Source: Phytoactinopolyspora mesophila (GTDB lineage: Bacteria > Actinomycetota > Actinomycetes > Jiangellales > Jiangellaceae). From it: a DNA stretch of 64,000 nucleotides. Shown piece after piece: positions 1-64,000 of the stretch. The notes under the pieces are model-generated. The model saw only the letters and a list, made by a program, of their open reading frames with translations. It was not told where the DNA came from and ran no database searches. How positions within the stretch are numbered: position 1 is the stretch's first letter; every line of letters begins with the position of its first letter. Location of the stretch: NCBI RefSeq assembly GCF_010122465.1, contig NZ_WLZY01000004.1, positions 124,001 to 188,000 on the forward strand, in the 5' to 3' direction. The position numbers and the translations under genes are program-made.

Positions 1-96
1 GACGGCCAGGTCGGCGTCTGTATCAACCACTTGTATTCCCCCTTCTGGCCCGATCAGTACGGGCAGTTCAGTGTTCTGACGGTGACGACGGGGTAG
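1..96 (+). CDS. C-terminal end of an unidentified protein (partial)
   Basis: An open frame enters from the left edge and runs 31 codons to TAG at 94-96; the peptide ends VLTVTTG. The start and most of the protein lie outside the window. The tail is rich in aromatic residues (Tyr-Ser-Pro-Phe-Trp), consistent with a folded enzyme rather than a random frame, but I cannot name the family. It runs in the same direction as the regulator at 323 and is separated from it by about 225 bp of apparently non-coding DNA. Confidence 0.4.
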   Translation, partial: DGQVGVCINHLYSPFWPDQYGQFSVLTVTTG

Positions 97-296
97 ACCG
101 GACTCACCGTCAGGAATCATCGCTGCCTGCCAAGGGCGACTCAGCTGTTGATGGGGCCGCGGCACCTTTTTCGGAGTAGCAGCATCCTCCTCGGAATATA
201 GGACCAACCAGTGACAACGTCCATGGGATATCGCCACCCATGCCGGTGATCGTCACCGATACGTGTGTTGCGGTTTGGTCACGGGGGTCGACCGGC

Positions 297-329
297 AAGA
301 CATAAAGTGATTAGATCACTTTATGTCTT
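297..329. promoter_or_regulatory. Perfect inverted repeat (operator) overlapping the GntR start codon
   Basis: The arms AAGACATAAAGTGAT (297-311) and its exact reverse complement (315-329) are separated by TAG. The ATG of the GntR gene (323-325) lies inside the right arm. FCD-type GntR proteins bind such AT-richer palindromes as dimers, so autoregulation is the natural reading. No Shine-Dalgarno sequence precedes the ATG. Confidence 0.85.
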
Positions 330-1048
330 CCTATGGTCCGGCCACGGGTACCGGCAGCCCTGAGCGCCGTAGCCTGTCCAATGACCTCGCGATGGCCGTG
401 GCCACCATGATTCACGACGAGTCGCTGCAGCCCGGTGACCAGCTGGAGTCAGTCAAAACGCTCGCAGGTCGGTTCCAGGTGGCCGTACCGACTATGCGGG
501 AGGCGTTGCGTCGGCTCGAGGCCATGGGCGGAGTGAACCTCCGCCACGGCTCGGGTGTGTATGTAGGCGAGAACGTGCGACGGATGGTGCTGCCGAATCC
601 ACTGTCGCCCAAGCCGACCGGCGACCAACTCATCGAACTGCTGGAAGCGCGCCGGCAGATCGAACCGCCCATCGCCGCCCTGGCGGCCACGGTCCGCAGC
701 CCGGACGGAATCGACCTCCTGGTGGACACGCTGGACGAGGCACGCCGGTGCATCTCGGGCCATGACGATCGGTTGTGGCTGGTCAACCTGAACTTTCACC
801 GAACCATCGCGACCACGGGCGGTAACACGATCCTGGCCGAGGTCCTCGACTCCATCGTGTTCATCCATGCCGAAGAGCAGCGGGAGATCCTCCGTCTTCA
901 CGGCGATGAAGAACGCGACTTCGACGAACACCGGCGTATCACCGAGCTGATCGTGGACGGCGACGTGAATGCTGCTCGGCAGGCCATGGAGGAGCATCTC
1001 GACAACGTCCTCCGCATCGTGCGGGAGCGGCTCTCTCGCGAATCCTGA
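323..1048 (+). CDS. GntR family transcriptional regulator, FCD (FadR) subfamily
   Basis: This 241-residue protein has an N-terminal winged helix (about residues 20-85, with the typical PTMREALRRLEAMGG recognition-helix region and a GSGVYV wing) and a C-terminal all-helical FCD ligand domain (about 95-235, with LNFHRTIA and EHRRITELI helices carrying the usual His residues). FCD regulators usually repress sugar-acid or organic-acid catabolic genes and are released by the substrate. It sits 97 bp upstream of, and in the same direction as, a sugar-acid-type operon, its likely target. The ATG lies within a perfect palindrome, so it probably controls itself too. The absence of a ribosome binding site suggests leaderless translation or a slightly later start. 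Confidence 0.88.
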   Translation: MSSYGPATGTGSPERRSLSNDLAMAVATMIHDESLQPGDQLESVKTLAGRFQVAVPTMREALRRLEAMGGVNLRHGSGVYVGENVRRMVLPNPLSPKPTGDQLIELLEARRQIEPPIAALAATVRSPDGIDLLVDTLDEARRCISGHDDRLWLVNLNFHRTIATTGGNTILAEVLDSIVFIHAEEQREILRLHGDEERDFDEHRRITELIVDGDVNAARQAMEEHLDNVLRIVRERLSRES

Positions 1049-1075
1049 CCTGACCGGCGAAAGACTTCCAGACCG

Positions 1076-1116
1076 TCGGGCGCCTGAGCCTGCCTCCTTC
1101 GTCTGCGGGCGCCCGA
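1076..1116 (+). terminator. Stem-loop between the regulator and its operon
   Basis: TCGGGCGCC (1076-1084) is complementary to GGCGCCCGA (1108-1116) across a 23-nt loop, with no T-run after it. It could be a weak terminator or attenuator between the GntR gene and the operon, or an operator. The long loop keeps confidence low. Confidence 0.3.
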
Positions 1117-1145
1117 AATCGACCAACACACAACGAGGTGGAGTC

Positions 1146-2459
1146 ATGAAGAACAGTTCCAAGCTCATGATCGCGGGTCTCGCCGCCGGCGCGCTGCTGT
1201 TGAGTGCCTGCGGCGGCGACGACGGCAACGGCGATGGCACTAGTAGTGCCAACGGCAACGGCACCAGTGGCGCCAACGGCGAGGCCCCCTCCGGCGGCGG
1301 GACGCTGAAGTTCTACACCGACAAAGCCGCATGGGAACCGCAGTTCGACCGGGTCAGTGATGCCTCCGAAGAGCAGATCGGATACGACCTCGACTTCACC
1401 GGCTACTCCGAAGCCGACGCCTACTCCGCCTTCATCAAACAGTCCTTCCGCACCGCGGAGAAGCCCAGCCTGTTCACCTGGCACACGGGCGATGCCCTGG
1501 CCGAGCTGGTGGACGAGGGCATGGTGGCGCAGACCAGTGACCTGTGGGCCGAGGCGATGGCGAGTGGCGACATCCCCGAAGACCTCGAGCAGTACTACAC
1601 GTACAACGGCGAGCAGTACTGCGTGCCGCTGCACGTCGTCTACTGGGTGATCTACTACAACAAACACGTCTTCGCCGAGCATGGACTGGACGTGCCGGAG
1701 ACGTGGGACGATCTGATGGAGATCGCGGACACACTCGCGGGCGAAGGGATCCCCGCCTTCTACCAGACCAACATCCTGTTCTCGTTCGTCTGGTTCCAGA
1801 CTCTGCTTGCCGGCAGCGATCCCGACCTGTACGAGGCCCTGTCCACCGGTGACGCCAGCTACACCGATCCGGGCGTCGTGGCCGTCATGGAGCAGTGGCG
1901 CGACATGATCGACGCCGGCCACTTCACCGCTCCGGACAGCGCGGATGACCCCCAGATTCTGCTGAACAACGGCGACGTCGCGATGCTCAACTTCGGCACG
2001 TTCTTCACCGGAGCGCTGAACGAGCTGGGCATGGAGTCCGGTGAGGACTATGACTTCTTCGTCGTTCCCAACATGGACCCGTCGTTGCCGCAGACCTCGC
2101 TGATCGTGGAGTCCGGCCCGCTCTGCGCGGCCGAAGAGGCCGACGACCGCGCTGACGCCATGGAGTACATGAGCTGGTGGGTCGGCGCGGAGGCGCAGAC
2201 CGAATGGGCTAACGCGCGCGGCGATGTCTCGTACAACCCGAACGCCGAAGTACGCGACGAGCGTCTGGCCGATCTCGGAGAACAGGCCGGCACCGACGAC
2301 GTCCGGCTGATCGAGCGCTACTTCGAGGCGACCCCGCAGCCGATCCTGACCGCCGCGCTGGACGGGTTCGGCGCGTTCGTGACCAACCCGGGTGACCCGA
2401 TGCCGATCCTGGAGGCGATTGAGGCCGAAGCGGACGCGTACTGGGCCAGCCAGCAGTGA
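1146..2459 (+). CDS. ABC sugar transporter substrate-binding lipoprotein (family 1)
   Basis: The ATG at 1146 follows a good ribosome binding site (CGAGGTGG) and opens a 437-residue protein with a lipoprotein signal peptide (lipobox LLSAC, Cys22), a low-complexity Gly/Asn/Ser linker and a family 1 solute-binding fold. The protein should sit on the outer face of the membrane and hand substrate to the permeases encoded just downstream. The stop overlaps the GTG of the next gene (GTGA), so translation is coupled. The substrate cannot be read from sequence; the neighbouring dehydratase and glycosidase suggest an acidic sugar or a glycoside containing one. Confidence 0.9.
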   Translation: MKNSSKLMIAGLAAGALLLSACGGDDGNGDGTSSANGNGTSGANGEAPSGGGTLKFYTDKAAWEPQFDRVSDASEEQIGYDLDFTGYSEADAYSAFIKQSFRTAEKPSLFTWHTGDALAELVDEGMVAQTSDLWAEAMASGDIPEDLEQYYTYNGEQYCVPLHVVYWVIYYNKHVFAEHGLDVPETWDDLMEIADTLAGEGIPAFYQTNILFSFVWFQTLLAGSDPDLYEALSTGDASYTDPGVVAVMEQWRDMIDAGHFTAPDSADDPQILLNNGDVAMLNFGTFFTGALNELGMESGEDYDFFVVPNMDPSLPQTSLIVESGPLCAAEEADDRADAMEYMSWWVGAEAQTEWANARGDVSYNPNAEVRDERLADLGEQAGTDDVRLIERYFEATPQPILTAALDGFGAFVTNPGDPMPILEAIEAEADAYWASQQ

Positions 2460-3391
2460 CCTCGCAGTCCGTACAGCTCGAGCCTGAGACGGGGGTCGCG
2501 CGCCGCAGTGGTGGGGGTGGCGCGCGACCCGCATACCGGTGGCCGGCGAAGGGTTTCGTCGCCCCGGGCGTGTTCATCGTGGCCGGGCTGCTCTACCTGC
2601 CGTTCCTGTGGACGACATATCTGAGCTTCACCCGCTACCGCGGCCTTGGGGCGCCGGAATGGGTCGGCCTGGACAACTACCAGGCGTTGTTCTCCGACCC
2701 GGCGTTGCTGACGTCGCTGCGGAATACCGCGCTGTGGGTGGCGGGGACCATCATCGTGCCGGTGGGCATCGGCCTGCTGATCGCCGTGCTCACTTACAAC
2801 ATGCGCTTCGGCGGATGGTTCCGGCTGCCGTTCCTCATCCCCTACGCCATCTCTGGCGTGGCGGTCGGGGTGATCTGGGGGTTCATCCTGCAGAGCGGTG
2901 GCGCGCTGACCCAGGCAATGGATTTCGTGGGACTGCCGGGAGCCGAGTCACGCTGGTTGCTGGACGCACCGCTGAACACCTTCGTGATGATAGGCGCGGC
3001 AGCGTGGCAGGCATCGGGGGTGAACGCGTTGCTGTTCGTCATCGGCCTGCAATCCATCCCGAAGGAGCCGCTCGAGGCGGCCCGGGTGGACGGCGCGTCA
3101 GGCTGGCGGATGTTCAGCAGCATCCTGTGGCCGATGCTGCGGCCCCTGACAACCGTCGTCGTCGGCCTGTCAATCGTGGCGAGCCTGAAGACCTTCGACG
3201 TGGTCTACATCATGACGCAGGGTGGTCCGGGACGCTCGTCGGAGACGCTCGCCATCACGATGTATCGCGAGACGTTCGTGCAGAGCGAGTACGGCATGGG
3301 CGGCGCGGTCTCGGTGTTCCTCACCGTGGTGACTCTCACCGCCTCCATCGCCTATCTGCGCCGGCAGCTGTCCGAGCGCAAGGCGCTGTAG
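2456..3391 (+). CDS. ABC sugar transporter permease, MalF type
   Basis: This 311-residue inner-membrane protein has a hydrophilic N-terminus, then about six membrane segments. The conserved cytoplasmic EAA loop (EAARVDGASGWRMF, about residues 205-220) is the site that docks the ATPase. The GTG start at 2456 overlaps the stop of the binding-protein gene by four bases. It would form a heterodimer with the permease at 3401. No ATPase gene is present in this operon, as is common for actinobacterial sugar importers that share an MsiK-like ATPase encoded elsewhere. Confidence 0.92.
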   Translation: MTSQSVQLEPETGVARRSGGGGARPAYRWPAKGFVAPGVFIVAGLLYLPFLWTTYLSFTRYRGLGAPEWVGLDNYQALFSDPALLTSLRNTALWVAGTIIVPVGIGLLIAVLTYNMRFGGWFRLPFLIPYAISGVAVGVIWGFILQSGGALTQAMDFVGLPGAESRWLLDAPLNTFVMIGAAAWQASGVNALLFVIGLQSIPKEPLEAARVDGASGWRMFSSILWPMLRPLTTVVVGLSIVASLKTFDVVYIMTQGGPGRSSETLAITMYRETFVQSEYGMGGAVSVFLTVVTLTASIAYLRRQLSERKAL

Positions 3392-3400
3392 GGGGCGACG

Positions 3401-4216
3401 ATGACCAAAGTGATCAAGCCGGTCTTCCTCGGACTGCTGGGCCTGCTGTGGCTGCTACCCGTGTACCTGCTCGTCGTAAACGCATCGAAGCTGCCCGGCG
3501 ACTATTCGTCGTCCACCGTGTGGCAGCCGTCGTTCGGAACCGCGCTGCTAGACAACTTCCGCGATGTGTGGGACCGGGCCAATCTGGGCTCTTCGATCAT
3601 GAGTACGCTCATCTACAGCGTGAGCGGCCCGCTGATCGGTGTCCTGATCGGCGCCGGCGTCGGCTTCGCCATCGTGGCGTTGCGGATCCGGCACGGATTC
3701 TGGTGGTTCATCTTCATCTTCGGCGGGACGGTCTTCCCCCTGCAGATGATCCTGATGCCGCTGTTCGTTGGCTACGCCGACACCGGTCTGTACGACACCC
3801 GCATCGGTCTGATTCTCGTCTACACGGTGATCAGCGTGCCGTTCTCCGCGTTCGTCATGCGCAACTTCTTCACCGGAATCGCCCACCACGTGTTCGAGGC
3901 CGCGGTGGTGGACGGTGCTTCCACGTGGCGGATCTTCTGGCGGATCTACCTGCCGATGTCCCAGAGCGCGATGGTGGCGGTCTTCATCTTGCAGGCGACG
4001 TTCATCTGGAACGACCTGCTGCTCGGCCTGACGCTCAGCCAATCCGACAGCGTCCGCCCGATCATGCCGGCCCTGACCAGCCTGCAGAGCACGTACGGCG
4101 GCTCGGCGATGCCAGTGGTGCTGGCAGGCGGACTGCTCGTATCAATCCCGACGGTGGTGCTGTTCCTCGCCACTCAGCGGATCTTCTCGCGGGGACTCGC
4201 GCTGGGCCAGTTCTAG
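3401..4216 (+). CDS. ABC sugar transporter permease, MalG type
   Basis: This 271-residue membrane protein begins 9 bp after the first permease. It has an N-terminal membrane helix, a periplasmic loop region, four to five further helices and an EAA motif (EAAVVDGASTWRIFW) for contact with the ATPase. It completes the binding protein-permease-permease set of a CUT1-type sugar importer. The following 42-bp gap carries a strong ribosome binding site (AAGGAGA) for the SDR gene, so the operon continues. Confidence 0.92.
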   Translation: MTKVIKPVFLGLLGLLWLLPVYLLVVNASKLPGDYSSSTVWQPSFGTALLDNFRDVWDRANLGSSIMSTLIYSVSGPLIGVLIGAGVGFAIVALRIRHGFWWFIFIFGGTVFPLQMILMPLFVGYADTGLYDTRIGLILVYTVISVPFSAFVMRNFFTGIAHHVFEAAVVDGASTWRIFWRIYLPMSQSAMVAVFILQATFIWNDLLLGLTLSQSDSVRPIMPALTSLQSTYGGSAMPVVLAGGLLVSIPTVVLFLATQRIFSRGLALGQF

Positions 4217-4258
4217 CGCCACCAGATCACCGATCCGACAAGGAGACGAGAGATTTCG

Positions 4259-5062
4259 ATGACACCGACGATCGAGCCGCGGCCCCGTGTCGTCGCCGTG
4301 ACCGGCGGCGCGGCAGGCATCGGCGAAGCGGTGACGCGGCACATGGCCGGAGCTGGGGCGACCGTCGTCGCTCTGGACCGGGACCGGGCCGCGCTTGCTC
4401 GGCTGACCTCCGCCGCCGAATCCGATGGCCTGTCGGTCGAGGCGGAGCAGGTCGATGTGAGCGACGAGGCCCAGATCGCTGCCGCCGCGCGGCGGGTGTC
4501 CGAACGCCACGGCGGAGTGGACGTGCTGGTCTGCGCGGCCGGGGTGCAGCGGTACGGCACGGTCGATGAGATGAGCATGGACGGCTACGACGAGGTGATG
4601 GCGGTCAACGTGCGCGGAGTGTTCGCGTCGTGCCACCACTTCGTCCCGCTGATCCGGGCTCGCGGCGGCGGGTCCGTCGTCGTCGTCGCATCGGTCCAGG
4701 CGTACGCGGCCCAAAGCGGAGTCGCGGCCTACGCGGCGAGCAAGGGAGCCCTCGTCGCGATGGTCAAGGCAATGGCCGTGGACCACGCGGCCGAGGGGAT
4801 CCGGGTCAACGCCGTGTGCCCCGGCTCCGTGGACACGCCGATGCTGCGGTGGGCAGCCGACCGGTTCTCCGGCGACCGCAGCGCGGATGACCTGGTGGCG
4901 GAGTGGGGCCGGTCGCATCCACTCGGCAGGGTCGCGACGCCGTTGGAAGTGGCGCAGGCGATCGCCTTTCTCGCCGGCCCCGAAGCAGGCTTCGTCACCG
5001 GTGCCGACCTGCGGGTCGACGGGGGTTTGACCGCGGGGCTGAGCGTTGCGCTTCCCGAGTAA
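4259..5062 (+). CDS. Short-chain dehydrogenase/reductase (SDR)
   Basis: A classical SDR of 267 residues. It has the Rossmann signature TGGAAGIG at residues 15-22, an NAG-equivalent segment (CAAGVQ), the catalytic Tyr158-x3-Lys162 (YAASK) with an upstream Ser, and the VNAVCPGSVDTPM segment typical of the family. It probably oxidises or reduces a sugar or sugar acid with NAD(P). It lies between the importer genes and a glucarate-dehydratase-like gene, so a step in the same catabolic route is likely. SDR substrate specificity cannot be deduced from sequence alone. Confidence 0.9.
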   Translation: MTPTIEPRPRVVAVTGGAAGIGEAVTRHMAGAGATVVALDRDRAALARLTSAAESDGLSVEAEQVDVSDEAQIAAAARRVSERHGGVDVLVCAAGVQRYGTVDEMSMDGYDEVMAVNVRGVFASCHHFVPLIRARGGGSVVVVASVQAYAAQSGVAAYAASKGALVAMVKAMAVDHAAEGIRVNAVCPGSVDTPMLRWAADRFSGDRSADDLVAEWGRSHPLGRVATPLEVAQAIAFLAGPEAGFVTGADLRVDGGLTAGLSVALPE

Positions 5063-5083
5063 CAACTGAGGAGAACAGAGACG

Positions 5084-6334
5084 ATGCGGATCACTGACGT
5101 CCGTGCCACTACCGTCACGATGCCCCTGCGGGCTCCGTTGCGACACAGCAACGGGGCTCACTGGGGACGGTTCGTCCGGACCCTGGTCGAGGTCGAGACC
5201 GACAACGGCCTGATCGGCCTGGGCGAGATGGGCGGTGGCGGACAGAGCGCGGAGGCCGCGATCACGGGCCTGCGGGACTACCTGGTGGGGCACGATCCCG
5301 CCCGGACCGAGGCGCTGCGATTCATGCTGGCCAATCCGACGGCCAGCCTCTACAACAACCGCACCCAGCTACTCGCCGCGATCGAATTCGCCTGCCTTGA
5401 CCTGCAGGGACAGCATCTCGGTGTGCCGGTGCACGACCTTCTCGGCGGCAGGGTCCGAGACCAAGTCGAGTTCGCCAGCTACCTGTTCTTCCGGTATCCC
5501 GGAGCGGACGGTGGGGGTGAGGTCCGCACCGCCGAGCAGCTGGTCGAGCATGCCGGTCGGTTACGGGAGAAGTACGGTTTCACCACCCACAAGCTCAAGG
5601 GCGGCGTCTTCTCGCCGGAATACGAACTTCAGTGTTACCGGGCGCTGGCCGAGGCATTCCCGCAGGATCGGTTCCGCTACGACCCCAACGGTGCGCTCAG
5701 TGTCGAGGAGGGCATCCGGTTCGCGCGGGCGATCGAGGACCTGCCCAACGATTTCCTGGAAGACCCGACCTTTGGCCTCAACGGGTTGCGCCGGGTGCGT
5801 GAGAACACCTCGCTGCCGATCGCGACCAACACCGTGGTCGTGAACTTCGAACAGCTGGCCACCAATGTCCGCGACCCGGCCGTGGACGTCATCCTTCTCG
5901 ACACGACCTTCTGGGGCGGCATCCGGCCATGTGTGAAGGCTGCCGGTGTCTGCGAGACGTTCCAGCTGGGCGTCGCGGTGCACTCATCGGGAGAACTCGG
6001 CGTGCAGCTGGCCACGATGCTGCACATGGGCGCCGTCGTGCCCAACCTGACGTTCGCCGCGGACGCGCACTATCACCACCTTCAGGACGACGTGATCCAG
6101 GGCGGCAAGCTCGCCTACCAAGGCGGTGCCATCGAGGTGCCGTCCGGGCCGGGACTGGGTGTCTCGCTCGACCGGGACAAGGTCGCCGAGTACGCCGAGC
6201 TCTACCGCGAACTAGGCAACTACCCGTACGACCGCGATCCAGGCCGTCCAAACTGGTACCCGCTGCTGCCCAACTTCGACTACGCCGACCCCTCCACGCC
6301 GGGCACCACCTGGAACGAGGCACGTATCTCATGA
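5084..6334 (+). CDS. Enolase-superfamily dehydratase, glucarate dehydratase-like
   Basis: This 416-residue protein has the N-terminal capping domain and C-terminal barrel of the mandelate racemase/enolase superfamily. Visible active-site elements are the KLK pair (Lys170, Lys172), metal ligands Asp200 (DPNG) and Glu226 (LEDP), an Asn-rich [11 protein letters not shown] segment and the catalytic His300 ([10 protein letters not shown]). The KxK, DPNG, TNT and H arrangement is that of glucarate dehydratase, which removes water from an aldaric acid; a related acid-sugar dehydratase is possible. Its final codons overlap the start of the glycosidase gene (ATGA), showing translational coupling. Confidence 0.87.
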
Positions 6335-8451
6335 CATCGCCAGACATCCCCACCGTGCACGATCTCACCAGCGACGTGATGACACACCGGTTCGACGACA
6401 TGTTCAACCCGCCGGGGCTGACCAACTTCCTCGGCGCCGTCCAGGTGGACCACGACGTCGTCGCGGTGCGCAGTGTGAACTTCCCGCCCTTCTCACATGG
6501 CGACACGGTGACCGGAGCGCTCTACCTCGACGGCAGGTTGCTGCGTTCCTTCGGCTGTGCGGTTGAAGTGGTGTGGCGCCCGGACCGGGTGGAACGGCAT
6601 TGCGTCGTCGACGGCCTGCTGATCGAGACCGTCACGGTATGCCCGCCCGGTGAGCTGGGCGTCGTTGTCGATATCCGGGTGACCAATCAGGGCGATGTGG
6701 CGCGGACGGTGTCACTGGGTTTGTCGACGGCGTCCACGGTCACCGCCTCCGGCAAGCCATGGCTCGCGTCGTCGCCTCCGGGCGAGCCGAACACACTGGA
6801 GGCGGTGCCCGGCCTGGCAGCTGTGCTTGGCCGCGGTACGTCGGCCGCCGTGAGTGTGCAGGGATGGGCCGCGCAGCGTGACTCCGGCGACGATCCCGAC
6901 CCGGCCCCCGGCAACGGGCCACGGATGCTGCCCACGCGGCTCACGCTGCAGCCCGACGAGACTGGCCGCGTTGGATACGTGCATGTCGTCGGCGGTTCGG
7001 AGGACGAGGCACTCGCCGCGTTCGGTCGATTGGCCGACGACGTTCCCGCCGCGGTCGAGGCGGCTGAGACTGAGTGGAATCGGCAGCTCGAAGCCGTTTT
7101 CACCCCGGGCTCGGGTGAGTTCTCCGGAAGCATGCCGATCCTGCGCACGAGCTCGGATGCGCTGCGCAAGCTCTATTGGTGGGGGGTCGTCGGCACCATG
7201 TGGTTCCGCCGCGACAGCGCGGCCAGCGTGATGGGACGGACCTACGACACGCTCACCCCCCGTTACTGGCAGACCACCACCTTCATCTGGGACTACAGCC
7301 TCAGCTCGATGGTGCACGCGTTGCTGGATCCGGAGCCGATGCGCAGACACATCGAGCACTGGGTGACAACGGACATCCACACACACTTCGGCACCGAATG
7401 GCAGGCGGGCGCACCGGTCGGGAACTGGTACTCGGTCAACGACTACGCGATGACCAGGCTGGTCCGCGATTATGTGCGATTCAGTGGAGATCGGGACTTC
7501 CTCGGCCGGTCGCTGGCCGCGGCGGACGGGCCCACGCGGCCGGTCGCGGCGCATGTCGGTGACTGGGCCGAGGCGTGGAAGGGACTACGCGCGGGCAGTG
7601 CGCTGGCCGACTACGGAGAGATCGACAACCTGCTGGAATGCGTGAGCACGTACGTCCACGAGGTCGCCAGCCTGAACGCGGCCAACGTCTGGTGTATGCG
7701 CGCAGCGGCCGAGGTCGCCGAGCTGACCGGCGACGACGCCGGGGCCAAGCGGTTGCGCGCCGAGGCGGACGAACTGGTCGAACACGTGATGGAGCTCTAC
7801 GTCGACGGAGCGGGATTCTTCCAAGCCCGCCATCCCGACGGCCGGCTGGTGCCGGTCCGGCATTGTTACGACTTCACGACGGTGGGTACGACGATCGCCG
7901 CGGACCTGCCCGATGAGCGGCGGGCCGAGATGGTGGACTTCTTCCGGCGGGAACTCCAGACGCCGTCGTGGATGCGGGCTTTGTCACCGTACGACGACGA
8001 CGCCACCTTCAGTGTCCGCCCCGACCACCAGTGGAATGGCGCATATCCCGCGTGGCCGGCCGACGCCGCCCGAGCGCTCGTGGCGTTGGGCGCCGGCGAC
8101 GTCGCCCTGGATTGGCTGCCCGGCCTGGCTCGTACGGCCAACCAGGGCCCGCCCGGACAGGCGCATTTCGTGGAGGAAGCCGAGCCGCCGGTGAACGGTG
8201 GTGCGGTGAAGTCGCCGCCGCAGTATCCGTACCTCATCGACTGGGCTTGTTCGTCGGCCGGCTCGTGGGCGGCGCTGGTGATCGAGTCGATATTCGGCGT
8301 GTCGGTGTCGCTGGACGGGACGGTGAATGCTGATCCGCTGGTGGCCCGGCTGGATCCGGCTGCCGAGTTGAACGGTCTGGTGGTGGGTGGCGTGAGCTAC
8401 GACGTCTTTGCCGACGGCACGGTCAGGCCATCTGCGACCGCGGAAAGCTGA
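6331..8451 (+). CDS. Six-hairpin (alpha/alpha toroid) glycoside hydrolase
   Basis: The ATG at 6331 overlaps the stop of the dehydratase gene and opens a 706-residue protein. The first ~270 residues look like a beta-rich N-terminal domain. From about 270 to 650 there are repeated helical pairs with Trp/Asp/Glu-rich turns ([55 protein letters not shown]) as in GH63/GH78/MGH1-like (alpha/alpha)6 enzymes. There is no signal peptide, so it acts in the cytoplasm on imported glycoside. The exact GH family and bond are not readable. It closes the operon; soxR follows convergently after 7 bp. Confidence 0.75.
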
Positions 8452-8458
8452 TCGGGAT

Positions 8459-8923
8459 TCAGGCGGACTCGGCTTCGATGAGCCGCCGTGGACCCTCGCC
8501 GTGAGTGCCGAGCTCGTCGTGCGTGTTCGCCAGTGAGCATCGGTTCAGTGACAGGCAGCCGCAGCCGATGCAGTCGGTGAACTCGTTGCGGATCTGCTGC
8601 AGCTTGCGAATGCGTTCGTCGAGCTCGGAGCGCCACGCCCGGGAGAGCTTCTCCCAGTCCTTCTTGGTGGGATTGCGCCCGTTGGGGAGGTTGTCGAGCG
8701 CGGTTTTGATCTCGGCGAGGGGGATGCCGACGCGCTGGGCTATCCGGATCAGCGCGACCCGGCGCAATGTGGAGCGGGCGTAGCGGCGTTGGTTGCCAGT
8801 GGTGCGGCGGGACGTGATGAGTCCCTTGCGTTCGTAGAAATGCAATGCTGAGACGGCGGCGCCGCTGCGAGCGGACAGCTCGCCGACCGTCAGCTCCTTG
8901 CGATCCCATGCCGGTGGTTCCAT
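8459..8923 (-). CDS. soxR: Redox-sensitive MerR family activator SoxR
   Basis: This 154-residue protein matches SoxR throughout: N-terminal MerR helix-turn-helix (ALHFYERKGLITSRR), dimerisation helix and the [2Fe-2S] ligand motif with Cys118, Cys121, Cys123 and Cys129 (CIGCGCLSLNRC). Oxidation of the cluster by redox-cycling compounds turns it into a transcription activator. ATG 8923 gives the same length as the E. coli protein; an in-frame GTG at 8935 is an alternative. A SoxR box lies about 38 bp upstream of the ATG, so the gene is probably autoregulated. In actinomycetes SoxR usually responds to endogenous redox-active metabolites; its other targets are not evident here. Confidence 0.95.
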   Translation of the reverse strand: MEPPAWDRKELTVGELSARSGAAVSALHFYERKGLITSRRTTGNQRRYARSTLRRVALIRIAQRVGIPLAEIKTALDNLPNGRNPTKKDWEKLSRAWRSELDERIRKLQQIRNEFTDCIGCGCLSLNRCSLANTHDELGTHGEGPRRLIEAESA

Positions 8924-8960
8924 GACCTCGTCCACGGTGTGGATGCTCCAGACTCATCGA

Positions 8961-8978
8961 CCTCAACCAGAGTTGAGG
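8961..8978. promoter_or_regulatory. SoxR box
   Basis: The 18-bp palindrome CCTCAACCAGAGTTGAGG has the same outer half-sites (CCTCAA/TTGAGG) and length as the enterobacterial soxS operator. It lies 38 bp upstream of the soxR ATG, where SoxR would control its own promoter. The only gene on the other side starts 230 bp away. Confidence 0.85.
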
Positions 8979-9020
8979 TATTAGGATACTCGGTCCAGCC
9001 CTGTCGTATACCACTACCCG

Positions 9021-9111
9021 CGGTGATCGTCAGTGGGTTGTGGTTGCTGGCGCGCCCGTTATGTCCCGATCTGTACTCACGGGAGCGACCACAACCCACT
9101 GACGATCACCG
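9021..9111. repeat. Palindromic intergenic element, copy 1 (CGGTGATCGT ends)
   Basis: The 28-bp arms (9021-9048 and 9084-9111) are complementary with one mismatch and enclose a 35-bp loop. The outer ten bases, CGGTGATCGT, recur at the ends of the elements at 24851-24941 and 44360-44448, while the inner arm sequence differs. It lies between soxR and a TlpA-like gene. Confidence 0.85.
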
Positions 9112-9206
9112 GCGGGCGGGGGTATTAAGGATCTCGTAAGCATGCGCCAAGCGGCACAGTGGCATGCTGGGGCACTGAGACCAGCGAAATGATGTGAGGA
9201 TGGTTC

Positions 9207-9878
9207 ATGCGTACTCGCCGGATGGTGCCCGTGTTGGCCCTGGCTGTGGTTCTAGGGCTCACTGCGTGTGGCTCGGACGACGCCGGCTCGGCCGCCTTGG
9301 ACAGCACGGCAGAACCTACCGAGGCCGCCATGGGCGACGAACAAGATGAGTCGGGCGACGAGGCGGCCATGGACGGCGCCGATGAGGCCGGCGACGAGGA
9401 CGCGACGGAAGACGAAGGGGCCGGGCCGGAGGAGGACGCGGTGGGCGACGACGCCTCCGATGAGGCGGACGGCGCCGAGGCGAGCGGTCCGGAGATCACT
9501 GGCACCACGCTGGACGGCGAACCCTTTGACGGTGCTGACGTCGCTGGTCAGCCCGTCGCGTTGTGGTTCTGGGCGCCATGGTGCACCAAGTGCATCGCCC
9601 AAGCACCCGCGGTGTTGTCGCTCGCGGCCGAGTACGAGGGTGAGGTGCAAATCATCGGTGTTGCCGGCGAGGCGTCCGAGGCTGAGATGCCGGAGTTCGT
9701 CGAAAGGACGAACACTGGCGGGCTGACCCATTTGGCCGATCCGGATGGTGAGATCTGGCGACAGTACGGCGTGACCGAGACCAGCACTTTCGTCTTCCTC
9801 GACGTGGACGGCGAGCCCGTCGATAGCGGGAGGTTCAGCGACAATGACCTGGCCGACCGGGTTGCCGCACTGAGCTGA
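9207..9878 (+). CDS. TlpA/thioredoxin-like lipoprotein
   Basis: This 223-residue protein has a lipoprotein signal (LGLTAC, Cys21), a very acidic Asp/Glu/Ala linker from about residues 25 to 95, and a TlpA-type thioredoxin fold (about 98-220) with the active-site motif WCTKC (Cys126, Cys129) in the context WFWAPWCTKCIAQAP. It should act outside the membrane as a thiol-disulfide oxidoreductase, like mycobacterial DsbE/DsbF. A second copy of its last few codons occurs at 16231, beyond the mobile island, which shows that its 3' flank was duplicated. Confidence 0.87.
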   Translation: MRTRRMVPVLALAVVLGLTACGSDDAGSAALDSTAEPTEAAMGDEQDESGDEAAMDGADEAGDEDATEDEGAGPEEDAVGDDASDEADGAEASGPEITGTTLDGEPFDGADVAGQPVALWFWAPWCTKCIAQAPAVLSLAAEYEGEVQIIGVAGEASEAEMPEFVERTNTGGLTHLADPDGEIWRQYGVTETSTFVFLDVDGEPVDSGRFSDNDLADRVAALS

Positions 9879-10143
9879 AGCTGGCCGTCCGGTGCCAGTG
9901 GCTCGACGTTGGGAGTGGGCTCAGGCGGGTTCCACCGATGTTCGCTGCGTGCTGAGGTTCGCATGTTCCGCCGCGGCGCGACCGGCCCCGTACCCGTCGG
10001 CATTTCCCGCCGAGAAAGACCGCTTGACGATCCGGCCGCTGAACAGTTCGCCGAAGAGGTCGGTTACCGCTTGCTCGCGGCGGGCGAACACCGGAACTAG
10101 CTGCGCGCCGGTAGCCGCGACGTTCTCCTCGGTGACCTCTCGC
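9855..10143. repeat. Left copy of the ~290-bp direct repeat flanking the mobile island
   Basis: The sequence from the last codons of the TlpA-like gene to 10143 is nearly identical to 16231-16536. The right copy has four GGTGCC-like hexamers (16267-16290) where this copy has one, plus a few substitutions. Identity stops sharply after CTCTCGC at 10143, where island DNA begins. Confidence 0.9.
9921..10143 (-). pseudogene. C-terminal fragment of the DUF2786 gene
   Basis: Read on the minus strand, this stretch encodes about the last 74 residues of the DUF2786 protein whose intact gene lies at 16314-17552; the two copies are almost identical at protein level. Upstream coding sequence is replaced by mobile-element DNA at 10144, so no functional product is expected. 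The fragment shows that tlpA-like and DUF2786 genes were once adjacent and convergent, and that the junction was duplicated when the island arose. Confidence 0.88.
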
Positions 10144-10249
10144 CTGACTTGGCTCATGTTCGCGGTTCCTGGCTAGGTGCAGGCTGTTGACCTGTGCCTT
10201 CGTTGTGTTGGTGTCGTGGATTTGCGCACTAGGTTGATCTATTTAGGCC

Positions 10250-10546
10250 GTGTTGGTGGCGTATGTGCGCACCGTGAAGACGGCCTCGGGATCCACGGCG
10301 GTGCAGATCGTGCACTCCTCACGCCGTGGGTCGCGGGATATCGAGCACATCGGCTCGGCCCACGACGACGCGCAGCTCGAGCTGCTCAAGGCGGCGGCGC
10401 GACAGCGCTTGGCCGCAGGCCAGGGCGAGCTCGATCTGGGGCCTAGGCACCGGCGCCGAGGTCGGTGGGCTCACCGCCGCCGACCGCTACCCGACGACTT
10501 CCGCGACGCACTCGCGCAAATCCACCGTCGATCAGGTGCGCACTAA
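10250..10546 (+). pseudogene. IS1634 family transposase, internally deleted remnant
   Basis: The first ~64 codons (from GTG/TTG near 10250, LVAYVRTVKTASGSTAV through QGELDLG) are the typical N-terminus of IS1634/IS1549 transposases. They are followed directly by the last ~20 codons of the same protein (PLPDDFRDALAQIHRRSGAH), ending at 10546; some 450 codons are missing. The same C-terminal tail ends the second copy at 16215. A possible left terminal repeat (GTTGG then TTTGCGCACT, 10207-10230) precedes it. No activity is expected. Confidence 0.85.
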
Positions 10547-10659
10547 TTTGAGCCAACTCGGTCTGCCGCTATTCGACGGTCCAGGGGTCGCTACCAGCGA
10601 TAAGCGCCGCGAGATCACCGCTGCCCTAGGCTCCACAGTATGGTCGAGCTGATCGCTCA

Positions 10660-11043
10660 TTAGGTTATGGCGGCGATGGCTTCGATCTCTAGCAGCCATT
10701 CCTCCGCGTAGATGTCGGTGATGATGATGGTTAACGCTGGCCGGTGGCTGCCCAGGACTTCCGCTCTGATCTTCCCGTTGGCTTCTCGGTACTTGCGGTC
10801 GGAGAGGTAGATCGTGACCTTCACTAGATGCTGGACACCCATGTCGGCCTCGGCCAGCACGGCAAGCAAGTTGTGCCAGGTCATTCGGCATTGCGACTCG
10901 AAGTCGGGCGGCACGTGGCCGTCGGCATCTCCCCACGGGACCTGCCCGCTGACGAACACGACGCGGCTCGCGTTTTCGATCAGCGTCCCATGCGTGTAGC
11001 TACCGCTGGCCGGAGGCAATACTGCCGGGTCGAGGTTCTTCAT
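10660..11043 (-). CDS. RidA family (YjgF/YER057c/UK114) protein
   Basis: This 127-residue protein has the RidA fold sequence: GTLIENASRVVFVSGQVPW near the N-terminus, a WHNLLAVLAEADMG helix, VKVTIYLSD and a C-terminal EEWLLEIEAIAAI strand. RidA enzymes deaminate reactive enamine/imine intermediates formed by PLP enzymes; relatives work in amino-acid or pyrimidine catabolism. The ATG at 11043 has a strong ribosome binding site (GAAGGAG). It lies 26 bp downstream of the XRE-cupin gene and is probably cotranscribed. Its place between IS remnants marks it as a passenger. Confidence 0.9.
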   Translation of the reverse strand: MKNLDPAVLPPASGSYTHGTLIENASRVVFVSGQVPWGDADGHVPPDFESQCRMTWHNLLAVLAEADMGVQHLVKVTIYLSDRKYREANGKIRAEVLGSHRPALTIIITDIYAEEWLLEIEAIAAIT

Positions 11044-11069
11044 CCGGGCTCCTTCGTCCTTCTTGATGG

Positions 11070-11657
11070 TCACTTCGCCTGGCCCGGCTGATGCGACGAC
11101 GAACCTGCGACGTGCATTGCGGTGTAGTAGATGCACTCGAGATTGCCAGGGTTGCTGAACGCGTGGCGGCAGTCACCGGCGTAATACAGCGAGTCGCCAG
11201 TCGACAGTCGGTGCTCGACGCCGTCTAGCGTCACTACGAGTTCGCCGCATTCAACGGCCACGTATTCGCGAGATCCTGGCCCGTGAGGTGCGAACTCACC
11301 CACATCAACGCCCGCCGGGATGGTTGTCCGAATGAACTCGAACTCAACTCCTGTAAGGTTGGGAGACAAAATTCGCCGCTCCCATCCGGTGGGGTGGGTG
11401 ATGGCCGGCTGGTGATCCCGCTGAAGCGGGATGATCCTGTCGGGCTGATCCTCGCCCAGAAGCTTCGATACCGTAGTTCCCAGCGCAGATGCCAACCGAG
11501 CGAGGACAAGTACGGTCGGAATGCGCGCCTCGCGCTCCACATCAGAGATCATGCTCCGGCTCACTCCACTGGCTTCCGCCAGTGCAGCCAGACTCAGTCC
11601 TTGTCCTGTACGGAATTCCCGTACTCGTGTTCCAAGGCCCTCCAGTGGTTCGTTCAT
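11070..11657 (-). CDS. XRE family regulator with C-terminal cupin domain
   Basis: This 195-residue protein has an N-terminal XRE helix-turn-helix (about residues 8-65, LAALAEASGVSRSMISDVEREARIPTV) and a C-terminal cupin sensor domain (about 105-180, GVDVGEFAPHGPGSREYVAVECGELVV and DCRHAFSNPGN). Such regulators control small catabolic or amino-acid/polyamine loci and bind a ligand in the cupin. Cotranscription with the RidA gene suggests control of that locus. Upstream is an imperfect dyad overlapping a TATAGT -10-like hexamer only 6 nt before the ATG, suggesting a leaderless, self-regulated transcript. Confidence 0.9.
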   Translation of the reverse strand: MNEPLEGLGTRVREFRTGQGLSLAALAEASGVSRSMISDVEREARIPTVLVLARLASALGTTVSKLLGEDQPDRIIPLQRDHQPAITHPTGWERRILSPNLTGVEFEFIRTTIPAGVDVGEFAPHGPGSREYVAVECGELVVTLDGVEHRLSTGDSLYYAGDCRHAFSNPGNLECIYYTAMHVAGSSSHQPGQAK

Positions 11658-11663
11658 TCATCC

Positions 11664-11691
11664 ACTATAGCGGACGAAGGTCTGGCATAGT
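11664..11691 (-). promoter_or_regulatory. Promoter/operator of the XRE-cupin gene
   Basis: On the minus strand TATAGT (complement of 11664-11669) lies 6 nt before the ATG at 11657. It forms one end of an imperfect dyad, ACTATAGCGGAC (11664-11675) against GTCTGGCATAGT (11680-11691), pairing 9 of 12 positions. This is where an autorepressor would sit. Confidence 0.45.
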
Positions 11692-11790
11692 AGACGATTC
11701 TGTTGGTTGGCCTGTTTGCCAGCGGTGCCGCCCGGCCCTCCCAGGCCTGTGTAGCCGGTTGCCGCACCTGCCTGGGTGATCGGCGCGCCT

Positions 11791-11850
11791 GGTGATGTGC
11801 TCATCGTCGAGACTCCCGGCGGTGGCGGCTACGGCACACCGTCCGCCTGA
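11791..11850 (+). pseudogene. C-terminal remnant of hydantoinase B/5-oxoprolinase (HyuB)
   Basis: These 20 codons read GDVLIVETPGGGGYGTPSA followed by TGA. This is the characteristic last stretch of HyuB-type proteins. Recognisable coding sequence upstream is gone. Together with RidA and an XRE-cupin regulator it suggests that the passenger segment came from an amide/hydantoin catabolic locus. Confidence 0.6.
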
Positions 11851-11905
11851 CGCGCCACTCCCGGTGATCGAGAGGGCGTTGTGGTCGTTATCCGCTGAAT
11901 CCGTG

Positions 11906-12507
11906 GGTGAAACTTGACTTGAACGCGTTCGAGGGCAACACGGCGGAGACCACGACCATGCTGCCAGCAATTCAGGCGTTCATGGCCGCCCACGATCTGC
12001 CCGATGTGACGATCGTGGCCGACGCCGGGATGATCTCGGATGCGAACAAGAAGGCGATCGAGGCCGCCGGACTCTCGTTCATCCTCGGCATGAAGATCCC
12101 CGACGTGCCATACGTGATCGACAAGTGGTGCCTGGACCACGTCGACAAGGAAACCGGCCAGGTCAAAGAGATCCCGGACGGGCACATCTTCACCCAACCC
12201 TGGCCGGCCGGACCGACCGACAAGCGCCGCGACCAGATGATCTTCTATCAGTACCGAGCCGATCGAGCCCGCAGGACTCTGCGTGGGATCGATCAGCAGG
12301 TCGCCAAGGCCGAGAATGCCGTGGCTGGCAACGTCCCGGTGAAGCGGAACCGGTTCATCCAACTGAGCGGCGGCACCAAGAAGGTCAATCGCACGCTGGA
12401 GGCCAAGGCCCGCGCCCTGGCCTCCGATCAAGGGCTACACGACAAACCTGCAGGGTGTGAGCGCCGAGTTCGTCATCAGCGCGTACCACCGGCTGTTGCG
12501 GATCGAG
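11906..12507 (+). pseudogene. IS1634 family transposase, middle fragment of second copy
   Basis: The frame starts abruptly at LNAFEGNTAETTTMLPAI and carries the conserved catalytic-domain segments VTIVADAGMISDANKKAI and FILGMKIPDVPYV. It continues to KVNRTLEAKARALA, then shifts frame near 12423 and continues as IKGYTTNLQGVSAEFVISAYHRLLRIE to 12507. There the recombinase element interrupts it. The N-terminal third is missing. The C-terminus resumes at 15932. Confidence 0.87.
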
Positions 12508-12695
12508 TATCAACTCTTCCTGAAGTTCGCCGCATCCTGTGTTTCCGCAGGAGGGTCGTTGTTGCTGGTGGCTGCGTTGGCGACACGCTCGCTCGGCACC
12601 TGATTGAAATCCTCGACATTGATCGGGATTGCTGAACACTGATCGGGAAAGCAGGTTCTTGTGCGGGAAGTCTGAACTCCGGGAGGTGGCCGGGG

Positions 12696-13751
12696 ATGGC
12701 GTCGCTGGCGGTGGTACGCGACATCCATTCGCCGCGGTTGTTGGACGCTGCGGATGCGGCGGCGGCGTTTCAGGAGGATCTGTTCGCGGAGTTCGTGCTG
12801 GCGCGCTCGGCGCATGGTGCGGCGGATGCGACGGTGCGCGCGGAGTTGGCGGCGGTGACGGAGTTTCTGGACTGGGCAGGCTGTTACGCGTGGGAGGTCC
12901 AGCCCGGGCACGGTGACCGGTTCCTGGCCGAGGCGCAGCGAGAACGGGCGGCCAAGACCCGGCAGATGAAGGCGGGACGGATCGCGACGTTCTATCGGTT
13001 CTTGGAGGTGCGCTACCAGGGCGAGATCCACCGCCTCACGGGTCGGGTGGTGACCTCGCCGATTGATGAGGTCAACCGGCCGAGAAGTACCGGTCCGTGC
13101 ACGGTGCGGGTACCACCGTCGCCGGTCGAGTTGAGCGGGTTCTTCACCCGCTGGCGTGAGGCGTTGGCCGAGGCCCGCAAGTGGCGAACCGCCACCCGCA
13201 ACTACGCGATGGCCCGGCTCGCCGCGGAGGTGGGGTTGCGGGCAAACGAATTGTGCGAGTTGGCTCTGGACGATCTGCATTTCGACCACGGCCCGCTGGG
13301 CAAGATCCACGTCCGGATGGGCAAAGGGTCGCGCGGATCAGGTCCACGGGAGCGGCTGGTGCCGATGCTAGGCATCGCCCGCACGCTGTTGACATGGTGG
13401 GTCGAAGACGTGCGCGGGGAATTCAGCGACGACTTCGAACGACCCCGCGCCGCGCTGTTCCCCTTCGAACGGGGCGGACGAGCTGACAAGGAAGCGTTCC
13501 GGGTGGCGGTCAGAGACGCCGCGGCTGAGCATCTGCGTGGACCGGTGCGCACGCTCACCCCGCATGTGTTGCGTCACGCCTGCGCGTCCAGGCTGTATGC
13601 CGACGGGCTGAGCCTGCTCGCCCTGCAACAGGCCCTCGGGCACCGATGGCTAACCACGACGGTTTCGTACGTCCACGTCGCCAGCGAAGCGATCGAGGCG
13701 GAGTACGCCCGAGCGGCCGAACGGGCCGCGGCCCGATTGACAGCCCGCTGA
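12696..13751 (+). CDS. Tyrosine recombinase/integrase (TnpA-like)
   Basis: This 351-residue protein has an N-terminal SAM-like core-binding domain (about residues 20-125) and a C-terminal catalytic domain with all hallmark residues: Arg in GLRANELCELAL, Lys in the GKGSRGSG turn, HVLRHACASRL (His-x2-Arg), LGHRWLTTT (His) and the nucleophile Tyr in VSYVHV. It should cut and rejoin DNA through a 3'-phosphotyrosine to move the element. The ATG at 12696 follows GGGAGG by about 9 nt. The next gene starts 19 bp downstream with its own ribosome binding site. Confidence 0.92.
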   Translation: MASLAVVRDIHSPRLLDAADAAAAFQEDLFAEFVLARSAHGAADATVRAELAAVTEFLDWAGCYAWEVQPGHGDRFLAEAQRERAAKTRQMKAGRIATFYRFLEVRYQGEIHRLTGRVVTSPIDEVNRPRSTGPCTVRVPPSPVELSGFFTRWREALAEARKWRTATRNYAMARLAAEVGLRANELCELALDDLHFDHGPLGKIHVRMGKGSRGSGPRERLVPMLGIARTLLTWWVEDVRGEFSDDFERPRAALFPFERGGRADKEAFRVAVRDAAAEHLRGPVRTLTPHVLRHACASRLYADGLSLLALQQALGHRWLTTTVSYVHVASEAIEAEYARAAERAAARLTAR

Positions 13752-13770
13752 ACAGGGAGGACACGAACTG

Positions 13771-14085
13771 ATGCGATGGAACTTGCGGATGGTCGCCGCG
13801 CAGCGGGGTGTGTGGAAGGCCAGCGACTTGCGTCGAGCGCTGGCTGAGGCCGGACTCGAGCTGTCGGCCGGCAAGATGTCGCACCTGTGGTCGCAAACCC
13901 CGATCTCGATCCGTCTGGACGATCTGGACGTGATCTGCTCGGTGCTGGAGTGCGACCCCGCTGACCTGCTGATCCCCGAAGCCCAGGTCGCCGAGCCCGC
14001 TGGGCCGGCGGTGGACGCCGCCTCGGACGCGCCCACGGTTCGTCCCCGGCGGGGCAACAGAGGGCGTTCGGTGCCGCCGGTATGA
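13771..14085 (+). CDS. Small XRE-like helix-turn-helix protein of the recombinase element
   Basis: A 104-residue protein with a short Cro/C1-type DNA-binding domain (about residues 8-70: KASDLRRALAEAGLELSAGKMSHLWSQTPISIRLDDLDVICSVLECDPADLL) and a Pro/Ala/Arg-rich tail. It lies between the two recombinase genes, where TnpC-type accessory proteins sit, and overlaps the start of the next gene (ATGA). Likely roles are control of the element's expression or help in orienting recombination. A GGGAGGA ribosome binding site precedes the ATG. Confidence 0.8.
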   Translation: MRWNLRMVAAQRGVWKASDLRRALAEAGLELSAGKMSHLWSQTPISIRLDDLDVICSVLECDPADLLIPEAQVAEPAGPAVDAASDAPTVRPRRGNRGRSVPPV

Positions 14086-15855
14086 ATCGCCGCCCCCGGC
14101 TGATCACCTGCCCCGAATGTGGCCGGCACGTCCCGATCCACGCCCAGGGCCGTTGCGCAGGGTGCTATCAGCGGGCTCGCCGTCACTACGCGGTCTGCGA
14201 CGTCTGCGGCGAGTACCGGCAAACCTACGGGCGCACCTGCCTGCGCTGCCAGAGCCGTCGTCGCGCGACCGGCGGGTGCTGCGCCAACTGCGGACGCAAG
14301 GTCGCACGGCTATGGACCGGGCGGTGCTCGTTCTGCGCCCACACCCCCTGGCAGGTCGGCAGCTGCGTCGACTGCTTCGCCTGGGCGGCCAGCATCGTCG
14401 ATGAGCGTTGCCGCGCCTGCCGACAATTCATCGGCCGAAACGCCCAAGGGCACGTGTCGTTCCTGCCACCGGTCGCTGGCAGTCAACCGCGACGAACGCT
14501 GCCGGCTCTGCGCCACGGCCCGCCGAAACGCGCACCTGGACGGCGACCCCGACTGGGAAACCGAACCCGGCCAACGCCGGGGCATTCAATTGTTCCTCGG
14601 CGACAGCTTCTCAGCACCACCGCGCGCCGCACGGTTACGCCCAGCACCACCCGATCCCGAGGCCGCCGCGGTCCCGGCAGCCGGACAGCAGATGGAGCTG
14701 TTCAGCCTCCGCCCCGCTCCCGATCGCGCCGACGGCGCAGCCCGCACCTGGGCATCCTCACCCGCCGGTGCTGAGCTACTCGCAGCGGTGACCACCTTCG
14801 ACCGGACACGGGGCTGGCCCGCCGCCACGACCCGCGGCGTTCAACGCGCCATCGCCCTGGTCGCGGTCACCAGCTCCCACTTCGACCCCAGCCCGGCGGT
14901 GCTGGCCGAGCTGCGGCGCCGCTACCTCCCGCTGCGGCGGCTGCGCGAGTTCCTCGCCGCCGCCGAACTCGGTCCCTTCCCACGCCAGATGCACCCCACC
15001 AGCCTCGTCAAGCACACCCTCGGCGAGCTGCCCGCCCCGATGGTCAAAGAACTGACCGCCTGGATCACCGCCCTGACCGGCGATGACAGCACGCACCGCC
15101 GAACCCGTCCTCACACGAGCTCCACCATCGACTCCTACCTTCGGGCCGTACGAGCGGCCGTGCAACAGTGGGCGCGGCACTATCCATCGCTGCGGCAGGT
15201 CACCGACGACGACGTCGACACCCACCTCGAGCCGCTCCGCGGATCGCGACGCACTCACACCGCAGTGGCGCTGCGGTCGCTGTTCGGCACACTCAAAGCC
15301 CACAAAATGATCTTCGCCGACCCCGCTCGCCACACCCGACCCGGCAACTATCCGCGCCGACCCGTCCTCGGCCTGGATGACGCCACCCGCACCGGCCTGC
15401 TGCCCAGCCTCGACCGCGCTGACCACCGCCTCGTGGTGCTGCTGGCCGCAGTCCACGCCCTGTCCCGCGCCGACATCGCCAAGCTCCGCCTCGACGACGT
15501 CGATCTACACGCTCACACCATCGTCATGCACGGCCACACCCGGCCACTAGACACCCTCACCCACGACCACCTCGTCGCCTGGCTGCACGAACGACGCCAG
15601 CGCTGGCCGAACACGGCTAACCCGCACCTGCTGATCACCACACAGTCGGCGCTCGGCCTCACATCAGTCTCGACCGCCTACTTCCAAGGGCTCCCCATAC
15701 CGGTCGCCGATCTCCGAGCCGACCGGCTCCTCGGCCAAGCCCGCGACACCAGCGGCGACGTCCTCGCGCTCATGCACCTATTCGGCCTCAGCAGCCGCGG
15801 CGCCGCTCGATACTGCACCGAACTCGAACCCGACGTTCCGACGAACTTCCGTTAA
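14082..15855 (+). pseudogene. Zinc-ribbon site-specific integrase (TnpB-like) with a frameshift
   Basis: From ATG 14082 about 123 codons encode many CxxC knuckles (CPECGRH, CAGCYQRA, CDVCGEY, CLRCQSR, CANCGRK, CRACRQF). Near 14450 the zinc-finger pattern continues in the +1 frame (TCRSCHRSLAVNRDERCRLC) and runs to TAA at 15855 with an integrase-like C-terminal domain (VHALSRADIAKLRLDDVDL, ADLRADRLLGQA, MHLFGLSSRGAARYC). Joined, the product would be about 590 residues, near the size of Tn554 TnpB. Either the gene is broken, or a +1 ribosomal shift occurs around CAAGGGCACG, or a second protein starts at ATG 14401. The catalytic motifs look degenerate compared with the first recombinase. Confidence 0.75.
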
Positions 15856-15931
15856 CCATCGTCCCGGACCCGCGCTCCCACCCCAAGTTCGCAGATAACG
15901 ACCCTTCAGTAATCCGGAACTTCCGGCATTC

Positions 15932-16215
15932 AAGTCCTTCCGGATATCCAAGCACGACCTGCAGGCCAGACCGATCTACCACCACAACGCGACTCGATCG
16001 CCGCGCACCTGACCCTCGTGTTCGCCGCCCTCGCCATCTCCCGGTGGATCGAGGAGCGCACCGGCTGGTCAATCAAGAAGTTCGTCCGCACCACACGCCG
16101 CTACCGCACCATCCAGATCCAGGCCGGCAACCAAACCATCACCGCCGCCGACCCGCTACCCGACAACCTCCGCGACGCACTCGCGCAAATCCACCGTCGA
16201 TCAGGTGCGCACTAA
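15932..16215 (+). pseudogene. IS1634 family transposase, C-terminal fragment of second copy
   Basis: Coding resumes with KSFRISKHDLQARPIYHH, shifts frame near 15983, and continues as AHLTLVFAALAISRWIEERTGWS through TIQIQAGNQTITAADPLP to the stop at 16215. This is the conserved C-terminus of IS1634 transposases. Together with 11906-12507 it shows a transposase split by insertion and carrying two further frameshifts. The IS end is probably near 16230, where the right direct repeat begins. Confidence 0.87.
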
Positions 16216-16230
16216 TTTGCGCCAACTCGG

Positions 16231-16536
16231 GACCGGGTGGCCGCACTGAGCTGAAGCTGGCCGTCCGGTGCCGGTGCCGGTGCCGGTGCGGGCGGCTCGA
16301 CGTGGGAGTGGGCTCAGGTGGGTTCCACCGATGTTCGCTGCGTGCTGAGGTTCGCATGTTCCGCCGCGGCGCGACCGGCCCCGTACCCGTCGGCATTTCC
16401 CGCCGAGAAAGACCGCTTGACGATCCGGCCGCTGAACAGTTCGCCGAAGAGGTCGGTTACCGCTTGCTCGCGGCGGGCGAACACCGGAACTAGCTGCGCG
16501 CCGGTAGCCGCGACGTTCTCCTCGGTGACCTCTCGC
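16231..16536. repeat. Right copy of the ~290-bp direct repeat flanking the mobile island
   Basis: It starts with the last codons of the TlpA-like gene (GACCGGGTGGCCGCACTGAG) directly after the IS1634 end, and runs into the DUF2786 gene. It matches 9855-10143 apart from a GGTGCC hexamer expansion and a few substitutions. The copy on this side is continuous with intact DUF2786 coding sequence. Confidence 0.9.
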
Positions 16537-17552
16537 AGCCGCTCACCGATACGAGTGGCGTAGGCGATGAGGAACGAGTGCCGGAACGACCTCGTCCTGG
16601 ACCGGCCTGTGCTGGTCACCTGCCGTCCTGTGCCCAGCATGGCGCGGGTGGCCTGAACCATGAGCGATGTGCTGAGCAGTTCTACGGCTTCCAGATCGGC
16701 GGTGTCGCCCAGTACGGTCACGAAGCCGAGCTTCTCGTAGCTGACCGTGCGGCAGTGGTTGGCCGAGGCTACCTCCGCGACCAGTAGCGATTTGGCGCCC
16801 ACGTAGGGGGGCTCCAGCCAGATCCGGCTGGCAGTCGCTTCGGAGTTTTGGTGCGGGGCCTCTGCCATGGCCCGCTGGATCGAATGCCTGGCCATGAGTT
16901 CTTGGGCCTTGGCTGACAACGCCTCTGCTTCGTCGCTGAACGTGGTGGACTCCGCCTTGGCGAGAAGCGCGCGGATCTTGCCGAGCATCCTTTCGTCGAT
17001 GCCGGATCTGTTTTGCTCTGCCGAGCCGGCGGCTACCCGTCCCGGTGGCGGGATGATGACCGGTAGGTTGCCCATGCTCATGAACAGGGCGACCAGCTCG
17101 ACCATGGTGTTCACCATCACCCCGCGGTCGAGGCCGTGACGATCGGCCCACTGACTCGGGTGCGGCTGTTGCGGATCCCACCACTGAGCCGCCTCGAGTT
17201 CGTCGAGCTGCTCACGCCACCGGGGATGGATCGCGGCTGCCGAATACTGTGCGGCGTTGTCGGCGATGGTGTCGACGGCGAGGTTCGCCGCGAGGTCTGA
17301 GCGGTTCCGGCGGGCCATCTGGTAGACGTCCACCGGGAGCCAGCCGCGTGCCCAGAGCTGAGCCACCCAGGACCGGAGCACCCGCGTGATGGCGGCGTCA
17401 ACGATTCGGGGCTGCTGTCCCAGCGAGCCGTTGAGCAGTGAGTCGGTGACGCGGCTGACCGCTGCGGTGTTGTGGCGGACTCGAAAGGCCGCCGCCGTCT
17501 CCAGCGCGTCGGCCGCGGCTCTGACGGATTCGGTATGGGGGCGTTCAGTCAT
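16314..17552 (-). CDS. DUF2786 domain-containing protein
   Basis: This 412-residue protein contains the DUF2786 signature near residues 180-220 (MLGKIRALLAKAESTTFSDEAEALSAKAQELMARHSI). This short helical domain of unknown role is found in actinobacterial, phage and plasmid proteins. It is followed by a conserved region with MLGTGRQVTSTGRS and a C-terminus with GRIVKRSFSAGNADGYGAGR. No membrane segments or signal are visible, so it is cytoplasmic. ATG 17552 has GGGAG about 10 nt upstream. The gene's 3' end is duplicated at 9921. The function is unknown. Confidence 0.82.
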   Translation of the reverse strand: MTERPHTESVRAAADALETAAAFRVRHNTAAVSRVTDSLLNGSLGQQPRIVDAAITRVLRSWVAQLWARGWLPVDVYQMARRNRSDLAANLAVDTIADNAAQYSAAAIHPRWREQLDELEAAQWWDPQQPHPSQWADRHGLDRGVMVNTMVELVALFMSMGNLPVIIPPPGRVAAGSAEQNRSGIDERMLGKIRALLAKAESTTFSDEAEALSAKAQELMARHSIQRAMAEAPHQNSEATASRIWLEPPYVGAKSLLVAEVASANHCRTVSYEKLGFVTVLGDTADLEAVELLSTSLMVQATRAMLGTGRQVTSTGRSRTRSFRHSFLIAYATRIGERLREVTEENVAATGAQLVPVFARREQAVTDLFGELFSGRIVKRSFSAGNADGYGAGRAAAEHANLSTQRTSVEPT

Positions 17553-17728
17553 GGACGGGGTTCTCCCAGAGTGGTTGTCACTGAGACAGGGGTCTGAGAG
17601 GTCTTGGACCATATGCGGACCGCGATCTCTGGGGCCATCTTGCCGAGCGCCGCCGACATTGAGCAGTGCCGAACGCACGATTGTGGATAACCGGGCCGCT
17701 CCGGGACGCCGTTCCTGTGGACAACGGG

Positions 17729-18346
17729 TCAGTTCGGATCCGGCTCTGGATCGGCTGCCAGACTCAATCCGTTCTTCAGCCGGGCGAATGTACGGTCGAT
17801 CACCTCGTCGAGCGATTCGCGGTAGCCGGTGTCGTGCCAGTACGACAATGCGCGGACGAAAGCGGCCACGACCGCCGCGGTGACTACTTGGACCTCGAGG
17901 TCGGCCGACTCCCACCGGGTGTGCCGGGCAAGGATGTCGCGCAGCGCGACCTCCATCTCATCGGTCTGCCGGAGCATCTCGGCCCGGACGGCAGGCTCTT
18001 CCATCGTGTATCTCATGCGGCGCCGGATGACCTCCTGCTCCTCGCGTATCAGGTCGCGCAGGGACGAGGAGAGTGCGTTCTGGAGCGCGGTCATCACGTC
18101 TTGGTCGACCAGTTCACGTTCGAAGGCCTCGAACAGCATGGGGTCGTACTCGTCGTACAGGACGAGCTGTTCCTTGGTGCCGAAATACCGGTAAACCGAA
18201 CTGGGGGAAACGTCCGCCTCGGCCGCGATGCGTTCGATGGTGACCTGCTGGTAACCCTGTGCATCGAACAGATCGAGAGCTGTCCGCTGAATATGGCGCA
18301 TGGCCTCGAGCTTCTTTCGCTCGCGTCGACCCGGGACGTGTTTCAT
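17729..18346 (-). CDS. TetR family transcriptional regulator
   Basis: From ATG 18346 the 205-residue protein has a standard TetR DNA-binding domain (about residues 10-57: IQRTALDLFDAQGYQQVTIERIAAEADVSPSSVYRYFGTKEQLV) and a helical ligand domain of the AcrR type with a C-terminal tetramerisation-like segment. A -10-like TACTAT (complement of 18355-18360) lies 8 nt before this ATG and there is no ribosome binding site, so a leaderless transcript and this start are favoured over GTG/ATG codons further upstream. The target genes are not obvious; neighbours are a DUF2786 and a CAP-domain gene on the same strand. Confidence 0.88.
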   Translation of the reverse strand: MKHVPGRRERKKLEAMRHIQRTALDLFDAQGYQQVTIERIAAEADVSPSSVYRYFGTKEQLVLYDEYDPMLFEAFERELVDQDVMTALQNALSSSLRDLIREEQEVIRRRMRYTMEEPAVRAEMLRQTDEMEVALRDILARHTRWESADLEVQVVTAAVVAAFVRALSYWHDTGYRESLDEVIDRTFARLKNGLSLAADPEPDPN

Positions 18347-18419
18347 CGCGAGTGATAGTACAGCCGAGCCGTGGGGTGCGGACATCTTCCGGGCCCGCGG
18401 CGCGCGTGCCCGCGGATCT

Positions 18420-19445
18420 TTACGGCTTGCCGAGCACTTGAGTCCACCGGGTGTCGAGCAGGCCGCCGTGTGTGCCGACTCCGATGACGGTGAAATCGCA
18501 GTCGACGATCTTGGCCCGGGACTCCGAGTGTCGCGTCCAGCCTTTCACCACGGTCCGTCCACCGAGAATCCCGCGCGCGATGTTCTCCTCGACGGGTCCG
18601 TTGAAGCCGGCCTGGCGTGCCCGATCGGTGGGGTCGTGGCCGTCCGGATTCGTGTGTGAGTGGAACCGTTGCTTGCGCATGTCGGCACTGTGTGCCCGGG
18701 CGGCCTCGGTGAGGTGGGATTCGGGCCGCAAGTCCGGGCATCCCGCGTCGCGGCGGACCCGGTTGGTGGCATCGACGACGACCTGTTCGGCGCGGGTCAG
18801 CACCGGTGGCTCGGCCGTGGGCGTAGCCGTCGGACTCGACGATGGTGTGCGGGTTGGTGGTGGCGTGGGTGTGTACGGGTCGGTGGCCGTCGGGGTAGGC
18901 GACGGCGTGTGCGTGGGTGACGGCGTCGTTGTCGGAGTGGGCGACGGCGTGGCCGTGGGTGACGGCGTAGGTGTCGCGGTCTGACGCGGCGTCCGGTCAG
19001 GATCAGAGGGAGGCCGCCGAGGACCATCGCCGGTGCCGGAACCGGTGTCCGAACCTCCAGCCGGGTAGTCCGCGATCTCGTCCACCGATCCGTCCCGCTC
19101 GGCCGACCGGGAGGACGAGTCCTCAAGGCTGCGTTCGGCGGAGCCGGCGTCACTCCACGGTTGTGATGCCGGCGAACCGGGTGTGGACTCGGCCGAGGCC
19201 GCATCGGACTCGGCATCTCGACGGTCCGTCGCGCCGGGATCGTCGTCGCCCATCGTGACCATGGCGTCGCCGGACCCGGATTCACGACCTGCCTCGACGG
19301 TGCCTGACTCTCCAGACGGCTCGTACTCGCGCAGCGCTACATATGAGCTCACTACGATGGCGAGCGGCAACACCACCGCGGCTGTAAAACGTATACGTAC
19401 TAAGAGCTGAGAGTTCCTACGATGGCGTGGATGCCGACTTTGCAC
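18420..19445 (-). CDS. Exported CAP-domain (SCP/PR1-like) protein with TP-rich linker
   Basis: This 341-residue protein has an N-terminal membrane anchor or signal (about residues 15-40), a long Ser/Asp/Glu-rich region, a strongly repetitive Thr-Pro-Ser linker (about 155-215, units TPTPSP/TATPSP) typical of wall-spanning spacers, and a CAP domain (about 220-340, with NRVRRDAGCPDLRPESHLTEAARAHSADM, HSHTNPDGHDPTDRARQAG, GPVEENIARG and GWTRHSESRAKIV). CAP domains of this YkwD type are extracellular and of uncertain biochemical role. It starts with GTG behind AGGGGAAA. Confidence 0.87.
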   Translation of the reverse strand: MQSRHPRHRRNSQLLVRIRFTAAVVLPLAIVVSSYVALREYEPSGESGTVEAGRESGSGDAMVTMGDDDPGATDRRDAESDAASAESTPGSPASQPWSDAGSAERSLEDSSSRSAERDGSVDEIADYPAGGSDTGSGTGDGPRRPPSDPDRTPRQTATPTPSPTATPSPTPTTTPSPTHTPSPTPTATDPYTPTPPPTRTPSSSPTATPTAEPPVLTRAEQVVVDATNRVRRDAGCPDLRPESHLTEAARAHSADMRKQRFHSHTNPDGHDPTDRARQAGFNGPVEENIARGILGGRTVVKGWTRHSESRAKIVDCDFTVIGVGTHGGLLDTRWTQVLGKP

Positions 19446-19560
19446 TTTCCCCTACCCTTTCCGCGGTTTCCCGTGGACCCAAGTACGGGACGATACTGCA
19501 CACAGCGCCCGGGAGCATATGGGCCGAGTGTCCCATTCTCGGTAACTAGACGCCCTATCT

Positions 19561-20028
19561 ATGGTGATGATCGACATGTCATCTAAACATGCGACATATG
19601 TAGTTGCGGCGGCTATCGTGGACGATCTGGCTCACCCAGGGCGGCTGCTGGCCGCCCGCAGAACGTCGCCGCCCGCGTTGGCCGGGCAGTGGGAGTTTCC
19701 CGGCGGGAAGGTCGAGCCGGGAGAATCCGCGGTACAAGCACTACACCGCGAACTGAAGGAAGAGCTGGGCGTCCGTGTCCGGCTCGGGGGCGAGGTCCGA
19801 GGGCCTTCCGGCGACAGCTGGCCGCTCACTGGGTCGTTGAGGATGCGACTGTGGTGGGCGGTTGTGGTCGGTGGCACGCCCAGGGCGCTGCAGGACCACG
19901 ACGAGGTCCGTTGGCTCGAACCGGGACGGTGGGAGGATCTGCCGTGGGTGCCGGCCGATATCCCGATCGTGCGGAGTCTGAACAGGTCCGCCACCTCCGC
20001 GCGCCCGAGTCCACCGATGGGTGGATGA
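19561..20028 (+). CDS. Nudix hydrolase, MutT-like (8-oxo-dGTP pyrophosphatase type)
   Basis: This 155-residue protein carries a complete Nudix box at about residues 48-70 (GGKVEPGESAVQALHRELKEELGV), which binds Mg and cleaves nucleoside diphosphate-X bonds. The short single-domain layout and the N-terminal strand with the ARRTSPPALAGQWEFPGGK sequence match MutT proteins that remove oxidised dGTP from the nucleotide pool. Several in-frame ATGs are available (19561, 19567, 19576) and none has a clear ribosome binding site. Confidence 0.88.
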   Translation: MVMIDMSSKHATYVVAAAIVDDLAHPGRLLAARRTSPPALAGQWEFPGGKVEPGESAVQALHRELKEELGVRVRLGGEVRGPSGDSWPLTGSLRMRLWWAVVVGGTPRALQDHDEVRWLEPGRWEDLPWVPADIPIVRSLNRSATSARPSPPMGG

Positions 20029-20060
20029 GAGCAGGGCATCAGGGCATTACGCTGAGTGTC

Positions 20061-20723
20061 GTGTCGACACCACAAGAGCCGGCGGCTGAACACAACAAGC
20101 CTGCGATCCGTGCATCCGATCACGAACGACAGGCCGTGGTCGACCTGTTGTCCGAGCACACCACCACCGGCCGGCTCACGCTGGCCGAGCTGGAAGAACG
20201 CGTCGAAGCGGCGTATTCGGCCACCACTCGGGACGAGCTGGTGAAGCTGACCGCCGATCTTCCGGCGCCGAGCGCCACTCGCGCCCCCGAGGCCGCCCAG
20301 CCTCGCGTCTCGGGATCATCACGGAAAGTCACCAAGTGGATCTTCGGCATGATGGGCGGCAGCTCGAAGCGTGGCCGCTGGCGGGTGGCCGAGCGGGTGA
20401 GAGTCGTCGCCATCATGGGCGGTCATGACATCGATCTACGGGCGGCCGAGCTCGAGAGCGATGAGACCACCCTCGTCGTCATCAGCATCATGGGCGGTTC
20501 GGAGATATATGTGCCGGACACCGTCGAGGTCGACGTGGGCGGGTTCAGCCTGATGGGCGGCAGTGATGAGCGCGGGAGCGCCCGGCCACCCCGTCCGGGC
20601 GCGCCGCGCATCCGGGTACGCGTATTCGACCTCATGGGCGGCTCCACGGTCTGGAAGCTGCCGGACGAGGCCCGGGATGTCTCCTTGAAGGAAGCCCGGA
20701 AGATGGCGAAGAGACTCGGCTGA
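20061..20723 (+). CDS. DUF1707 SHOCT-like protein with LiaF-like C-terminal domain
   Basis: From GTG 20061 the 220-residue protein has the DUF1707 motif near the N-terminus (IRASDHERQAVVDLLSEHTTTGRLTLAELEERVEAAYSATTRDEL), then a basic linker, then four repeats of a beta-strand unit containing MGG (FGMMGGSS, AIMGGHDID, SIMGGSEIYVP, SLMGGSDER, DLMGGSTVW) as in cell-wall-active antibiotic response (LiaF) domains. It is a cytoplasmic or membrane-peripheral protein of unknown role, common in actinomycetes. It starts 32 bp after the Nudix gene stop. Confidence 0.82.
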   Translation: MSTPQEPAAEHNKPAIRASDHERQAVVDLLSEHTTTGRLTLAELEERVEAAYSATTRDELVKLTADLPAPSATRAPEAAQPRVSGSSRKVTKWIFGMMGGSSKRGRWRVAERVRVVAIMGGHDIDLRAAELESDETTLVVISIMGGSEIYVPDTVEVDVGGFSLMGGSDERGSARPPRPGAPRIRVRVFDLMGGSTVWKLPDEARDVSLKEARKMAKRLG

Positions 20724-20756
20724 AGCTGACTACCCGGTGTCCACGGGCCGTTTCGC

Positions 20757-21227
20757 CTAACGGCGTGGTTCCTCGGCCTGGTCGTCGGGAGGTACCAGGC
20801 AGGCCCGCTCGAGGATCACGGCCGCAGCCGTGACCAGGACTGCCGCGCCCACCATCAGGCCGGCTCGCAGCAGCGCGTCGCGGCCCATCGGGCTCGCGAG
20901 ATGGTCGGTCGCCAGCACCGACAACCCCACATAGCCGCCCACCAGGGCAGCGCCGAAGAACTCTGTGGCCTTGGCCAGTGCGAGGATTCGTGCCACCCGC
21001 AATGGGCCGAGATAACGGTCGTGGCGGCGTTCCTCGATCCATCCTCGTACGGCGCGTGCGCCGGCGAACATCATGCCCGCGAGGATCAGGACGAAGATCA
21101 GCAGCACGATCGGGACCAGCGGTAGCGCATCCGTCCGGTCGAGGACGAGCCGGCTGAGCGACCAGCCGATCGGCGCCGCGATGATCGCTACCCATCCGAG
21201 GGTGCTGATCTTTGTCTTCTGCATCAC
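20757..21227 (-). CDS. DUF3180 membrane protein
   Basis: This 156-residue protein has four predicted membrane helices in two pairs (residues ~10-30, 38-57, 88-106, 120-142) separated by a basic loop (RGWIEERRHDRYLGPLRVARI). DUF3180 proteins regularly follow folK in actinomycetes, as here, 154 bp downstream on the same strand. Their function is unknown. A hydrophilic C-terminal tail (PPDDQAEEPRR) closes the protein. Confidence 0.88.
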   Translation of the reverse strand: MMQKTKISTLGWVAIIAAPIGWSLSRLVLDRTDALPLVPIVLLIFVLILAGMMFAGARAVRGWIEERRHDRYLGPLRVARILALAKATEFFGAALVGGYVGLSVLATDHLASPMGRDALLRAGLMVGAAVLVTAAAVILERACLVPPDDQAEEPRR

Positions 21228-21381
21228 AGGTGGCGCGCCTGGCGCGTGGACGGCGACGGGATCATCTCACGTGCCCGTTACCCGAAACGGAGCTGCCGAA
21301 GCACGGTAGCCGAACCCGCGCGGCACTACGGACGTGGTGGTCCGTGGGGCCACGCGGGCTCTCCGTCGCCATCTGCGGCGC

Positions 21382-21948
21382 TCAGGCCGGCAACTCGAGC
21401 GCATCGTCGGTTCGCCGCACACCTGTCGCATCGACGGCCGAGTTCAGGTCGACAACCCGGCCCAGACCCGGCACGTCGAAGTCAGGGTCGACGTCCGCCC
21501 ATGGCATCAGCACGAACGCACGCTCGGCCAGGCGAGGATGCGGCACCTTGAGGTCTTCGTCGTCCGCGGTGACATCACCCACGGCGAGGACGTCGACGTC
21601 CAGTGTCCGCGACCCGTCCGGCTCGTCTCTGGTGCGTCCGTAGGCGGTCTCGGTCGCCATCGCACGTTCGAGCATCGAACGAGCTGACAACGTGGTGTCG
21701 ACCACCAGGACGGCGTTGAGAAAGCTGGGCTGCCCGGGCGGCCCACCGACCGGTTCTGTTTCGTAGACCGGAGAGACCGCCACCGGAACGATCTCCGGTG
21801 AATCGGTGAGCGCATCGACAGCGCCTTGGAGGAAGTCGAGCCGTTCGCCAAGATTGCTGCCGAGCGCGAAGGCCGCGCGACGCAGCGGGCGTAAGTCGCC
21901 CGTCAGCGTGTCGGCGTCGACCACGTTGGGATTGGGAACATTGCTCAC
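21382..21948 (-). CDS. folK: 2-amino-4-hydroxy-6-hydroxymethyldihydropteridine pyrophosphokinase (HPPK)
   Basis: This 188-residue protein has the HPPK signatures ALGSNLGERL (about residues 27-36), SPVYETEPVGGPPGQPSFLNAV, the catalytic RTLDVDVLAVG with two metal-binding Asp residues, and VPHPRLAERAFVLMPWAD. It transfers pyrophosphate from ATP to the dihydropterin in folate synthesis. It carries about 20 extra N-terminal residues compared with the E. coli enzyme. Its start overlaps the folB stop by four bases, so the two are translationally coupled. Confidence 0.95.
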   Translation of the reverse strand: MSNVPNPNVVDADTLTGDLRPLRRAAFALGSNLGERLDFLQGAVDALTDSPEIVPVAVSPVYETEPVGGPPGQPSFLNAVLVVDTTLSARSMLERAMATETAYGRTRDEPDGSRTLDVDVLAVGDVTADDEDLKVPHPRLAERAFVLMPWADVDPDFDVPGLGRVVDLNSAVDATGVRRTDDALELPA

Positions 21949-22307
21949 GTGCGGGCCCTTCGAATAGTCACGGTCACGTCACCGACCGGCACCGTGGTGG
22001 GTGCTTCCGGTTTATGCACGGTTACTTCGACATCTTCCACCCGGTGATCTTCCAGGCAGACGTCGGCGATCCGCTGGGCAAGGGTTTCGACCAGCTTGAC
22101 CGGCTCGCCTTCGACGACGTCGACGACGCGTTCGGCAAGGATGCCGTAGTCGACCGTATCGGACAATTCGTCGCTGGTCGCCGCCGGGCGAGTATCGACA
22201 CTCAGCGCGATGTCCACCACGAACTGCTGGCCGTGCTCTTGCTCATGCGGAAACCAGCCATGGCGGCCCTGCGCGGCGATGGCGCGCAGCTCGATACGGT
22301 CAGGCAC
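21945..22307 (-). CDS. folB: Dihydroneopterin aldolase
   Basis: This 120-residue protein has the FolB motifs ELRAIAAQGRHGWFPHEQEHGQQFVVDIAL at the N-terminus with the substrate-binding Glu, SDTVDYGILAERV, KLVETLAQRIAD with the conserved Lys, and VEVTVHKPEAP near the end. It cleaves dihydroneopterin to the hydroxymethylpterin used by FolK. It follows folP by a 146-bp spacer that contains no gene I can support. Confidence 0.95.
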   Translation of the reverse strand: MPDRIELRAIAAQGRHGWFPHEQEHGQQFVVDIALSVDTRPAATSDELSDTVDYGILAERVVDVVEGEPVKLVETLAQRIADVCLEDHRVEDVEVTVHKPEAPTTVPVGDVTVTIRRART

Positions 22308-22453
22308 GAGACGACCCTAGCCGTAGGTGAGGGGGCGGCGCTGCCCCTGGGTGAGTGGATTCGGCCACTTCCGGCCTTGCCCAGTGTCGACGCGGCCTGA
22401 TTTCGCATGGTCGTGTACGCGAATGACCGCCCCGTCACCTGGTCCGGAGCCGT

Positions 22454-23332
22454 TCAGTGTGCTTCGGCGCCGAGGCGGGCGGCCACCAGTACGGCGTCCA
22501 TGTTCGCGGGCACCTCGTGTACCCGAATGCACCACGCCCCGTCGAGGGCGATGGTGGTGGTCAGAGCGGCGGTGGCGGCGTCGCGCTGGGCAGGTGCGCG
22601 GCGGGCGCCGGTGTGTGGATCCGCGAGGAGCTCGCCCAGGAACGTCTTCCGCGAGGCCGCGACGAGCACGGGAAAGCCAGCGGCGACGATCTCGGGCATC
22701 CGGGCCAGGATCGACCAATTGTGCTCCCACGTCTTGGCGAAACCCAGTCCGGGATCGATCACGACGCGACCGGGGTCCACGCCGGCGGCGACGGCTGCGT
22801 CGATGCGGGGCCGGAGTTCCGCTATGAGTTCGGTGACGACGTCGTCGTAGTCGGCATGCTCCTGCATATGGCTGGCGTGGCCACGCCAGTGCATCAGGAC
22901 GACGGGGGCCCGGGCGTCGGCCACCACCCGCAGCAGGTCTCGATCGGCGAGCCCGCCGGACACGTCGTTGACCATATGTGCCCCGGCCACGAGTGCCTGA
23001 TGGGCCACTTCGGCCCGCATGGTGTCCACCGACACAGTGACGCCGGCAGCCGCGAGCTCGCGCACGACCGGCACCACCCGGCGGAGCTCTTCCTCTGCCG
23101 GCGGGCGTTCAGCGCCGGGGCGGGTCGACTCGCCACCGACGTCGACGATGTCGGCGCCCTGCGCGGCGAGGCGCAGGCCGTGGTTGATCGCGCCTTCGGC
23201 ATCGAACCACAGCCCGCCGTCGGAGAACGAGTCCGGAGTGACGTTGACCACGCCCATGATGAGGCACCGCGACGGCTGTGGTAGGCCGGTTACGTGGGCG
23301 GCTGGTCGGCCGGGCCGGTGCGTGATGGTCAC
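22454..23332 (-). CDS. folP: Dihydropteroate synthase
   Basis: This 292-residue TIM-barrel enzyme has the two DHPS signatures, MGVVNVTPDSFSDGG near residue 27 and GADIVDVGGESTRPGA near 58. It also has DVSGGLADRDLL, LMHWRGHASHMQ, VIDPGLGFAKTWEHN and GASRKTFLG-equivalent (VAASRKTFLGEL). It joins the pterin with p-aminobenzoate and is the sulfonamide target. The gene order folP-folB-folK-DUF3180 is standard for actinomycetes; folE is not in this window. Confidence 0.96.
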   Translation of the reverse strand: MTITHRPGRPAAHVTGLPQPSRCLIMGVVNVTPDSFSDGGLWFDAEGAINHGLRLAAQGADIVDVGGESTRPGAERPPAEEELRRVVPVVRELAAAGVTVSVDTMRAEVAHQALVAGAHMVNDVSGGLADRDLLRVVADARAPVVLMHWRGHASHMQEHADYDDVVTELIAELRPRIDAAVAAGVDPGRVVIDPGLGFAKTWEHNWSILARMPEIVAAGFPVLVAASRKTFLGELLADPHTGARRAPAQRDAATAALTTTIALDGAWCIRVHEVPANMDAVLVAARLGAEAH

Positions 23333-23383
23333 AGCTCCAGGCTACGCGTCAGCTGTCCAACTGACGTGATACCCGCGACCACG

Positions 23384-24658
23384 TCATTCAGCTGGCGCCG
23401 GGACGCGGATCTCACCGCGGGCCGCCGCGAGGGCGATGTCCGTGCGGTGGTGGCTACCCTCGAGCTCGATCCTGGCCATACCCGCATAGGCATGTTGCCT
23501 GGCGGCGTCCAGGTTCTCCCCGGTGGCCGTGACGGACAGCACCCGGCCACCACTGGAGACGATCTGCCCTGACGAATCGGTCCGGGTGCCCGCGTGCAGC
23601 ACGTCGGTCTGCGGGAGGGCGGCGGCCTCGTCCAACCCATGCACCGGGTCGCCCTTCCGAGGCGCTTGCGGATAGCCGTGCGCGGCGAGGACGACGCTGA
23701 CGGCTGCACCGCTGTCCCACCGTGGGCCCGGGTGCTCCGCCAGCGTGCCGGTGGCGGCCGCGAGCAGGAGCCCACCGAGTCCGGAGCGGAGAAGGGCGAA
23801 CACCGGCTGGATGTCCGGGTCCCCGAAACGGGCGTTGAACTCGACGACGCGGATACCTCGCGACGTGACTGCCAGTCCGGTGTACAGAGCACCCACAAAA
23901 GGAGTGCCGCGGTTGCGCATCTCGTCGACAGTTGGGACGACCACCCGCGCGAGCACGTCGTCGACGAAATCGTCGGCGACCCATGGCAACGGCGAGTACG
24001 CACCCATCCCACCGGTGTTGGGTCCGGCATCGCCGTCGTAGGCCCGCTTGAAATCCTGCGCCGGCGGCAGCGGCACCACCGTGTGCCCGTCGGTGACGCA
24101 GAAGAGCGACACCTCCGGCCCGTCCAGGAACTCCTCGATCACGACCTTTTCGCATGCCTGCGCGTGCGCCAGCGCGGCTGCGCGGTCGTTGGTGACCACA
24201 ACCCCCTTGCCCGCCGCGAGGCCGTCGTCCTTCACGACGTACGGAGCGCCGAAGCGATCCAGCGCGGCCTCGGCCTCGGCCGGTGTCTCGCACACGACGG
24301 CCATGGCTGTGGGAACGCCGGCTGCGGCCATAATGCTCTTCGCGAAGGCCTTCGAACCTTCGAGCCGTGCGGCCAGCGCCGAAGGGCCGAAACAGGGGAT
24401 CTCGCGAGCGCGGACCGCGTCGGCGACGCCGTTGACCAACGGTGCCTCTGGCCCGACGATCACCAGCTCGGCGCCGAGGCGGACGGCCAGATCTGCCACG
24501 GCTGCGCCGCTCAGGATGTCTACGTGGTGGACCGTCGCCTCTGCCGCCATGCCGGGGTTGCCCGGGGCGGCGTGGATCTCGGAGACGTCTGGATCGTGGT
24601 GAAGGCGACGGACAATCGCGTGTTCGCGGCCGCCGGAACCTATGACAAGGGCTCTCAC
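23384..24658 (-). CDS. purD: Phosphoribosylamine-glycine ligase (GARS)
   Basis: From GTG 24658 (VRALVIGSGGREHAI) the 424-residue protein has an N-terminal Rossmann-like domain with GSGGREHA and AAPGNPGM. An ATP-grasp fold follows (AFAKSIMAAAGVPTA, YVVKDDGLAAGKGVVV, EEFLDGPEVS, GGMGAYSPLPWV), then a C-terminal domain with EFNARFGDPDIQ. It catalyses the second step of purine synthesis. It lies 51 bp upstream of folP on the same strand. Two inverted-repeat elements occupy the space between it and the divergent phosphatase gene. Confidence 0.96.
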   Translation of the reverse strand: MRALVIGSGGREHAIVRRLHHDPDVSEIHAAPGNPGMAAEATVHHVDILSGAAVADLAVRLGAELVIVGPEAPLVNGVADAVRAREIPCFGPSALAARLEGSKAFAKSIMAAAGVPTAMAVVCETPAEAEAALDRFGAPYVVKDDGLAAGKGVVVTNDRAAALAHAQACEKVVIEEFLDGPEVSLFCVTDGHTVVPLPPAQDFKRAYDGDAGPNTGGMGAYSPLPWVADDFVDDVLARVVVPTVDEMRNRGTPFVGALYTGLAVTSRGIRVVEFNARFGDPDIQPVFALLRSGLGGLLLAAATGTLAEHPGPRWDSGAAVSVVLAAHGYPQAPRKGDPVHGLDEAAALPQTDVLHAGTRTDSSGQIVSSGGRVLSVTATGENLDAARQHAYAGMARIELEGSHHRTDIALAAARGEIRVPAPAE

Positions 24659-24711
24659 ACGCCAGGAGCCTAGCGCTCCGGGGCGTAGGCGAGCGTGGGG
24701 GGAAGGGCCGC

Positions 24712-24787
24712 GAAGTGTTCCGCGGGCCTCGCTTCTGTGCGGGAAAAGCGTCGCACAGAAGCTCGTAAAGCGCCCGCGGAACACTTC
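24712..24787. repeat. Nested inverted repeat upstream of purD
   Basis: Outer arms GAAGTGTTCCGCGGGC (24712-24727) and its exact complement (24772-24787) enclose inner arms CTTCTGTGCG (24732-24741) and CGCACAGAAG (24752-24761). The result is a two-tier hairpin 54 bp before the purD GTG. It differs in sequence from the CGGTGATCGT elements. It may be a processed RNA structure, an operator, or a small repetitive element. Confidence 0.75.
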
Positions 24788-24850
24788 CCGCCCCTTCCCG
24801 CTTGGTCCGCCCTGTGCTGCGCGGCTCCTGGCGTGAGGTGGCGAAGCAAT

Positions 24851-24941
24851 CGGTGATCGTGAGCGGATTTTGGTCGTCAACGGGTCCGGTATGCGGGATT
24901 TGTCGCCTAGATTCACGACCAAAATCCGCTCACGATCACCG
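24851..24941. repeat. Palindromic intergenic element, copy 2 (CGGTGATCGT ends)
   Basis: Perfect 27-bp arms at 24851-24877 and 24915-24941 enclose a 37-bp loop. The first 16 bases, CGGTGATCGTGAGCGG, are identical to the left arm of the element at 44360. It lies between divergent purD and the phosphatase gene. Confidence 0.88.
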
Positions 24942-25030
24942 GTGGTCGAGTGCGGGAAGGGCCGGGGTGAAGGGCCTTGGGAGGCAGCGGGGGCGTGCCG
25001 TTCATGTGGGTTTATGTCACAGGAGACCGG

Positions 25031-25036
25031 TATGAT
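25031..25036 (+). promoter_or_regulatory. -10 hexamer of the phosphatase gene
   Basis: TATGAT matches five of six consensus positions and lies 8 nt before the GTG at 25045, which would place the transcription start at or next to the start codon. No ribosome binding site is in the right place, consistent with a leaderless message. Confidence 0.5.
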
Positions 25037-25044
25037 CGTGGAGC

Positions 25045-25830
25045 GTGACAGGTGATGGAAGATGGATCGATCTGGTCGGCGCGGTCAATGTTCGTGATCT
25101 CGGCGGCTTGCCCACACACGACGGCAAAACCACGAAATTCGGGCAGGTGCTCCGCGCGGACAACCTGCAAGATCTGACCGAGGCGGATATCGCCCATCTG
25201 CTCGACGGCCTCCGGCTGACCGACGTTGTGGACCTCCGCAGCGGTGCCGAGATCGAGCTCGAGGGGCCCGGTCCGCTCACCGCCCGGCGGGACGTGACCA
25301 TCCATCACATGCCCATGCTCGCCGAGCCCGAGCCGGAAACCGGCGTCGATGGCGAGGCAGTCTTGCCTTGGGCGCAGCGTGACGGCGAAGAAGAGCGTCC
25401 GTGGCTGCCGCCGGGTGAGTTCTACCTCAGCACGCTCAAGCAGCGGCCGGGCACGGTCCTCAGCGCGTTGCGTGTAGTGGCGTCGAGCCCGGGTGCTGCC
25501 CTGGCCCACTGCGCCGCGGGTAAGGACCGTACGGGCATCCTCGTCGCCTTGACGCTCACCGCGGTGGGGGTGCCGGACGAGGCCATCGTCGAGGACTATG
25601 CCCTGTCCAACTCTCGTATCGAGAAGATCATCGACCGTCTCAAGAAGACGCCCACATACGCCGAAGACCTTGACAGCCGGCCGATGAGCAGCCATTTCGC
25701 TCTACCCGAGACCATGCGCGACTTCCTCGATCTGGCTCATGAACACTTCGGCGGGCTCGGTGAGTGGCTGACCAGCCACGGCTGGACGGCAGACGACACC
25801 GAGGTCCTGCGCCGCCGGCTGGTCGCCTGA
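25045..25830 (+). CDS. Tyrosine-protein phosphatase (PtpB/Y_phosphatase3 family)
   Basis: This 261-residue protein begins with NVRDLGGLPTHDGKTTKFGQVLRADNL, the N-terminal signature of the MptpB-type family. Its catalytic P-loop HCAAGKDRTG has nucleophile Cys156, the lysine and aspartate peculiar to this family, and Arg162. It hydrolyses phosphotyrosine and possibly phosphoinositides. There is no signal peptide visible. It ends 8 bp before the convergent nitroreductase gene. Confidence 0.92.
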   Translation: MTGDGRWIDLVGAVNVRDLGGLPTHDGKTTKFGQVLRADNLQDLTEADIAHLLDGLRLTDVVDLRSGAEIELEGPGPLTARRDVTIHHMPMLAEPEPETGVDGEAVLPWAQRDGEEERPWLPPGEFYLSTLKQRPGTVLSALRVVASSPGAALAHCAAGKDRTGILVALTLTAVGVPDEAIVEDYALSNSRIEKIIDRLKKTPTYAEDLDSRPMSSHFALPETMRDFLDLAHEHFGGLGEWLTSHGWTADDTEVLRRRLVA

Positions 25831-25838
25831 GAGTGATC

Positions 25839-26453
25839 TCAACTCCGGGTCGCGGCCTGCCATTGGCCATGATGGACGACGTCCTCCAGGCCGCGCCTGC
25901 CGCGTTTCAGTGAGGGGGAACGTCGGTCTGGCGCTCGCCATCCGATGGTGATCGCACCGATGGGCGCGTATTCCCCGGGTATGCCGAATTCCGCGCGAAA
26001 ACTCGGAATCCGCTCCGGCGGGATACCGAAGAAACACGCACCCAGGCCCTCGTCCACGACCGTCAGCAACATCAGCAGGCTGGCCATGCCGGTGTCGATG
26101 TCCCAGTACGGCGCCGGCCATCGAGACTCATCCAGGTCGGTCCAGCCTTTGTCCGGTGCGGCATAGCGCTCGAGATACGCCTGCTTGTTCGACATCGGGA
26201 CGATGATCACCGGGGCTCGCCGCATGCCCTCCGACCAGGGATCGGTTCCGCCGCCCGGTGCCGTCGTGGCGGACCAGAAACGGGTGACGTCGGCAGTGGC
26301 ATCGAGCCGCAAGAAAGCCCAGCCCTGGCTGAAACCCGCACTGGGGGCGTGCAGCGCGTTGGTCAGGACCCGATCGATGATGGCGGGGTCGACCGGGCGG
26401 TCCGCATAGTTGCGGACCATGCGCCGCCGCCGGACGACGTCAGCGAATTCCAC
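25839..26453 (-). CDS. Nitroreductase family protein
   Basis: This 204-residue flavoprotein has the usual N-terminal FMN-phosphate binding segment (VVRRRRMVRNYADRPVDPAIIDRVLTNALHAPSAGFSQGW) and a mid-protein dimer-interface region (DIDTGMASLLMLLTVVDEGLGACFFGI). It also has the closing IGAITIGWRAPDRR segment. Members reduce nitro, quinone or other electron-poor substrates with NAD(P)H; the substrate here is unknown. It lies 26 bp downstream of the HPr gene and may be cotranscribed with it. Confidence 0.92.
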   Translation of the reverse strand: MEFADVVRRRRMVRNYADRPVDPAIIDRVLTNALHAPSAGFSQGWAFLRLDATADVTRFWSATTAPGGGTDPWSEGMRRAPVIIVPMSNKQAYLERYAAPDKGWTDLDESRWPAPYWDIDTGMASLLMLLTVVDEGLGACFFGIPPERIPSFRAEFGIPGEYAPIGAITIGWRAPDRRSPSLKRGRRGLEDVVHHGQWQAATRS

Positions 26454-26480
26454 GCGTTGCTCCTGATGGTTCTCGCGTGG

Positions 26481-26750
26481 CTATTCGGCGTCGAGATCAC
26501 GTTCGAGCAGTGCGACCAGTGCGTCGAGCGCCTCGTCCGCGCGGTCTCCGTCGGCGGACAGGATGACTTGATCACCCTGTTCGACACCGAGCGTCATGAT
26601 CGACAGGATGCTCGACGCGTCGACGGGTTCGCCGTCGGGCTTGCGGATGGTGACCTTGACCGGCTGCTCTGCCGCGGCCTTGACGAATACGGCCGCGGGC
26701 CGGGCGTGCAAACCAGACTGGCTGGCAACGGCGGTAGTGCGCTCTGGCAC
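26481..26750 (-). CDS. ptsH: Phosphocarrier protein HPr
   Basis: From GTG 26750 the 89-residue protein has the phosphorylated His15 in SGLHARPAAVFVKAA and the second site Ser46 in VDASSILSIMTLG. It also has GVEQGDQVILSADG, typical of HPr. It relays phosphate from enzyme I to sugar-specific EII components of the phosphotransferase system and may take part in catabolite control. The gene is divergent from the aldolase gene across a 215-bp intergenic region. Confidence 0.95.
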   Translation of the reverse strand: MPERTTAVASQSGLHARPAAVFVKAAAEQPVKVTIRKPDGEPVDASSILSIMTLGVEQGDQVILSADGDRADEALDALVALLERDLDAE

Positions 26751-26965
26751 GGCTCTCCCCCAACATCGTGATGGTGTCCCTCCAGAGGGTAGCGCGTGCG
26801 CGTGATTGAAGCCCGTTCGTCCCCCGTCACTGACAAGGTGGTTGCCCACCTCGCGTATGAAGGCCGTGACGGTGGATACTGGCTGTGAGACTTCTCGCCT
26901 CCCGAAGCCGCGGGGTGAGAGCGGACCGGTGTCCGTCGCAGTCGTCCACATCGAATGGAGCACCT

Positions 26966-27988
26966 ATGCCGATTGCCACCCCTGATACCTATGCGGAGAT
27001 GATCGCACGCGCCAAGGCTGGCCGGTTCGCGTATCCCGCTATCAACGTCTCGTCCACGCAGACGCTGAACGCCGCTCTGCGCGGGTTCGCCGATGCCGAG
27101 AGCGACGGCATCATCCAGGTCTCGACGGGCGGTGCCGAGTATCTGTCCGGGCCGACGGTCAAGGACCGGGTGCGTGGCGCCGTGGCCTTCGCCGCGTTCG
27201 CGCACGAGGCGGCCAAGAGCTATGACGTCCAGATCGCCCTGCACACGGACCACGCACCCGTCGATGCCGTCGAGAACTGGGTCAAGCCGTTGCTGGCCGC
27301 GTCCACCGAGCGGGTCAAGAGTGGTGGTGACCCCCTCTTCGGCTCGCACATGTGGGATGGCTCGGCCGTGCCGCTCGAGGAGAACCTCAAGCTCGCCGAA
27401 GAGTTGCTGGCGCTGTCCGCTGAAGCCAAGACACTTCTCGAGATCGAGGTCGGTGTGGTCGGCGGCGAGGAAGACGGCGTCGCGCACGAGATCAACGACA
27501 AGCTCTACACCACCGTCGAGGACGGCCTGGCTACCGCCGCTGCCCTGGGCACAGGTGAGAAGGGCACCTACCTGACCGCGCTGACGTTCGGCAACGTTCA
27601 CGGCGTCTACAAGCCGGGCAATGTCAAGCTGCGCCCGGAGATCCTGCGCGACATCCAGCAGGCTGTCGGTGAGAAGTACGGCAAGGAGAAGCCGTTCAAC
27701 CTGGTGTTCCACGGCGGCTCGGGATCCACCGCCGAGGAAGTCGCCGCGGCTGTCGACTACGGCGTGGTGAAGATGAACATCGACACTGACACGCAGTACG
27801 CGTTCACCCGCCCGGTCGTGGAGCACATGTTCAAGAACTATGACGGTGTGCTCAAGATCGACGGCGAGGTCGGCAACAAGAAGGCCTACGACCCCCGTGC
27901 GTGGGGCAAGGCCGCCGAGGCCGGCATGGCGGAGCGTATTGTCGAGGCCTGCCAGTGGCTGCGTTCCGCAGGTCAGAGGATGCGTTGA
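26966..27988 (+). CDS. fbaA: Class II fructose-bisphosphate aldolase
   Basis: The ATG at 26966 opens a 340-residue protein, the standard length for actinobacterial class II aldolases. Zinc ligands lie in HTDHAPVDAVENWV and NLVFHGGSGSTAEE, and there are LLEIEVGVVGGEEDG and GVVKMNIDTDTQYAFTRPV segments. It splits fructose-1,6-bisphosphate in glycolysis and works in reverse in gluconeogenesis. Upstream (26824-26872) CCGTCAC/GTGACGG arms enclose a small AGGTGG/CCACCT hairpin, possibly part of its leader. The stop overlaps the start of the DUF3151 gene. Confidence 0.96.
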   Translation: MPIATPDTYAEMIARAKAGRFAYPAINVSSTQTLNAALRGFADAESDGIIQVSTGGAEYLSGPTVKDRVRGAVAFAAFAHEAAKSYDVQIALHTDHAPVDAVENWVKPLLAASTERVKSGGDPLFGSHMWDGSAVPLEENLKLAEELLALSAEAKTLLEIEVGVVGGEEDGVAHEINDKLYTTVEDGLATAAALGTGEKGTYLTALTFGNVHGVYKPGNVKLRPEILRDIQQAVGEKYGKEKPFNLVFHGGSGSTAEEVAAAVDYGVVKMNIDTDTQYAFTRPVVEHMFKNYDGVLKIDGEVGNKKAYDPRAWGKAAEAGMAERIVEACQWLRSAGQRMR

Positions 27989-28398
27989 TGACCGGCGAGA
28001 ACCTCTTCGCGGGCCCTCCGGAGACACATTTGCCGGATGATCCAGCGGCCCGGGAGGCGCTCGAGGCGGGCATCGACCCCGCGACGGTAGCGGCGTCGCA
28101 CCCGTCCTATCCGATGGCGTGGGCGCTGCTCGCTGATCGCGCCTTCGAGGCCGGAGACGCGGTGTCCTCGTATGCGTTTGCCCGTACCGGTTACCACCGC
28201 GGCCTCGATCAGCTTCGGCGAGCGGGCTGGAAGGGCCATGGACCCGTTCCCTGGGAACACGGCCCGAACCAGGGCTTCCTTCGGGCGCTGCATGCGCTCG
28301 GCAGGGCCGCGGAGTCGATCGGCGAGGCCGACGAGGCGGAGCGGTGTGCGCAGTTTCTCCGAGATTCGAGTCCGGCCGCGGTAGAGGCGTTGTCTTAG
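27988..28398 (+). CDS. DUF3151 protein
   Basis: This 136-residue protein is translationally coupled to the aldolase gene (TGATG overlap). It contains the conserved NLFAGPPETHLPDD opening, a TPR-like helical body (HPSYPMAWALLADRAFEAGDAVSSYAFARTGYHRGLDQLRRAGWKG) and a GPNQGFLRALHALGRAAESIGE segment. The fba-DUF3151 pair is widely conserved in actinomycetes, which suggests a link to aldolase, but no biochemical role is established to my knowledge. Confidence 0.9.
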   Translation: MTGENLFAGPPETHLPDDPAAREALEAGIDPATVAASHPSYPMAWALLADRAFEAGDAVSSYAFARTGYHRGLDQLRRAGWKGHGPVPWEHGPNQGFLRALHALGRAAESIGEADEAERCAQFLRDSSPAAVEALS

Positions 28399-28641
28399 TC
28401 TGAGCCGCCGGTAGCGGGGGCTCGGCGTCACGATGGATGGCACCAAGCCCCCCACCGTCAGCGGAGAACGGCGGAATCGCCCCCTGCTGCGATTCCGACT
28501 CTCCACCTGGCACACATCATGCCGAATTCTGTGGCCGGGCGCATGAAATCCGTCGGTTCCGGCGGCCGCGGGTCTTCTTCCGGCAGGTCTTCCGGTAACC
28601 TCCTGTCGGCCATGTTTTTGTGAGAAGGGGGAGCACCCCGT

Positions 28642-29928
28642 ATGCCCGCGATAGTGCTCGTCGGCGCCCAATGGGGTGACGAAGGCAAGGGGAAGGCGAC
28701 CGATCTGCTTGGCGGGTCGGTCGACTACGTCGTCAAGTTCAACGGCGGCAACAACGCCGGCCACACGGTGGTGATCGGGAACGAGACGTATGCGTTGCAC
28801 CTGTTGCCGTCTGGCATCCTCTCGCCAGGTGTGGTGCCCGTCATCGGCAACGGCGTCGTGGTCGATCTCGGTGTCCTGTTCGACGAGATCGACGCGCTCG
28901 AGGCTCGTGGGGTGGACACCTCGGCGCTCATTGTCAGCGCCAACGCCCACCTGCTTCCGCCGTACAACCGCACGCTCGACAAGGTGGTCGAGCGATTCCT
29001 CGGCAGCCGCCGCATCGGCACCACTGGTCGCGGGGTGGGCCCCACCTACGCGGACAAGATGTCCCGCGTCGGGCTGCGGGTCCAGGACCTCTTCGACGAG
29101 AAGATCCTCCGGCAGAAGGTCGAGGGCGCGCTTGTCCAGAAGAACCAACTGCTGGTCAAGGTTTTCAACCGGCGAGCCGTCACGGTCGACGAGATCGTCG
29201 ACGAGCTGCTGAGCTATGCTGATCGGCTGCGGCCTATGGTGCGGGATACCAGCCTGCTGCTGGCCAAGGCGCTCGACAACGGTGACAACGTCGTTCTCGA
29301 AGGCGGGCAGGCCACCCTGCTCGACGTAGACCACGGCACCTATCCGTTCGTCACGTCGTCCAATCCCACCTCCGGCGGAGCATGCACGGGTGCGGGCATC
29401 CCGCCGACGCGTATCGACAGTGTCATCACTGTGATGAAGGCTTACACGACCCGGGTCGGCGAAGGTCCGTTCCCCACCGAACTCACCAACGAAGACGGCG
29501 TCCGGCTGCGCAAGGAAGGCGGCGAGTTCGGTGTCACCACCGGCCGGCCCCGGCGATGTGGCTGGCTGGACACCGTGATCGGCCGCTACGCGGTCCGGAT
29601 CAACGGGACCACGGACTTCGTGCTGACCAAACTCGACGTGCTCAGCGGATGGGATCAGATCCCGGTGTGTGTGGCCTACGACGTCGATGGTGTCCGGCAC
29701 GACGAGATGCCCATGACCCAGACGGATTTTCACCACGCCACCCCCATCTACGAGTATTTCGACGGTTGGGACGGCGACATCTCCGGTGCCCGGAAGATGT
29801 CCGACCTGCCGAGCGCCGCACGCCGTTATGTCGAGGCTGTCGAGGAGATGTGCGGCGCCCCTATCTCGGCGGTGGGCGTAGGCCCGGGTCGCGAGTCCAT
29901 CATCGCCGTGCGAGACCTGATCCGGTAG
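28642..29928 (+). CDS. purA: Adenylosuccinate synthetase
   Basis: This 428-residue protein shows the PurA signatures: [17 protein letters not shown] (GTP/IMP loop), [54 protein letters not shown], and [12 protein letters not shown] near the C-terminus. It joins IMP and aspartate using GTP, the first committed step to AMP. A strong ribosome binding site (GAAGGGGGAG) precedes the ATG. The 243 bp upstream hold no gene. Confidence 0.97.
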
Positions 29929-29951
29929 GCACCAGTGTTCATGATCATCGG

Positions 29952-30947
29952 TTAGGTGCTGTGCCGGATGACCAGTTCAGTCGGTAACACGACGGCCTCG
30001 ACCGGCTCCCCGCCGAGCAGCCGCAGCAGAAGGCGGGCCAACGTGTGGCCGATCTCCTCGATCGGCTGGCGCACGGTGGTCAGCGGGGGGTCCGTGTAAC
30101 GGGCCAGCTCGATATCGTCGAACCCCACGACGGCCACATCAGCCGGTACCCGCCGACCGGCCTCGCGCAAGGCCCGCAAAGCGCCATGTGCCATCAGGTC
30201 GGAGGCGACGAAGACGGCGTCGAGCCGCGGATCGTCGGCGAGCAGCTGACGCATCGCGGCCTCGCCGGACTCCCGGGTGAAGTCGCCCACCGCGACGATG
30301 GACCGGCGGTCCGACGCGCCCAGTACCTGCCGGTAGGCATCGAGGCGGGCGATTCCGGCGACCATGTCCTGCGGTCCGGCGATGGTCGCGATCCGTCGCC
30401 GTCCGCTGGAGAGCAGATGCTCGATGGCCGCGACCACGCCGGCTTCGTGGTCGACGTCGACATAGGGCACCGTAGAGCGGCTCAGCGGCCGGCCACTGCA
30501 GACGACCGGGACACCGTGGCTGGCCAGCATCTCCGGCAGGGGGTCGGCACCGTGCATTGAGGCGAACAGGACACCGTCCACATGGCCGCCGGTGGCATAC
30601 CGTTTGGCGCGCTCGTGGGCGGCTGCCGAGCCCAGGAGCATCAGGACGAGCTGTTTGTCCGCCGCCTCGAGTTCCTGGCTCACGCCCCGGATGACGCCGG
30701 GAAAGAACTGGTCGTCGGAGAAGACGCGGGTGGTGGTCTCAGGTAGTAACAATGCGATCGAATCGGTGCGCTGGGTGACGAGGCTGCGGGCCGCCAGGTT
30801 CGGCACGTAGCCGAGCTCGGCGACGGCCCGGTGGACCGCTTCCCGGATTGACTCGGCAACCGTCGTGGATCCGTTGACCACCCGGGAGACGGTAGCCCGG
30901 GACACGCCGGCGCGTGAGGCGACCTGCTCGAGTGTGGGGCGGCTCAT
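29952..30947 (-). CDS. LacI family transcriptional regulator
   Basis: This 331-residue protein has an N-terminal LacI helix-turn-helix and hinge (residues 3-55: TLEQVASRAGVSRATVSRVVNGSTTVAESIREAVHRAVAELGYVPNLAARSL) and a periplasmic-binding-protein-like effector domain ending GFDDIELARYTDPPLTTVRQPIEEIG. Its ATG overlaps the stop of the GH1 gene, making it the last gene of the operon it most likely represses. The operators GAGAGCGCTCTC upstream of the binding-protein gene match the central-CG palindromes recognised by CebR-type regulators, which are released by cellobiose-like sugars. Confidence 0.92.
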   Translation of the reverse strand: MSRPTLEQVASRAGVSRATVSRVVNGSTTVAESIREAVHRAVAELGYVPNLAARSLVTQRTDSIALLLPETTTRVFSDDQFFPGVIRGVSQELEAADKQLVLMLLGSAAAHERAKRYATGGHVDGVLFASMHGADPLPEMLASHGVPVVCSGRPLSRSTVPYVDVDHEAGVVAAIEHLLSSGRRRIATIAGPQDMVAGIARLDAYRQVLGASDRRSIVAVGDFTRESGEAAMRQLLADDPRLDAVFVASDLMAHGALRALREAGRRVPADVAVVGFDDIELARYTDPPLTTVRQPIEEIGHTLARLLLRLLGGEPVEAVVLPTELVIRHST

Positions 30948-32353
30948 GGCGTGGCCGGCAGGCCGTGCCGAGCGATGACCTGTTGATACCAGCGGGCGCT
31001 GTCTTTCGGCACCCGGGCCTGGGTCGGGTAGTCCACGTAGACGATGCCGAACCGTTTGCGGTACCCCTCGGCCCACTCGAAGTTGTCGAGGAATGACCAC
31101 ACAAGATATCCGCGCACGTCGGCGCCGCCGGAGATCGCTGCGTGCACCGCCCGCAGGTGCCCGTCGAGGTATCGGATGCGGTCGGCGTCCGCGACCCGGC
31201 CGGTGGCGACGTCGAGGTGGTCGTCGAAGGCAGCGCCGTTCTCGGTGATCCAGATCGGCACCGTTGGATAGTCAGCCGCCAGCCGGGTCAGGAGTGTGGT
31301 GAGGCTGGCGGGTTCTATCGGCCAGCCCATCGAGGTGACCGGCCCTGGCACGGGCGGGAACGCCACGCCTTCGCTGCCGGGATAGGCACCGGCGGCGGGG
31401 CTGTCTCCACGGGCAGCGACGACGGTGGGTGCGTAGTAGTTGATGCCGAGCAGGTCGATGGGTGTGGCGATGACGCCGGCGTCAGTATCACGCAGCCAGT
31501 CCGCGGTGCCGAAACGCCGGGCAACCTCCAGAACGTCGGCGGGATACTCACGCCCGAACAGCGGGTCGAGGAAGACGCGGTTGTGCAGCCCGTCGATCAG
31601 CTGTGTCGCTGCTGTGTCGGCCGCCGACGCCGGATCGGCCGGGCGCACCACGGCTGGATTGAGCGTGATGCCCACGCGGTTCGCACCGCCTGCGCGCAGC
31701 GCTTCGGTCGCCAGGCCGTGACCGAGCATCAGGTGGTATGCCGCGGCGAACGACGCGGCCGGATCCTGACGCCCGGGAGCGTGCACCCCAGCGGCGTAAC
31801 CGAGGAAGGCGGCGCACCATGGCTCGTTCAGCGTGATCCAGGTGCTGATCCGATCGCCGAGGCGGGCGTGTACCGCGGCGGCATACTCGGCGAAGCGATA
31901 CGCGGTGTCGCGTGTTGCCCATCCACCGGCGTCTTCGAGGCTTTGCGGGAGATCCCAGTGATAGAGAGTGGCAACGGGGTCGATGTCGCGGTCGATCAGG
32001 GTGTCGGTGAGGCGGTCGTAGAAGTCGAGGCCGGCGGGGTTCACCGGGCCGATGCCGTCGGGTCGGATCCGGGGCCAGGAGATCGAGAACCGGTACACAC
32101 CAAGGCCCAGGCCGGCCATGGTCGCCACGTCCTGTTCATAGCGGTGGTAGTGGTCACAGGCGACGTCGCCGGTGTCTCCGGCATGGACCTTGCCAGGGGT
32201 ATGGCTGAACGTGTCCCAGATGGACCGGCCGCGGCCGTCCTCCGCTGCGGCGCCTTCGATCTGGTAGGCGGCGGTAGCCGCGCCCCAGACGAACCCCGGG
32301 GGGAACGAGACCGCAGCTTCTGGGGCGGCCTGTTCCATAGCCTGTGTACTCAT
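30944..32353 (-). CDS. GH1 family beta-glucosidase
   Basis: This 469-residue enzyme has the GH1 N-terminal signature FPPGFVWGAATAAYQIEGAAAEDGRG, the acid/base Glu in TLNEPWCAAFLGY, and the nucleophile Glu in WITENGAAFDD. YLVWSFLDNFEWAEGYRKRFGIVYVDY is the aglycone/glycone-binding C-terminus. There is no signal peptide, so it hydrolyses beta-glucosides in the cytoplasm after uptake by the adjacent ABC importer. The start overlaps the stop of the upstream permease gene by four bases. Confidence 0.95.
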   Translation of the reverse strand: MSTQAMEQAAPEAAVSFPPGFVWGAATAAYQIEGAAAEDGRGRSIWDTFSHTPGKVHAGDTGDVACDHYHRYEQDVATMAGLGLGVYRFSISWPRIRPDGIGPVNPAGLDFYDRLTDTLIDRDIDPVATLYHWDLPQSLEDAGGWATRDTAYRFAEYAAAVHARLGDRISTWITLNEPWCAAFLGYAAGVHAPGRQDPAASFAAAYHLMLGHGLATEALRAGGANRVGITLNPAVVRPADPASAADTAATQLIDGLHNRVFLDPLFGREYPADVLEVARRFGTADWLRDTDAGVIATPIDLLGINYYAPTVVAARGDSPAAGAYPGSEGVAFPPVPGPVTSMGWPIEPASLTTLLTRLAADYPTVPIWITENGAAFDDHLDVATGRVADADRIRYLDGHLRAVHAAISGGADVRGYLVWSFLDNFEWAEGYRKRFGIVYVDYPTQARVPKDSARWYQQVIARHGLPATP

Positions 32354-33258
32354 CCTTTGACCGCTCCTTGCATGATGCCACCGATGATCTGTTTTCCGAG
32401 CACGACGAAGACCACCAGCAGCGGCAGTGTGGCCAGCAAAGTCCCCGTTAATACTAAAGAGAAGTCCGTGACGTAGCCGCTGCGCAGGTTCGACAGCGCC
32501 ACCTGCACGGTGTAGTTGTCCGGCGACGACAACACGATCAACGGCCAGAAGTAATCGTTCCACGCCGTGAGGAAGGTCAACATGCCCAGGACCGCCGCTG
32601 CCGGCCGGGCGATGGGCAGTACGACGTGCCAGAACAGCCGGTGGGTGGCGGCGCCGTCGATCCGCCCGGCCTCCAGCAGTTCGGTGGGCAGCGCTTCGCG
32701 CAGGTACTGCGTCATGAAGAAGACGCCGAAGGCGTTCACCAGGGCGGGCATGATCACGGCTTGCAGCGAGTCGGTCCAGCCGAACTGATTCATCAGCAGG
32801 TACAGGGGGACGATCCCGAGTTGTGTCGGCACCATCATGGTCGCGACGACGACAACGAGCAGTGCCGTGCGGCCTTTGAAGCGGAGTTTGGCGAAGGCGA
32901 ATCCGGCCAGCGTGGAGAACAGCACGACGGAAGCGGTGATGGTCCCGGCGACGATCACCGAGTTCACCATGGCTGCGCCGAAGGGCACGGTGTCGAACAC
33001 CCGCCGGACGTTGTCCACCAGGTTGGCGCCTGGAAGCAGGGGCGGCGGAATCCGGCCGAGGGCGGAGTTGTCCTGTGATGCGACGACGAAGCTGAAGTAG
33101 AGCGGGAAGGCGGAGAAGAACATCACCGCCAGGAGCGTCAGATATGTGAGCCGGCCGGGCCGCAGCCGATGTGACAGGGTGCGGACGGGGCGGTGTGATC
33201 GTCGGCCGATCCGCGGGGCGGGGCCGGCTTCACCACCTTTGACGAGCTGCATAGTCAT
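32350..33258 (-). CDS. ABC sugar transporter permease, MalG type
   Basis: The ATG at 33258 follows CAGGAG by 6 nt and gives a 302-residue membrane protein with an Arg/His-rich cytoplasmic N-terminus (about 35 residues) and six helices. It has an EAA loop (ELLEAGRIDGAATHRLFWHVVLP). It pairs with the MalF-type permease at 33255-34178, overlapping it by four bases. No dedicated ATPase gene is present in the cluster, so an MsiK-like shared ATPase is likely. Confidence 0.92.
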   Translation of the reverse strand: MTMQLVKGGEAGPAPRIGRRSHRPVRTLSHRLRPGRLTYLTLLAVMFFSAFPLYFSFVVASQDNSALGRIPPPLLPGANLVDNVRRVFDTVPFGAAMVNSVIVAGTITASVVLFSTLAGFAFAKLRFKGRTALLVVVVATMMVPTQLGIVPLYLLMNQFGWTDSLQAVIMPALVNAFGVFFMTQYLREALPTELLEAGRIDGAATHRLFWHVVLPIARPAAAVLGMLTFLTAWNDYFWPLIVLSSPDNYTVQVALSNLRSGYVTDFSLVLTGTLLATLPLLVVFVVLGKQIIGGIMQGAVKG

Positions 33259-34178
33259 GAGCTGCTCCTGATCCGGCGCACCAACAGGTAGTTCAGCACG
33301 GCGATGACGACGATGATCACGAACATCACCCATGCCGTCGCTGAGGCGTACCCGAATTGGAAGCCGCGGTTGAAGCCGTGTTCGTACAGATAAAGCGTGA
33401 GCGTCTGGAACTGGCGCGACGATCCGCCGGTGACCGTGTCATAGCCGCCACCGGCGAACAGCTGTGGCTCGGCGAAGACTTGAAGGCCATAGATGGTGGA
33501 GACGATCACGGTGAAGATGACAGTCGGACGGATCATCGGGATGGTGATGCTGCGCAGCTGACGGATCGACGACGCGCCGTCGAGCGTCGCCGATTCGTAC
33601 ATGTCGCGCGGGATCGCCTGCATCGCCGCCAGATAGATCAGCGCGTTGTATCCGGTCCACTTCCAGATGATCATCACGGCGATCGCGATGTGCGACGACG
33701 CGACCCCGGCCTGCCAGTCGATCCGGCCGGCCCCGAGTGACTCGAGTACCCAGTTGATGACCCCGAAGTCACGGCCGAACAACTGGCTGAAGATCACGGC
33801 GACGGCGACGACGGAGGCGACGTTCGGCAGCAACATGCCCATCTGAAAGAACGTGCGTCCACGCAGGCGCATCGTGAGTAGATGCGCCATCAGCAAAGCC
33901 AGGAGGAGTTGCGGCACGGTCCCGAGAACGAGGATGGAAACGGTGTTGCGTAGTGCGTTCCAGAAGTACGGATCCCCCAGGAGACGCTGGTAGTTGTCCA
34001 GCCCCGCGAAGGTGTGTTCGTCGGAGAGCAGGCTCCAGTCGTGCAGCGACACCCAAGCGGTGTAGCCAAGCGGAAACAAGCCGAACGCGGCGAACAGCAC
34101 GAAGAACGGGGCGATGTACAGGTAGGGCGAGGCTTTGACGTCCCACCTGTACAGCCGGCTTCGGGTGGAGGAGTTCAC
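33255..34178 (-). CDS. ABC sugar transporter permease, MalF type
   Basis: This 307-residue membrane protein has a short basic N-terminus, six membrane segments starting SPYLYIAPFFVLFAAFGLFPLGYTAW, and an EAA-type loop (YESATLDGASSIRQLRSITIPM). It starts 10 bp after the binding-protein gene stop. Together with the second permease it forms the channel of the putative beta-glucoside importer. Confidence 0.92.
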   Translation of the reverse strand: MNSSTRSRLYRWDVKASPYLYIAPFFVLFAAFGLFPLGYTAWVSLHDWSLLSDEHTFAGLDNYQRLLGDPYFWNALRNTVSILVLGTVPQLLLALLMAHLLTMRLRGRTFFQMGMLLPNVASVVAVAVIFSQLFGRDFGVINWVLESLGAGRIDWQAGVASSHIAIAVMIIWKWTGYNALIYLAAMQAIPRDMYESATLDGASSIRQLRSITIPMIRPTVIFTVIVSTIYGLQVFAEPQLFAGGGYDTVTGGSSRQFQTLTLYLYEHGFNRGFQFGYASATAWVMFVIIVVIAVLNYLLVRRIRSSS

Positions 34179-34188
34179 GATTGCCGAA

Positions 34189-35481
34189 CTAGGCCAGCGA
34201 CTCGAGGTCGGACAGCACCTGTGTCCACGCCTCGTCCGGTGTCTGGGCGCCTTCCTCGATCCGTCCCAGCCCTTGGCCGATGATCGTCAGCACATCGCCC
34301 TGCAGCGGACCCTGATACTGCGGCTGGACCAGCTGCGCCGCCTCGGTGAAGATCTGTCCGATCGGGGCGTCGTTGAAGTACTCCTTGCTGAACTGGGTCA
34401 GTTCCTCGTCGTCGTACAGCTCCGGAGTGGATGGGAAGTTGCCCGTCTCCTGGAAGACCTTGAGTTGCTGCTCCGGTGCGGTCAGCCATTCGATCAGGTC
34501 GTAGGCAGCCTCGGGGTTCTCCCCCTGTGCTGGCAGGACGAGGTGGGCGCCACCCATGTTTCCGGCTCCACCGGGCACGGAGGCGACGTCCCACAGCCCT
34601 TCGGCATCGGGTGCGCTGCCTTCGATGTACGCGGTCATCCATGCCGGGCAGATGATGGTGGCGAAGGTGCCTTGACCGAATGCGGCGGTCCATTCTGGTG
34701 TCCAAGCGGTGAGCTGGTTGGACATACCTGCCTCGATGGCCTCCACCGCGAGATCCCAGGCGTGTTTGACGTGGTCGCTTGTCGCCACGATCAGGTTGTC
34801 GTCCGAGTCGTAGACGCCGACGGGCGCCTGCTCGATCATGGCGCGGAACATGTTGCCGGAGCTCTCGAAGAAGTACTTGCCATCAGCCGCGGCCATGAAT
34901 TCTTGTCCGGTCGCGACATAGTCTTCCCAGGTTGGCCATAGCTGAGAGACTTCGTCGCGGTCCGTGGGGAGGCCGGCTTCGTTGAACAGATCTGTCCGAT
35001 AGCACATGGCCATGCCTCCGACGTCGGTACCTAGACCGATGAGGGCCGAGTCGTCGCGGGCCAGCGCTTGCTGCCATTTCCAATCCAGCCAACGGTCCTC
35101 GAGTTGGTCCGCGCCCAGATCGAGCAAGTTGTGGAAGCGGTCCGGGGTAGCAGTGAACTGGCTGATGAAGCCGACCTCTACCGCTTCGATGTCGGCCGTG
35201 CCCGAGCCTGTGGCCAGGCGTTGGGTCAAGTTGGTGTGGTGGTCGCTGAACTCGGCGATGCGTTCCTCGATGGTGATGCCGGGGTGTGCCGCCTCGTACT
35301 CGGCGTAGAGCGGTTCGAAGCCGAAATCGCCGAACAGGCCAATGGTCAGGGTGATCGCCTCGCCGTCAGATCCGGCGTTCGAGGCGGCGTCGGGCTCATC
35401 GCTGGAGCTGCAGGCGGTGAGGCAGAAAAGTCCGGCCGCAAGCCCGGCGGCAAGGAATCGGCGGGTGTGGATGGCGCGCAT
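34189..35481 (-). CDS. ABC sugar transporter substrate-binding lipoprotein (family 1)
   Basis: The ATG at 35481, with a GGGAGGA ribosome binding site, opens a 430-residue lipoprotein (twin-Arg-like RR then LFCLTAC, Cys24) with a family 1 solute-binding fold. It is the first gene of the binding protein-permease-permease-GH1-LacI operon. The promoter region carries two LacI operators. The GH1 enzyme at the end of the operon implies a beta-glucoside such as cellobiose as substrate; this is an inference from context, not from binding residues. Confidence 0.92.
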   Translation of the reverse strand: MRAIHTRRFLAAGLAAGLFCLTACSSSDEPDAASNAGSDGEAITLTIGLFGDFGFEPLYAEYEAAHPGITIEERIAEFSDHHTNLTQRLATGSGTADIEAVEVGFISQFTATPDRFHNLLDLGADQLEDRWLDWKWQQALARDDSALIGLGTDVGGMAMCYRTDLFNEAGLPTDRDEVSQLWPTWEDYVATGQEFMAAADGKYFFESSGNMFRAMIEQAPVGVYDSDDNLIVATSDHVKHAWDLAVEAIEAGMSNQLTAWTPEWTAAFGQGTFATIICPAWMTAYIEGSAPDAEGLWDVASVPGGAGNMGGAHLVLPAQGENPEAAYDLIEWLTAPEQQLKVFQETGNFPSTPELYDDEELTQFSKEYFNDAPIGQIFTEAAQLVQPQYQGPLQGDVLTIIGQGLGRIEEGAQTPDEAWTQVLSDLESLA

Positions 35482-35515
35482 CTCGTCCTCCCTGGAGGTT
35501 GTTGAGCGATCTGAA

Positions 35516-35527
35516 GAGAGCGCTCTC
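35516..35527. promoter_or_regulatory. LacI-family operator O1
   Basis: GAGAGCGCTCTC is a perfect 12-bp palindrome with the central CG pair typical of LacI-family sites. It begins 34 nt upstream of the binding-protein ATG. A TTGACA -35 hexamer on the minus strand (complement of 35556-35561), with a weak CACTCT -10 about 17 bp on, puts this operator at or just after the transcription start. Confidence 0.85.
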
Positions 35528-35601
35528 ACACGAGAGTGTTTCGCTATGTGATGTATGTCAATAGTGCACGTCACCTACGTTACCTATGTGTGACTCTTGT
35601 G

Positions 35602-35613
35602 GAGAGCGCTCTC
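35602..35613. promoter_or_regulatory. LacI-family operator O2
   Basis: The second exact copy of GAGAGCGCTCTC lies 86 bp from O1 centre to centre, upstream of the TTGACA -35. The spacing is close to eight helical turns, suitable for looping by a LacI tetramer or two cooperating dimers. Confidence 0.85.
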
Positions 35614-35661
35614 TGACCTCGCTGCCGTGCTGCGCCCGGCGTGCTGGCGACGATTGCTGAA

Positions 35662-36252
35662 TCAGGCGAGGGTGGAGCGAGCCATCGTGAGGCCCGTGGG
35701 AGACTCGTGGAGCACGTGGAAGCCGAGGTGCCGGTAGAAGCCGATCGCGTTGGTGTTGGTGGCGCCGACGCCGAGGTGGACGCCGGGCGAGCCGGCCGCG
35801 TGCAAGGCGTCCAGCAGTCGCTTCATGAGTACCCGGCCCATCCCCTGGCCCTGGGTGCGGGGTAGCAGGTCGATGTGCAGGTGTGACGGATACTCGGCGG
35901 CGACGTCGGCCGCCGCCGTATGCGGATGGTGGATCAGATGGACGAACCGCGATTCGGTGGCCTCTGCGGAAAACGAGCCGAGCGGATACCTGCTGCGCAA
36001 ATTGGGCCACCATCGCGATTCACAGACCTTCTCGAAGGCCCGGGTGTCCTTGGCGCCCAGCACGTAACCGGCGACGCCGTCGTCGTCCTCGACGACGAAT
36101 GCCACGTCTGCTTCGAACTCGATATACGGCCCCACGTAGATTTCGCCGAGGATGCGCCGGTCGGTGAACGCGTCTTCGCCACCGGGCCCGGTCTTCAGGC
36201 AGATCTCATAAAGAGCGTCGTCATCACCGGGTTGGTACGGGCGCACGTTCAT
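35662..36252 (-). CDS. GNAT family N-acetyltransferase
   Basis: This 196-residue protein has a GNAT fold. The N-terminal VRPYQPGDDDALYEICLKTG strand-helix, a central FVVEDDDGVAGYVLGAKD, the acetyl-CoA pyrophosphate loop (RTQGQGMGRVLMKRLLDAL, Q/RxxGxG/A motif) and the closing TNTNAIGFYRHLGFHVLHE are all visible. The HLHIDLLPRTQGQG stretch resembles acetyltransferase-like domains attached to O-GlcNAcases. The substrate is unknown. It is transcribed away from the LacI-controlled promoter region. Confidence 0.88.
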   Translation of the reverse strand: MNVRPYQPGDDDALYEICLKTGPGGEDAFTDRRILGEIYVGPYIEFEADVAFVVEDDDGVAGYVLGAKDTRAFEKVCESRWWPNLRSRYPLGSFSAEATESRFVHLIHHPHTAAADVAAEYPSHLHIDLLPRTQGQGMGRVLMKRLLDALHAAGSPGVHLGVGATNTNAIGFYRHLGFHVLHESPTGLTMARSTLA

Positions 36253-36306
36253 GTCACCTGAAACTATCGGCCGGGTTGTCTTCCGCGCAAAGTCCGATGA
36301 CGCGGC

Positions 36307-37308
36307 CTACCGGCCGCGCTCACGCTGCACGAGTGCGTTGAGGAGCCCGGCCGCGGTCGCGGCGTCGTCGACGACCACGACCAGCCGGCGCCCGCTGACC
36401 CGCTCGAGCACGATGGCCTCGCCGCCGCGCATCACGAATCCGCTGGCGCCCCGGTATGGGCCGAACGCGGCGATCCGGAAGCCGTACCCGCCGAAGTGCC
36501 GGATCGGGTTCACTGTGGCGGTTTTGGCATGGTCGATCTCATCGAGAGCGGTATTGAACTTCGGCCATCCCACCGCGCTGGTGATGGTCAGGCCGCGCTG
36601 ATCGATGGTGACCCGGATCGAGAGCATTAATGCGACCAGCGCGAAGAGCAGAACAGTGAGGATCAGCACAAGCCACAGGCCGGTCGCCGCGGTCACCACG
36701 CCGGTGAACCCCGCGACGAGGGCGAGGAGCATCACGACGTTGCTCCCAGCTGCCACTGACTGAGTCCACGTGACCAGTTCCGATGAGCCGAGTGACAGCG
36801 CGGGTGCGTCTTCCGGTAGGTCGTCCACGGGCCGGCCCCAGCGCGGAATGATCGCCACGGCGACCACGGCGATCCCAACTCCGGCGGCTATCCCGCCGAC
36901 TATGGCGCCGGCATCGAGGCTGGCCTCCGCGGCGGCGGTCAGGCCACGCTGTCCGGCGATCAGCACGACCATCATCACGGTGACGAACGCGGCTGTGCCG
37001 GACGTGGTGCCGGCGATGACTCGGGCGAGCGAGGCATCCATCTGCCCGGCCATGGTCACCGCCGCACCGACCACCGCGAACAAGGCGCAGAAGCCGGCGA
37101 TCAGAAGGGCGGTCTCGGTGACTCCGGCGAAGCCGTCGGCGTCGCCGCGGACGGCCCAGTGGATGGCGATCTCGGCGGGCAAGTCGTCGCGCCAGCTCAT
37201 CACGAGAATCGCGCCGACGATACCGACACTCAGCGGCAGAGCGGCTGTGGCCAGCAGGATTCGCGCTGTGGGCCGTGGTCGTTCACCCGCGTGGCGCGTG
37301 TCGATCAT
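36307..37308 (-). CDS. DUF1648 multi-pass membrane protein
   Basis: This 333-residue protein has a DUF1648-like N-terminus (ILVMSWRDDLPAEIAIHWAVRGDADGFAG) and about six membrane helices. A soluble C-terminal region (about 230-325) with RVTIDQRGLTITSAVGWP and VLERVSGRRLVVVVDDAATAAGLLNAL follows. It lies 31 bp downstream of a short GntR regulator on the same strand, the usual pairing in Gram-positive bacteria, so the regulator probably controls it. The function is unknown. Confidence 0.85.
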   Translation of the reverse strand: MIDTRHAGERPRPTARILLATAALPLSVGIVGAILVMSWRDDLPAEIAIHWAVRGDADGFAGVTETALLIAGFCALFAVVGAAVTMAGQMDASLARVIAGTTSGTAAFVTVMMVVLIAGQRGLTAAAEASLDAGAIVGGIAAGVGIAVVAVAIIPRWGRPVDDLPEDAPALSLGSSELVTWTQSVAAGSNVVMLLALVAGFTGVVTAATGLWLVLILTVLLFALVALMLSIRVTIDQRGLTITSAVGWPKFNTALDEIDHAKTATVNPIRHFGGYGFRIAAFGPYRGASGFVMRGGEAIVLERVSGRRLVVVVDDAATAAGLLNALVQRERGR

Positions 37309-37339
37309 GGTGTCTCCTATGTGGTTCTGGTGTGGCTTG

Positions 37340-37708
37340 TCACGCCGGCGGTTGTTCCGGGTATTCGGCTGTGATCAGTTCGATCAGTTCGTCACGGGTG
37401 AGCCCGAATCGCCGCGCCTGGCTCACCAGCTCGGCGACGGCCTCGCGCAAGCTGGCGAGGCCTTCGCTCGCCTGCTCGGTCAGCACGGCGCCGCGACCGC
37501 GCCGGAGCTCTATCAGCCCTTCGTCCCGCAACTGCTGATAGCCCCGGAGTGCGGTGTGCATATTCACGCCGAGTGACTCCGCAAGTTCGCGGGCGCCGGG
37601 CAGCCTCTCGCCGGGACGGAGCTCGCCCCGGGCTGCCGCGCCGCGCACGGCAGCGGCAAGCTGCGCGAACAACGGCACGGGCGAACTCGGGTCTAGGCGG
37701 ATGAGCAT
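37340..37708 (-). CDS. GntR family regulator, YtrA-type
   Basis: This short regulator (122 residues) has only the winged-helix domain (residues ~10-75: PLFAQLAAAVRGAAARGELRPGERLPGARELAESLGVNMHTALRGYQQLRDEGLIELRRGRGAVL) plus a 45-residue helical dimerisation tail, the build of YtrA-subfamily repressors. These commonly control linked membrane or transporter genes, here the DUF1648 protein. A palindrome TTGTTCTA-N7-TAGAACAA lies 14 nt upstream of the ATG. Confidence 0.92.
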   Translation of the reverse strand: MLIRLDPSSPVPLFAQLAAAVRGAAARGELRPGERLPGARELAESLGVNMHTALRGYQQLRDEGLIELRRGRGAVLTEQASEGLASLREAVAELVSQARRFGLTRDELIELITAEYPEQPPA

Positions 37709-37721
37709 GCAACTTAGTCTA

Positions 37722-37744
37722 TTGTTCTAGCGTTAATAGAACAA
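37722..37744. promoter_or_regulatory. Operator of the YtrA-type regulator
   Basis: TTGTTCTA (37722-37729) and TAGAACAA (37737-37744) are exact complements around a 7-bp AT-rich centre, within AACTT/AAGTT outer arms. The site begins 14 nt upstream of the GntR ATG, a typical place for autorepression. Confidence 0.75.
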
Positions 37745-37823
37745 GTTGAGTGCCTGGTCCGACCGTTGACGGAGATGCCATCCCAGCGGAATCCGGCGAC
37801 CGTCCCTGCGGTACCGTCGCCGC

Positions 37824-39923
37824 ATGGCTGATCGTGAACGCCCGTCCCCGCCGGTGGCCAAACGGGTGCCGCACACACGCACGTTCCACGGCGACACCGT
37901 CGACGACGAGTACGCGTGGCTGATCGATCGAGACGATCCCGACACACTCGCCTATCTCGAGGCGGAGAACGCATATACCGAGGCGCAGACCGTTCACACG
38001 AAGGCCCTGCAGGAAGAGATCTTCGAAGAGATCAAAGCGCGCACTTTGGAGACGGACCTGTCAGTGCCGGTGCGCCGCGGGGAGTGGTGGTACTACATAC
38101 GCACCGTCGAAGGACAGCAGTACCCGATCCATTGCCGTTCTCGCACCGAGCCCAAACTGCCGGACGACCCCACCGAGCCGATCACGCCCCCGGCTGACGA
38201 GCAGGTGATGCTCGATCAGAACGAACTCGCGGGCACATCCCCGTATTTCGCACTGGGTGCCTTCGACATCAGTCCGGACGGGCGGTTGCTGATCTTTTCC
38301 ACCGATTACGACGGCAGCGAGAAGTACACGTTGAAGGTGAAGGACCTGAACAGTGGTGCGGTCCTTTCCGACGAGGTACCCAATACCTACTACAGCACGG
38401 CGTGGTCGGCGGACGGCTCGACGCTGTTCTACACCACGGTCGACGACGCGATGCGCCCGTATCGAGTGTGGCGGCATCGGCTCGGAACGGACGCCTCGAC
38501 CGACGAGATCGTGCACCAAGAGGATGACGAGCGTTTCTTCGCCGGAGTGGGGCTGACGCGAAGCGACAGCTACATCGTCATCGCGGTGGACAGCCAGGTG
38601 ACCAGCGAGATCAGGGTGCTCGATGCCACTGATCCCATGGGCGAGTTCAGTGTCGTCGAGCCGCGGCGTCAAGGTGTCGAGTACTCGATCGACCACGCCG
38701 GCGAGCACTTCTTCATCGTGCACAACGACGGCGCCGCCGACTTCGAACTGGCGAAGGCGCCGGTCACCTCACCCGGGCGAGCGAACTGGCAGCCGGTCTT
38801 GCCCTCCGACGCCGACACCCGCATCGTCGGCGTGGATTGCTTCGCGGGCCACGTGGTTGTCTCCCTGCGACGCGGCGGTAGCACGGCACTTCACGTCATC
38901 CCGCTTCTCGGTGGCGAGCCGGAGCCGGGCACCGACATCGAGTTCCCGGAGGAAGTCAGGACCGTCCGTCCGGGCAGCAACCCGGAGTTCCGTACATCGA
39001 CGTTCCGCCTCGGTTACACCTCGCTGGGCACGCCCAGTTCAGTGATTGACTATGACGTCAACACCGGTGAGATGCAGGTACGTAAGCGCCAGCCGGTCCT
39101 GGGCGACTTCGACGCGGACCAGTACGAGACATTCCGTGAATGGGCGACGGCGGCGGACGGCGCCCGCATACCGATCTCGGTGGTGCGGCGGCGCGACACG
39201 CCCGGCGACGGTTCCGCGCCGTGTGTGCTCTATGGTTACGGGTCCTACGAGTCCTCGATGGACCCATGGTTCTCGATTCCCCGGCTCTCGCTGCTCGACC
39301 GAGGGTTCGTCTTCGCCGTGGCGCACGTGCGTGGTGGCGGCGAGATGGGACGTTCTTGGTACGAGAACGGCAAACTACTGGCAAAGCGAAACACTTTTAC
39401 CGACTTCATCGCCTGCGCTGAGCGGCTGGTGGAAGCGGGCTGGACGGCACCGGACCGGCTGATCGGCCGAGGCGGGAGTGCGGGTGGCCTGCTGATCGGC
39501 GCGGTGGCCAACATGGCGCCCTCCGCGTTTGCCGGACTGGTGGCTGAGGTGGCGTTCGTGGACCCGTTGAACACCATCCTCGATCCGACCCTCCCGCTCA
39601 CGGTGATCGAGTGGGAGGAATGGGGTAACCCGATTGAGTCGGCCGAGGTCTACGAGTACATGAAGTCCTACTCGCCGTATGAGAACGTGGAAGCCAAGGA
39701 GTATCCGGCGATCCTGGCCACGGCGGGCCTCAACGACCCCCGCGTGGGGTACCACGAACCTGCCAAGTGGGTGGCTCGGCTGCGCGCCACCGCCACTGGC
39801 ACCGCACCCATTCTCCTGAAGACGGAGATGGGTGCCGGCCACGGTGGGCTCTCTGGGAGGTACGACGCCTGGCGTGACGAGGCGTTCACGCTCACATTTG
39901 TCCTCAACACGGCGACTCGATGA
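37824..39923 (+). CDS. ptrB: S9 family peptidase, oligopeptidase B type
   Basis: This 699-residue protein has an N-terminal beta-propeller (about residues 70-415) and a C-terminal alpha/beta hydrolase domain. The catalytic Ser is in RGGSAGGLL, Asp in GLNDPRVGY, His in GAGHGGLSGR; the S9A hallmark VRGGGEMGRSWYE precedes them. Glu residues in VIEWEEWGNP are those that give oligopeptidase B its preference for Arg/Lys. It cleaves short peptides in the cytoplasm. A TACCGT -10-like hexamer (37812-37817) lies 6 nt before the ATG, suggesting leaderless expression. Confidence 0.93.
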   Translation: MADRERPSPPVAKRVPHTRTFHGDTVDDEYAWLIDRDDPDTLAYLEAENAYTEAQTVHTKALQEEIFEEIKARTLETDLSVPVRRGEWWYYIRTVEGQQYPIHCRSRTEPKLPDDPTEPITPPADEQVMLDQNELAGTSPYFALGAFDISPDGRLLIFSTDYDGSEKYTLKVKDLNSGAVLSDEVPNTYYSTAWSADGSTLFYTTVDDAMRPYRVWRHRLGTDASTDEIVHQEDDERFFAGVGLTRSDSYIVIAVDSQVTSEIRVLDATDPMGEFSVVEPRRQGVEYSIDHAGEHFFIVHNDGAADFELAKAPVTSPGRANWQPVLPSDADTRIVGVDCFAGHVVVSLRRGGSTALHVIPLLGGEPEPGTDIEFPEEVRTVRPGSNPEFRTSTFRLGYTSLGTPSSVIDYDVNTGEMQVRKRQPVLGDFDADQYETFREWATAADGARIPISVVRRRDTPGDGSAPCVLYGYGSYESSMDPWFSIPRLSLLDRGFVFAVAHVRGGGEMGRSWYENGKLLAKRNTFTDFIACAERLVEAGWTAPDRLIGRGGSAGGLLIGAVANMAPSAFAGLVAEVAFVDPLNTILDPTLPLTVIEWEEWGNPIESAEVYEYMKSYSPYENVEAKEYPAILATAGLNDPRVGYHEPAKWVARLRATATGTAPILLKTEMGAGHGGLSGRYDAWRDEAFTLTFVLNTATR

Positions 39924-40001
39924 CCTTGCACATATCCGGATTTCCGGGATGATGTACTACGCCCGCTGATGAAGCGGGCTAACTACGTCATGGGGAGCCT
40001 T

Positions 40002-40592
40002 GTGTCCAACTCATTCGATATCAAATCACTTCCGCTATACCGGCAGATCGCCCTGATCGGTGGCTTTCTGCTCTTCATCTCCCTGTTCTTCCCGTGGGTG
40101 CGGGCCAGTGCCGACATGGGCGGCGGCCTCGGCTCGGTCAGCGGCAGCGCGAGCGGGTGGGACGGGATCGGAACTCTGGTAGGACTTCTGGCCATTGTTC
40201 TGGTCGCTTGGGAAGTCATCCGTGTGCTCGGTGTCAGCAACCAGGTCAAGATCAACCCAGACATCCTGACCGCGGCTATCGCCGCGCTGGTAGCTCTGTT
40301 CGGTGTCATCCAGTTCATCAGGGCGTTGTCCCAGAGTGCTCCCATGCCGGGAATCAGCGTCGGACCGCACGTGGGGGCCTTCCTGATCCTGATCTTCAGC
40401 ATCGGCCTCGGGTATGCGGCATTCCTCGCGTTCCAGGCCGCCGGTGGTTCGGCGGCCCTGCAGGACCTGAACAAGGCCCAGGCGGCCTCGGCCGACGCTG
40501 CTCCGGCTCCGACGGACAACGACGTGCCGCCGCCGGCCGCCCCGGAAGACCCGAACGCCGACGACCAGCGGCAGGCTCCGTCTGGGAGCTAG
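40002..40592 (+). CDS. Hypothetical four-helix membrane protein
   Basis: GTG 40002 is preceded by GGGGAG at a proper distance and gives 196 residues; longer readings from 39969 run into a GCCCGC/GCGGGC hairpin (39961-39979) and are less likely. The protein has about four membrane helices (around residues 14-34, 58-77, 88-108 and 122-145), a Gly-rich loop between the first two, and an Ala/Pro/Asp-rich cytoplasmic tail. I do not recognise a family; proteins of this build are frequent next to actinomycete envelope genes. Confidence 0.7.
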   Translation: MSNSFDIKSLPLYRQIALIGGFLLFISLFFPWVRASADMGGGLGSVSGSASGWDGIGTLVGLLAIVLVAWEVIRVLGVSNQVKINPDILTAAIAALVALFGVIQFIRALSQSAPMPGISVGPHVGAFLILIFSIGLGYAAFLAFQAAGGSAALQDLNKAQAASADAAPAPTDNDVPPPAAPEDPNADDQRQAPSGS

Positions 40593-40639
40593 TGACCGGC
40601 GCCGGGGCCATATGGGCCTGGCTTAGCTGTAAAGCCGCG

Positions 40640-40728
40640 GCTCGCCGCCCTTTCGTGGCAGTTGATTGCATTGTTGGCGATGCCCTGGGTACTCGTCACA
40701 TGTGAGAACTCACGAAAGGGCGGTGAGC
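40640..40728 (+). promoter_or_regulatory. Long-range hairpin covering the ribosome binding site of the DUF1469 gene
   Basis: An 18-nt left arm (40640-40657, containing CCGCCCTTTCGTG) is complementary, with one mismatch, to 40711-40728 (containing CACGAAAGGGCGG). The right arm holds the ribosome-binding region and ends 3 nt before the GTG at 40732. In RNA this would hide the translation start. Confidence 0.6.
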
Positions 40729-40731
40729 GTT

Positions 40732-41139
40732 GTGACCGAGTCGGGTAACACTCGGCAGCGTGAGGAGTCGGCGGCGCAGCTCGTGGCCGACATGTCGGAG
40801 CAGACGTCTCGGCTGGTGCGAGACGAGATCCGGCTGGCTGTCGCGGAGCTGCGTGAGAAGCCGAAGTATGCGGGTCTCGGCCTCGGACTTTTCGGATCGG
40901 CGGGATTGTTCGCGTTTTTCGGCACGGCAGTCCTCATCACTGCGGCAATATTGGCGTTGGACCTGGCCGTCCCGGCCTGGGCCGCGGCGTTGATCGTGGC
41001 GGCGGTGCTGTTCGTCCTCGCCCTGATCGCGGCGTTGGTCGGCAAGCGAGAGATACAGCAGGCCAAGCCGATGCCGGAGCGAGCGGCGGAGAATGTCCGC
41101 CGTGATATCGAAGAGATCACCGGACGGGGGACGTCGTGA
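40732..41139 (+). CDS. Phage holin family protein (DUF1469 type)
   Basis: This 135-residue protein has an amphipathic helical N-terminus (ESAAQLVADMSEQTSRLVRDEIRLAVAELREKPK), two adjacent membrane helices (about residues 50-75 and 80-105) and a helical cytoplasmic tail. That is the layout of the DUF1469/PF07332 family. Despite the database name these chromosomal proteins are not proven holins. GTG 40732 follows GGTGAG by 4 nt; GTG 40723 is an alternative. It overlaps the DUF3618 gene (TGATG), and the pair is commonly found together. Confidence 0.85.
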   Translation: MTESGNTRQREESAAQLVADMSEQTSRLVRDEIRLAVAELREKPKYAGLGLGLFGSAGLFAFFGTAVLITAAILALDLAVPAWAAALIVAAVLFVLALIAALVGKREIQQAKPMPERAAENVRRDIEEITGRGTS

Positions 41140-41354
41140 TGGGCAAGACGAATCTAGCGCCCGAACCATCGTCGGATGCCAGCATCGATGAGCTGGAGCG
41201 GGATATCGAGCGCACCCGCGAGGAACTAGGCCAGACCGTAGAAGAGCTGGCCGGCCGGGCCGCCGCGACGGTCAAGCCGGTGGGATACGCCGTGGTCGGG
41301 CTGGCGGCGGCAACCGTGATCGTGTGTGTCATCGCCTGGCGTCGTCGCCGGTAG
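41139..41354 (+). CDS. DUF3618 protein
   Basis: This 71-residue protein has the DUF3618 core (SIDELERDIERTREELGQTVEELAGRA) followed by a single membrane helix (about residues 48-66) and a Trp-Arg-Arg-Arg end. The start overlaps the stop of the DUF1469 gene, so it is translationally coupled. Such pairs form small membrane-associated cassettes of unknown role in actinomycetes. Confidence 0.88.
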   Translation: MGKTNLAPEPSSDASIDELERDIERTREELGQTVEELAGRAAATVKPVGYAVVGLAAATVIVCVIAWRRRR

Positions 41355-41364
41355 GAGGCGGGTC

Positions 41365-42489
41365 ATGGCTGAAGAGACGCCGGCGAAGAAGGCCGGGCCG
41401 ACGGACACCGAGGCACCGCCGGAGTCCACTCCTGAACCTCCGAGTGAGCCGGCTGCCGAGGATCAAGGGGAGAATCTGGAACCGCCGAGTGAGCCGGCCA
41501 CCGAGAAGCAAGGACCGGATCTGCCGCGCGGTTTCGTCCTCAAACGAGTGGTACGTGGATTCTCCGCCCACAAAGGCACCGACCTGGCGGCGGCGTTGAC
41601 CTACTATGCCGTGCTGGCGGTCTTTCCGGCGACCATTGCCCTCGCGTCGGTACCGGCGCTGGTGGGTCAGGAAGCCGACCCCACAGCGGCGATCCTTGAC
41701 GTAGTGGACGACGTCGCGCCGGCGCTCGTGGAGGACCTGCGTGGTCCCATCGAACAGTTGGCCCAAGTTCCCGCCGCCGGACTGGGTCTGCTGATCGGGC
41801 TGCTCGGTGCCCTGTGGGTGGCATCGGGCTATGTGGGTGCCTTCGGGCGGTCCCTGAACCAGATCTACGGGGTAGAGGAAGGACGTCCGTTCTGGAAGCT
41901 TCGCCCGGCCATGCTGCTGGTCACGCTCGCTACCGTGGTCTTGGTCGCGCTGGCGGTCGTCCTGCTGGTGATGACCGGTCCACTAGCGCGTGCGGTCGGG
42001 GACGCGATCGGGCTGGGTGACGTTGCGGTGACGGTGTGGGACATCGCGAAGTGGCCGGTGCTGATCGTCGTGGTCCTGATGGTCATCGCGCTGCTGTATT
42101 GGGCGACACCGAATGTGCGGCACCCGAAGTTCCGCCTGATCAGCGCGGGCGCACTCTTGGCGCTTGTCGTGTGGGCCGTCGCGTCGGCCGGCTTCGGCTT
42201 CTACGTGGCCAATTTCGCCGACTATGACCGAACCTACGGCTCCTTGGCGGGCGTCGTCGTGTTCTTGCTGTGGTTGTGGATCACCAATATCGCGCTGCTG
42301 TTCGGTGCGGCGTTCGATATGGAACGGGAGCGGGTCCGTGAGCTGCGGGCCGGAATCCCGGCCGAAGAGCGGCTTCAGCTGCCGCCTCGGGACACCCGTA
42401 AGAGCGACAAAACGGCGGCAAAGGCGGCTCAGGATGCGCAGTCTGCGCGAGAGTTCCGCGAGCACCAGGGGCGGCGCGACGCCGACTGA
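41365..42489 (+). CDS. YihY/virulence factor BrkB family membrane protein
   Basis: The ATG at 41365 follows TAGGAGG and opens a 374-residue protein. An acidic Pro/Glu-rich N-terminus with repeated PPSEPA units (about residues 1-50) precedes the conserved YihY opening (RGFSAHKGTDLAAALTYYAVLAVFPATIALAS). Then come six membrane helices and a charged C-terminal tail. Members are inner-membrane proteins, proposed as transporters; the E. coli YihY protein is not an RNase despite old annotation. It is the third gene of the DUF1469-DUF3618 cassette. Confidence 0.9.
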   Translation: MAEETPAKKAGPTDTEAPPESTPEPPSEPAAEDQGENLEPPSEPATEKQGPDLPRGFVLKRVVRGFSAHKGTDLAAALTYYAVLAVFPATIALASVPALVGQEADPTAAILDVVDDVAPALVEDLRGPIEQLAQVPAAGLGLLIGLLGALWVASGYVGAFGRSLNQIYGVEEGRPFWKLRPAMLLVTLATVVLVALAVVLLVMTGPLARAVGDAIGLGDVAVTVWDIAKWPVLIVVVLMVIALLYWATPNVRHPKFRLISAGALLALVVWAVASAGFGFYVANFADYDRTYGSLAGVVVFLLWLWITNIALLFGAAFDMERERVRELRAGIPAEERLQLPPRDTRKSDKTAAKAAQDAQSAREFREHQGRRDAD

Positions 42490-42503
42490 CTGGTTGGCGG
42501 GCA

Positions 42504-42743
42504 TCAGCAGACGCTGGCCCGGCGGGCGATCGCGCGGGAGTGCAGTCTCCGGGCCAGCCCGCCGGTCCAGCCCGAGACACTGGCCAGGATGAGCGCGGTT
42601 CTCTCCATCAACCGGGCGCGACGCTGTGCGGCCCGCTCGGCCCGGCGCCTACGCTGTCCGGCCAATGCCGCTCGGCTCAGTGACGCGTCCCGAATGCGTT
42701 CCTTGCTCTCGTGTCTATGGAGCAGGTAATGGTCGTCGAACAT
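42504..42743 (-). CDS. Small Arg-rich hypothetical protein
   Basis: ATG 42743, with AAGGAG 7 nt upstream, starts a 79-residue protein (MFDDHYLLHRHESKERIRDAS). It has a very basic middle (GQRRRRAERAAQRRARL) and a weakly hydrophobic stretch after it. It is the last gene behind DUF4097 and the ribbon-helix-helix gene, 23 bp after DUF4097. The clear ribosome binding site and operon position support a real gene; no function can be assigned. Confidence 0.6.
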   Translation of the reverse strand: MFDDHYLLHRHESKERIRDASLSRAALAGQRRRRAERAAQRRARLMERTALILASVSGWTGGLARRLHSRAIARRASVC

Positions 42744-42766
42744 GACAGGGCTCCTTGGGTTCAAAT

Positions 42767-43630
42767 TCAGTTGCTGCGGGTGACGGTGATGGCGCCGCTG
42801 ACGGTCTTGGCCGATACGGCCACGGTGCGGTCCCCGTCGGCGGGGGCGTCGGTGGGGGCGAGGTCGGACCTGACCCGGCCGGAGACGGCGGAGCAGTCGA
42901 GTTTCGCCGCGGTGCCGGACGCCACGCCGATGGTGACGTCACCGGAGGCAGTCTTCGCCTCCAGGGTGCCCTCCACGGTGCGTTGGACCCTGACGTCGCC
43001 AGAAGCGGTCTTGGCGGTGACTCGTGCGCTCATCGAGCCGATCTCCACGTTGCCCGATGCGGTGCGAAGTTCGCTGTCGCCGGCTAGATCGGTGACGCGC
43101 ACATCACCCGAGGCGGTGTTGACGTCGACCCGGCCGGCGCAGCGCTCGACGTTCACATTGCCCGAGCCCGACGACGCGCGGACCGATGAGACGTCGTCGA
43201 CCTGGATGTCGCCACTGCCTGTCTTGGTCAAGACGTCGGTGCAGCCAATGGCGGTGATGTTCCCGGAGCCCGTATGCAACGACGTCTCTGCGAGCCCGCC
43301 GCCGGCGCGGATGTTGGCAGAACCGGTGTGGACCGTGAGCGTGCTGGCCTGCGGGACGGTGACCTGGATGTCGATGGCCGGATCGGGTAAGAGGCTGGGG
43401 CCGGTACCTTGGCGCGAAACCTCGACGCGCAGCGAGTTCCCATGCTGCTCGACGGTGGCGCGTTCGATCACCGCGAGGGCTTCGGTATCGCCGGATCTGG
43501 ACGGCCGGAGGTGCACTTCCGCTTCAGAGACGTCCGCGGCGAGGACTTCGACGTGTCCGGAGCGGGACGTGATCGAGACGTCCATCGGCGCAGGTGCAGG
43601 AAAGGTGCGGCGGTAATTGGAGGATGTCAC
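42767..43630 (-). CDS. DUF4097 beta-strand repeat protein
   Basis: This 287-residue protein is built from repeated strands of about 15-20 residues, with recurring TGSGNI, TASGDVRV, SGSGNVNV and KTASGDVTI units. They form a right-handed beta-helix typical of DUF4097 (adhesin-like) proteins. No signal peptide is present. The GTG start at 43630 has GGGAG 6 nt upstream. It follows the ribbon-helix-helix gene by 43 bp, a pairing widespread in actinomycetes, and is probably controlled by it. The function is unknown. Confidence 0.9.
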   Translation of the reverse strand: MTSSNYRRTFPAPAPMDVSITSRSGHVEVLAADVSEAEVHLRPSRSGDTEALAVIERATVEQHGNSLRVEVSRQGTGPSLLPDPAIDIQVTVPQASTLTVHTGSANIRAGGGLAETSLHTGSGNITAIGCTDVLTKTGSGDIQVDDVSSVRASSGSGNVNVERCAGRVDVNTASGDVRVTDLAGDSELRTASGNVEIGSMSARVTAKTASGDVRVQRTVEGTLEAKTASGDVTIGVASGTAAKLDCSAVSGRVRSDLAPTDAPADGDRTVAVSAKTVSGAITVTRSN

Positions 43631-43673
43631 AGGATTCTCCCTGGAGTATGCGGGTGAAGGTGAATGACGCGGG

Positions 43674-44171
43674 TCAGCGAACCCAGCCGGAGACGCGTCG
43701 TCCCAGGCTGATGTGGACCCCGGACTGCGGGCCGTCGAGCATCTGACTGATGGCCCGGACCAGCCAGGCGTTCACAGACAGGCCGTCGGCCGCGGCGGCT
43801 TCTTCGGCTCGGGTCTTGAGACTCTCCGGCAGCCGCAGCGAGATCCGCGACATGCTCTCGTCAGCCTCCGGTGGTGGCGGCGGGCTCGGAGGTTCTGGCG
43901 GCTGAGGCGGTGTGAAGCCGGCCGTCACGCGCTCGTCGCTGGCGACGAATTCCGGGTTTCCGCCCCGGAGCCGGACGTCCACCGAAACGCCGTCGAGTTG
44001 AGTGGTGATCTCCGCCGCGGCATCACCGAAGGCCTCGATCAGAGTTAGCCGCAGCGACGGTTCGACCGCGTACGAGAGCCGGTCAGCCGCCTCCCGTACG
44101 TCGTCTGCCGCGGCCTGCGCCGCAGCGGCCAGTGAGCCGCGGAGGGAATCGACGTATGGGGTGAGTTCCAT
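43674..44171 (-). CDS. HicB-like regulator with C-terminal ribbon-helix-helix domain
   Basis: This 165-residue protein has an N-terminal alpha/beta domain (residues 1-95), a Pro-rich hinge (PPQPPEPPSPPPPPE) and a C-terminal ribbon-helix-helix DNA-binding domain (about 108-148: SRISLRLPESLKTRAEEAAAADGLSVNAWLVRAISQML). Databases tend to call such proteins HicB antitoxins, but no HicA-like toxin gene is adjacent; the downstream gene is DUF4097. Upstream, seven copies of a TGGCGTCA-like octamer form a regularly spaced array, the first overlapping the start codon, which strongly suggests autoregulation. Confidence 0.87.
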   Translation of the reverse strand: MELTPYVDSLRGSLAAAAQAAADDVREAADRLSYAVEPSLRLTLIEAFGDAAAEITTQLDGVSVDVRLRGGNPEFVASDERVTAGFTPPQPPEPPSPPPPPEADESMSRISLRLPESLKTRAEEAAAADGLSVNAWLVRAISQMLDGPQSGVHISLGRRVSGWVR

Positions 44172-44320
44172 GACGCCACAATGACATCATCTTGGCGTCA
44201 TGTCAACGTCATTCGGCGTCATGGTGGCTTGAGTGTGACGCCATGATGACGTGTGGGTGGCGTCGCGGTGATTTGAGTATGGCGTCATGCTGACGTGTGA
44301 GCGGCGCCTTCTCGGCGTCA
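44171..44320. promoter_or_regulatory. Array of seven helically phased operator octamers
   Basis: TGGCGTCA or its complement, with at most one change, begins at 44171, 44193, 44214, 44236, 44258, 44280 and 44313. The intervals are 22, 21, 22, 22, 22 and 33 bp, so all sites face the same side of the helix. The 44171 and 44236 copies are inverted relative to the others. Ribbon-helix-helix proteins bind such short sites cooperatively. Confidence 0.85.
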
Positions 44321-44359
44321 GGCAGCGCCAGGGCGCAGCACAATGCCAGCAACCCATTC

Positions 44360-44448
44360 GGTGATCGTGAGCGGATCGGCGCGTACGCCGGCGCCGAAAT
44401 GTACTATTTGTGGTCTTGGCAGCAGCAATAAACCGCTAACGATCACCG
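44360..44448. repeat. Palindromic intergenic element, copy 3 (CGGTGATCGT ends)
   Basis: The 16-bp arms CGGTGATCGTGAGCGG (44360-44375) and CCGCTAACGATCACCG (44433-44448) pair with one mismatch. The 57-bp centre holds its own GC hairpin (GGCGC around 44378-44395). Outer sequence matches the other two elements. Confidence 0.8.
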
Positions 44449-44519
44449 GAGTCGGGGCCGGGATCGGTTCTGGGTAGAACTGGCGCCGGAAGGCTCGCTA
44501 CCGGGGAGAGGGCCTGGGC

Positions 44520-46781
44520 TTACTCGGCCTTCTCCGCGAGGGCGTCGCGTTGTGCGGTGCCCCGCCTGACGCCCGCGAGCAGCAGCTGGGCAACGTCTAC
44601 GACGTCGACGTTCTCGCCCTGGCCGTTGGCCTGCGCTTCGGTGAGACCGTCGGACAGCATGACGCGGCAGAACGGGCAGCCCACGGCGATCGACCCGGCG
44701 CCCGCTGTGGCATCGCCGTTGGTCGCGCCGAGGGTGTTCAGTGCTTCTTCGGTGCGGTCGGTGTTGATCCGCTTGCCGATGCGCTCTTCCATCCACATGC
44801 GGGCACCACCGGCGCCACAGCAGAACGACGTGGAACCACTGCGGGGCATCTCCCGGTACTCGACTCCGGGAAGCGCGCCGACGAGCTCGCGAGGGGGTTC
44901 GTACACCTGGTTGTGCCGTCCCACGTAGCAAGGGTCGTGGTACGTGACGGATCGACCGGCGACCTCGCCCTCCGGTGGCGCCACCGGGGTGAGCTTGCCC
45001 TCGCGGACCAGCCGGTTGAGTAGCTGCGTGTGGTGGACGACCTCGAGCTCGAGGCCCAGCTGCTGGTACTCGTTCTTGAGCGTGTTGAAACAGTGTGCGC
45101 AGCTGGAGACCACACGTACGGCCTTGGTCTCGCGCAGGACCTCGACGTTTTGCAGGGCCAACTGCTGGTACAAGAACTCGTTACCGGAACGTCGTGCGGG
45201 GTCGCCGGTGCAGGTCTCGCCGTCGCCCAGGACCGCGAAGGAGACACCCGCGGTGTGCAGCAATTCGGCGACGGCTTGGCTGGTCTTCTTGGCACGGTCT
45301 TCGAAGGCGCCGGCGCAGCCGATCCAGAACAGCCAGTCGACCTCGTCGAGCGACTCGACGTCGACCCCGACCTGCTTGACTTCGAACGGCAGCGTGCTGG
45401 CCCATTCCATCCGCTTGGAGGCGTTCATGCCCCACGGATTGCCGGACTTCTCGAGGTTCTTGAACAGCCCGTTGAGCTCGTTGGGGAATTCGGTCTCGAT
45501 GAGGGTCTGATAGCGGCGCAGGTCGAGGATGTGGTCGACGTGCTCGATGTCCACCGGACACTGCTCGACGCAGGCGCCGCACATGGTGCATGACCAGAGC
45601 ACGTCGGGATCGATGACCGCTCCGCCGTGCGGGCGGGCAGGGTCGCCTTCCGTGGGCCCGACCAACGCGCGCTCGGCTTCGGCGAGGGCAGCGGCCGGGA
45701 CGTCGGCCAGCTGCTCCGGCGTGGCTTGCTCCTCGCCCATCATGTCTTTGCCTCCACCCGCCAGCAGGTAGGGGGCCTTGGTGAATGCGTGGTCGCGAAG
45801 CTGCATGATCATCAGCTTCGGTGACAGCGGCTTGTCGGTGTGCCAGGCCGGGCACTGCGACTGGCATCGCCCGCACTCGGTGCAGGTGTTGAAGTCGAGC
45901 AGGCCCTTCCAGGAGAAGTCTTCGACTCGGCCGACGCCGAGAGCGGCATCTTCGTCGAGATCGTCGATGTTCTCGAAGTCGACGGGTTCGCCCTTGACAG
46001 CCAACGGCTTCGCGGCACCGAGTGCGGGGCGGCCGTCGGCGTTGCGCTTGAAGAAGATGTTGAAGAATGCCAGCCCTCGGTGCCAGGCCACGCCCATGGT
46101 GAGGTGCCAGGAGATCACGGCGAAGAACAACCACGAGATCGTGATCTTGACGGCGGCGACGACGTGCACCGTCATCTCGACGGTGGAGGTGGCCACCCCC
46201 GAGAACGCCTCGCCGATGAAGAACGTGAAGGGGAAGTGGGAGGCATCGCCCATCAGCCGGTACTCCAGCCCGCGTAGCAGCAGGATGGAGGTGGCGATGG
46301 CGCCGATGGTGAACTCGACGTAGTACGCCTGCCAGAACGTCGAGCCGAAGAAGCGCGAACGCCGGCCCTTTTCACGCGGGTGACTCACCTGGCGGATGAC
46401 GGTGAGGGTGAGAATGCCCAGGAGAGTCAGCCAGGCGAAGGCCTCGAGCAGCCATTCCAGTGGGTGCCAGTGCCCGATGAGCGGCAGCGCGAACTCTGCG
46501 TCGAAGAGCTGACCATAGGCGGTCACGAGGGTGATGAACAGGAGGAAGAAGCCCATCGCGACGAACCAGTGCGCCACGCCCACCAGCGGTCTCTTGACCA
46601 TCTTGGTATGCCCGAAGAACTCCCGGGCGACGGTGGCGACCCGGCGGCCGGGGTGGTCGGTGCGGCCGTGCTCAGGCTGTCCTACCCGGATGACCCGCAC
46701 GATCCGGATGATGGCGTCGGTCAGCACCACGAGTGCCAGCGCGGTGACCCCAAGCGCTACGGCAACGGCGACGTATTGCAT
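44520..46781 (-). CDS. Heterodisulfide-reductase-like Fe-S oxidoreductase (Rv0338c type)
   Basis: This 753-residue protein joins an N-terminal membrane part of about six helices (NarI-like; His residues in HWFVAMG, HWHPLEW and SWHLTMGVAWH could hold haem) to a cytoplasmic electron-transfer part. That part has two [4Fe-4S] motifs (CTECGRCQSQCP and CTMCGACVEQCP) and two CCG domains (SCAHCFNTLKNEY, CYVGRH, FCCGAGGARMW, GCPFCRVM). This is the architecture of mycobacterial Rv0338c. It probably passes electrons between a cytoplasmic donor or disulfide and the quinone pool; the physiological substrate is not settled. Confidence 0.9.
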   Translation of the reverse strand: MQYVAVAVALGVTALALVVLTDAIIRIVRVIRVGQPEHGRTDHPGRRVATVAREFFGHTKMVKRPLVGVAHWFVAMGFFLLFITLVTAYGQLFDAEFALPLIGHWHPLEWLLEAFAWLTLLGILTLTVIRQVSHPREKGRRSRFFGSTFWQAYYVEFTIGAIATSILLLRGLEYRLMGDASHFPFTFFIGEAFSGVATSTVEMTVHVVAAVKITISWLFFAVISWHLTMGVAWHRGLAFFNIFFKRNADGRPALGAAKPLAVKGEPVDFENIDDLDEDAALGVGRVEDFSWKGLLDFNTCTECGRCQSQCPAWHTDKPLSPKLMIMQLRDHAFTKAPYLLAGGGKDMMGEEQATPEQLADVPAAALAEAERALVGPTEGDPARPHGGAVIDPDVLWSCTMCGACVEQCPVDIEHVDHILDLRRYQTLIETEFPNELNGLFKNLEKSGNPWGMNASKRMEWASTLPFEVKQVGVDVESLDEVDWLFWIGCAGAFEDRAKKTSQAVAELLHTAGVSFAVLGDGETCTGDPARRSGNEFLYQQLALQNVEVLRETKAVRVVSSCAHCFNTLKNEYQQLGLELEVVHHTQLLNRLVREGKLTPVAPPEGEVAGRSVTYHDPCYVGRHNQVYEPPRELVGALPGVEYREMPRSGSTSFCCGAGGARMWMEERIGKRINTDRTEEALNTLGATNGDATAGAGSIAVGCPFCRVMLSDGLTEAQANGQGENVDVVDVAQLLLAGVRRGTAQRDALAEKAE

Positions 46782-46861
46782 CGAGGGCAGGCTCCCTTCA
46801 AATGTTCCTCTGCCGGAAGGATATGTTCGATCCGGCAGAAACTAGACTACCCGCCAGTAAC

Positions 46862-47437
46862 TTAGATGTCCGCCCGGTGGAAACTCAGAAACGAACGGCT
46901 CGGGGTGGGGCCGCGTTGACCCTGGTAGCGCGAACCATACCGACCGGAACCGTACGGCTCCTCCGCTGGGCTGCTCAGGGCGAAGAAACACAGCTGCCCG
47001 ATCTTCATGCCCGGCCACAGCTTCATCGGAAGCGTGGCGACATTCGACAGCTCCAGTGTGACGTGGCCGTTGAATCCGGGATCGATGAAACCGGCCGTCG
47101 AGTGTGTGAGCAGGCCCAGCCGGCCCAACGAGGACTTTCCTTCGAGCCTGGCGGCGACATCCTCGGCCAGCGTCACGACTTCGAGGGTGGATGCCAGCAC
47201 GAACTCACCGGGATGCAAGATGAACGCCTCGCCCTGCACCGGCTCGACGAGCCGGGTCAGGTCAGGTTGTTCCTCCGACGGGTCGATATGCGGATACCGG
47301 TGGTTCTCGAAGACCCGGAAGTACCGGTCGAGCCGCACATCGATGCTCGACGGCTGCACCATGTCAGGATCGTAGGGATCCAGCGCCACCCGTTTGTTCT
47401 CGACGGCGGCTTTGATGTCCCGATCCGAAAGCAGCAT
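46862..47437 (-). CDS. dcd: dCTP deaminase (possibly bifunctional dCTP deaminase/dUTPase)
   Basis: This 191-residue protein has [13 protein letters not shown] at the N-terminus, [49 protein letters not shown] with the catalytic Glu, and a [13 protein letters not shown]-terminus. It deaminates dCTP toward dUMP synthesis. The mycobacterial homologue also hydrolyses dUTP, so the actinobacterial protein may do both. It lies 80 bp downstream of the Fe-S protein's start, on the same strand. Confidence 0.95.
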
Positions 47438-47486
47438 GCTCGGACGATACCGAACTGTGGAAGCCAGGGCGACACCGATGTGCCGG

Positions 47487-48185
47487 TCAGCAGGGGGTGT
47501 CGTCCTCGATGAGGTCGTCGCTGACCATCCACTCCCCGAGCTGGGCGTCGACAGTGGCACTGATGACAGCCGTGGCGTTGCCCTGTGCGCCGCGTATGGC
47601 GTGTTCACCTTCGTCGTCGATATAGGTGAGATCGGTGCCGTCGAGACAGCCACCCAGGAGCACGTAGATCTCGTCGCTGTGTTCGACTTCGAGGTGGACG
47701 ACGAGTTCACCGCTGTAGCGTAGTCCGTTCTCTGCTTGGTAGTCGATTGAGCTCTCGAGGCTCTCCGCCAACGCCGGGTAGGCGAGATCTTCGATTCGCT
47801 CGTCGAACTCGACCTCACGTTGGGCTGTGCGCCGTTCGCGGAGGTACTCGATGTATACGGCTACGGCTTGCGCGGCCTCTTCGGGAATCTCGTCGGGTTC
47901 GACAATTGTCAGGCCGGCCTCGGGAAATTCGTGTGTCTGTCCCCCGAGGCTCATTTCGCCGGCGTTGTCCGGCGGCGCGGTCTCGGTAGTGTCGGCGCTT
48001 TGTGTCCGTTCGCCGCCCTTGGTTGGTTCACCGTGTTCGGGCTCCGGCGTCGAATCGTCCGCCACCGTGCTGGGCGGATCGGTAGCGTCCAGCCCAACGG
48101 GCTCTGCGGAGTTGCCGGAACAACTCGTTGCCGCAAGCACACACAACGCCGCAGCGAGCAGGGGCATGCGCAACCGATGTGCCAT
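47487..48185 (-). CDS. Hypothetical lipoprotein
   Basis: ATG 48185, with GGAG 5 nt upstream, starts a 232-residue protein with a lipoprotein signal (LCVLAATSC, Cys at residue 22). A Ser/Thr/Glu/Pro-rich linker (about 25-85) and an alpha/beta domain follow, with [23 protein letters not shown] and a conserved Cys-Leu-Asp-Gly-Thr turn ([15 protein letters not shown]). The fold resembles small NTF2-like exported proteins, but this is not certain. It lies just after another exported protein gene on the same strand. Confidence 0.75.
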
Positions 48186-48204
48186 GCTCACTCCACCCTC
48201 TCGA

Positions 48205-49233
48205 TCAACCGGTGACTCTGGCTTGCACCTCGGCTACCGGCACGAGGAACTCTTGCTGGGTGGTCTGGGGATCCAGGGGTCCCTGTAGCTCGTCGTTGAA
48301 GAACCACTCGACCGACCAATGGCTCTGGGCTTGTACCCGGGTTGTCTGACCAGGCTGGTTGGCACTGGACCGGCGGAACTCCAGGAAGCAGTCGGACGTT
48401 GCGCCGGGAGCCCATGCAATGCCGAACCCGTCACAGACGACGGACTCTGCTGTGGCCGCGGAGAACCCCATCTCGCTCAGAACCGCGTCGACCGTGGCGC
48501 GGTTGCCGGCCGCCTCGGCGTGGACCTCGAGGTCCACTGGCCCGTCGTCGAGCCAGAACCAGGTGGGCATGTTGACCAGCGTCGCGCCGTCGCCTTGCCG
48601 TTGCGGGTTCCAGGAGACTTCAGGCGCAGGCAGTTCCAGGGCATCATGGGCAGCCTCGAGCAGGAACTCCGGCGGGATGTCTGGAACTGGGATCGGATCT
48701 CCGGGAAACACGTAGGTCACCGGATTGTTTTCGGTGAACTCGATAGCCTCGTCGAGGCTGACTCCCGCGCAGCCGGTGTCCCACCAGTTGCCTTCATCTT
48801 CGTCCTTGTACTCTTCGAGCATTTCCAGCGTCCATTTTCCCCCGCCTGTCGGTCCCCCTGTGAAGGAGGAGCGCTGGGCATAGGCTTCCGCACCGGAGTG
48901 CGGAAGCTCGAAGTAATAACACGGTGGCCTGGACCACACCGTGTTTCCCGGGATCTCGTAGCCATCTTCACCGGCTGTGGTGCCGGATCCCCAGACATTC
49001 ACGCTGAGGTAGCCTTGCCGGGCGTCGCCATGGCCACCGTTGTCGTCACAGACTCCGAAGGAGCACCGAGAGCTTGGAGGTTCCGCAGCCATCTCTGCGG
49101 CGGCGGGCTCTGTGGTGGTGAGCGACAAGCCCGACACCAATGCGATGCCCAGCGCACTTGCCGACAACGTTTTGGCCCCCGACTTGTTTGGGGCCGAGGG
49201 GCTCCTGCTGCTCACGTGTGCTGTCCGTGGCAT
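48205..49233 (-). CDS. Secreted hypothetical protein
   Basis: AGGAG lies 4 nt before ATG 49233. The 342-residue protein has a basic N-terminus and a signal segment (about residues 24-46, SALGIALVSGLSLTTTEPAAA). A mature part with paired cysteines (RCSFGVCDDNGG, PPCYYFELP, DTGCAGVSL, VVCDGFG, SDCFLEF) follows, suggesting disulfides outside the cell. Trp/Tyr-rich stretches (MPTWFWLDDGP, HWSVEWFFND) resemble ATP/GTP-binding-named secreted proteins common in actinomycetes. I cannot assign a function. It is 19 bp upstream of a lipoprotein gene. Confidence 0.78.
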   Translation of the reverse strand: MPRTAHVSSRSPSAPNKSGAKTLSASALGIALVSGLSLTTTEPAAAEMAAEPPSSRCSFGVCDDNGGHGDARQGYLSVNVWGSGTTAGEDGYEIPGNTVWSRPPCYYFELPHSGAEAYAQRSSFTGGPTGGGKWTLEMLEEYKDEDEGNWWDTGCAGVSLDEAIEFTENNPVTYVFPGDPIPVPDIPPEFLLEAAHDALELPAPEVSWNPQRQGDGATLVNMPTWFWLDDGPVDLEVHAEAAGNRATVDAVLSEMGFSAATAESVVCDGFGIAWAPGATSDCFLEFRRSSANQPGQTTRVQAQSHWSVEWFFNDELQGPLDPQTTQQEFLVPVAEVQARVTG

Positions 49234-49329
49234 GGGTCTCCTCATCAGGCCTTGGCTCGCAGTCACGCGCGTCCGAGGACGGCAACGACATCGATTAGAA
49301 CCTAACAGAAGACATGACCGCCGAAAAGG

Positions 49330-49369
49330 ACGTTCCCTGTCTCACGTGTGACCGTGAGACAGGGAACGT
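49330..49369 (-). terminator. Strong stem-loop terminator of the betaine transporter operon
   Basis: ACGTTCCCTGTCTCAC (49330-49345) and its exact complement (49354-49369) form a 16-bp stem with an 8-nt loop. It starts 25 nt after the proX-like stop codon. There is no T-run, as is common for actinobacterial terminators. Confidence 0.85.
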
Positions 49370-49393
49370 GTACTGATCTTCAGCCGCTGCTGG

Positions 49394-50458
49394 TTACAGC
49401 GTGCCGGCCTTGAGACTGTCGACGAAGTCCTGGTTGTCGGCGATCCACTCGGCGACAGCCGCCTCGTGGTCGCCACCGTCGTAGTGGTCCTCGCTGAACA
49501 TGATGTTCTCCAGTTCGGCGAGTTCGTCGGTTGTCATGGAGAAGTTGCGGAGCATCTGCGCCACATTCGGGTAGTCGGCCTCGAAGCCGGACCGGCCGAA
49601 GTTGTAGATGTACTCCGTCTCACCCAGCGCGCCCTCGGGGTCTTCGAGGTCACGGATCGGGAACGCGTCGTACGCCCAGTGCGGGTGCCACAGGGTCACC
49701 ACGACGTTCTCGCCGGCATCGAGCGAGGCCTGAAGCTGCGCCAGCATCGCTGGAGTGGACGAGTCGAGGAAGGCCCAGCCGCCATCCGCGAGCTCGTAGG
49801 TCGGGAAGACCTCGTTCTCGGTGATGTCGGTCAAGCCAGCGCCGGCGTCGATGCCGTAAACGGCCGAACCGTCGAACTCGTCGGCGTAGTCGGCCAGCTC
49901 GGCCAGCGACTGAACAGGCGCGTCCTCGTTGACGGCGATGGTCAGCTTGGCATTGTCGTACCAGCAGCCCAGGCTCTCCATGTCGTCGCCGTACTCGTCG
50001 AGGTACTGCGGGTGCGTGACGGGCAGCCAGCCATCGGTCATGAAGTCGATGTCGCCGGCCGCGACGCCCGCGTAGGTGACACCGGCCTCGAGTTCTTCGA
50101 ACGACACGGAGTAACCCATGTCCTCGAGAACCGCCTGGAACAGGTAAGCAGACGCGTACGACTCGTCCCAGCCGTCGAAGATCCCGATGACGAGGTCGGT
50201 CTCGTCATCACCGGTTCCCTCCGGGTCGGGAATCTCTGCGGCACCTTCAGTGGTGTCGCAGGGCGCCCATTCCGTGGCGGCTACGTCGTCGTCTTCGTCT
50301 GGGTCGTCTTCGTCGGGTTCGTCCTCGTCCGGGTCTTCTTCACCCGGCGCGGTGACGTCGGCGTCGTCGGCGGCGTCGTCGTCCGCGCCGCAGGCGGCGA
50401 GTACGAGCCCGCCCGCGACGAGGCCAGCGGCCAGTGCGGTGAGCTTGGACTTTCGCAT
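49394..50458 (-). CDS. proX: Glycine betaine/proline ABC transporter substrate-binding lipoprotein
   Basis: This 354-residue lipoprotein (LVLAAC, Cys23) has a remarkably acidic linker of Asp/Glu/Pro repeats (about residues 35-60), then an OpuAC-type domain (about 85-350: VIGIFDGWDESYASAYLFQAVLEDMGY, GDIDFMTDGWLPVTH, VVVTLWHPHWAYDAFPIRDLEDP). Trp residues in DGW and HWAY are of the kind that cage quaternary ammonium groups. It is the last gene of the ATPase-permease-binding protein operon, followed by a strong terminator. The likely substrate is glycine betaine or a related osmolyte. Confidence 0.92.
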   Translation of the reverse strand: MRKSKLTALAAGLVAGGLVLAACGADDDAADDADVTAPGEEDPDEDEPDEDDPDEDDDVAATEWAPCDTTEGAAEIPDPEGTGDDETDLVIGIFDGWDESYASAYLFQAVLEDMGYSVSFEELEAGVTYAGVAAGDIDFMTDGWLPVTHPQYLDEYGDDMESLGCWYDNAKLTIAVNEDAPVQSLAELADYADEFDGSAVYGIDAGAGLTDITENEVFPTYELADGGWAFLDSSTPAMLAQLQASLDAGENVVVTLWHPHWAYDAFPIRDLEDPEGALGETEYIYNFGRSGFEADYPNVAQMLRNFSMTTDELAELENIMFSEDHYDGGDHEAAVAEWIADNQDFVDSLKAGTL

Positions 50459-50504
50459 TGTTCCTCTCCCCTAACTTGTTATGTGACTTGCACGGTCCGG
50501 GTGC

Positions 50505-51386
50505 TTAGTCCCGGACTCGGCTGGCTCGGACCACAGGGGCGCGATCAGCGAGCGCAGCGACAACTCGGTCCAGATAGATGGCCAGTATGACGATCGCCAG
50601 ACCTCCTTCCACACCGAGTGACAGATCAACGCGGGTGAGCGAGGATCGGACCTCGCGGCCGAGGCCATGGGCCCCGATGAATGCGGTCAGCACCACCATG
50701 GACAAGGCCAGCATGATGACCTGGTTGATGCCGGCCATGATGGTCGGCATGGCCAGTGGCAGCTGGATCTGCCGCAGAATACGCCGCGGTGTCGAGCCGA
50801 AGGCCAGCCCGGCCTCTACCACCTCGGCATCTACCTGCCGGATCGCCAGCTCGGTGAACCGGACACCCGGAGGCATGGCGAAGACGATCGTGGCGACGAT
50901 ACCGCCGGTCACACCGACGCCGAACGCGACGATCGCCGGAACCAGATAGACCAGCGGCGGCATGGTCTGCATGAAATCGAGGACCGGCCGCACAGCGTTG
51001 CTGACCGACGACGATTTCGCGGCCCAGATGCCGATTGGGATGGATAGTGCGACGGCGAGGCCGGCGGCGACCAGCACCATCGCCAGGGTGTACATCGCCT
51101 CGCTCCATTGATCGACCGCAGCGATGATGTAGAACCCGACGACGGTGACAACCGCGAGTTTCCACGACCGTACGCCCCACGCCAGCGCGGCGAACAGGGC
51201 GATCATGATGAGGAAGTGGGGCGTCTCGAGTACCGTGTCCATGGCATCGAACGCACCTTCGAGGCCGTTCTGAATGCCGTCGAAGACCACGGAGAAGGTG
51301 CTGACGATCCACCTGATCCCGTCCTCGATCCGGTCACCGAGGTCGATGCGCGGATCGAGCGGGTCGAACGATTCAGTTCTGAACAC
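50505..51386 (-). CDS. proW: Glycine betaine/proline ABC transporter permease
   Basis: The 293-residue protein starts with GTG 51386, only 2 bp after the ATPase gene stop. It has a soluble N-terminal segment, then about six helices with the ProW/OpuAB signature (AAKSSSVSNAVRPVLDFMQTMPPLVYLVPAIVAFGVG) and an EAA-like loop (EAGLAFGSTPRRILRQIQLPLAMPTIMAGINQVIMLALSMVV). It forms the membrane channel of the osmoprotectant importer. Confidence 0.94.
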   Translation of the reverse strand: MFRTESFDPLDPRIDLGDRIEDGIRWIVSTFSVVFDGIQNGLEGAFDAMDTVLETPHFLIMIALFAALAWGVRSWKLAVVTVVGFYIIAAVDQWSEAMYTLAMVLVAAGLAVALSIPIGIWAAKSSSVSNAVRPVLDFMQTMPPLVYLVPAIVAFGVGVTGGIVATIVFAMPPGVRFTELAIRQVDAEVVEAGLAFGSTPRRILRQIQLPLAMPTIMAGINQVIMLALSMVVLTAFIGAHGLGREVRSSLTRVDLSLGVEGGLAIVILAIYLDRVVAALADRAPVVRASRVRD

Positions 51387-51388
51387 GA

Positions 51389-52711
51389 TCAGGCCCCCGT
51401 CGAATCCGGCGTTACCGTGCGGCCAATGTCAGGCCCTGGACCGGGTACCGGTTCGGCATGGTCGGCATCGGGTTGGCCGATCGGTTCAGTCTCGTCCGGT
51501 GCCGGCACTGCTTCACCCGTGTGGACGACGTCGGCGATGCTTGCCATGGCGTTCAGCAGCGTGACCCGCGGAACGACGCCGACCAGTCGCTTCTCGTCGT
51601 CGATCACCGCGAGCGGCAGCGGGGATTCGGCTGCGGGCGCGAACAGATCGACCATGTAGGTGTCTTGATGGACCGATGCGACGTTCGAGTCGATGACCCC
51701 GTCGAGCGACGTGTCGCCGCGCTGGACCGCACTGACGACATCCTTGTCGTAGACCACGCCATGCAGTTTGTTGTCCCTGCGGCCAACGGCGAAAGCCGCA
51801 CTCATCTGCTTCTCCCGCATCGCATGCTGTGCCTCTCGGGGCCCTGCCTGTGCATTAACCACATATTGCGCCGGTTCCATGACACTGGAAGCAGTGAGTA
51901 CCCGGGTGCGGTCGACGTCGGCGACGAACTGAGCAACGTAGTCGTTGGCGGGATCGTTCAGCACCTCCTCGGCAGAGCCGATCTGGACGATGCGGCCATC
52001 GCGCATGACGGCGATCCGGTCGCCAAGGCGCATCGCCTCGTTGAGGTCGTGTGTGATGAAGACGATGGTCTTGTTCAGCGAACTCTGCAGCTGAACCAGC
52101 TGATCCTGCATTTCACGTTTGATCAGCGGGTCGAGTGCCGAGAATGCCTCGTCCATCAGCATGATGTCGCTGCCTGCGGCCAGCGCACGCGCGAGCCCGA
52201 CCCGCTGTTTCATACCACCTGAAAGCTGTACGGGGAACTTGTCCTCCCAGCCAGCCAGCCCGACCATCTCCAGCGCTTCGGCCGCCTTGGTGAATCGTTC
52301 TTCTTTGTCCATGCCCTGGATGTCGAGGGCATAGGCGGCGTTCTGGAGCACCGTGCGGTGCGGCAGCAGAGCGAAGTGCTGGAAGACCATGCTGATCTTC
52401 TCTTTGCGCACCTTGCGCAGTTCGGCGTCGCTGACGTTGGCGATGTCGATGCCGTCGATATAGACATGCCCGTCGGTGGTTTCCCACAGACCGTTGAGCA
52501 TGCGGATGAGTGTGGACTTGCCAGACCCGGACAGCCCCATGACGACGAAGATCTCGCCGGGCTGGACCTCGAAGCTCGCGTCGATGACGGCTGCCGTCGC
52601 ACCGAGCTTGGCAACGTCCTCGCGGCTAGCTCCTTCCTTGAGTTGACGCACTGCCTGGTCGGCCTTGCGGCCGAACACCTTGTACAGGCCTTCCGCGCGA
52701 ACCGCGGCCAA
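51389..52711 (-). CDS. proV: Glycine betaine/proline ABC transporter ATP-binding protein
   Basis: The protein has Walker A GLSGSGKST, the ABC signature LSGGMKQRVGLARALA, Walker B IMLMDEAFSALD and a switch His (ITHDLNEAMRLGDRIAVMRDG). A C-terminal tandem CBS region (about 290-405) senses ionic strength in this family, and an acidic/Pro tail closes it. The TTG at 52711 (LAAVRAEGLYKVFGRK) aligns with the usual start and has GGAGAG about 8 nt upstream; GTG 52738 or ATG 52768 would add 9 or 19 residues. It is the first gene of the operon, 440 residues from TTG. Confidence 0.92.
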   Translation of the reverse strand: MAAVRAEGLYKVFGRKADQAVRQLKEGASREDVAKLGATAAVIDASFEVQPGEIFVVMGLSGSGKSTLIRMLNGLWETTDGHVYIDGIDIANVSDAELRKVRKEKISMVFQHFALLPHRTVLQNAAYALDIQGMDKEERFTKAAEALEMVGLAGWEDKFPVQLSGGMKQRVGLARALAAGSDIMLMDEAFSALDPLIKREMQDQLVQLQSSLNKTIVFITHDLNEAMRLGDRIAVMRDGRIVQIGSAEEVLNDPANDYVAQFVADVDRTRVLTASSVMEPAQYVVNAQAGPREAQHAMREKQMSAAFAVGRRDNKLHGVVYDKDVVSAVQRGDTSLDGVIDSNVASVHQDTYMVDLFAPAAESPLPLAVIDDEKRLVGVVPRVTLLNAMASIADVVHTGEAVPAPDETEPIGQPDADHAEPVPGPGPDIGRTVTPDSTGA

Positions 52712-53058
52712 AACCTCACCTCTCCGTTCGTTGGCCACGCGACACACCGGGTTCACCGGATCGGGCACCTCGGGTGCCGAACTGGCAGCCCGTGAGCCAC
52801 GCGACTCGTCGACAAGCCGGGGTTTGACCTACGCTCGCATACAGCGACGCGATGACATCGCCACGCACCATCGATCAGGCGATGACTGGGTTGGGCGTCA
52901 CCACCCGACCAGTCCGGGCAACCCCGCCTTTGTCCTGGTCCACTGCCCAACGCTATACGACCGGTTTACCTGGTCGCACGCACCGGGGCAGCGCGGACCC
53001 CACAATGTGGGGTGATCGAGACTAGATCGCAACCAGTTGTCTCACGTGACGGAACGGC
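52712..53058. other. Intergenic region upstream of the betaine transporter operon
   Basis: No coding sequence is supported in these 347 bp. The region should hold the operon promoter. The one clear structure is a small palindrome, ACCCCACA/TGTGGGGT at 52997-53013 with a 1-nt centre, lying between the end of the FtsX-type permease gene and the promoter region; it may be an operator. Confidence 0.5.
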
Positions 53059-54273
53059 TTAGCCGCTGCGCAACGCCGTGATCGGTTCTATCGTCGACGC
53101 TCGCCAAGCCGGATACATCCCGGCGACGAGGCCGATCAGCGCGCCCAGCAATGGCGCGGTGCCGGCCAAGCGGTAGTCCAGCAGTGGTGTCCAATCGCGC
53201 AGTGCCGAAACGCCCACGGTCACCAGCACGCCGGCAGCTGCACCGACTAGTCCACCGAGAAAGCCGATGACGACGCTCTCTGCGACGAACTGACCCGCTA
53301 TGTGCCTACGTGCCGCCCCTACTGACCGCCGCAAACCGATCTCCGAGACGCGTTCCATGACCGAGAGCAGCGTGATGTTCGCGATGCCGAGGCCGCCTAC
53401 CAGGAGCGCCAGCCCGCCAAGGGCGAGGAACACGGCATTGACGTCGGTGGACACGTCTTCTCGCATAGAACCGGGACGCGGCGGAACCTCTACGCTGAGC
53501 AGGCTTGGATTGTTCGGCGACACAGCCAGTGGCGCCTGGCCGCCGACGAGCTGGGCGGCACCGAGGACCGTCCGGATCTCCAGCGCTTCGGGTGCTTCCA
53601 AACCGAACACCGACGAGGCCGTGCCCATGGGCATGATGACGGCATCCAGCAGTTCAGTGCGGTGCGAGACCGTATCGAGGATGCCTGCGACGGTGAACGG
53701 CCGTTCGCCGATGAAGATGGTCGGCTGCGATTCCACGCGGGTGATGCCGAGCCGTTCCGCGGCATACCGGCCGAGGACGACCAGCTCGTCGCCTCGCTCG
53801 TCGTGCCCGGAGTCGAAGAACCTGCCGGTGGACAGCACGCCGTTGAGGGCGTCGAACAGGCCGGGTGAACCGGCCATGACCGGAATGTCATGGTCGATCC
53901 CCCCTGCCGGATCGACCACAGGTATGCCGCGGACGCGCGTTTTGCCGACGTCCACGCGAGCGAAGGTGCCGGATGCGGCGACGCCGGCCAACCGGTCGAC
54001 CCGTTCCGTGGCATCCCAGGGCAACTGAGTGGCCTGAACCGAGCCGTCGGGGCCGTCGCGCTCACCGGCTTCGACGACGACGCGCGTGGCGGCCACGGCG
54101 TCGAAGCGGTCGGTGATCTGCCCGGAGGCGGTCTGCCCGAGCCCCATGGTGGAGACCAACGCGGCTACCCCCAGAACAGTGCCGAGGGTGGTCAGGATCA
54201 GCCGCGAGGGACGCGCTGCGACGCCGGCCAGCGCCTCGCCCAGGAGATCCCGGAAGGTGAATCGAAATCTCAT
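53059..54273 (-). CDS. MacB-like ABC transporter permease (FtsX domain)
   Basis: The 404-residue protein has an N-terminal helix (about residues 22-45), a large extracellular MacB-type core domain (about 48-275: [49 protein letters not shown]), then three helices of an FtsX domain (NAVFLALGGLALLVGGLGIANITLLSVMERVSEIGLRRSVGA and following). This is the mechanotransmission type of transporter, which moves or expels lipoproteins, peptides or antibiotics. The start overlaps the ATPase gene by four bases. Operon: lipoprotein-adaptor-ATPase-permease. Confidence 0.93.
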   Translation of the reverse strand: MRFRFTFRDLLGEALAGVAARPSRLILTTLGTVLGVAALVSTMGLGQTASGQITDRFDAVAATRVVVEAGERDGPDGSVQATQLPWDATERVDRLAGVAASGTFARVDVGKTRVRGIPVVDPAGGIDHDIPVMAGSPGLFDALNGVLSTGRFFDSGHDERGDELVVLGRYAAERLGITRVESQPTIFIGERPFTVAGILDTVSHRTELLDAVIMPMGTASSVFGLEAPEALEIRTVLGAAQLVGGQAPLAVSPNNPSLLSVEVPPRPGSMREDVSTDVNAVFLALGGLALLVGGLGIANITLLSVMERVSEIGLRRSVGAARRHIAGQFVAESVVIGFLGGLVGAAAGVLVTVGVSALRDWTPLLDYRLAGTAPLLGALIGLVAGMYPAWRASTIEPITALRSG

Positions 54274-55040
54274 GACATCACCTGGTTGGCCGGGGCGCCG
54301 AGCGGATCCGCGGCAAGCTTCCGGGGTACTGGTTGGTCGATTCCCTCGCTCAGGGTTCCGTCGGTGATCCGGACCCGCCGATCGGCCCGGTGGCTGACGT
54401 CGTCGTCGTGGGTGATCACCGCCAAGGTGAGGCCTTCGGCGTGCAGCTTGTCGAACACCTCGAGAACTGCCTCGGCATTACCGGAGTCGAGGTTCCCCGT
54501 CGGTTCATCGGCGAGCAGCAGGCTCGGCTCGGCGACGAGCGCCCGGGCGATGGCCACGCGTTGCCGCTCGCCGCCGGAGAGTGTGGTCGGCTCGAAGTCG
54601 ATCCGATGCCCCAGGCCGACGCGCTCGAGGGTGGCACGGGATCGCTCCAGGCGTTCCCGCTTCGGCACCCGTCGATACAGCATGGACAGGCCGACGTTCT
54701 CCAGCACGCTCCGGTGTGGCAGAAGGTGAAAGGCTTGAAAGACGAATCCGATCCGCTCGCCGCGCAGCGTGGAGCGGCGGGCCTCGGAAAGCCCGCTGAC
54801 ATCCACTCCGTCCAGCCGGTACGTGCCGGTGGTCGGCCGGTCTAGCAAGCCCAGGAGATGCAAAAGTGTCGATTTCCCGGAGCCGGACGGGCCGATGATG
54901 GACACGTACTCGCCTTCCCAGATCGTGACGTTGACATCGCGCACGGCCTGAACCTCGGGCGGGCCTGGAAACGAGCGGCTGACTCCGGTCATTTCCACTA
55001 CGGGAGGGGTTACCGCGGCCGATGGGTCAGCGCTCGTCAT
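54270..55040 (-). CDS. MacB/LolD-like ABC transporter ATP-binding protein
   Basis: The ATG at 55040 opens a 256-residue ATPase with Walker A GPSGSGKST, the Q-loop region FVFQAFHLLPHRSVLENV, signature LSGGERQRVAIARALVAEPS, Walker B LLLADEPTGNLDS and the H-loop ITHDDDV. The RTLENV-type sequence and length belong to the LolD/MacB subfamily that energises FtsX-like permeases. It overlaps the adaptor gene by 14 bp. Confidence 0.94.
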   Translation of the reverse strand: MTSADPSAAVTPPVVEMTGVSRSFPGPPEVQAVRDVNVTIWEGEYVSIIGPSGSGKSTLLHLLGLLDRPTTGTYRLDGVDVSGLSEARRSTLRGERIGFVFQAFHLLPHRSVLENVGLSMLYRRVPKRERLERSRATLERVGLGHRIDFEPTTLSGGERQRVAIARALVAEPSLLLADEPTGNLDSGNAEAVLEVFDKLHAEGLTLAVITHDDDVSHRADRRVRITDGTLSEGIDQPVPRKLAADPLGAPANQVMS

Positions 55041-56529
55041 CTGACTCCCCTTCGCCGTCGCCCGTGTCGGCTTCGCCGCCGATGACCACCAGGTCGCCTT
55101 CCTCGAGTGACCCTTCGACGGGCTCGACCTCGGCATAGCCGCGCGCGGTCAGCCCGACCTCCACCTCCAGCAGCTCGATGATCTCTTCGCCCTCCGCGGA
55201 AAGGCGCTGGACCTCGACCCTCGCCTCGCCACCCGGACCGGCTGTGAGCGCTGCTAGCGGCACCGCCAGGACGTCACCCTCGGTGCTCTCGACCGGGATC
55301 GTCACCCGCACGTTGGCGCCGCGGAGTTCATCGACCTGATCAGCGGTAAGGTCCTCAGGTGTCATGGTCACCCGGTGCCCGGAGGAGTCACCGGACGGTT
55401 CACGTATCCGGGTGATGGGCGCTGTGATCTGCTCCCCGCTGGGCAACTCGATCATGGCTTCCATGTCCTCTTCAAGCAGCTCGCGAGCGGCCTCGTCCAC
55501 CTCCGCCGTCACGACGAGGTCGGTTCCGCTGATGGACATCACGGTTCCCTCAACGACGCCTCCGCGGCGTACCTCGACGTCGTCGACCCGACGCGGCAGC
55601 GAGGAGACGAAGACCACCTCGGAAGCGGGCAGAGGTGTTCCGGCTTCGGTGGCGGCCGCATCCCGGGCGGCCTGAGCATCGCTCAGCCGCTGGCGGGCAT
55701 TGTCCAGCATCTTCTGCTCCGCGGATGTGTCCGGACCCTTCTGCAGATCGGCCAGGGTCGCCTGGGCCAGCCTCAGCTGAGCCTCGGCCTCGGCGACGAG
55801 ATCCGTGTCGCCGTCCCGGCGCGCCTGCTTCAACGCTCGGGTAGCCTGATCGACATCGTTCTGGGCGGCGACCTTCTCCGCTTCGGACGGCCCGGTCTTG
55901 GCCGCATCGAGTGCGGCTTCGGCGTCGGCGACTTCGTCTTCGGCCATCTGCATGGCCTGCCGGGCGGTGTCGAGCTCAGCCTGAACATCCGGGGCCGCCG
56001 CCGGTGGACTGTATCCCGCCTCGTCGAACAGTTCCGCCACCGCACGTCCCGTGGCGCTGGTGTAGGTGTCGTCGACCGTGCCGGGATCGAACCCGAGCGC
56101 GTCCAGCGCTTTCTCGAGTTGTTCCACGTCCGGGCCAGACATGCCGGGCCGCAGTGAGCGGTACATCGGCAGATCGCCCGGCAAGGCGATGACCGGCCGG
56201 CCGACGATCTCCAGCAGGACGTCGCCCGCCTTGACCTGGTCGCCGACGTCAGGAACTTGACCGGTGACCACGGGAGAGGTCTCCAGCCCGGCCAGCTCCG
56301 GCGCGACATCGACGGCCCCGGTGTACGACGCCTCCCCGCGGGTTGTCACCTCACTTTCCAGAGTCCGCCGCTCCACCGGAACGGTGACCGCGGTCGCGGT
56401 GGGCGGTGCTGTCCGCGCGGCGGCCTCCTCCGGTGAGGTAATACGCGTACCGGCGAAGACGCCGGCGGCCAGCGCCCCGACGGCGACTGCGACCACGATC
56501 ACCAGTACTCGGCTGCGCGAACGCATCAC
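55027..56529 (-). CDS. MacA/HlyD-like adaptor with peptidoglycan-binding domain
   Basis: This 500-residue protein has an N-terminal membrane anchor (about residues 8-28), biotinyl-lipoyl-like strands (LAGLETSPVVTGQVPDVGDQVKAGDVLLEIVGRPV), a peptidoglycan-binding domain (about 122-170: LRPGMSGPDVEQLEKALDALGF) and an Ala/Glu-rich coiled coil (about 180-285). Beta-barrel and membrane-proximal domains with VTMTPEDLTADQVDELRGANVRVTIPV follow. In Gram-positive bacteria such adaptors extend the transporter across the wall. It overlaps the lipoprotein gene upstream by four bases and the ATPase gene downstream. Confidence 0.9.
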   Translation of the reverse strand: MMRSRSRVLVIVVAVAVGALAAGVFAGTRITSPEEAAARTAPPTATAVTVPVERRTLESEVTTRGEASYTGAVDVAPELAGLETSPVVTGQVPDVGDQVKAGDVLLEIVGRPVIALPGDLPMYRSLRPGMSGPDVEQLEKALDALGFDPGTVDDTYTSATGRAVAELFDEAGYSPPAAAPDVQAELDTARQAMQMAEDEVADAEAALDAAKTGPSEAEKVAAQNDVDQATRALKQARRDGDTDLVAEAEAQLRLAQATLADLQKGPDTSAEQKMLDNARQRLSDAQAARDAAATEAGTPLPASEVVFVSSLPRRVDDVEVRRGGVVEGTVMSISGTDLVVTAEVDEAARELLEEDMEAMIELPSGEQITAPITRIREPSGDSSGHRVTMTPEDLTADQVDELRGANVRVTIPVESTEGDVLAVPLAALTAGPGGEARVEVQRLSAEGEEIIELLEVEVGLTARGYAEVEPVEGSLEEGDLVVIGGEADTGDGEGESDDER

Positions 56530-57632
56530 CCGGCCGCACCCGACTCAGCCAGCCAATCGCGGTAACGCTCGAGCTCCTCGCGGTTGGCGTCGACGAACTC
56601 CTGCTCCATCTGATGAGCGACTTCGCGGTACGTCTCGTCGAAATGGTCCTGGTTGCAGGTGAAGTCCGCGGTCGCGACGTCGATTTCGTATTCCTGAACT
56701 TCCCGGAGAACAGCCGGGTCGATCGTGTCGGCCGAATCACCGACCACGAAGCCGGTCTCGGCATCGCCCGATGAACTCGCCTCCATCATCCGGTCGAAGA
56801 CCGCACTCTGGGCGTCGTCAGGGGCGTCGAAGTCCGCGTATCCGGCGTCTGCCATGCAGCCACGCCAGTCCGCGAGTGCGTCCTCGATCCGTGGGTCCCG
56901 GCGGATCCGGTCCTGCAGTGCGGCGATCTCGTTCCACAGGCTGTCGAACTGCGAGTGGTCGAACTCCTCGGCATCGAAGGTGGACTCGCCGTAGACCTCG
57001 TCGCCTGCTTTGCCCATGCAGCCGGTGTCGGCGCCGTCCAAGTCGACCTGGTCACCGAGGCTCTCGTCCCGGACGGTGCCGTCGTCATCAACGCTGACCG
57101 CCATCGTTGGCACATCGCCCCACAAGGCCAGGTCGTATGCCTCCTGGGCCGACTCGGACAGCTCAGCGCGAATCGCCTGGTTGGGATCGTCCGGCGTGCC
57201 GTCGCCCTCCGCTGGCCCGAACATCAGGGTGGAGATGCCGTAGCCGTACTCCTTGGCGAATTCCTCCGGTTCCAAGGCGTACGCGTCCTCGAACCGTGAG
57301 ACTCCGGCCGAGACGTCGTCGAGTGAGGTCGGCACGTACTCGAAGCCCTCTTCCTGCATACATTCCGCGACCAGTTCCTGTACGCGGCGGTACCTCTGCC
57401 GGTCTTCGTCCGTGGGTTCCTGGTCACCGAAGCCGGCGACGGCTACAACGCTGCTACCGCCGAAGCCGATAGTTGATGAGCCCATGTACTCGGCCAGGGG
57501 ACTCTCCTCGCCTCCCGATTCTGACATCTCCCCCCGGTTGGAAGTGGCCGAGTCGTCGTCGCTACATCCGGCAAGTACCAGCCCGGTCATACCCAGAGCA
57601 GCCCACATCGTGGTTCGCATTCGTCTGTTCAT
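56526..57632 (-). CDS. Four-cysteine lipoprotein A, first gene of the MacAB-like operon
   Basis: The 368-residue protein has a lipobox (LVLAGC, Cys23) and an acidic mature region. Four cysteines beyond the lipobox lie in fixed contexts: VAECMQEEGFEYVPTS, DTGCMGKAGDE, WRGCMADAGY and DFTCNQDHF. The C-terminus is a helix, EQEFVDANREELERYRDWL. It is paralogous to the protein at 57751-58797 along its whole length. I do not recognise the family. ATG 57632 is supported by a -10-like CAGTCT 7 nt before it and an activator box further upstream. Coupling to the transporter genes suggests it binds the transported or sensed molecule. Confidence 0.82.
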   Translation of the reverse strand: MNRRMRTTMWAALGMTGLVLAGCSDDDSATSNRGEMSESGGEESPLAEYMGSSTIGFGGSSVVAVAGFGDQEPTDEDRQRYRRVQELVAECMQEEGFEYVPTSLDDVSAGVSRFEDAYALEPEEFAKEYGYGISTLMFGPAEGDGTPDDPNQAIRAELSESAQEAYDLALWGDVPTMAVSVDDDGTVRDESLGDQVDLDGADTGCMGKAGDEVYGESTFDAEEFDHSQFDSLWNEIAALQDRIRRDPRIEDALADWRGCMADAGYADFDAPDDAQSAVFDRMMEASSSGDAETGFVVGDSADTIDPAVLREVQEYEIDVATADFTCNQDHFDETYREVAHQMEQEFVDANREELERYRDWLAESGAAG

Positions 57633-57656
57633 GAGCCCGAGACTGCATGAGGAGCT

Positions 57657-57673
57657 GTGAAGATCTGGTGAAG
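57657..57673 (-). promoter_or_regulatory. Response-regulator box upstream of lipoprotein A
   Basis: On the minus strand CTTCAC-N5-CTTCAC: direct hexamers with 11-bp period (complements at 57668-57673 and 57657-57662). The second repeat ends 24 nt before the ATG and 11 nt before a -10-like CAGTCT (complement of 57640-57645). This is the geometry of PhoB/OmpR-class activator sites. Confidence 0.75.
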
Positions 57674-57750
57674 AAGCGATCAGCGCCGGACTCTTCCCGG
57701 GATCGTCATCTCGAGGAACCGGATACGGGGGCGGGTGGTCGTGGCAGTCA

Positions 57751-58797
57751 TCAGGACGCGCCCGATCCGTGGAGAAACTCGCGATACCGCTCGAGCTCCG
57801 CTCGCTGAGCATCGACGAACTCTTCCTCCAGTTCCATAGCGACCTCGTGGTATGCGGCCTCATGCTGGGCCCGGCATTGCAGGTCGGCGGTCGCCAGCTC
57901 GATCTCGTGCTTCTGGAGTTCGGCCAGAACCTGCGGTGCGATCACGAATCGGGTGTCTCCCTCGACGATGACGCCGACGTCGCCGGATGTTGAAGCGGCT
58001 TCGGCCTCCGGCACGCTTACCTCGGACGCCCGGTCCTGAATCGACCAGTACGGCTGGTCCAGTTCCTCGAATCCCGAAAAGCCTTGGCCGGCCATACATT
58101 CCCGCCATTCGTCGACCATCGCGGATACCCGCGGATCCCGGTCAACACGGTCGAAGAGCGCGTCAACATCGTTGAACAGGGCGTCGAACTCGCTGCTGAT
58201 CTCATCCAGATTCGGCTGGTCGTCAACCATGTCCGCATACGCCTGGTCGTAGCAACCGGAGTTTTCCCGCAGGCCGGAATCCTCGTCCTGCTTTCCCCAG
58301 AGCGCGTCGTCGTGGGCCTCGCGCGCGGCACCGCCGAGGTTCTCCTGTATTTCCTCGTTGGGGTCGGGTTCGCGGGGTTCGTTGGCGGTCGAGGTGAAAA
58401 TGATGGTGGTGAGGCCATAACCGAATTGCTCCGCGAATTCGGCAGGTTCCAGCGAGTAGGCCTCGTCGAACTCATTCGGGCCGGTGTCATCGTTCTCCAG
58501 TGTTGTGGGCACGTATTCGAAGCCCGCGTCGCGCATACATTCGGCGACCGACTCCTCGACGTGGCGGTGCTGCCGGAACTCTTCCTCGGAGTGCTCCGGA
58601 ACATCGTCGTCCGCCCTGAACCCATGTCTGCCGAAACCGGATGTCACCGGTGTATGGCTCATGAACTCAGCGAGTGGACCAGAGGTGTCGTGGTCGGCAT
58701 CCGGGCCGTCAGCTGTGTCGGTTTTCGAGCAGCCAGTCATCAGAAGGAATGTCGCGGCGCAGAAGGACAATGCTGTGCGCTGGTAGTTGTTCGTCAT
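57751..58797 (-). CDS. Four-cysteine lipoprotein B, paralogue divergent to the two-component system
   Basis: This 348-residue lipoprotein (LLMTGC, Cys23) is a full-length paralogue of lipoprotein A. The four cysteine contexts are VAECMRDAGFEYVPTT, NSGCYDQAYADM, WRECMAGQGFSG and DLQCRAQHEAAYHEV, and it ends in the same type of helix (EEEFVDAQRAELERYREFL). It is a single gene, transcribed away from the response regulator, with the same upstream box and start geometry as lipoprotein A. The role is unknown; a ligand-binding or signal-presenting partner of the kinase is plausible. Confidence 0.82.
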   Translation of the reverse strand: MTNNYQRTALSFCAATFLLMTGCSKTDTADGPDADHDTSGPLAEFMSHTPVTSGFGRHGFRADDDVPEHSEEEFRQHRHVEESVAECMRDAGFEYVPTTLENDDTGPNEFDEAYSLEPAEFAEQFGYGLTTIIFTSTANEPREPDPNEEIQENLGGAAREAHDDALWGKQDEDSGLRENSGCYDQAYADMVDDQPNLDEISSEFDALFNDVDALFDRVDRDPRVSAMVDEWRECMAGQGFSGFEELDQPYWSIQDRASEVSVPEAEAASTSGDVGVIVEGDTRFVIAPQVLAELQKHEIELATADLQCRAQHEAAYHEVAMELEEEFVDAQRAELERYREFLHGSGAS

Positions 58798-58820
58798 GCC
58801 GCATACGGTGCCGAGAAGCT

Positions 58821-58837
58821 GTGAAGTACCTGTGAAA
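58821..58837 (-). promoter_or_regulatory. Response-regulator box upstream of lipoprotein B
   Basis: On the minus strand TTTCAC-N5-CTTCAC with 11-bp period (complements at 58832-58837 and 58821-58826), ending 23 nt before the ATG at 58797. A -10-like CACCGT (complement of 58805-58810) lies 7 nt before the ATG. The flanks also resemble those of lipoprotein A (CTTCACAGCT shared). Confidence 0.75.
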
Positions 58838-58856
58838 GCGCGGTCAGATCCTCACT

Positions 58857-58873
58857 CTTCACAAGTTCTTGAC
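58857..58873 (+). promoter_or_regulatory. Response-regulator box upstream of the response regulator gene
   Basis: CTTCAC (58857-58862)-N5-CTTGAC (58868-58873), 11-bp period, on the + strand, ends 23 nt before the ATG at 58897. AACACT (58884-58889) lies 7 nt before the ATG as a -10-like hexamer. This third copy points toward the two-component genes and suggests positive autoregulation. Confidence 0.7.
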
Positions 58874-58896
58874 CGGATCCTGGAACACTGGCGCGC

Positions 58897-59631
58897 ATGG
58901 GAGCCCGAATCCTGGTAGCCGAGGACGACCACAAACAGGCCGATCTTGTGCGCCGTTACCTCGAGCGGGAGGGTCATTCGGTCATCGTCGCGCCCGACGG
59001 CAGAGTGGCACTCGACGAGGCACGGCGTCGCTCACCCGACCTGGTAGTGCTCGACGTCATGATGCCGCGAGTCGACGGGCTGGATGTATGCCGGATCCTG
59101 CGCACCGAGGCAGACGTCCCGATCATCATGCTGACCGCTCGAAGCACCGAGGACGATCTGCTGCTGGGGTTGGACCTCGGCGCCGACGACTACATCACGA
59201 AGCCGTACAGTCCGCGGGAGCTCGTGGCCAGGGTCCGGACGGTCCTGCGCCGCGCTGTGCGGCAAGTTTCGCTGGACGACGCGGTCCATCGGATCGGAGA
59301 GCTCGAGGTCGACCCGGTGCGGCACGAGGTCCGGCTGGCAGGCGACCGAGTAGTGGTGACACCCGCGGAGTTCAAGATCCTGGCCTGCCTGGCCGCCTCG
59401 CCCGGGCGGGTCTTCAGTAGGCAGTACTTGTTGGAGCAGGCGTTCGGCTTCGACCACTACGTGCTCGAGCGCACCGTGGATGTCCACGTCATGAACTTGC
59501 GTCGCAAGATCGAGTCCGATCACACCAGGCCGGCATATTTGTTGACCGTGTACGGCGTCGGCTACAAGATGACCGAGAAGATCAGACCATCCGGTCAGGC
59601 AGTGACCGTGGGGGCGTCCGATGCGACATAG
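58897..59631 (+). CDS. OmpR/PhoB-family response regulator
   Basis: This 244-residue protein has a receiver domain (residues 4-115) with acidic pair Asp10-Asp11, phospho-acceptor Asp53 (VVLDVMMPR), the LTAR switch Thr and the ITKPYSP lysine. An OmpR winged helix (about 130-230) carries PAEFKILACLAASPGRVFSRQYLLEQAFG, RTVDVHVMNLRRKIE and the YLLTVYGVGYKM wing. It overlaps the kinase gene by 11 bp. Its probable sites are the CTTCAC direct repeats at its own promoter and at both lipoprotein promoters. Confidence 0.95.
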   Translation: MGARILVAEDDHKQADLVRRYLEREGHSVIVAPDGRVALDEARRRSPDLVVLDVMMPRVDGLDVCRILRTEADVPIIMLTARSTEDDLLLGLDLGADDYITKPYSPRELVARVRTVLRRAVRQVSLDDAVHRIGELEVDPVRHEVRLAGDRVVVTPAEFKILACLAASPGRVFSRQYLLEQAFGFDHYVLERTVDVHVMNLRRKIESDHTRPAYLLTVYGVGYKMTEKIRPSGQAVTVGASDAT

Positions 59632-61618
59632 CGTCCTGCTGAGGTTGCTGGGCCTCTCACTAGCCGTGGCCGTATTCGCCATTGCCGCTACCGCATGGCT
59701 GACCAGCCGGGACACCAGCGAACGGTTCCGTGGTGAGTTCGAGCGGACATTGGAGGCTGACACCTTCATCTACCAGGGGTTGAGTGAATACGCCTCGCGG
59801 AACGATTCATGGGACGGCGTCGACACAGTCGTGGCCGAACTGGCCGAACGCACCGGCCGCCGGGTGGCGCTGACCACCCTGGACGGCGACGTCCTGGCCG
59901 ATTCCGCCGCCATCTCCGGTCAGCCTGCCCCAGCGCTGGCCTCGACTCCCACCGCGGAGATCGACGCGCTCTCCGGCCAGTTCCAAGGGGTGGAGACAAC
60001 GGTGGTCGGCTACCAGGGTGACACATTCGTCGCCGAGACCATGGACACGATGGCCTTGCACGATATCTCGGATCCGTACTCGCTTCGCGGCACCGTGGGC
60101 CAGCTCGCCGTCTCTGCCGCGGCGCCGTCGAGCGTCTCGCCGGTGTGGCGGCTCGATCCCGACGAAGCAGCCGCGCGTTTCTCCTTGGCTGCGGATGCCC
60201 AGGAGTGTCTGAAGGAAGATCTCGATCTTGACGACGAGGTGATGGTCACCCCTTCCGGCGAGGTCTTGCTCCTCGGCGACGCCTATGTGGAGAAGGTCCT
60301 CCGCGGCGTGGTCAGTGAGGATCACTCTGGCGAATTCGTTCAGGGGCTGAACTCGCTGGACCTCGGTGGCGCCGCCGCCCACTCCTGCCTGCCGGCGGAG
60401 CTGTTCGAAGCAAGCGACGCGGCCTTGGCGTTCAACCGGCAGGAGATCAACTTGCTGGAAGAATGCCTCGACAACGGCAACGTCCCCCACATGGTGGTGG
60501 ACGTCGAAGCCGGGCTCAAGCGAGTCATCCCGGAGCCAAGCGCTCATGGCGATCTGTCCTCGCTCGACGAGACGGAATGGAACCACTGGATCGACTGCGA
60601 GCAATCGGCGTGGAACGAGACGATGGAGGATTTCGTCGCCGAGCCTGCGCTGCTCTACTCGGGTGACGCGGGCCGGTTCGACCCATTTTTCGGTGACGGC
60701 TGGTGGCGGACCACCTTGGCTGGGCTGGCTGTGCTCGCGGCCGCCACCGGCGTGACCGTGCTGGTCGGCCGTCGGCTTACCCGCCCGATCCACGCTTTGA
60801 CCACAGCGGCGACCCGGATGGGGGAAGGCGATCACAGCGCGCGTGTCGACGTCGGCGGCCAGAGCGAGCTGGCCCGGCTCGGTACCGCCTTCAACTCGAT
60901 GGCTGAGTCGATCGAGACGAACGAGCGGCAGCGCAAGGCCATGGTGAGCGACGTCGCTCATGAACTGCGCACGCCGCTGTCCAACGTGCGGGGGTATCTG
61001 GAGGCTGCTGAGGATGGCGTCGTGCCACTCGACCGGGCGCTGGTCTCGTCGCTGCTCGAGGAGTCGGGTCTGCTAGAGCGGCTGATCGACGACCTGCAAG
61101 ATCTGGCGCTGGCTGATGCCGGGAAGCTGCGGGTTCATCCTCAGGAGGTTGACGCCGAGCAACTGGCCCGGCACGTCGTCGCGGTCCAAGGGGCATCGGC
61201 GGACGACGCCGGGGTGAGCATCGAACTCGAGTCGGAGTCGGCCACCGTCGTTGTTGATCCCGAGCGGCTCCGGCAGGCGCTGGGGAACCTGGTCGCCAAT
61301 GCGGTGCGATTCTCCGACGACGGCGCCCACGTGACCGTCCGGGTCCGGCCCGAGGACGCGGAGGGGGACTGGGTGCTCTTCACCGTCGAGGACGACGGCC
61401 CGGGGATACCCGAGGAGCACGTGCCCCGGCTGTTCGACCGCTTCTACCGGGTGGAACAGTCCAGAAGCAGGGCAACCGGCGGCAGCGGCCTGGGACTCGC
61501 GATCACCAAGCACCTCGTCGAAGCACACGGCGGGACGATCAGTGTTGAGAGCACGGTTGGTGAAGGCAGCGTCTTCACTATCCGGTTGCCCGCACGTATT
61601 CCGGTGCCGACCACCTGA
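59621..61618 (+). CDS. Sensor histidine kinase with a large cysteine-containing extracellular domain
   Basis: The 665-residue protein has a first membrane helix (about 5-27), an extracellular region of about 330 residues, a second helix (about 361-383), HAMP, HisKA with His447 (VAHELRTPLSNVRGYLE), and an HATPase domain (NLVANAVRFSDDG, VEDDGPGIPEEH, GGSGLGLAITKHL). The extracellular part has four cysteines (QECLKED, HSCLPAELF, EECLDNGNVPHMVV, WIDCEQSAW) in contexts reminiscent of the neighbouring lipoproteins. It should phosphorylate the response regulator encoded just upstream when its outer domain senses a signal at the cell surface. Confidence 0.93.
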   Translation: MRHSVLLRLLGLSLAVAVFAIAATAWLTSRDTSERFRGEFERTLEADTFIYQGLSEYASRNDSWDGVDTVVAELAERTGRRVALTTLDGDVLADSAAISGQPAPALASTPTAEIDALSGQFQGVETTVVGYQGDTFVAETMDTMALHDISDPYSLRGTVGQLAVSAAAPSSVSPVWRLDPDEAAARFSLAADAQECLKEDLDLDDEVMVTPSGEVLLLGDAYVEKVLRGVVSEDHSGEFVQGLNSLDLGGAAAHSCLPAELFEASDAALAFNRQEINLLEECLDNGNVPHMVVDVEAGLKRVIPEPSAHGDLSSLDETEWNHWIDCEQSAWNETMEDFVAEPALLYSGDAGRFDPFFGDGWWRTTLAGLAVLAAATGVTVLVGRRLTRPIHALTTAATRMGEGDHSARVDVGGQSELARLGTAFNSMAESIETNERQRKAMVSDVAHELRTPLSNVRGYLEAAEDGVVPLDRALVSSLLEESGLLERLIDDLQDLALADAGKLRVHPQEVDAEQLARHVVAVQGASADDAGVSIELESESATVVVDPERLRQALGNLVANAVRFSDDGAHVTVRVRPEDAEGDWVLFTVEDDGPGIPEEHVPRLFDRFYRVEQSRSRATGGSGLGLAITKHLVEAHGGTISVESTVGEGSVFTIRLPARIPVPTT

Positions 61619-61681
61619 GGTGTCTTCAACAGCAGAAAGCGGGTATTATCCACGACGACGCCGTCCGCATGGGCGGCGTAT

Positions 61682-61755
61682 GCGGGTGTAGTTCAATGGT
61701 AGAACTTCAGCTTCCCAAGCTGACAGTGCGGGTTCGATTCCCGTCACCCGCTCCA
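61682..61755 (+). tRNA. tRNA-Gly (anticodon CCC)
   Basis: The acceptor stem GCGGGTG (61682-61688) pairs with CACCCGC (61745-61751), followed by discriminator T and an encoded CCA. The anticodon arm TCAGC-TTCCCAA-GCTGA has loop anticodon CCC, which reads GGG glycine codons. The T-arm is GCGGG-TTCGATT-CCCGT. The last 14 bases plus the next C recur at 62650, as expected where a mobile element once integrated. Confidence 0.95.
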
Positions 61756-61763
61756 CCGCATCA

Positions 61764-61807
61764 ACACAGGCCACGGCCTGTGTGAAGCGCTCACGCCGGG
61801 TGAGCGC
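61764..61807 (+). terminator. Tandem stem-loops after tRNA-Gly
   Basis: Two adjacent hairpins: ACACAGGCC/GGCCTGTGT (61764-61772 and 61775-61783) and GCGCTCAC/GTGAGCGC (61787-61794 and 61800-61807). They lie 9 nt after the tRNA and probably end its transcript. Confidence 0.7.
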
Positions 61808-62011
61808 GGGTCATTCTGTTCCCTCCTTGGGCATTTCACGGGCCATTAGCCAACTGTCGCGGGTAGCCCGGCCGTTCCGTCGTCATCCTCGTCGTGCCCG
61901 GTTTCGGTGAGCTGGGCGTCCAGTTGGTCGGCGATGGCCTTATCCGCTTCCTGCGGAGCATCGGCTAACTGAGAGAATGCGAGTCTCCGCCGAGAACAGG
62001 GGGACGTGGTC

Positions 62012-62602
62012 GTGTCACTCAAGCTCATCGAATGGCGGCCCGATTGGGCGCGAGAGTTCGATGTCCTGGCTGCTCTGATCAGGGAGGCATGTGGACCATC
62101 GGTGGTGCGGGTCGACCACATCGGCTCGACGTCTGTGCCGGGGATGGTGGCGAAGGACTGCATTGATGTCCAAGCCATCGTGCGCAGCCTGTCCGATGTG
62201 AAGCTTACGGAGGGCTTGTTGAGCTCAGGGTTTACAGTATCGCCGGGCCCTTCGGAGTATCGGGATCACGTCCCGGAGAGTTGGAATGGAGATCCGGCTG
62301 CTTGGGACAAGTTGGTGTTTCGCCCTCCCCTTGGTACCCGGATAGGCAATGTGCACGTTCGGGTCGCAGGCCGCCCCAATGAGCGGTACGCGTTGCTCTT
62401 CCGTGATTTCCTGACCCATGACCAACCGGCACGCGATGCCTGGGCAGAGTTCAAGCGACGGCTAGCACGTGCCGTGGCTCCCCAGCTGACTACGTATGGT
62501 CAGATCAAAGACCCGGCCACCGATGTACTGATGGCTGCCGCCGAGCGGTGGGCTGCCGAGACCGGCTGGAAGCCCCCGCAGCCTGTTAATGGATCAGTTT
62601 GA
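62012..62602 (+). CDS. GrpB family protein (UPF0157 nucleotidyltransferase-like)
   Basis: The 196-residue protein has the GrpB core: VRVDHIGSTSVPGMVAKDCIDVQAIV, DHIGSTS being a nucleotidyltransferase-like G-S motif with nearby Asp residues, and GNVHVRVAGRPNERYALLFRDFLTHDQPARDAWAEFKRRLA. The biochemical function is unproven. GTG 62012 lies 7 nt after AGGGGGA; GTG 62006 is an alternative. It is the only intact gene between the tRNA-Gly gene and the repeated tRNA 3' end. Confidence 0.92.
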   Translation: MSLKLIEWRPDWAREFDVLAALIREACGPSVVRVDHIGSTSVPGMVAKDCIDVQAIVRSLSDVKLTEGLLSSGFTVSPGPSEYRDHVPESWNGDPAAWDKLVFRPPLGTRIGNVHVRVAGRPNERYALLFRDFLTHDQPARDAWAEFKRRLARAVAPQLTTYGQIKDPATDVLMAAAERWAAETGWKPPQPVNGSV

Positions 62603-62649
62603 CAACGGTGGCCGCCGCGTTCATCGGGAGACCGTGTGGAATCTGACAT

Positions 62650-62664
62650 CGTCACCCGCTCCAC
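62650..62664. repeat. Direct repeat of the tRNA-Gly 3' end (putative att remnant)
   Basis: CGTCACCCGCTCCAC is identical to 61742-61756, which covers the 3' acceptor strand and CCA of the tRNA. The two copies are 908 bp apart and enclose the GrpB gene. No integrase remains between them. Confidence 0.6.
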
Positions 62665-62670
62665 AAGCTG

Positions 62671-62739
62671 ACTTCGATACCGTCAGGTGGCGCAGAATGC
62701 CAGAAAAGGGGCGCTTAGCTCACCTGGCGGTATCGAAGT
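62671..62739. repeat. Inverted repeat between the GrpB and MerR genes
   Basis: The arms 62671-62689 (ACTTCGATACCGTCAGGTG) and 62721-62739 (CACCTGGCGGTATCGAAGT) pair over 19 bp with one mismatch around a 31-bp loop. There is no coding sequence here. It starts 6 bp after the putative att remnant. Confidence 0.7.
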
Positions 62740-62792
62740 GCCGATGCTGAGACTGGTACCGATGGCAGCTATGAGGGGGCGGCGGGACGGGG

Positions 62793-62823
62793 TTGACTCT
62801 CACTCGCGTGAGGCTTGCAGAAT
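62793..62823 (+). promoter_or_regulatory. MerR-type promoter with operator in a 19-bp spacer
   Basis: TTGACT (-35, 62793-62798) and CAGAAT (-10, 62818-62823) are 19 bp apart, the stretched spacing that MerR activators correct. The dyad CTCAC-TCGC-GTGAG (62799-62812) lies in the spacer. The ATG is 8 bp after the -10, implying a leaderless transcript. Confidence 0.75.
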
Positions 62824-62830
62824 CAGTGCC

Positions 62831-63642
62831 ATGGATAGCGCAGAGGAGCGGTTGCAGATCGGCGCGTTCGCTGAACTGGTGGGTCTGTCCATCCCCCAGC
62901 TCAGGCGGTATGACCGCCTTCGTCTCCTGGAGCCGGCCGGCCGCTCTGCCGGGGGTATCGCTACTACAGCAGCGGCCAGACCGGCGCTGCGAGGGTGATC
63001 GCCCTGCTGCGTTCGATGGACATGCCTCTTCGGGAGATTCGCCGGATGATCTCCGGCGCGGGCGAGGCTGAGCGCCGCCGTATCTTTCAGGACCACCGGG
63101 CCCGGCTCGAGGGCCGTGTGGAGGAGGTTCGCGGTCTGCTCGATGCGGTGGACGCTATGACCGAGGAGAATCCCATGAGTGCGGAAACTTGTGTGTCGAG
63201 CTGGCTTCACGTGATGCCGCGCCTGCCGGTGGCGGACATGGAACGCTCGCTTGCCTATTACCAGGAGGCGCTCGGCTTCCGACTGGATTGGCGCATGCCC
63301 TCTGGACAGGTCGCCATGATGGCCAACGGACAGATCGAGATGCTGATGCTGATGCAATGGGCAGGGGGCGGGGCGCCACCTACTCAGTCGGCCTACGTCT
63401 ATGTCGAGGACCCGGACGCGCTATGCGCCGAGTATCAACAGGCCGGTGCCGACATCGTCGAGTCCGTGGCCACTCGCTCTTACGGGATGCGCGATTTCAT
63501 CGTTCGTGATCCCGACGGGCATACGTTCACCCTTGGCCGCGGCACCGACAAACTGCGTGATGTGGCCGATCAGTATGGCGTGCCAGCGGACGCGATCTCG
63601 GTAGACCCCAACTGGCTCGAGCAGCGTAAACCGCGTCCCTAA
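62831..63642 (+). pseudogene. MerR regulator fused to a glyoxalase/VOC domain, frameshifted
   Basis: The frame from ATG 62831 encodes a MerR helix-turn-helix (RLQIGAFAELVGLSIPQLRRYDRLRLLEPAGRSAG), then loses phase at a run of five G (62951-62955). The continuing sequence in the other frame is exactly what should follow (GYRYYSSGQTGAARVIALLRSMDMPLREIRRMI), then a coiled coil and a VOC domain (about the last 150 codons: HVMPRLPVADMERSLAYYQEALGFRLDW to FIVRDPDGHTFTLGRG). One extra G would restore a fusion of about 270 residues. It may be a true mutation, a phase-variable run or a sequencing error. Confidence 0.85.
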
Positions 63643-63650
63643 AGGTGTCT

Positions 63651-64000
63651 TCATCCGGCCCGGTGGTCATCGACGACGTCATCGCCGAAGGCAGCAGCAA
63701 GCGCCTTCGCGATGAGGTCGGGCAGGTCGGTTTGTCCGTCATCCTCGGCCCAGCGCACCAATGCCGTGTGCATGGCGGCCAGGCAAGCGCTCGCCGCGGC
63801 ATGGGCGTGGAACGCTGTGTCGGGGTCGGCGGCATCGTCGCCGAGTGCCTCGACGATCGCCTGCTGAAGGGCGTAGTTGCTGTCCAGGTGTCTGGCCCGT
63901 AAGGCCGGAGTCGTGATCATGAGCCGGAGACGGGCGAGCAGGAATTGCCCGGCTGTCGTGGGTCTGTCGCCGCGGCTGCCGCCCGTGAGCGTCGCGGCCC
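63651..64000 (-). CDS. TetR family regulator, C-terminal part (partial)
   Basis: The frame is open from the right edge of the window to TCA/TGA at 63651. It encodes about 115 residues of a helical TetR-like ligand domain (TAGQFLLARLRLMITTPALRARHLDSNYALQQAIVEAL, AFHAHAAASACLAAMHTALVRWAEDDG, DLIAKALAAAFGDD). The helix-turn-helix lies beyond the window. It is convergent with the MerR-VOC gene, 8 bp away. Confidence 0.82.
   Translation of the reverse strand, partial: AATLTGGSRGDRPTTAGQFLLARLRLMITTPALRARHLDSNYALQQAIVEALGDDAADPDTAFHAHAAASACLAAMHTALVRWAEDDGQTDLPDLIAKALAAAFGDDVVDDHRAG

Follow-up and report, generated by a model that had tools for sequence, protein, structure and literature searches.

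The locus considered here raises the question of which protein reads the short direct repeats that precede three promoters of one envelope-sensing gene module, and what it does to their transcription. The module lies in the window (i.e., the whole 64,000-nucleotide stretch of Phytoactinopolyspora mesophila DNA that was analysed, from a genome of 6.5 Mb), and its order is permease, ATPase, adaptor and lipoproteins A and B on the minus strand, with the response regulator and the sensor kinase divergent from them. Among them, the exporter part consists of a MacB/FtsX-type permease (53059–54273, minus strand), an ABC transporter ATPase (54270–55136, minus strand), whose start is uncertain because its ORF overlaps that of the adaptor, and an HlyD-type adaptor with a peptidoglycan-binding match (55027–56529, minus strand). 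Lipoprotein A (56526–57632, minus strand) has four conserved cysteines in addition to the lipobox cysteine, and lipoprotein B (57751–58797, minus strand) is its paralogue with 43% identity. Neither Pfam nor NCBIfam named a family for the lipoproteins, and the sole near-match was that of COX17 to lipoprotein B, with an E value of 0.018, below its cut-off. On the plus strand, the response regulator adjoining the boxes (58897–59631; Response_reg and Trans_reg_C) belongs to the PhoB/OmpR family, its top solved relatives being MtrA, RegX3 and BaeR, and the sensor histidine kinase (59621–61618) has an extracytoplasmic region with four conserved cysteines. The ORFs of lipoprotein A and the adaptor overlap by 4 nt and those of the regulator and the kinase by 11 nt, as in operons, so that each pair may be regarded as a putative operon. 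No phosphate genes were seen in the module, and a tRNA-Gly (CCC) is located just 3′ of the kinase gene, at 61682–61755 of the window.

PhoB/OmpR proteins bind direct repeats with an 11-bp period just upstream of the −10 element, and repeats of this period are found at all three promoters. The lipoprotein A box is CTTCACCAGATCTTCAC (CTTCAC-N5-CTTCAC; 57657–57673, minus strand), ending 24 nt before the ATG at 57632; the lipoprotein B box is TTTCACAGGTACTTCAC (TTTCAC-N5-CTTCAC; 58821–58837, minus strand), 23 nt from the ATG at 58797; and the response-regulator box is CTTCACAAGTTCTTGAC (CTTCAC-N5-CTTGAC; 58857–58873, plus strand), 23 nt from the ATG at 58897. The original prediction, made from the letters of the window, had placed the repeats at these sites and distances, which agrees with what was measured; it had also called them identical, and here the shared pattern and the 11-bp period stand while the copies themselves are only near-identical. 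The −10-like hexamers are CAGTCT for lipoprotein A (57640–57645, minus strand), CACCGT for lipoprotein B (58805–58810, minus strand) and AACACT for the regulator (58884–58889, plus strand). They begin 11, 10 and 10 nt past their boxes, inside the predicted 9–10 bp with one base allowed either way, and in all three cases 7 nt separate hexamer and start codon, as had been claimed. What had been overlooked is a third in-register repeat upstream of the lipoprotein boxes, that is, GCTGAT at lipoprotein A (57679–57684, minus strand; 4 of 6 to the consensus) and TCTGAC at lipoprotein B (58843–58848, minus strand), the latter giving the triple TCTGAC-N5-TTTCAC-N5-CTTCAC. A degenerate third copy was likewise missed at the regulator, where CCTGGA (58879–58884), TGG and AACACT run into one another over 58879–58889 of the plus strand. 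In all, the site is located just upstream of the −10 element, in the place of the −35 element, which is a class II-type arrangement.

Since the box pattern was taken from the sites themselves, its presence at the module is circular, and the real test is therefore its rarity elsewhere in the genome and its conservation in relatives. In the 6.5-Mb genome, YTTCACNNNNNCTTSAC occurs 3 times, every one at the module, and the pattern read backwards occurs once; that is to say, random sites of this genome do not commonly carry the motif, which was the outcome by which the original prediction had proposed to be judged. In the window, 3 matches were found when up to 1 mismatch was allowed (each had 0), compared with a shuffle mean of 0.59, and 2 of 100 shuffles reached 3 matches. 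Across 22 family genomes, the bare two-repeat exact box gave 52 matches, 22 at the module and 30 elsewhere. A hand count for the reversed pattern in the same genomes came to 7, so two repeats by themselves make an unspecific pattern, and codon use may explain part of the excess. Among the 19 outside matches that were examined (of 30), none has the −10 plus start geometry. One run of three repeats, TTTCAC-N5-CTTCAC-N5-CTTCAC, also occurs outside the module (L129:1501–1528), without the −10 and start geometry.

Two stricter patterns match the module only. The regulator-type pattern has 19 matches, one each in 19 of the 22 genomes and always at the regulator promoter (reversed control, 0), and the lipoprotein triple pattern has 19 matches in 17 of the 22 genomes, all at module lipoproteins (control, 0; with the first gap one base longer, also 0). 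Because these patterns were written after the same promoters had been seen, only the absence of other matches is informative. In the three genomes that have no regulator-type match (G007, G008 and G009, two of which are incomplete, at 81% and 75%), the best-scoring regulator matches show 46%, 44% and 48% identity, and the regulator match in the comparison genome G014 shows 78%. The three genomes thus have no close regulator, and the presence of the site tracks the regulator gene.

Conservation was followed in 19 genomes of the Jiangellaceae group (the window and L145–L162), in which the box is carried by the regulator gene in 19/19 and by 22 of the 23 module lipoprotein genes, nearly all with the same geometry. 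When promoters were filtered for a start codon 22–27 nt past the box, no early stop and a cysteine near the lipoprotein start, 19 regulator and 19 lipoprotein promoters passed, and the box-to-start distance was 23–24 nt in 38/38. With three filtered-out lipoprotein promoters added back (one whose GTG is 24 nt away, the other two having moved starts), the distance from the box end to an xAxxxT hexamer is 10–11 nt in 41/41 promoters, the hexamer being at +10 in 19/19 regulator promoters and, in the lipoprotein promoters (22/22), at +10 in 3 and at +11 in 19. The mean match to the half-site YYTSAC is 5.95 and 6.00 of 6 for the two regulator copies (n = 19), with 4.42 for the degenerate third, and 5.77, 5.77 and 5.82 of 6 for the lipoprotein triple (n = 22); at other offsets it is 2.2 of 6. 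TGN stands directly before the −10 hexamer in 19/19 regulator promoters, 0/22 lipoprotein promoters and 0/10 distant promoters, and the degenerate third copy at the regulator could represent either another half-site or an extended −10. The −10 hexamers bear little resemblance to TATAAT, and at a spacing of 16–18 the best TTGACA match is 1–2 of 6 at the regulator and 1–3 of 6 at the lipoproteins. A Shine-Dalgarno-like 4-mer was found in 0/39 module promoters with near starts and in 1/11 of the distant set. The box is lacking at one second lipoprotein paralogue (L147:7566) and at two lone lipoproteins (L163 and L164). Elsewhere in L147, the lipoprotein homology starts about 28 codons past the ATG located 23 nt from a box, and since it begins so late, this ATG may not be the start that is used.

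The repeats are thus very probably a PhoB/OmpR-type operator of the adjacent regulator, through which it would switch on, from putative leaderless promoters, its own gene as well as those for the lipoproteins and the exporter; this binding, its activating effect and the transcription starts are all deduced from sequence. The original prediction of such an operator upstream of −10 at leaderless genes is supported by the period, the spacing, the lack of −35 and Shine-Dalgarno elements and the co-occurrence of the regulator. The strict sites are all local and occur where the adjacent regulator does, which makes this regulator the protein most likely to bind them. In the proposed mechanism, phosphorylated regulator molecules would bind head-to-tail on YYTSAC half-sites that are 11 bp, or about one helix turn, apart, and the bound regulator would recruit RNA polymerase to weak −10 elements 10–11 bp downstream with no recognisable −35. 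The transcription start would coincide with the start codon or lie no more than about 2 nt from it, and leaderless mRNAs are accordingly proposed for regulator-kinase and for lipoprotein B; the lipoprotein A promoter, of the same kind, would also drive the overlapping exporter genes. The lipoprotein promoters, which have three half-sites but no TGN, are expected to be strictly regulator-dependent, and the regulator promoter, with two good half-sites and an extended-10-like TGN, is expected to retain a basal level. As described in passages of PMC4832192, PhoB/OmpR regulators bind repeats head-to-tail as cooperative tandem dimers, and PhoP can also bind as trimers and tetramers where the repeats allow it.

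Outside the family, 24 distant loci were considered (L008–L031, of which L027, L029 and L030 are Chloroflexi-type). The period was analysed at 12 divergent starts chosen by eye, including those of Streptomyces, Actinoplanes, Microbispora and Pimelobacter, the other 12 loci being judged to have no suitable divergent start. At gaps of 22–24 nt, the 11-bp period scores 4.67 of 6 against 1.4–2.3 for periods 7–10 and 12–15 (n = 12), and 0/5000 single-base shuffles reached that score; three of the 12 promoters score 4 and two score 2–3. Gaps of 26–28 also score 4.42, so the place of the box in distant promoters is approximate. Eleven distant promoters were aligned with registers picked by eye (L025 is in the 12 but not in the 11; the divergent genes of L020 and L023 have no lipobox, and the ORF of L013 is 39 aa), and in several of them the half-site is CCTGAC-like. 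The recognition-helix stretch RTVDVHVMNLRRK of the regulator is similar across most distant-locus regulators.

The regulator promoters of these loci fall into different forms. A canonical TANNNT lies 5–8 nt before the regulator start in 12/24 distant loci (L017–L026, L028 and L031), and in those 12 no box was found on the regulator strand within 80 nt, the best pair matching 7–9 of 12; in 10 of them the divergent gene has the box, the same 10 being within the 11 aligned promoters. In L013–L016, box-like pairs (11 of 12) precede the regulator and end 26, 27, 44 and 34 nt from its start instead of the 23–24 nt seen in the family, and L016 has a further CTTGAC in register, ending 23 nt before the start. 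Since the regulator promoters carry the box in this family but, in others, a canonical TANNNT, self-regulation seems to be clade-specific, that is, autoregulation would vary while control of the targets stays.

Moved starts in two genomes (L148 and L160) provide a natural experiment that separates promoter from translation signals. Their lipoprotein start codon lies 91 and 89 nt past the box, with GGAGG preceding each, and both retain the box CTTCAT-N5-CTTAAC with an xAxxxT hexamer 11 nt downstream. Both the box and its spacing to the −10 have survived the shift of the start, so the element is a part of the promoter, tied to the −10 and not to the start codon. The lipoprotein gene in these two genomes is Shine-Dalgarno-led, and its relatives look leaderless.

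In addition to the moved starts, the window, L145 and L146 each have two copies of the lipoprotein gene, with upstream regions that also look like duplicates. Ahead of lipoprotein A, the pair facing the regulator matches 5+4, 6+5 and 6+3 of 6 in the three doubled-gene genomes, with no xAxxxT at +10 or +11 in any of the three, and the lipoprotein-facing box matches 6+6 in 3/3. The direction of this unequal decay fits selection on the lipoprotein-facing box, from three cases of which L145 is still box-like. The duplicated upstream regions and the paralogy of the two lipoproteins are also what one would expect if the repeats were selectively neutral leftovers of duplicated genes and promoters that resemble each other by common descent, and the L145 regulator-facing copy (6 and 5 of 6) would agree with such an origin. 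It is nevertheless very improbable: the regulator-facing pair has decayed while the lipoprotein-facing box has not, in three cases only, and other families have kept the 11-bp period of the repeats even with a half-site drifted to CCTGAC.

That the boxes are a repressor operator, by which the adjacent regulator would block these promoters, is unlikely. The degenerate third repeat at the regulator overlaps the TGN and −10, where binding could block polymerase, but the main half-sites end 10–11 bp upstream of −10, there is no −35-like element at spacing 16–18 (best 3 of 6), and the lipoprotein −10 elements are weak and without TGN in 22/22; half-site position, missing −35 and weak −10 without TGN suit activation. 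The owner of the boxes might instead be a different PhoB/OmpR regulator (phosphate-type PhoP or similar), with the module forming part of a larger regulon. Such a regulator would not lack candidates, as family genomes hold many regulator relatives (32 and 34 matches in two genomes); the core resembles published PhoP sites, namely GTTCACC of S. coelicolor and TCACAGC-N4-TCACAGC of M. tuberculosis, and the bare box does occur those 30 times outside the module in 22 genomes. This ownership is nonetheless quite unlikely, given that none of the 19 examined outside matches has both −10 and start geometry, that the strict patterns match the module only and that site presence follows the adjacent regulator. 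All six base-contacting residues of M. tuberculosis PhoP differ at the aligned places in the module regulator, so that helix identity gives no ground to predict binding to a PhoP-like sequence, and another PhoB/OmpR paralogue could be the binder. An operator from which the adjacent regulator activates remains the preferred reading in what follows.

Several known systems are comparable with the module. The M. tuberculosis PhoP site is given as TCACAGC-N4-TCACAGC, in 11-nt units of 7 conserved and 4 spacer nucleotides (passages of PMC4832192 and PMC4415409). As far as these passages go, PhoB/OmpR tandem operators (E. coli PHO box, M. tuberculosis PhoP) consist of two 11-nt units head-to-tail, like the module boxes, and many module lipoprotein promoters read TCACAGG-N4-TCACAGC, one letter off the published site. 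However, the module lipoprotein promoters have three units and a leaderless start at a fixed distance, and the recognition helix is RTVDVHVMN in the module regulator but NVVESYVSY in PhoP. For Streptomyces PhoP, the excerpted text of PMC4415409 gives GTTCACC as the PHO-box unit in S. coelicolor, and on this showing the module boxes share its 11-nt direct repeats and their TTCAC core; the difference is that the module has no phosphate genes and that its strict sites, one to three per genome, are all local. In an exact GTTCAC-N5-GTTCAC search, GTTCACC-type units were not found at the module sites. A phosphate PhoP as owner of the boxes is not supported, that exact pattern being present once in the genome, at C5:299687, where it adjoins the end of a glycosyltransferase-like ORF.

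Leaderless genes of Actinobacteria commonly have a TANNNT-like signal roughly 12 bp ahead of their start codon, according to the portion of PMC3160421 available. The module likewise has a −10-like element close to the start codon and no Shine-Dalgarno sequence, but its −10 is a degenerate one, xAxxxT, that is tied to a repeat box a set distance away. In S. coelicolor, CseA is thought to modulate the kinase CseC (partial text of PMC9739842), and in CseA-CseBC and AfsQ3-AfsQ1/Q2 a lipoprotein gene is tied to a two-component pair, a likeness in gene arrangement as these extracts present it; the module differs in having two paralogous lipoproteins and an exporter. CutRS of Streptomyces has an extracytoplasmic sensor with invariant cysteines, two in CutS, and its CutR motif is TAWATAAA (sections of PMC12802291). 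Set beside that account, the module kinase is likewise an extracytoplasmic sensor with conserved cysteines, but four rather than two, and the module motif is the CTTCAC repeat, not TAWATAAA.

The sensor and the lipoproteins resemble each other in their cysteines. The outer region of the kinase (59711–60700) and the lipoproteins (56529–58731) have four conserved cysteines in similar order, CL/CM...C...C(L/M)...C, which is shared in Jiangellaceae and several distant actinobacteria. Distant lipoproteins (L017–L019, L021, L022, L024, L026 and L031) have four cysteines beyond the lipobox and CL..HG-like motifs. A similar cysteine set is seen in the outer regions of several distant kinases. It is speculated, as a doubtful idea, that the sensor outer region and the lipoproteins are divergent versions of one four-cysteine module, in which case the activated lipoproteins might compete with or cap the sensor; if true, the regulon would feed back through protein likeness. 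Homology was not established by profile comparisons, whose E values are weak. Lipoproteins compared with sensors gave 0.0045 with a probability of 7.7%; distant lipoproteins gave 0.0045 with Jiangellaceae sensors, 0.055 with Jiangellaceae lipoproteins and 0.019 with distant sensors. For the predicted structures (mean pLDDT 79 and 75), the PDB yielded no match at E ≤ 0.001.

In a literature search of titles, abstracts and passages, no publication was found on this module, so a two-component family without a description in that literature is brought to light, whose S. coelicolor counterpart may be a named system. The switch is ordinary in kind and unusually clean in form, a conserved example of a known bacterial type. 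For the module promoters, the half-site and spacing rules are now stated, and sequence alone assigns an operator, its geometry and a probable core regulon of two or three promoters per genome.
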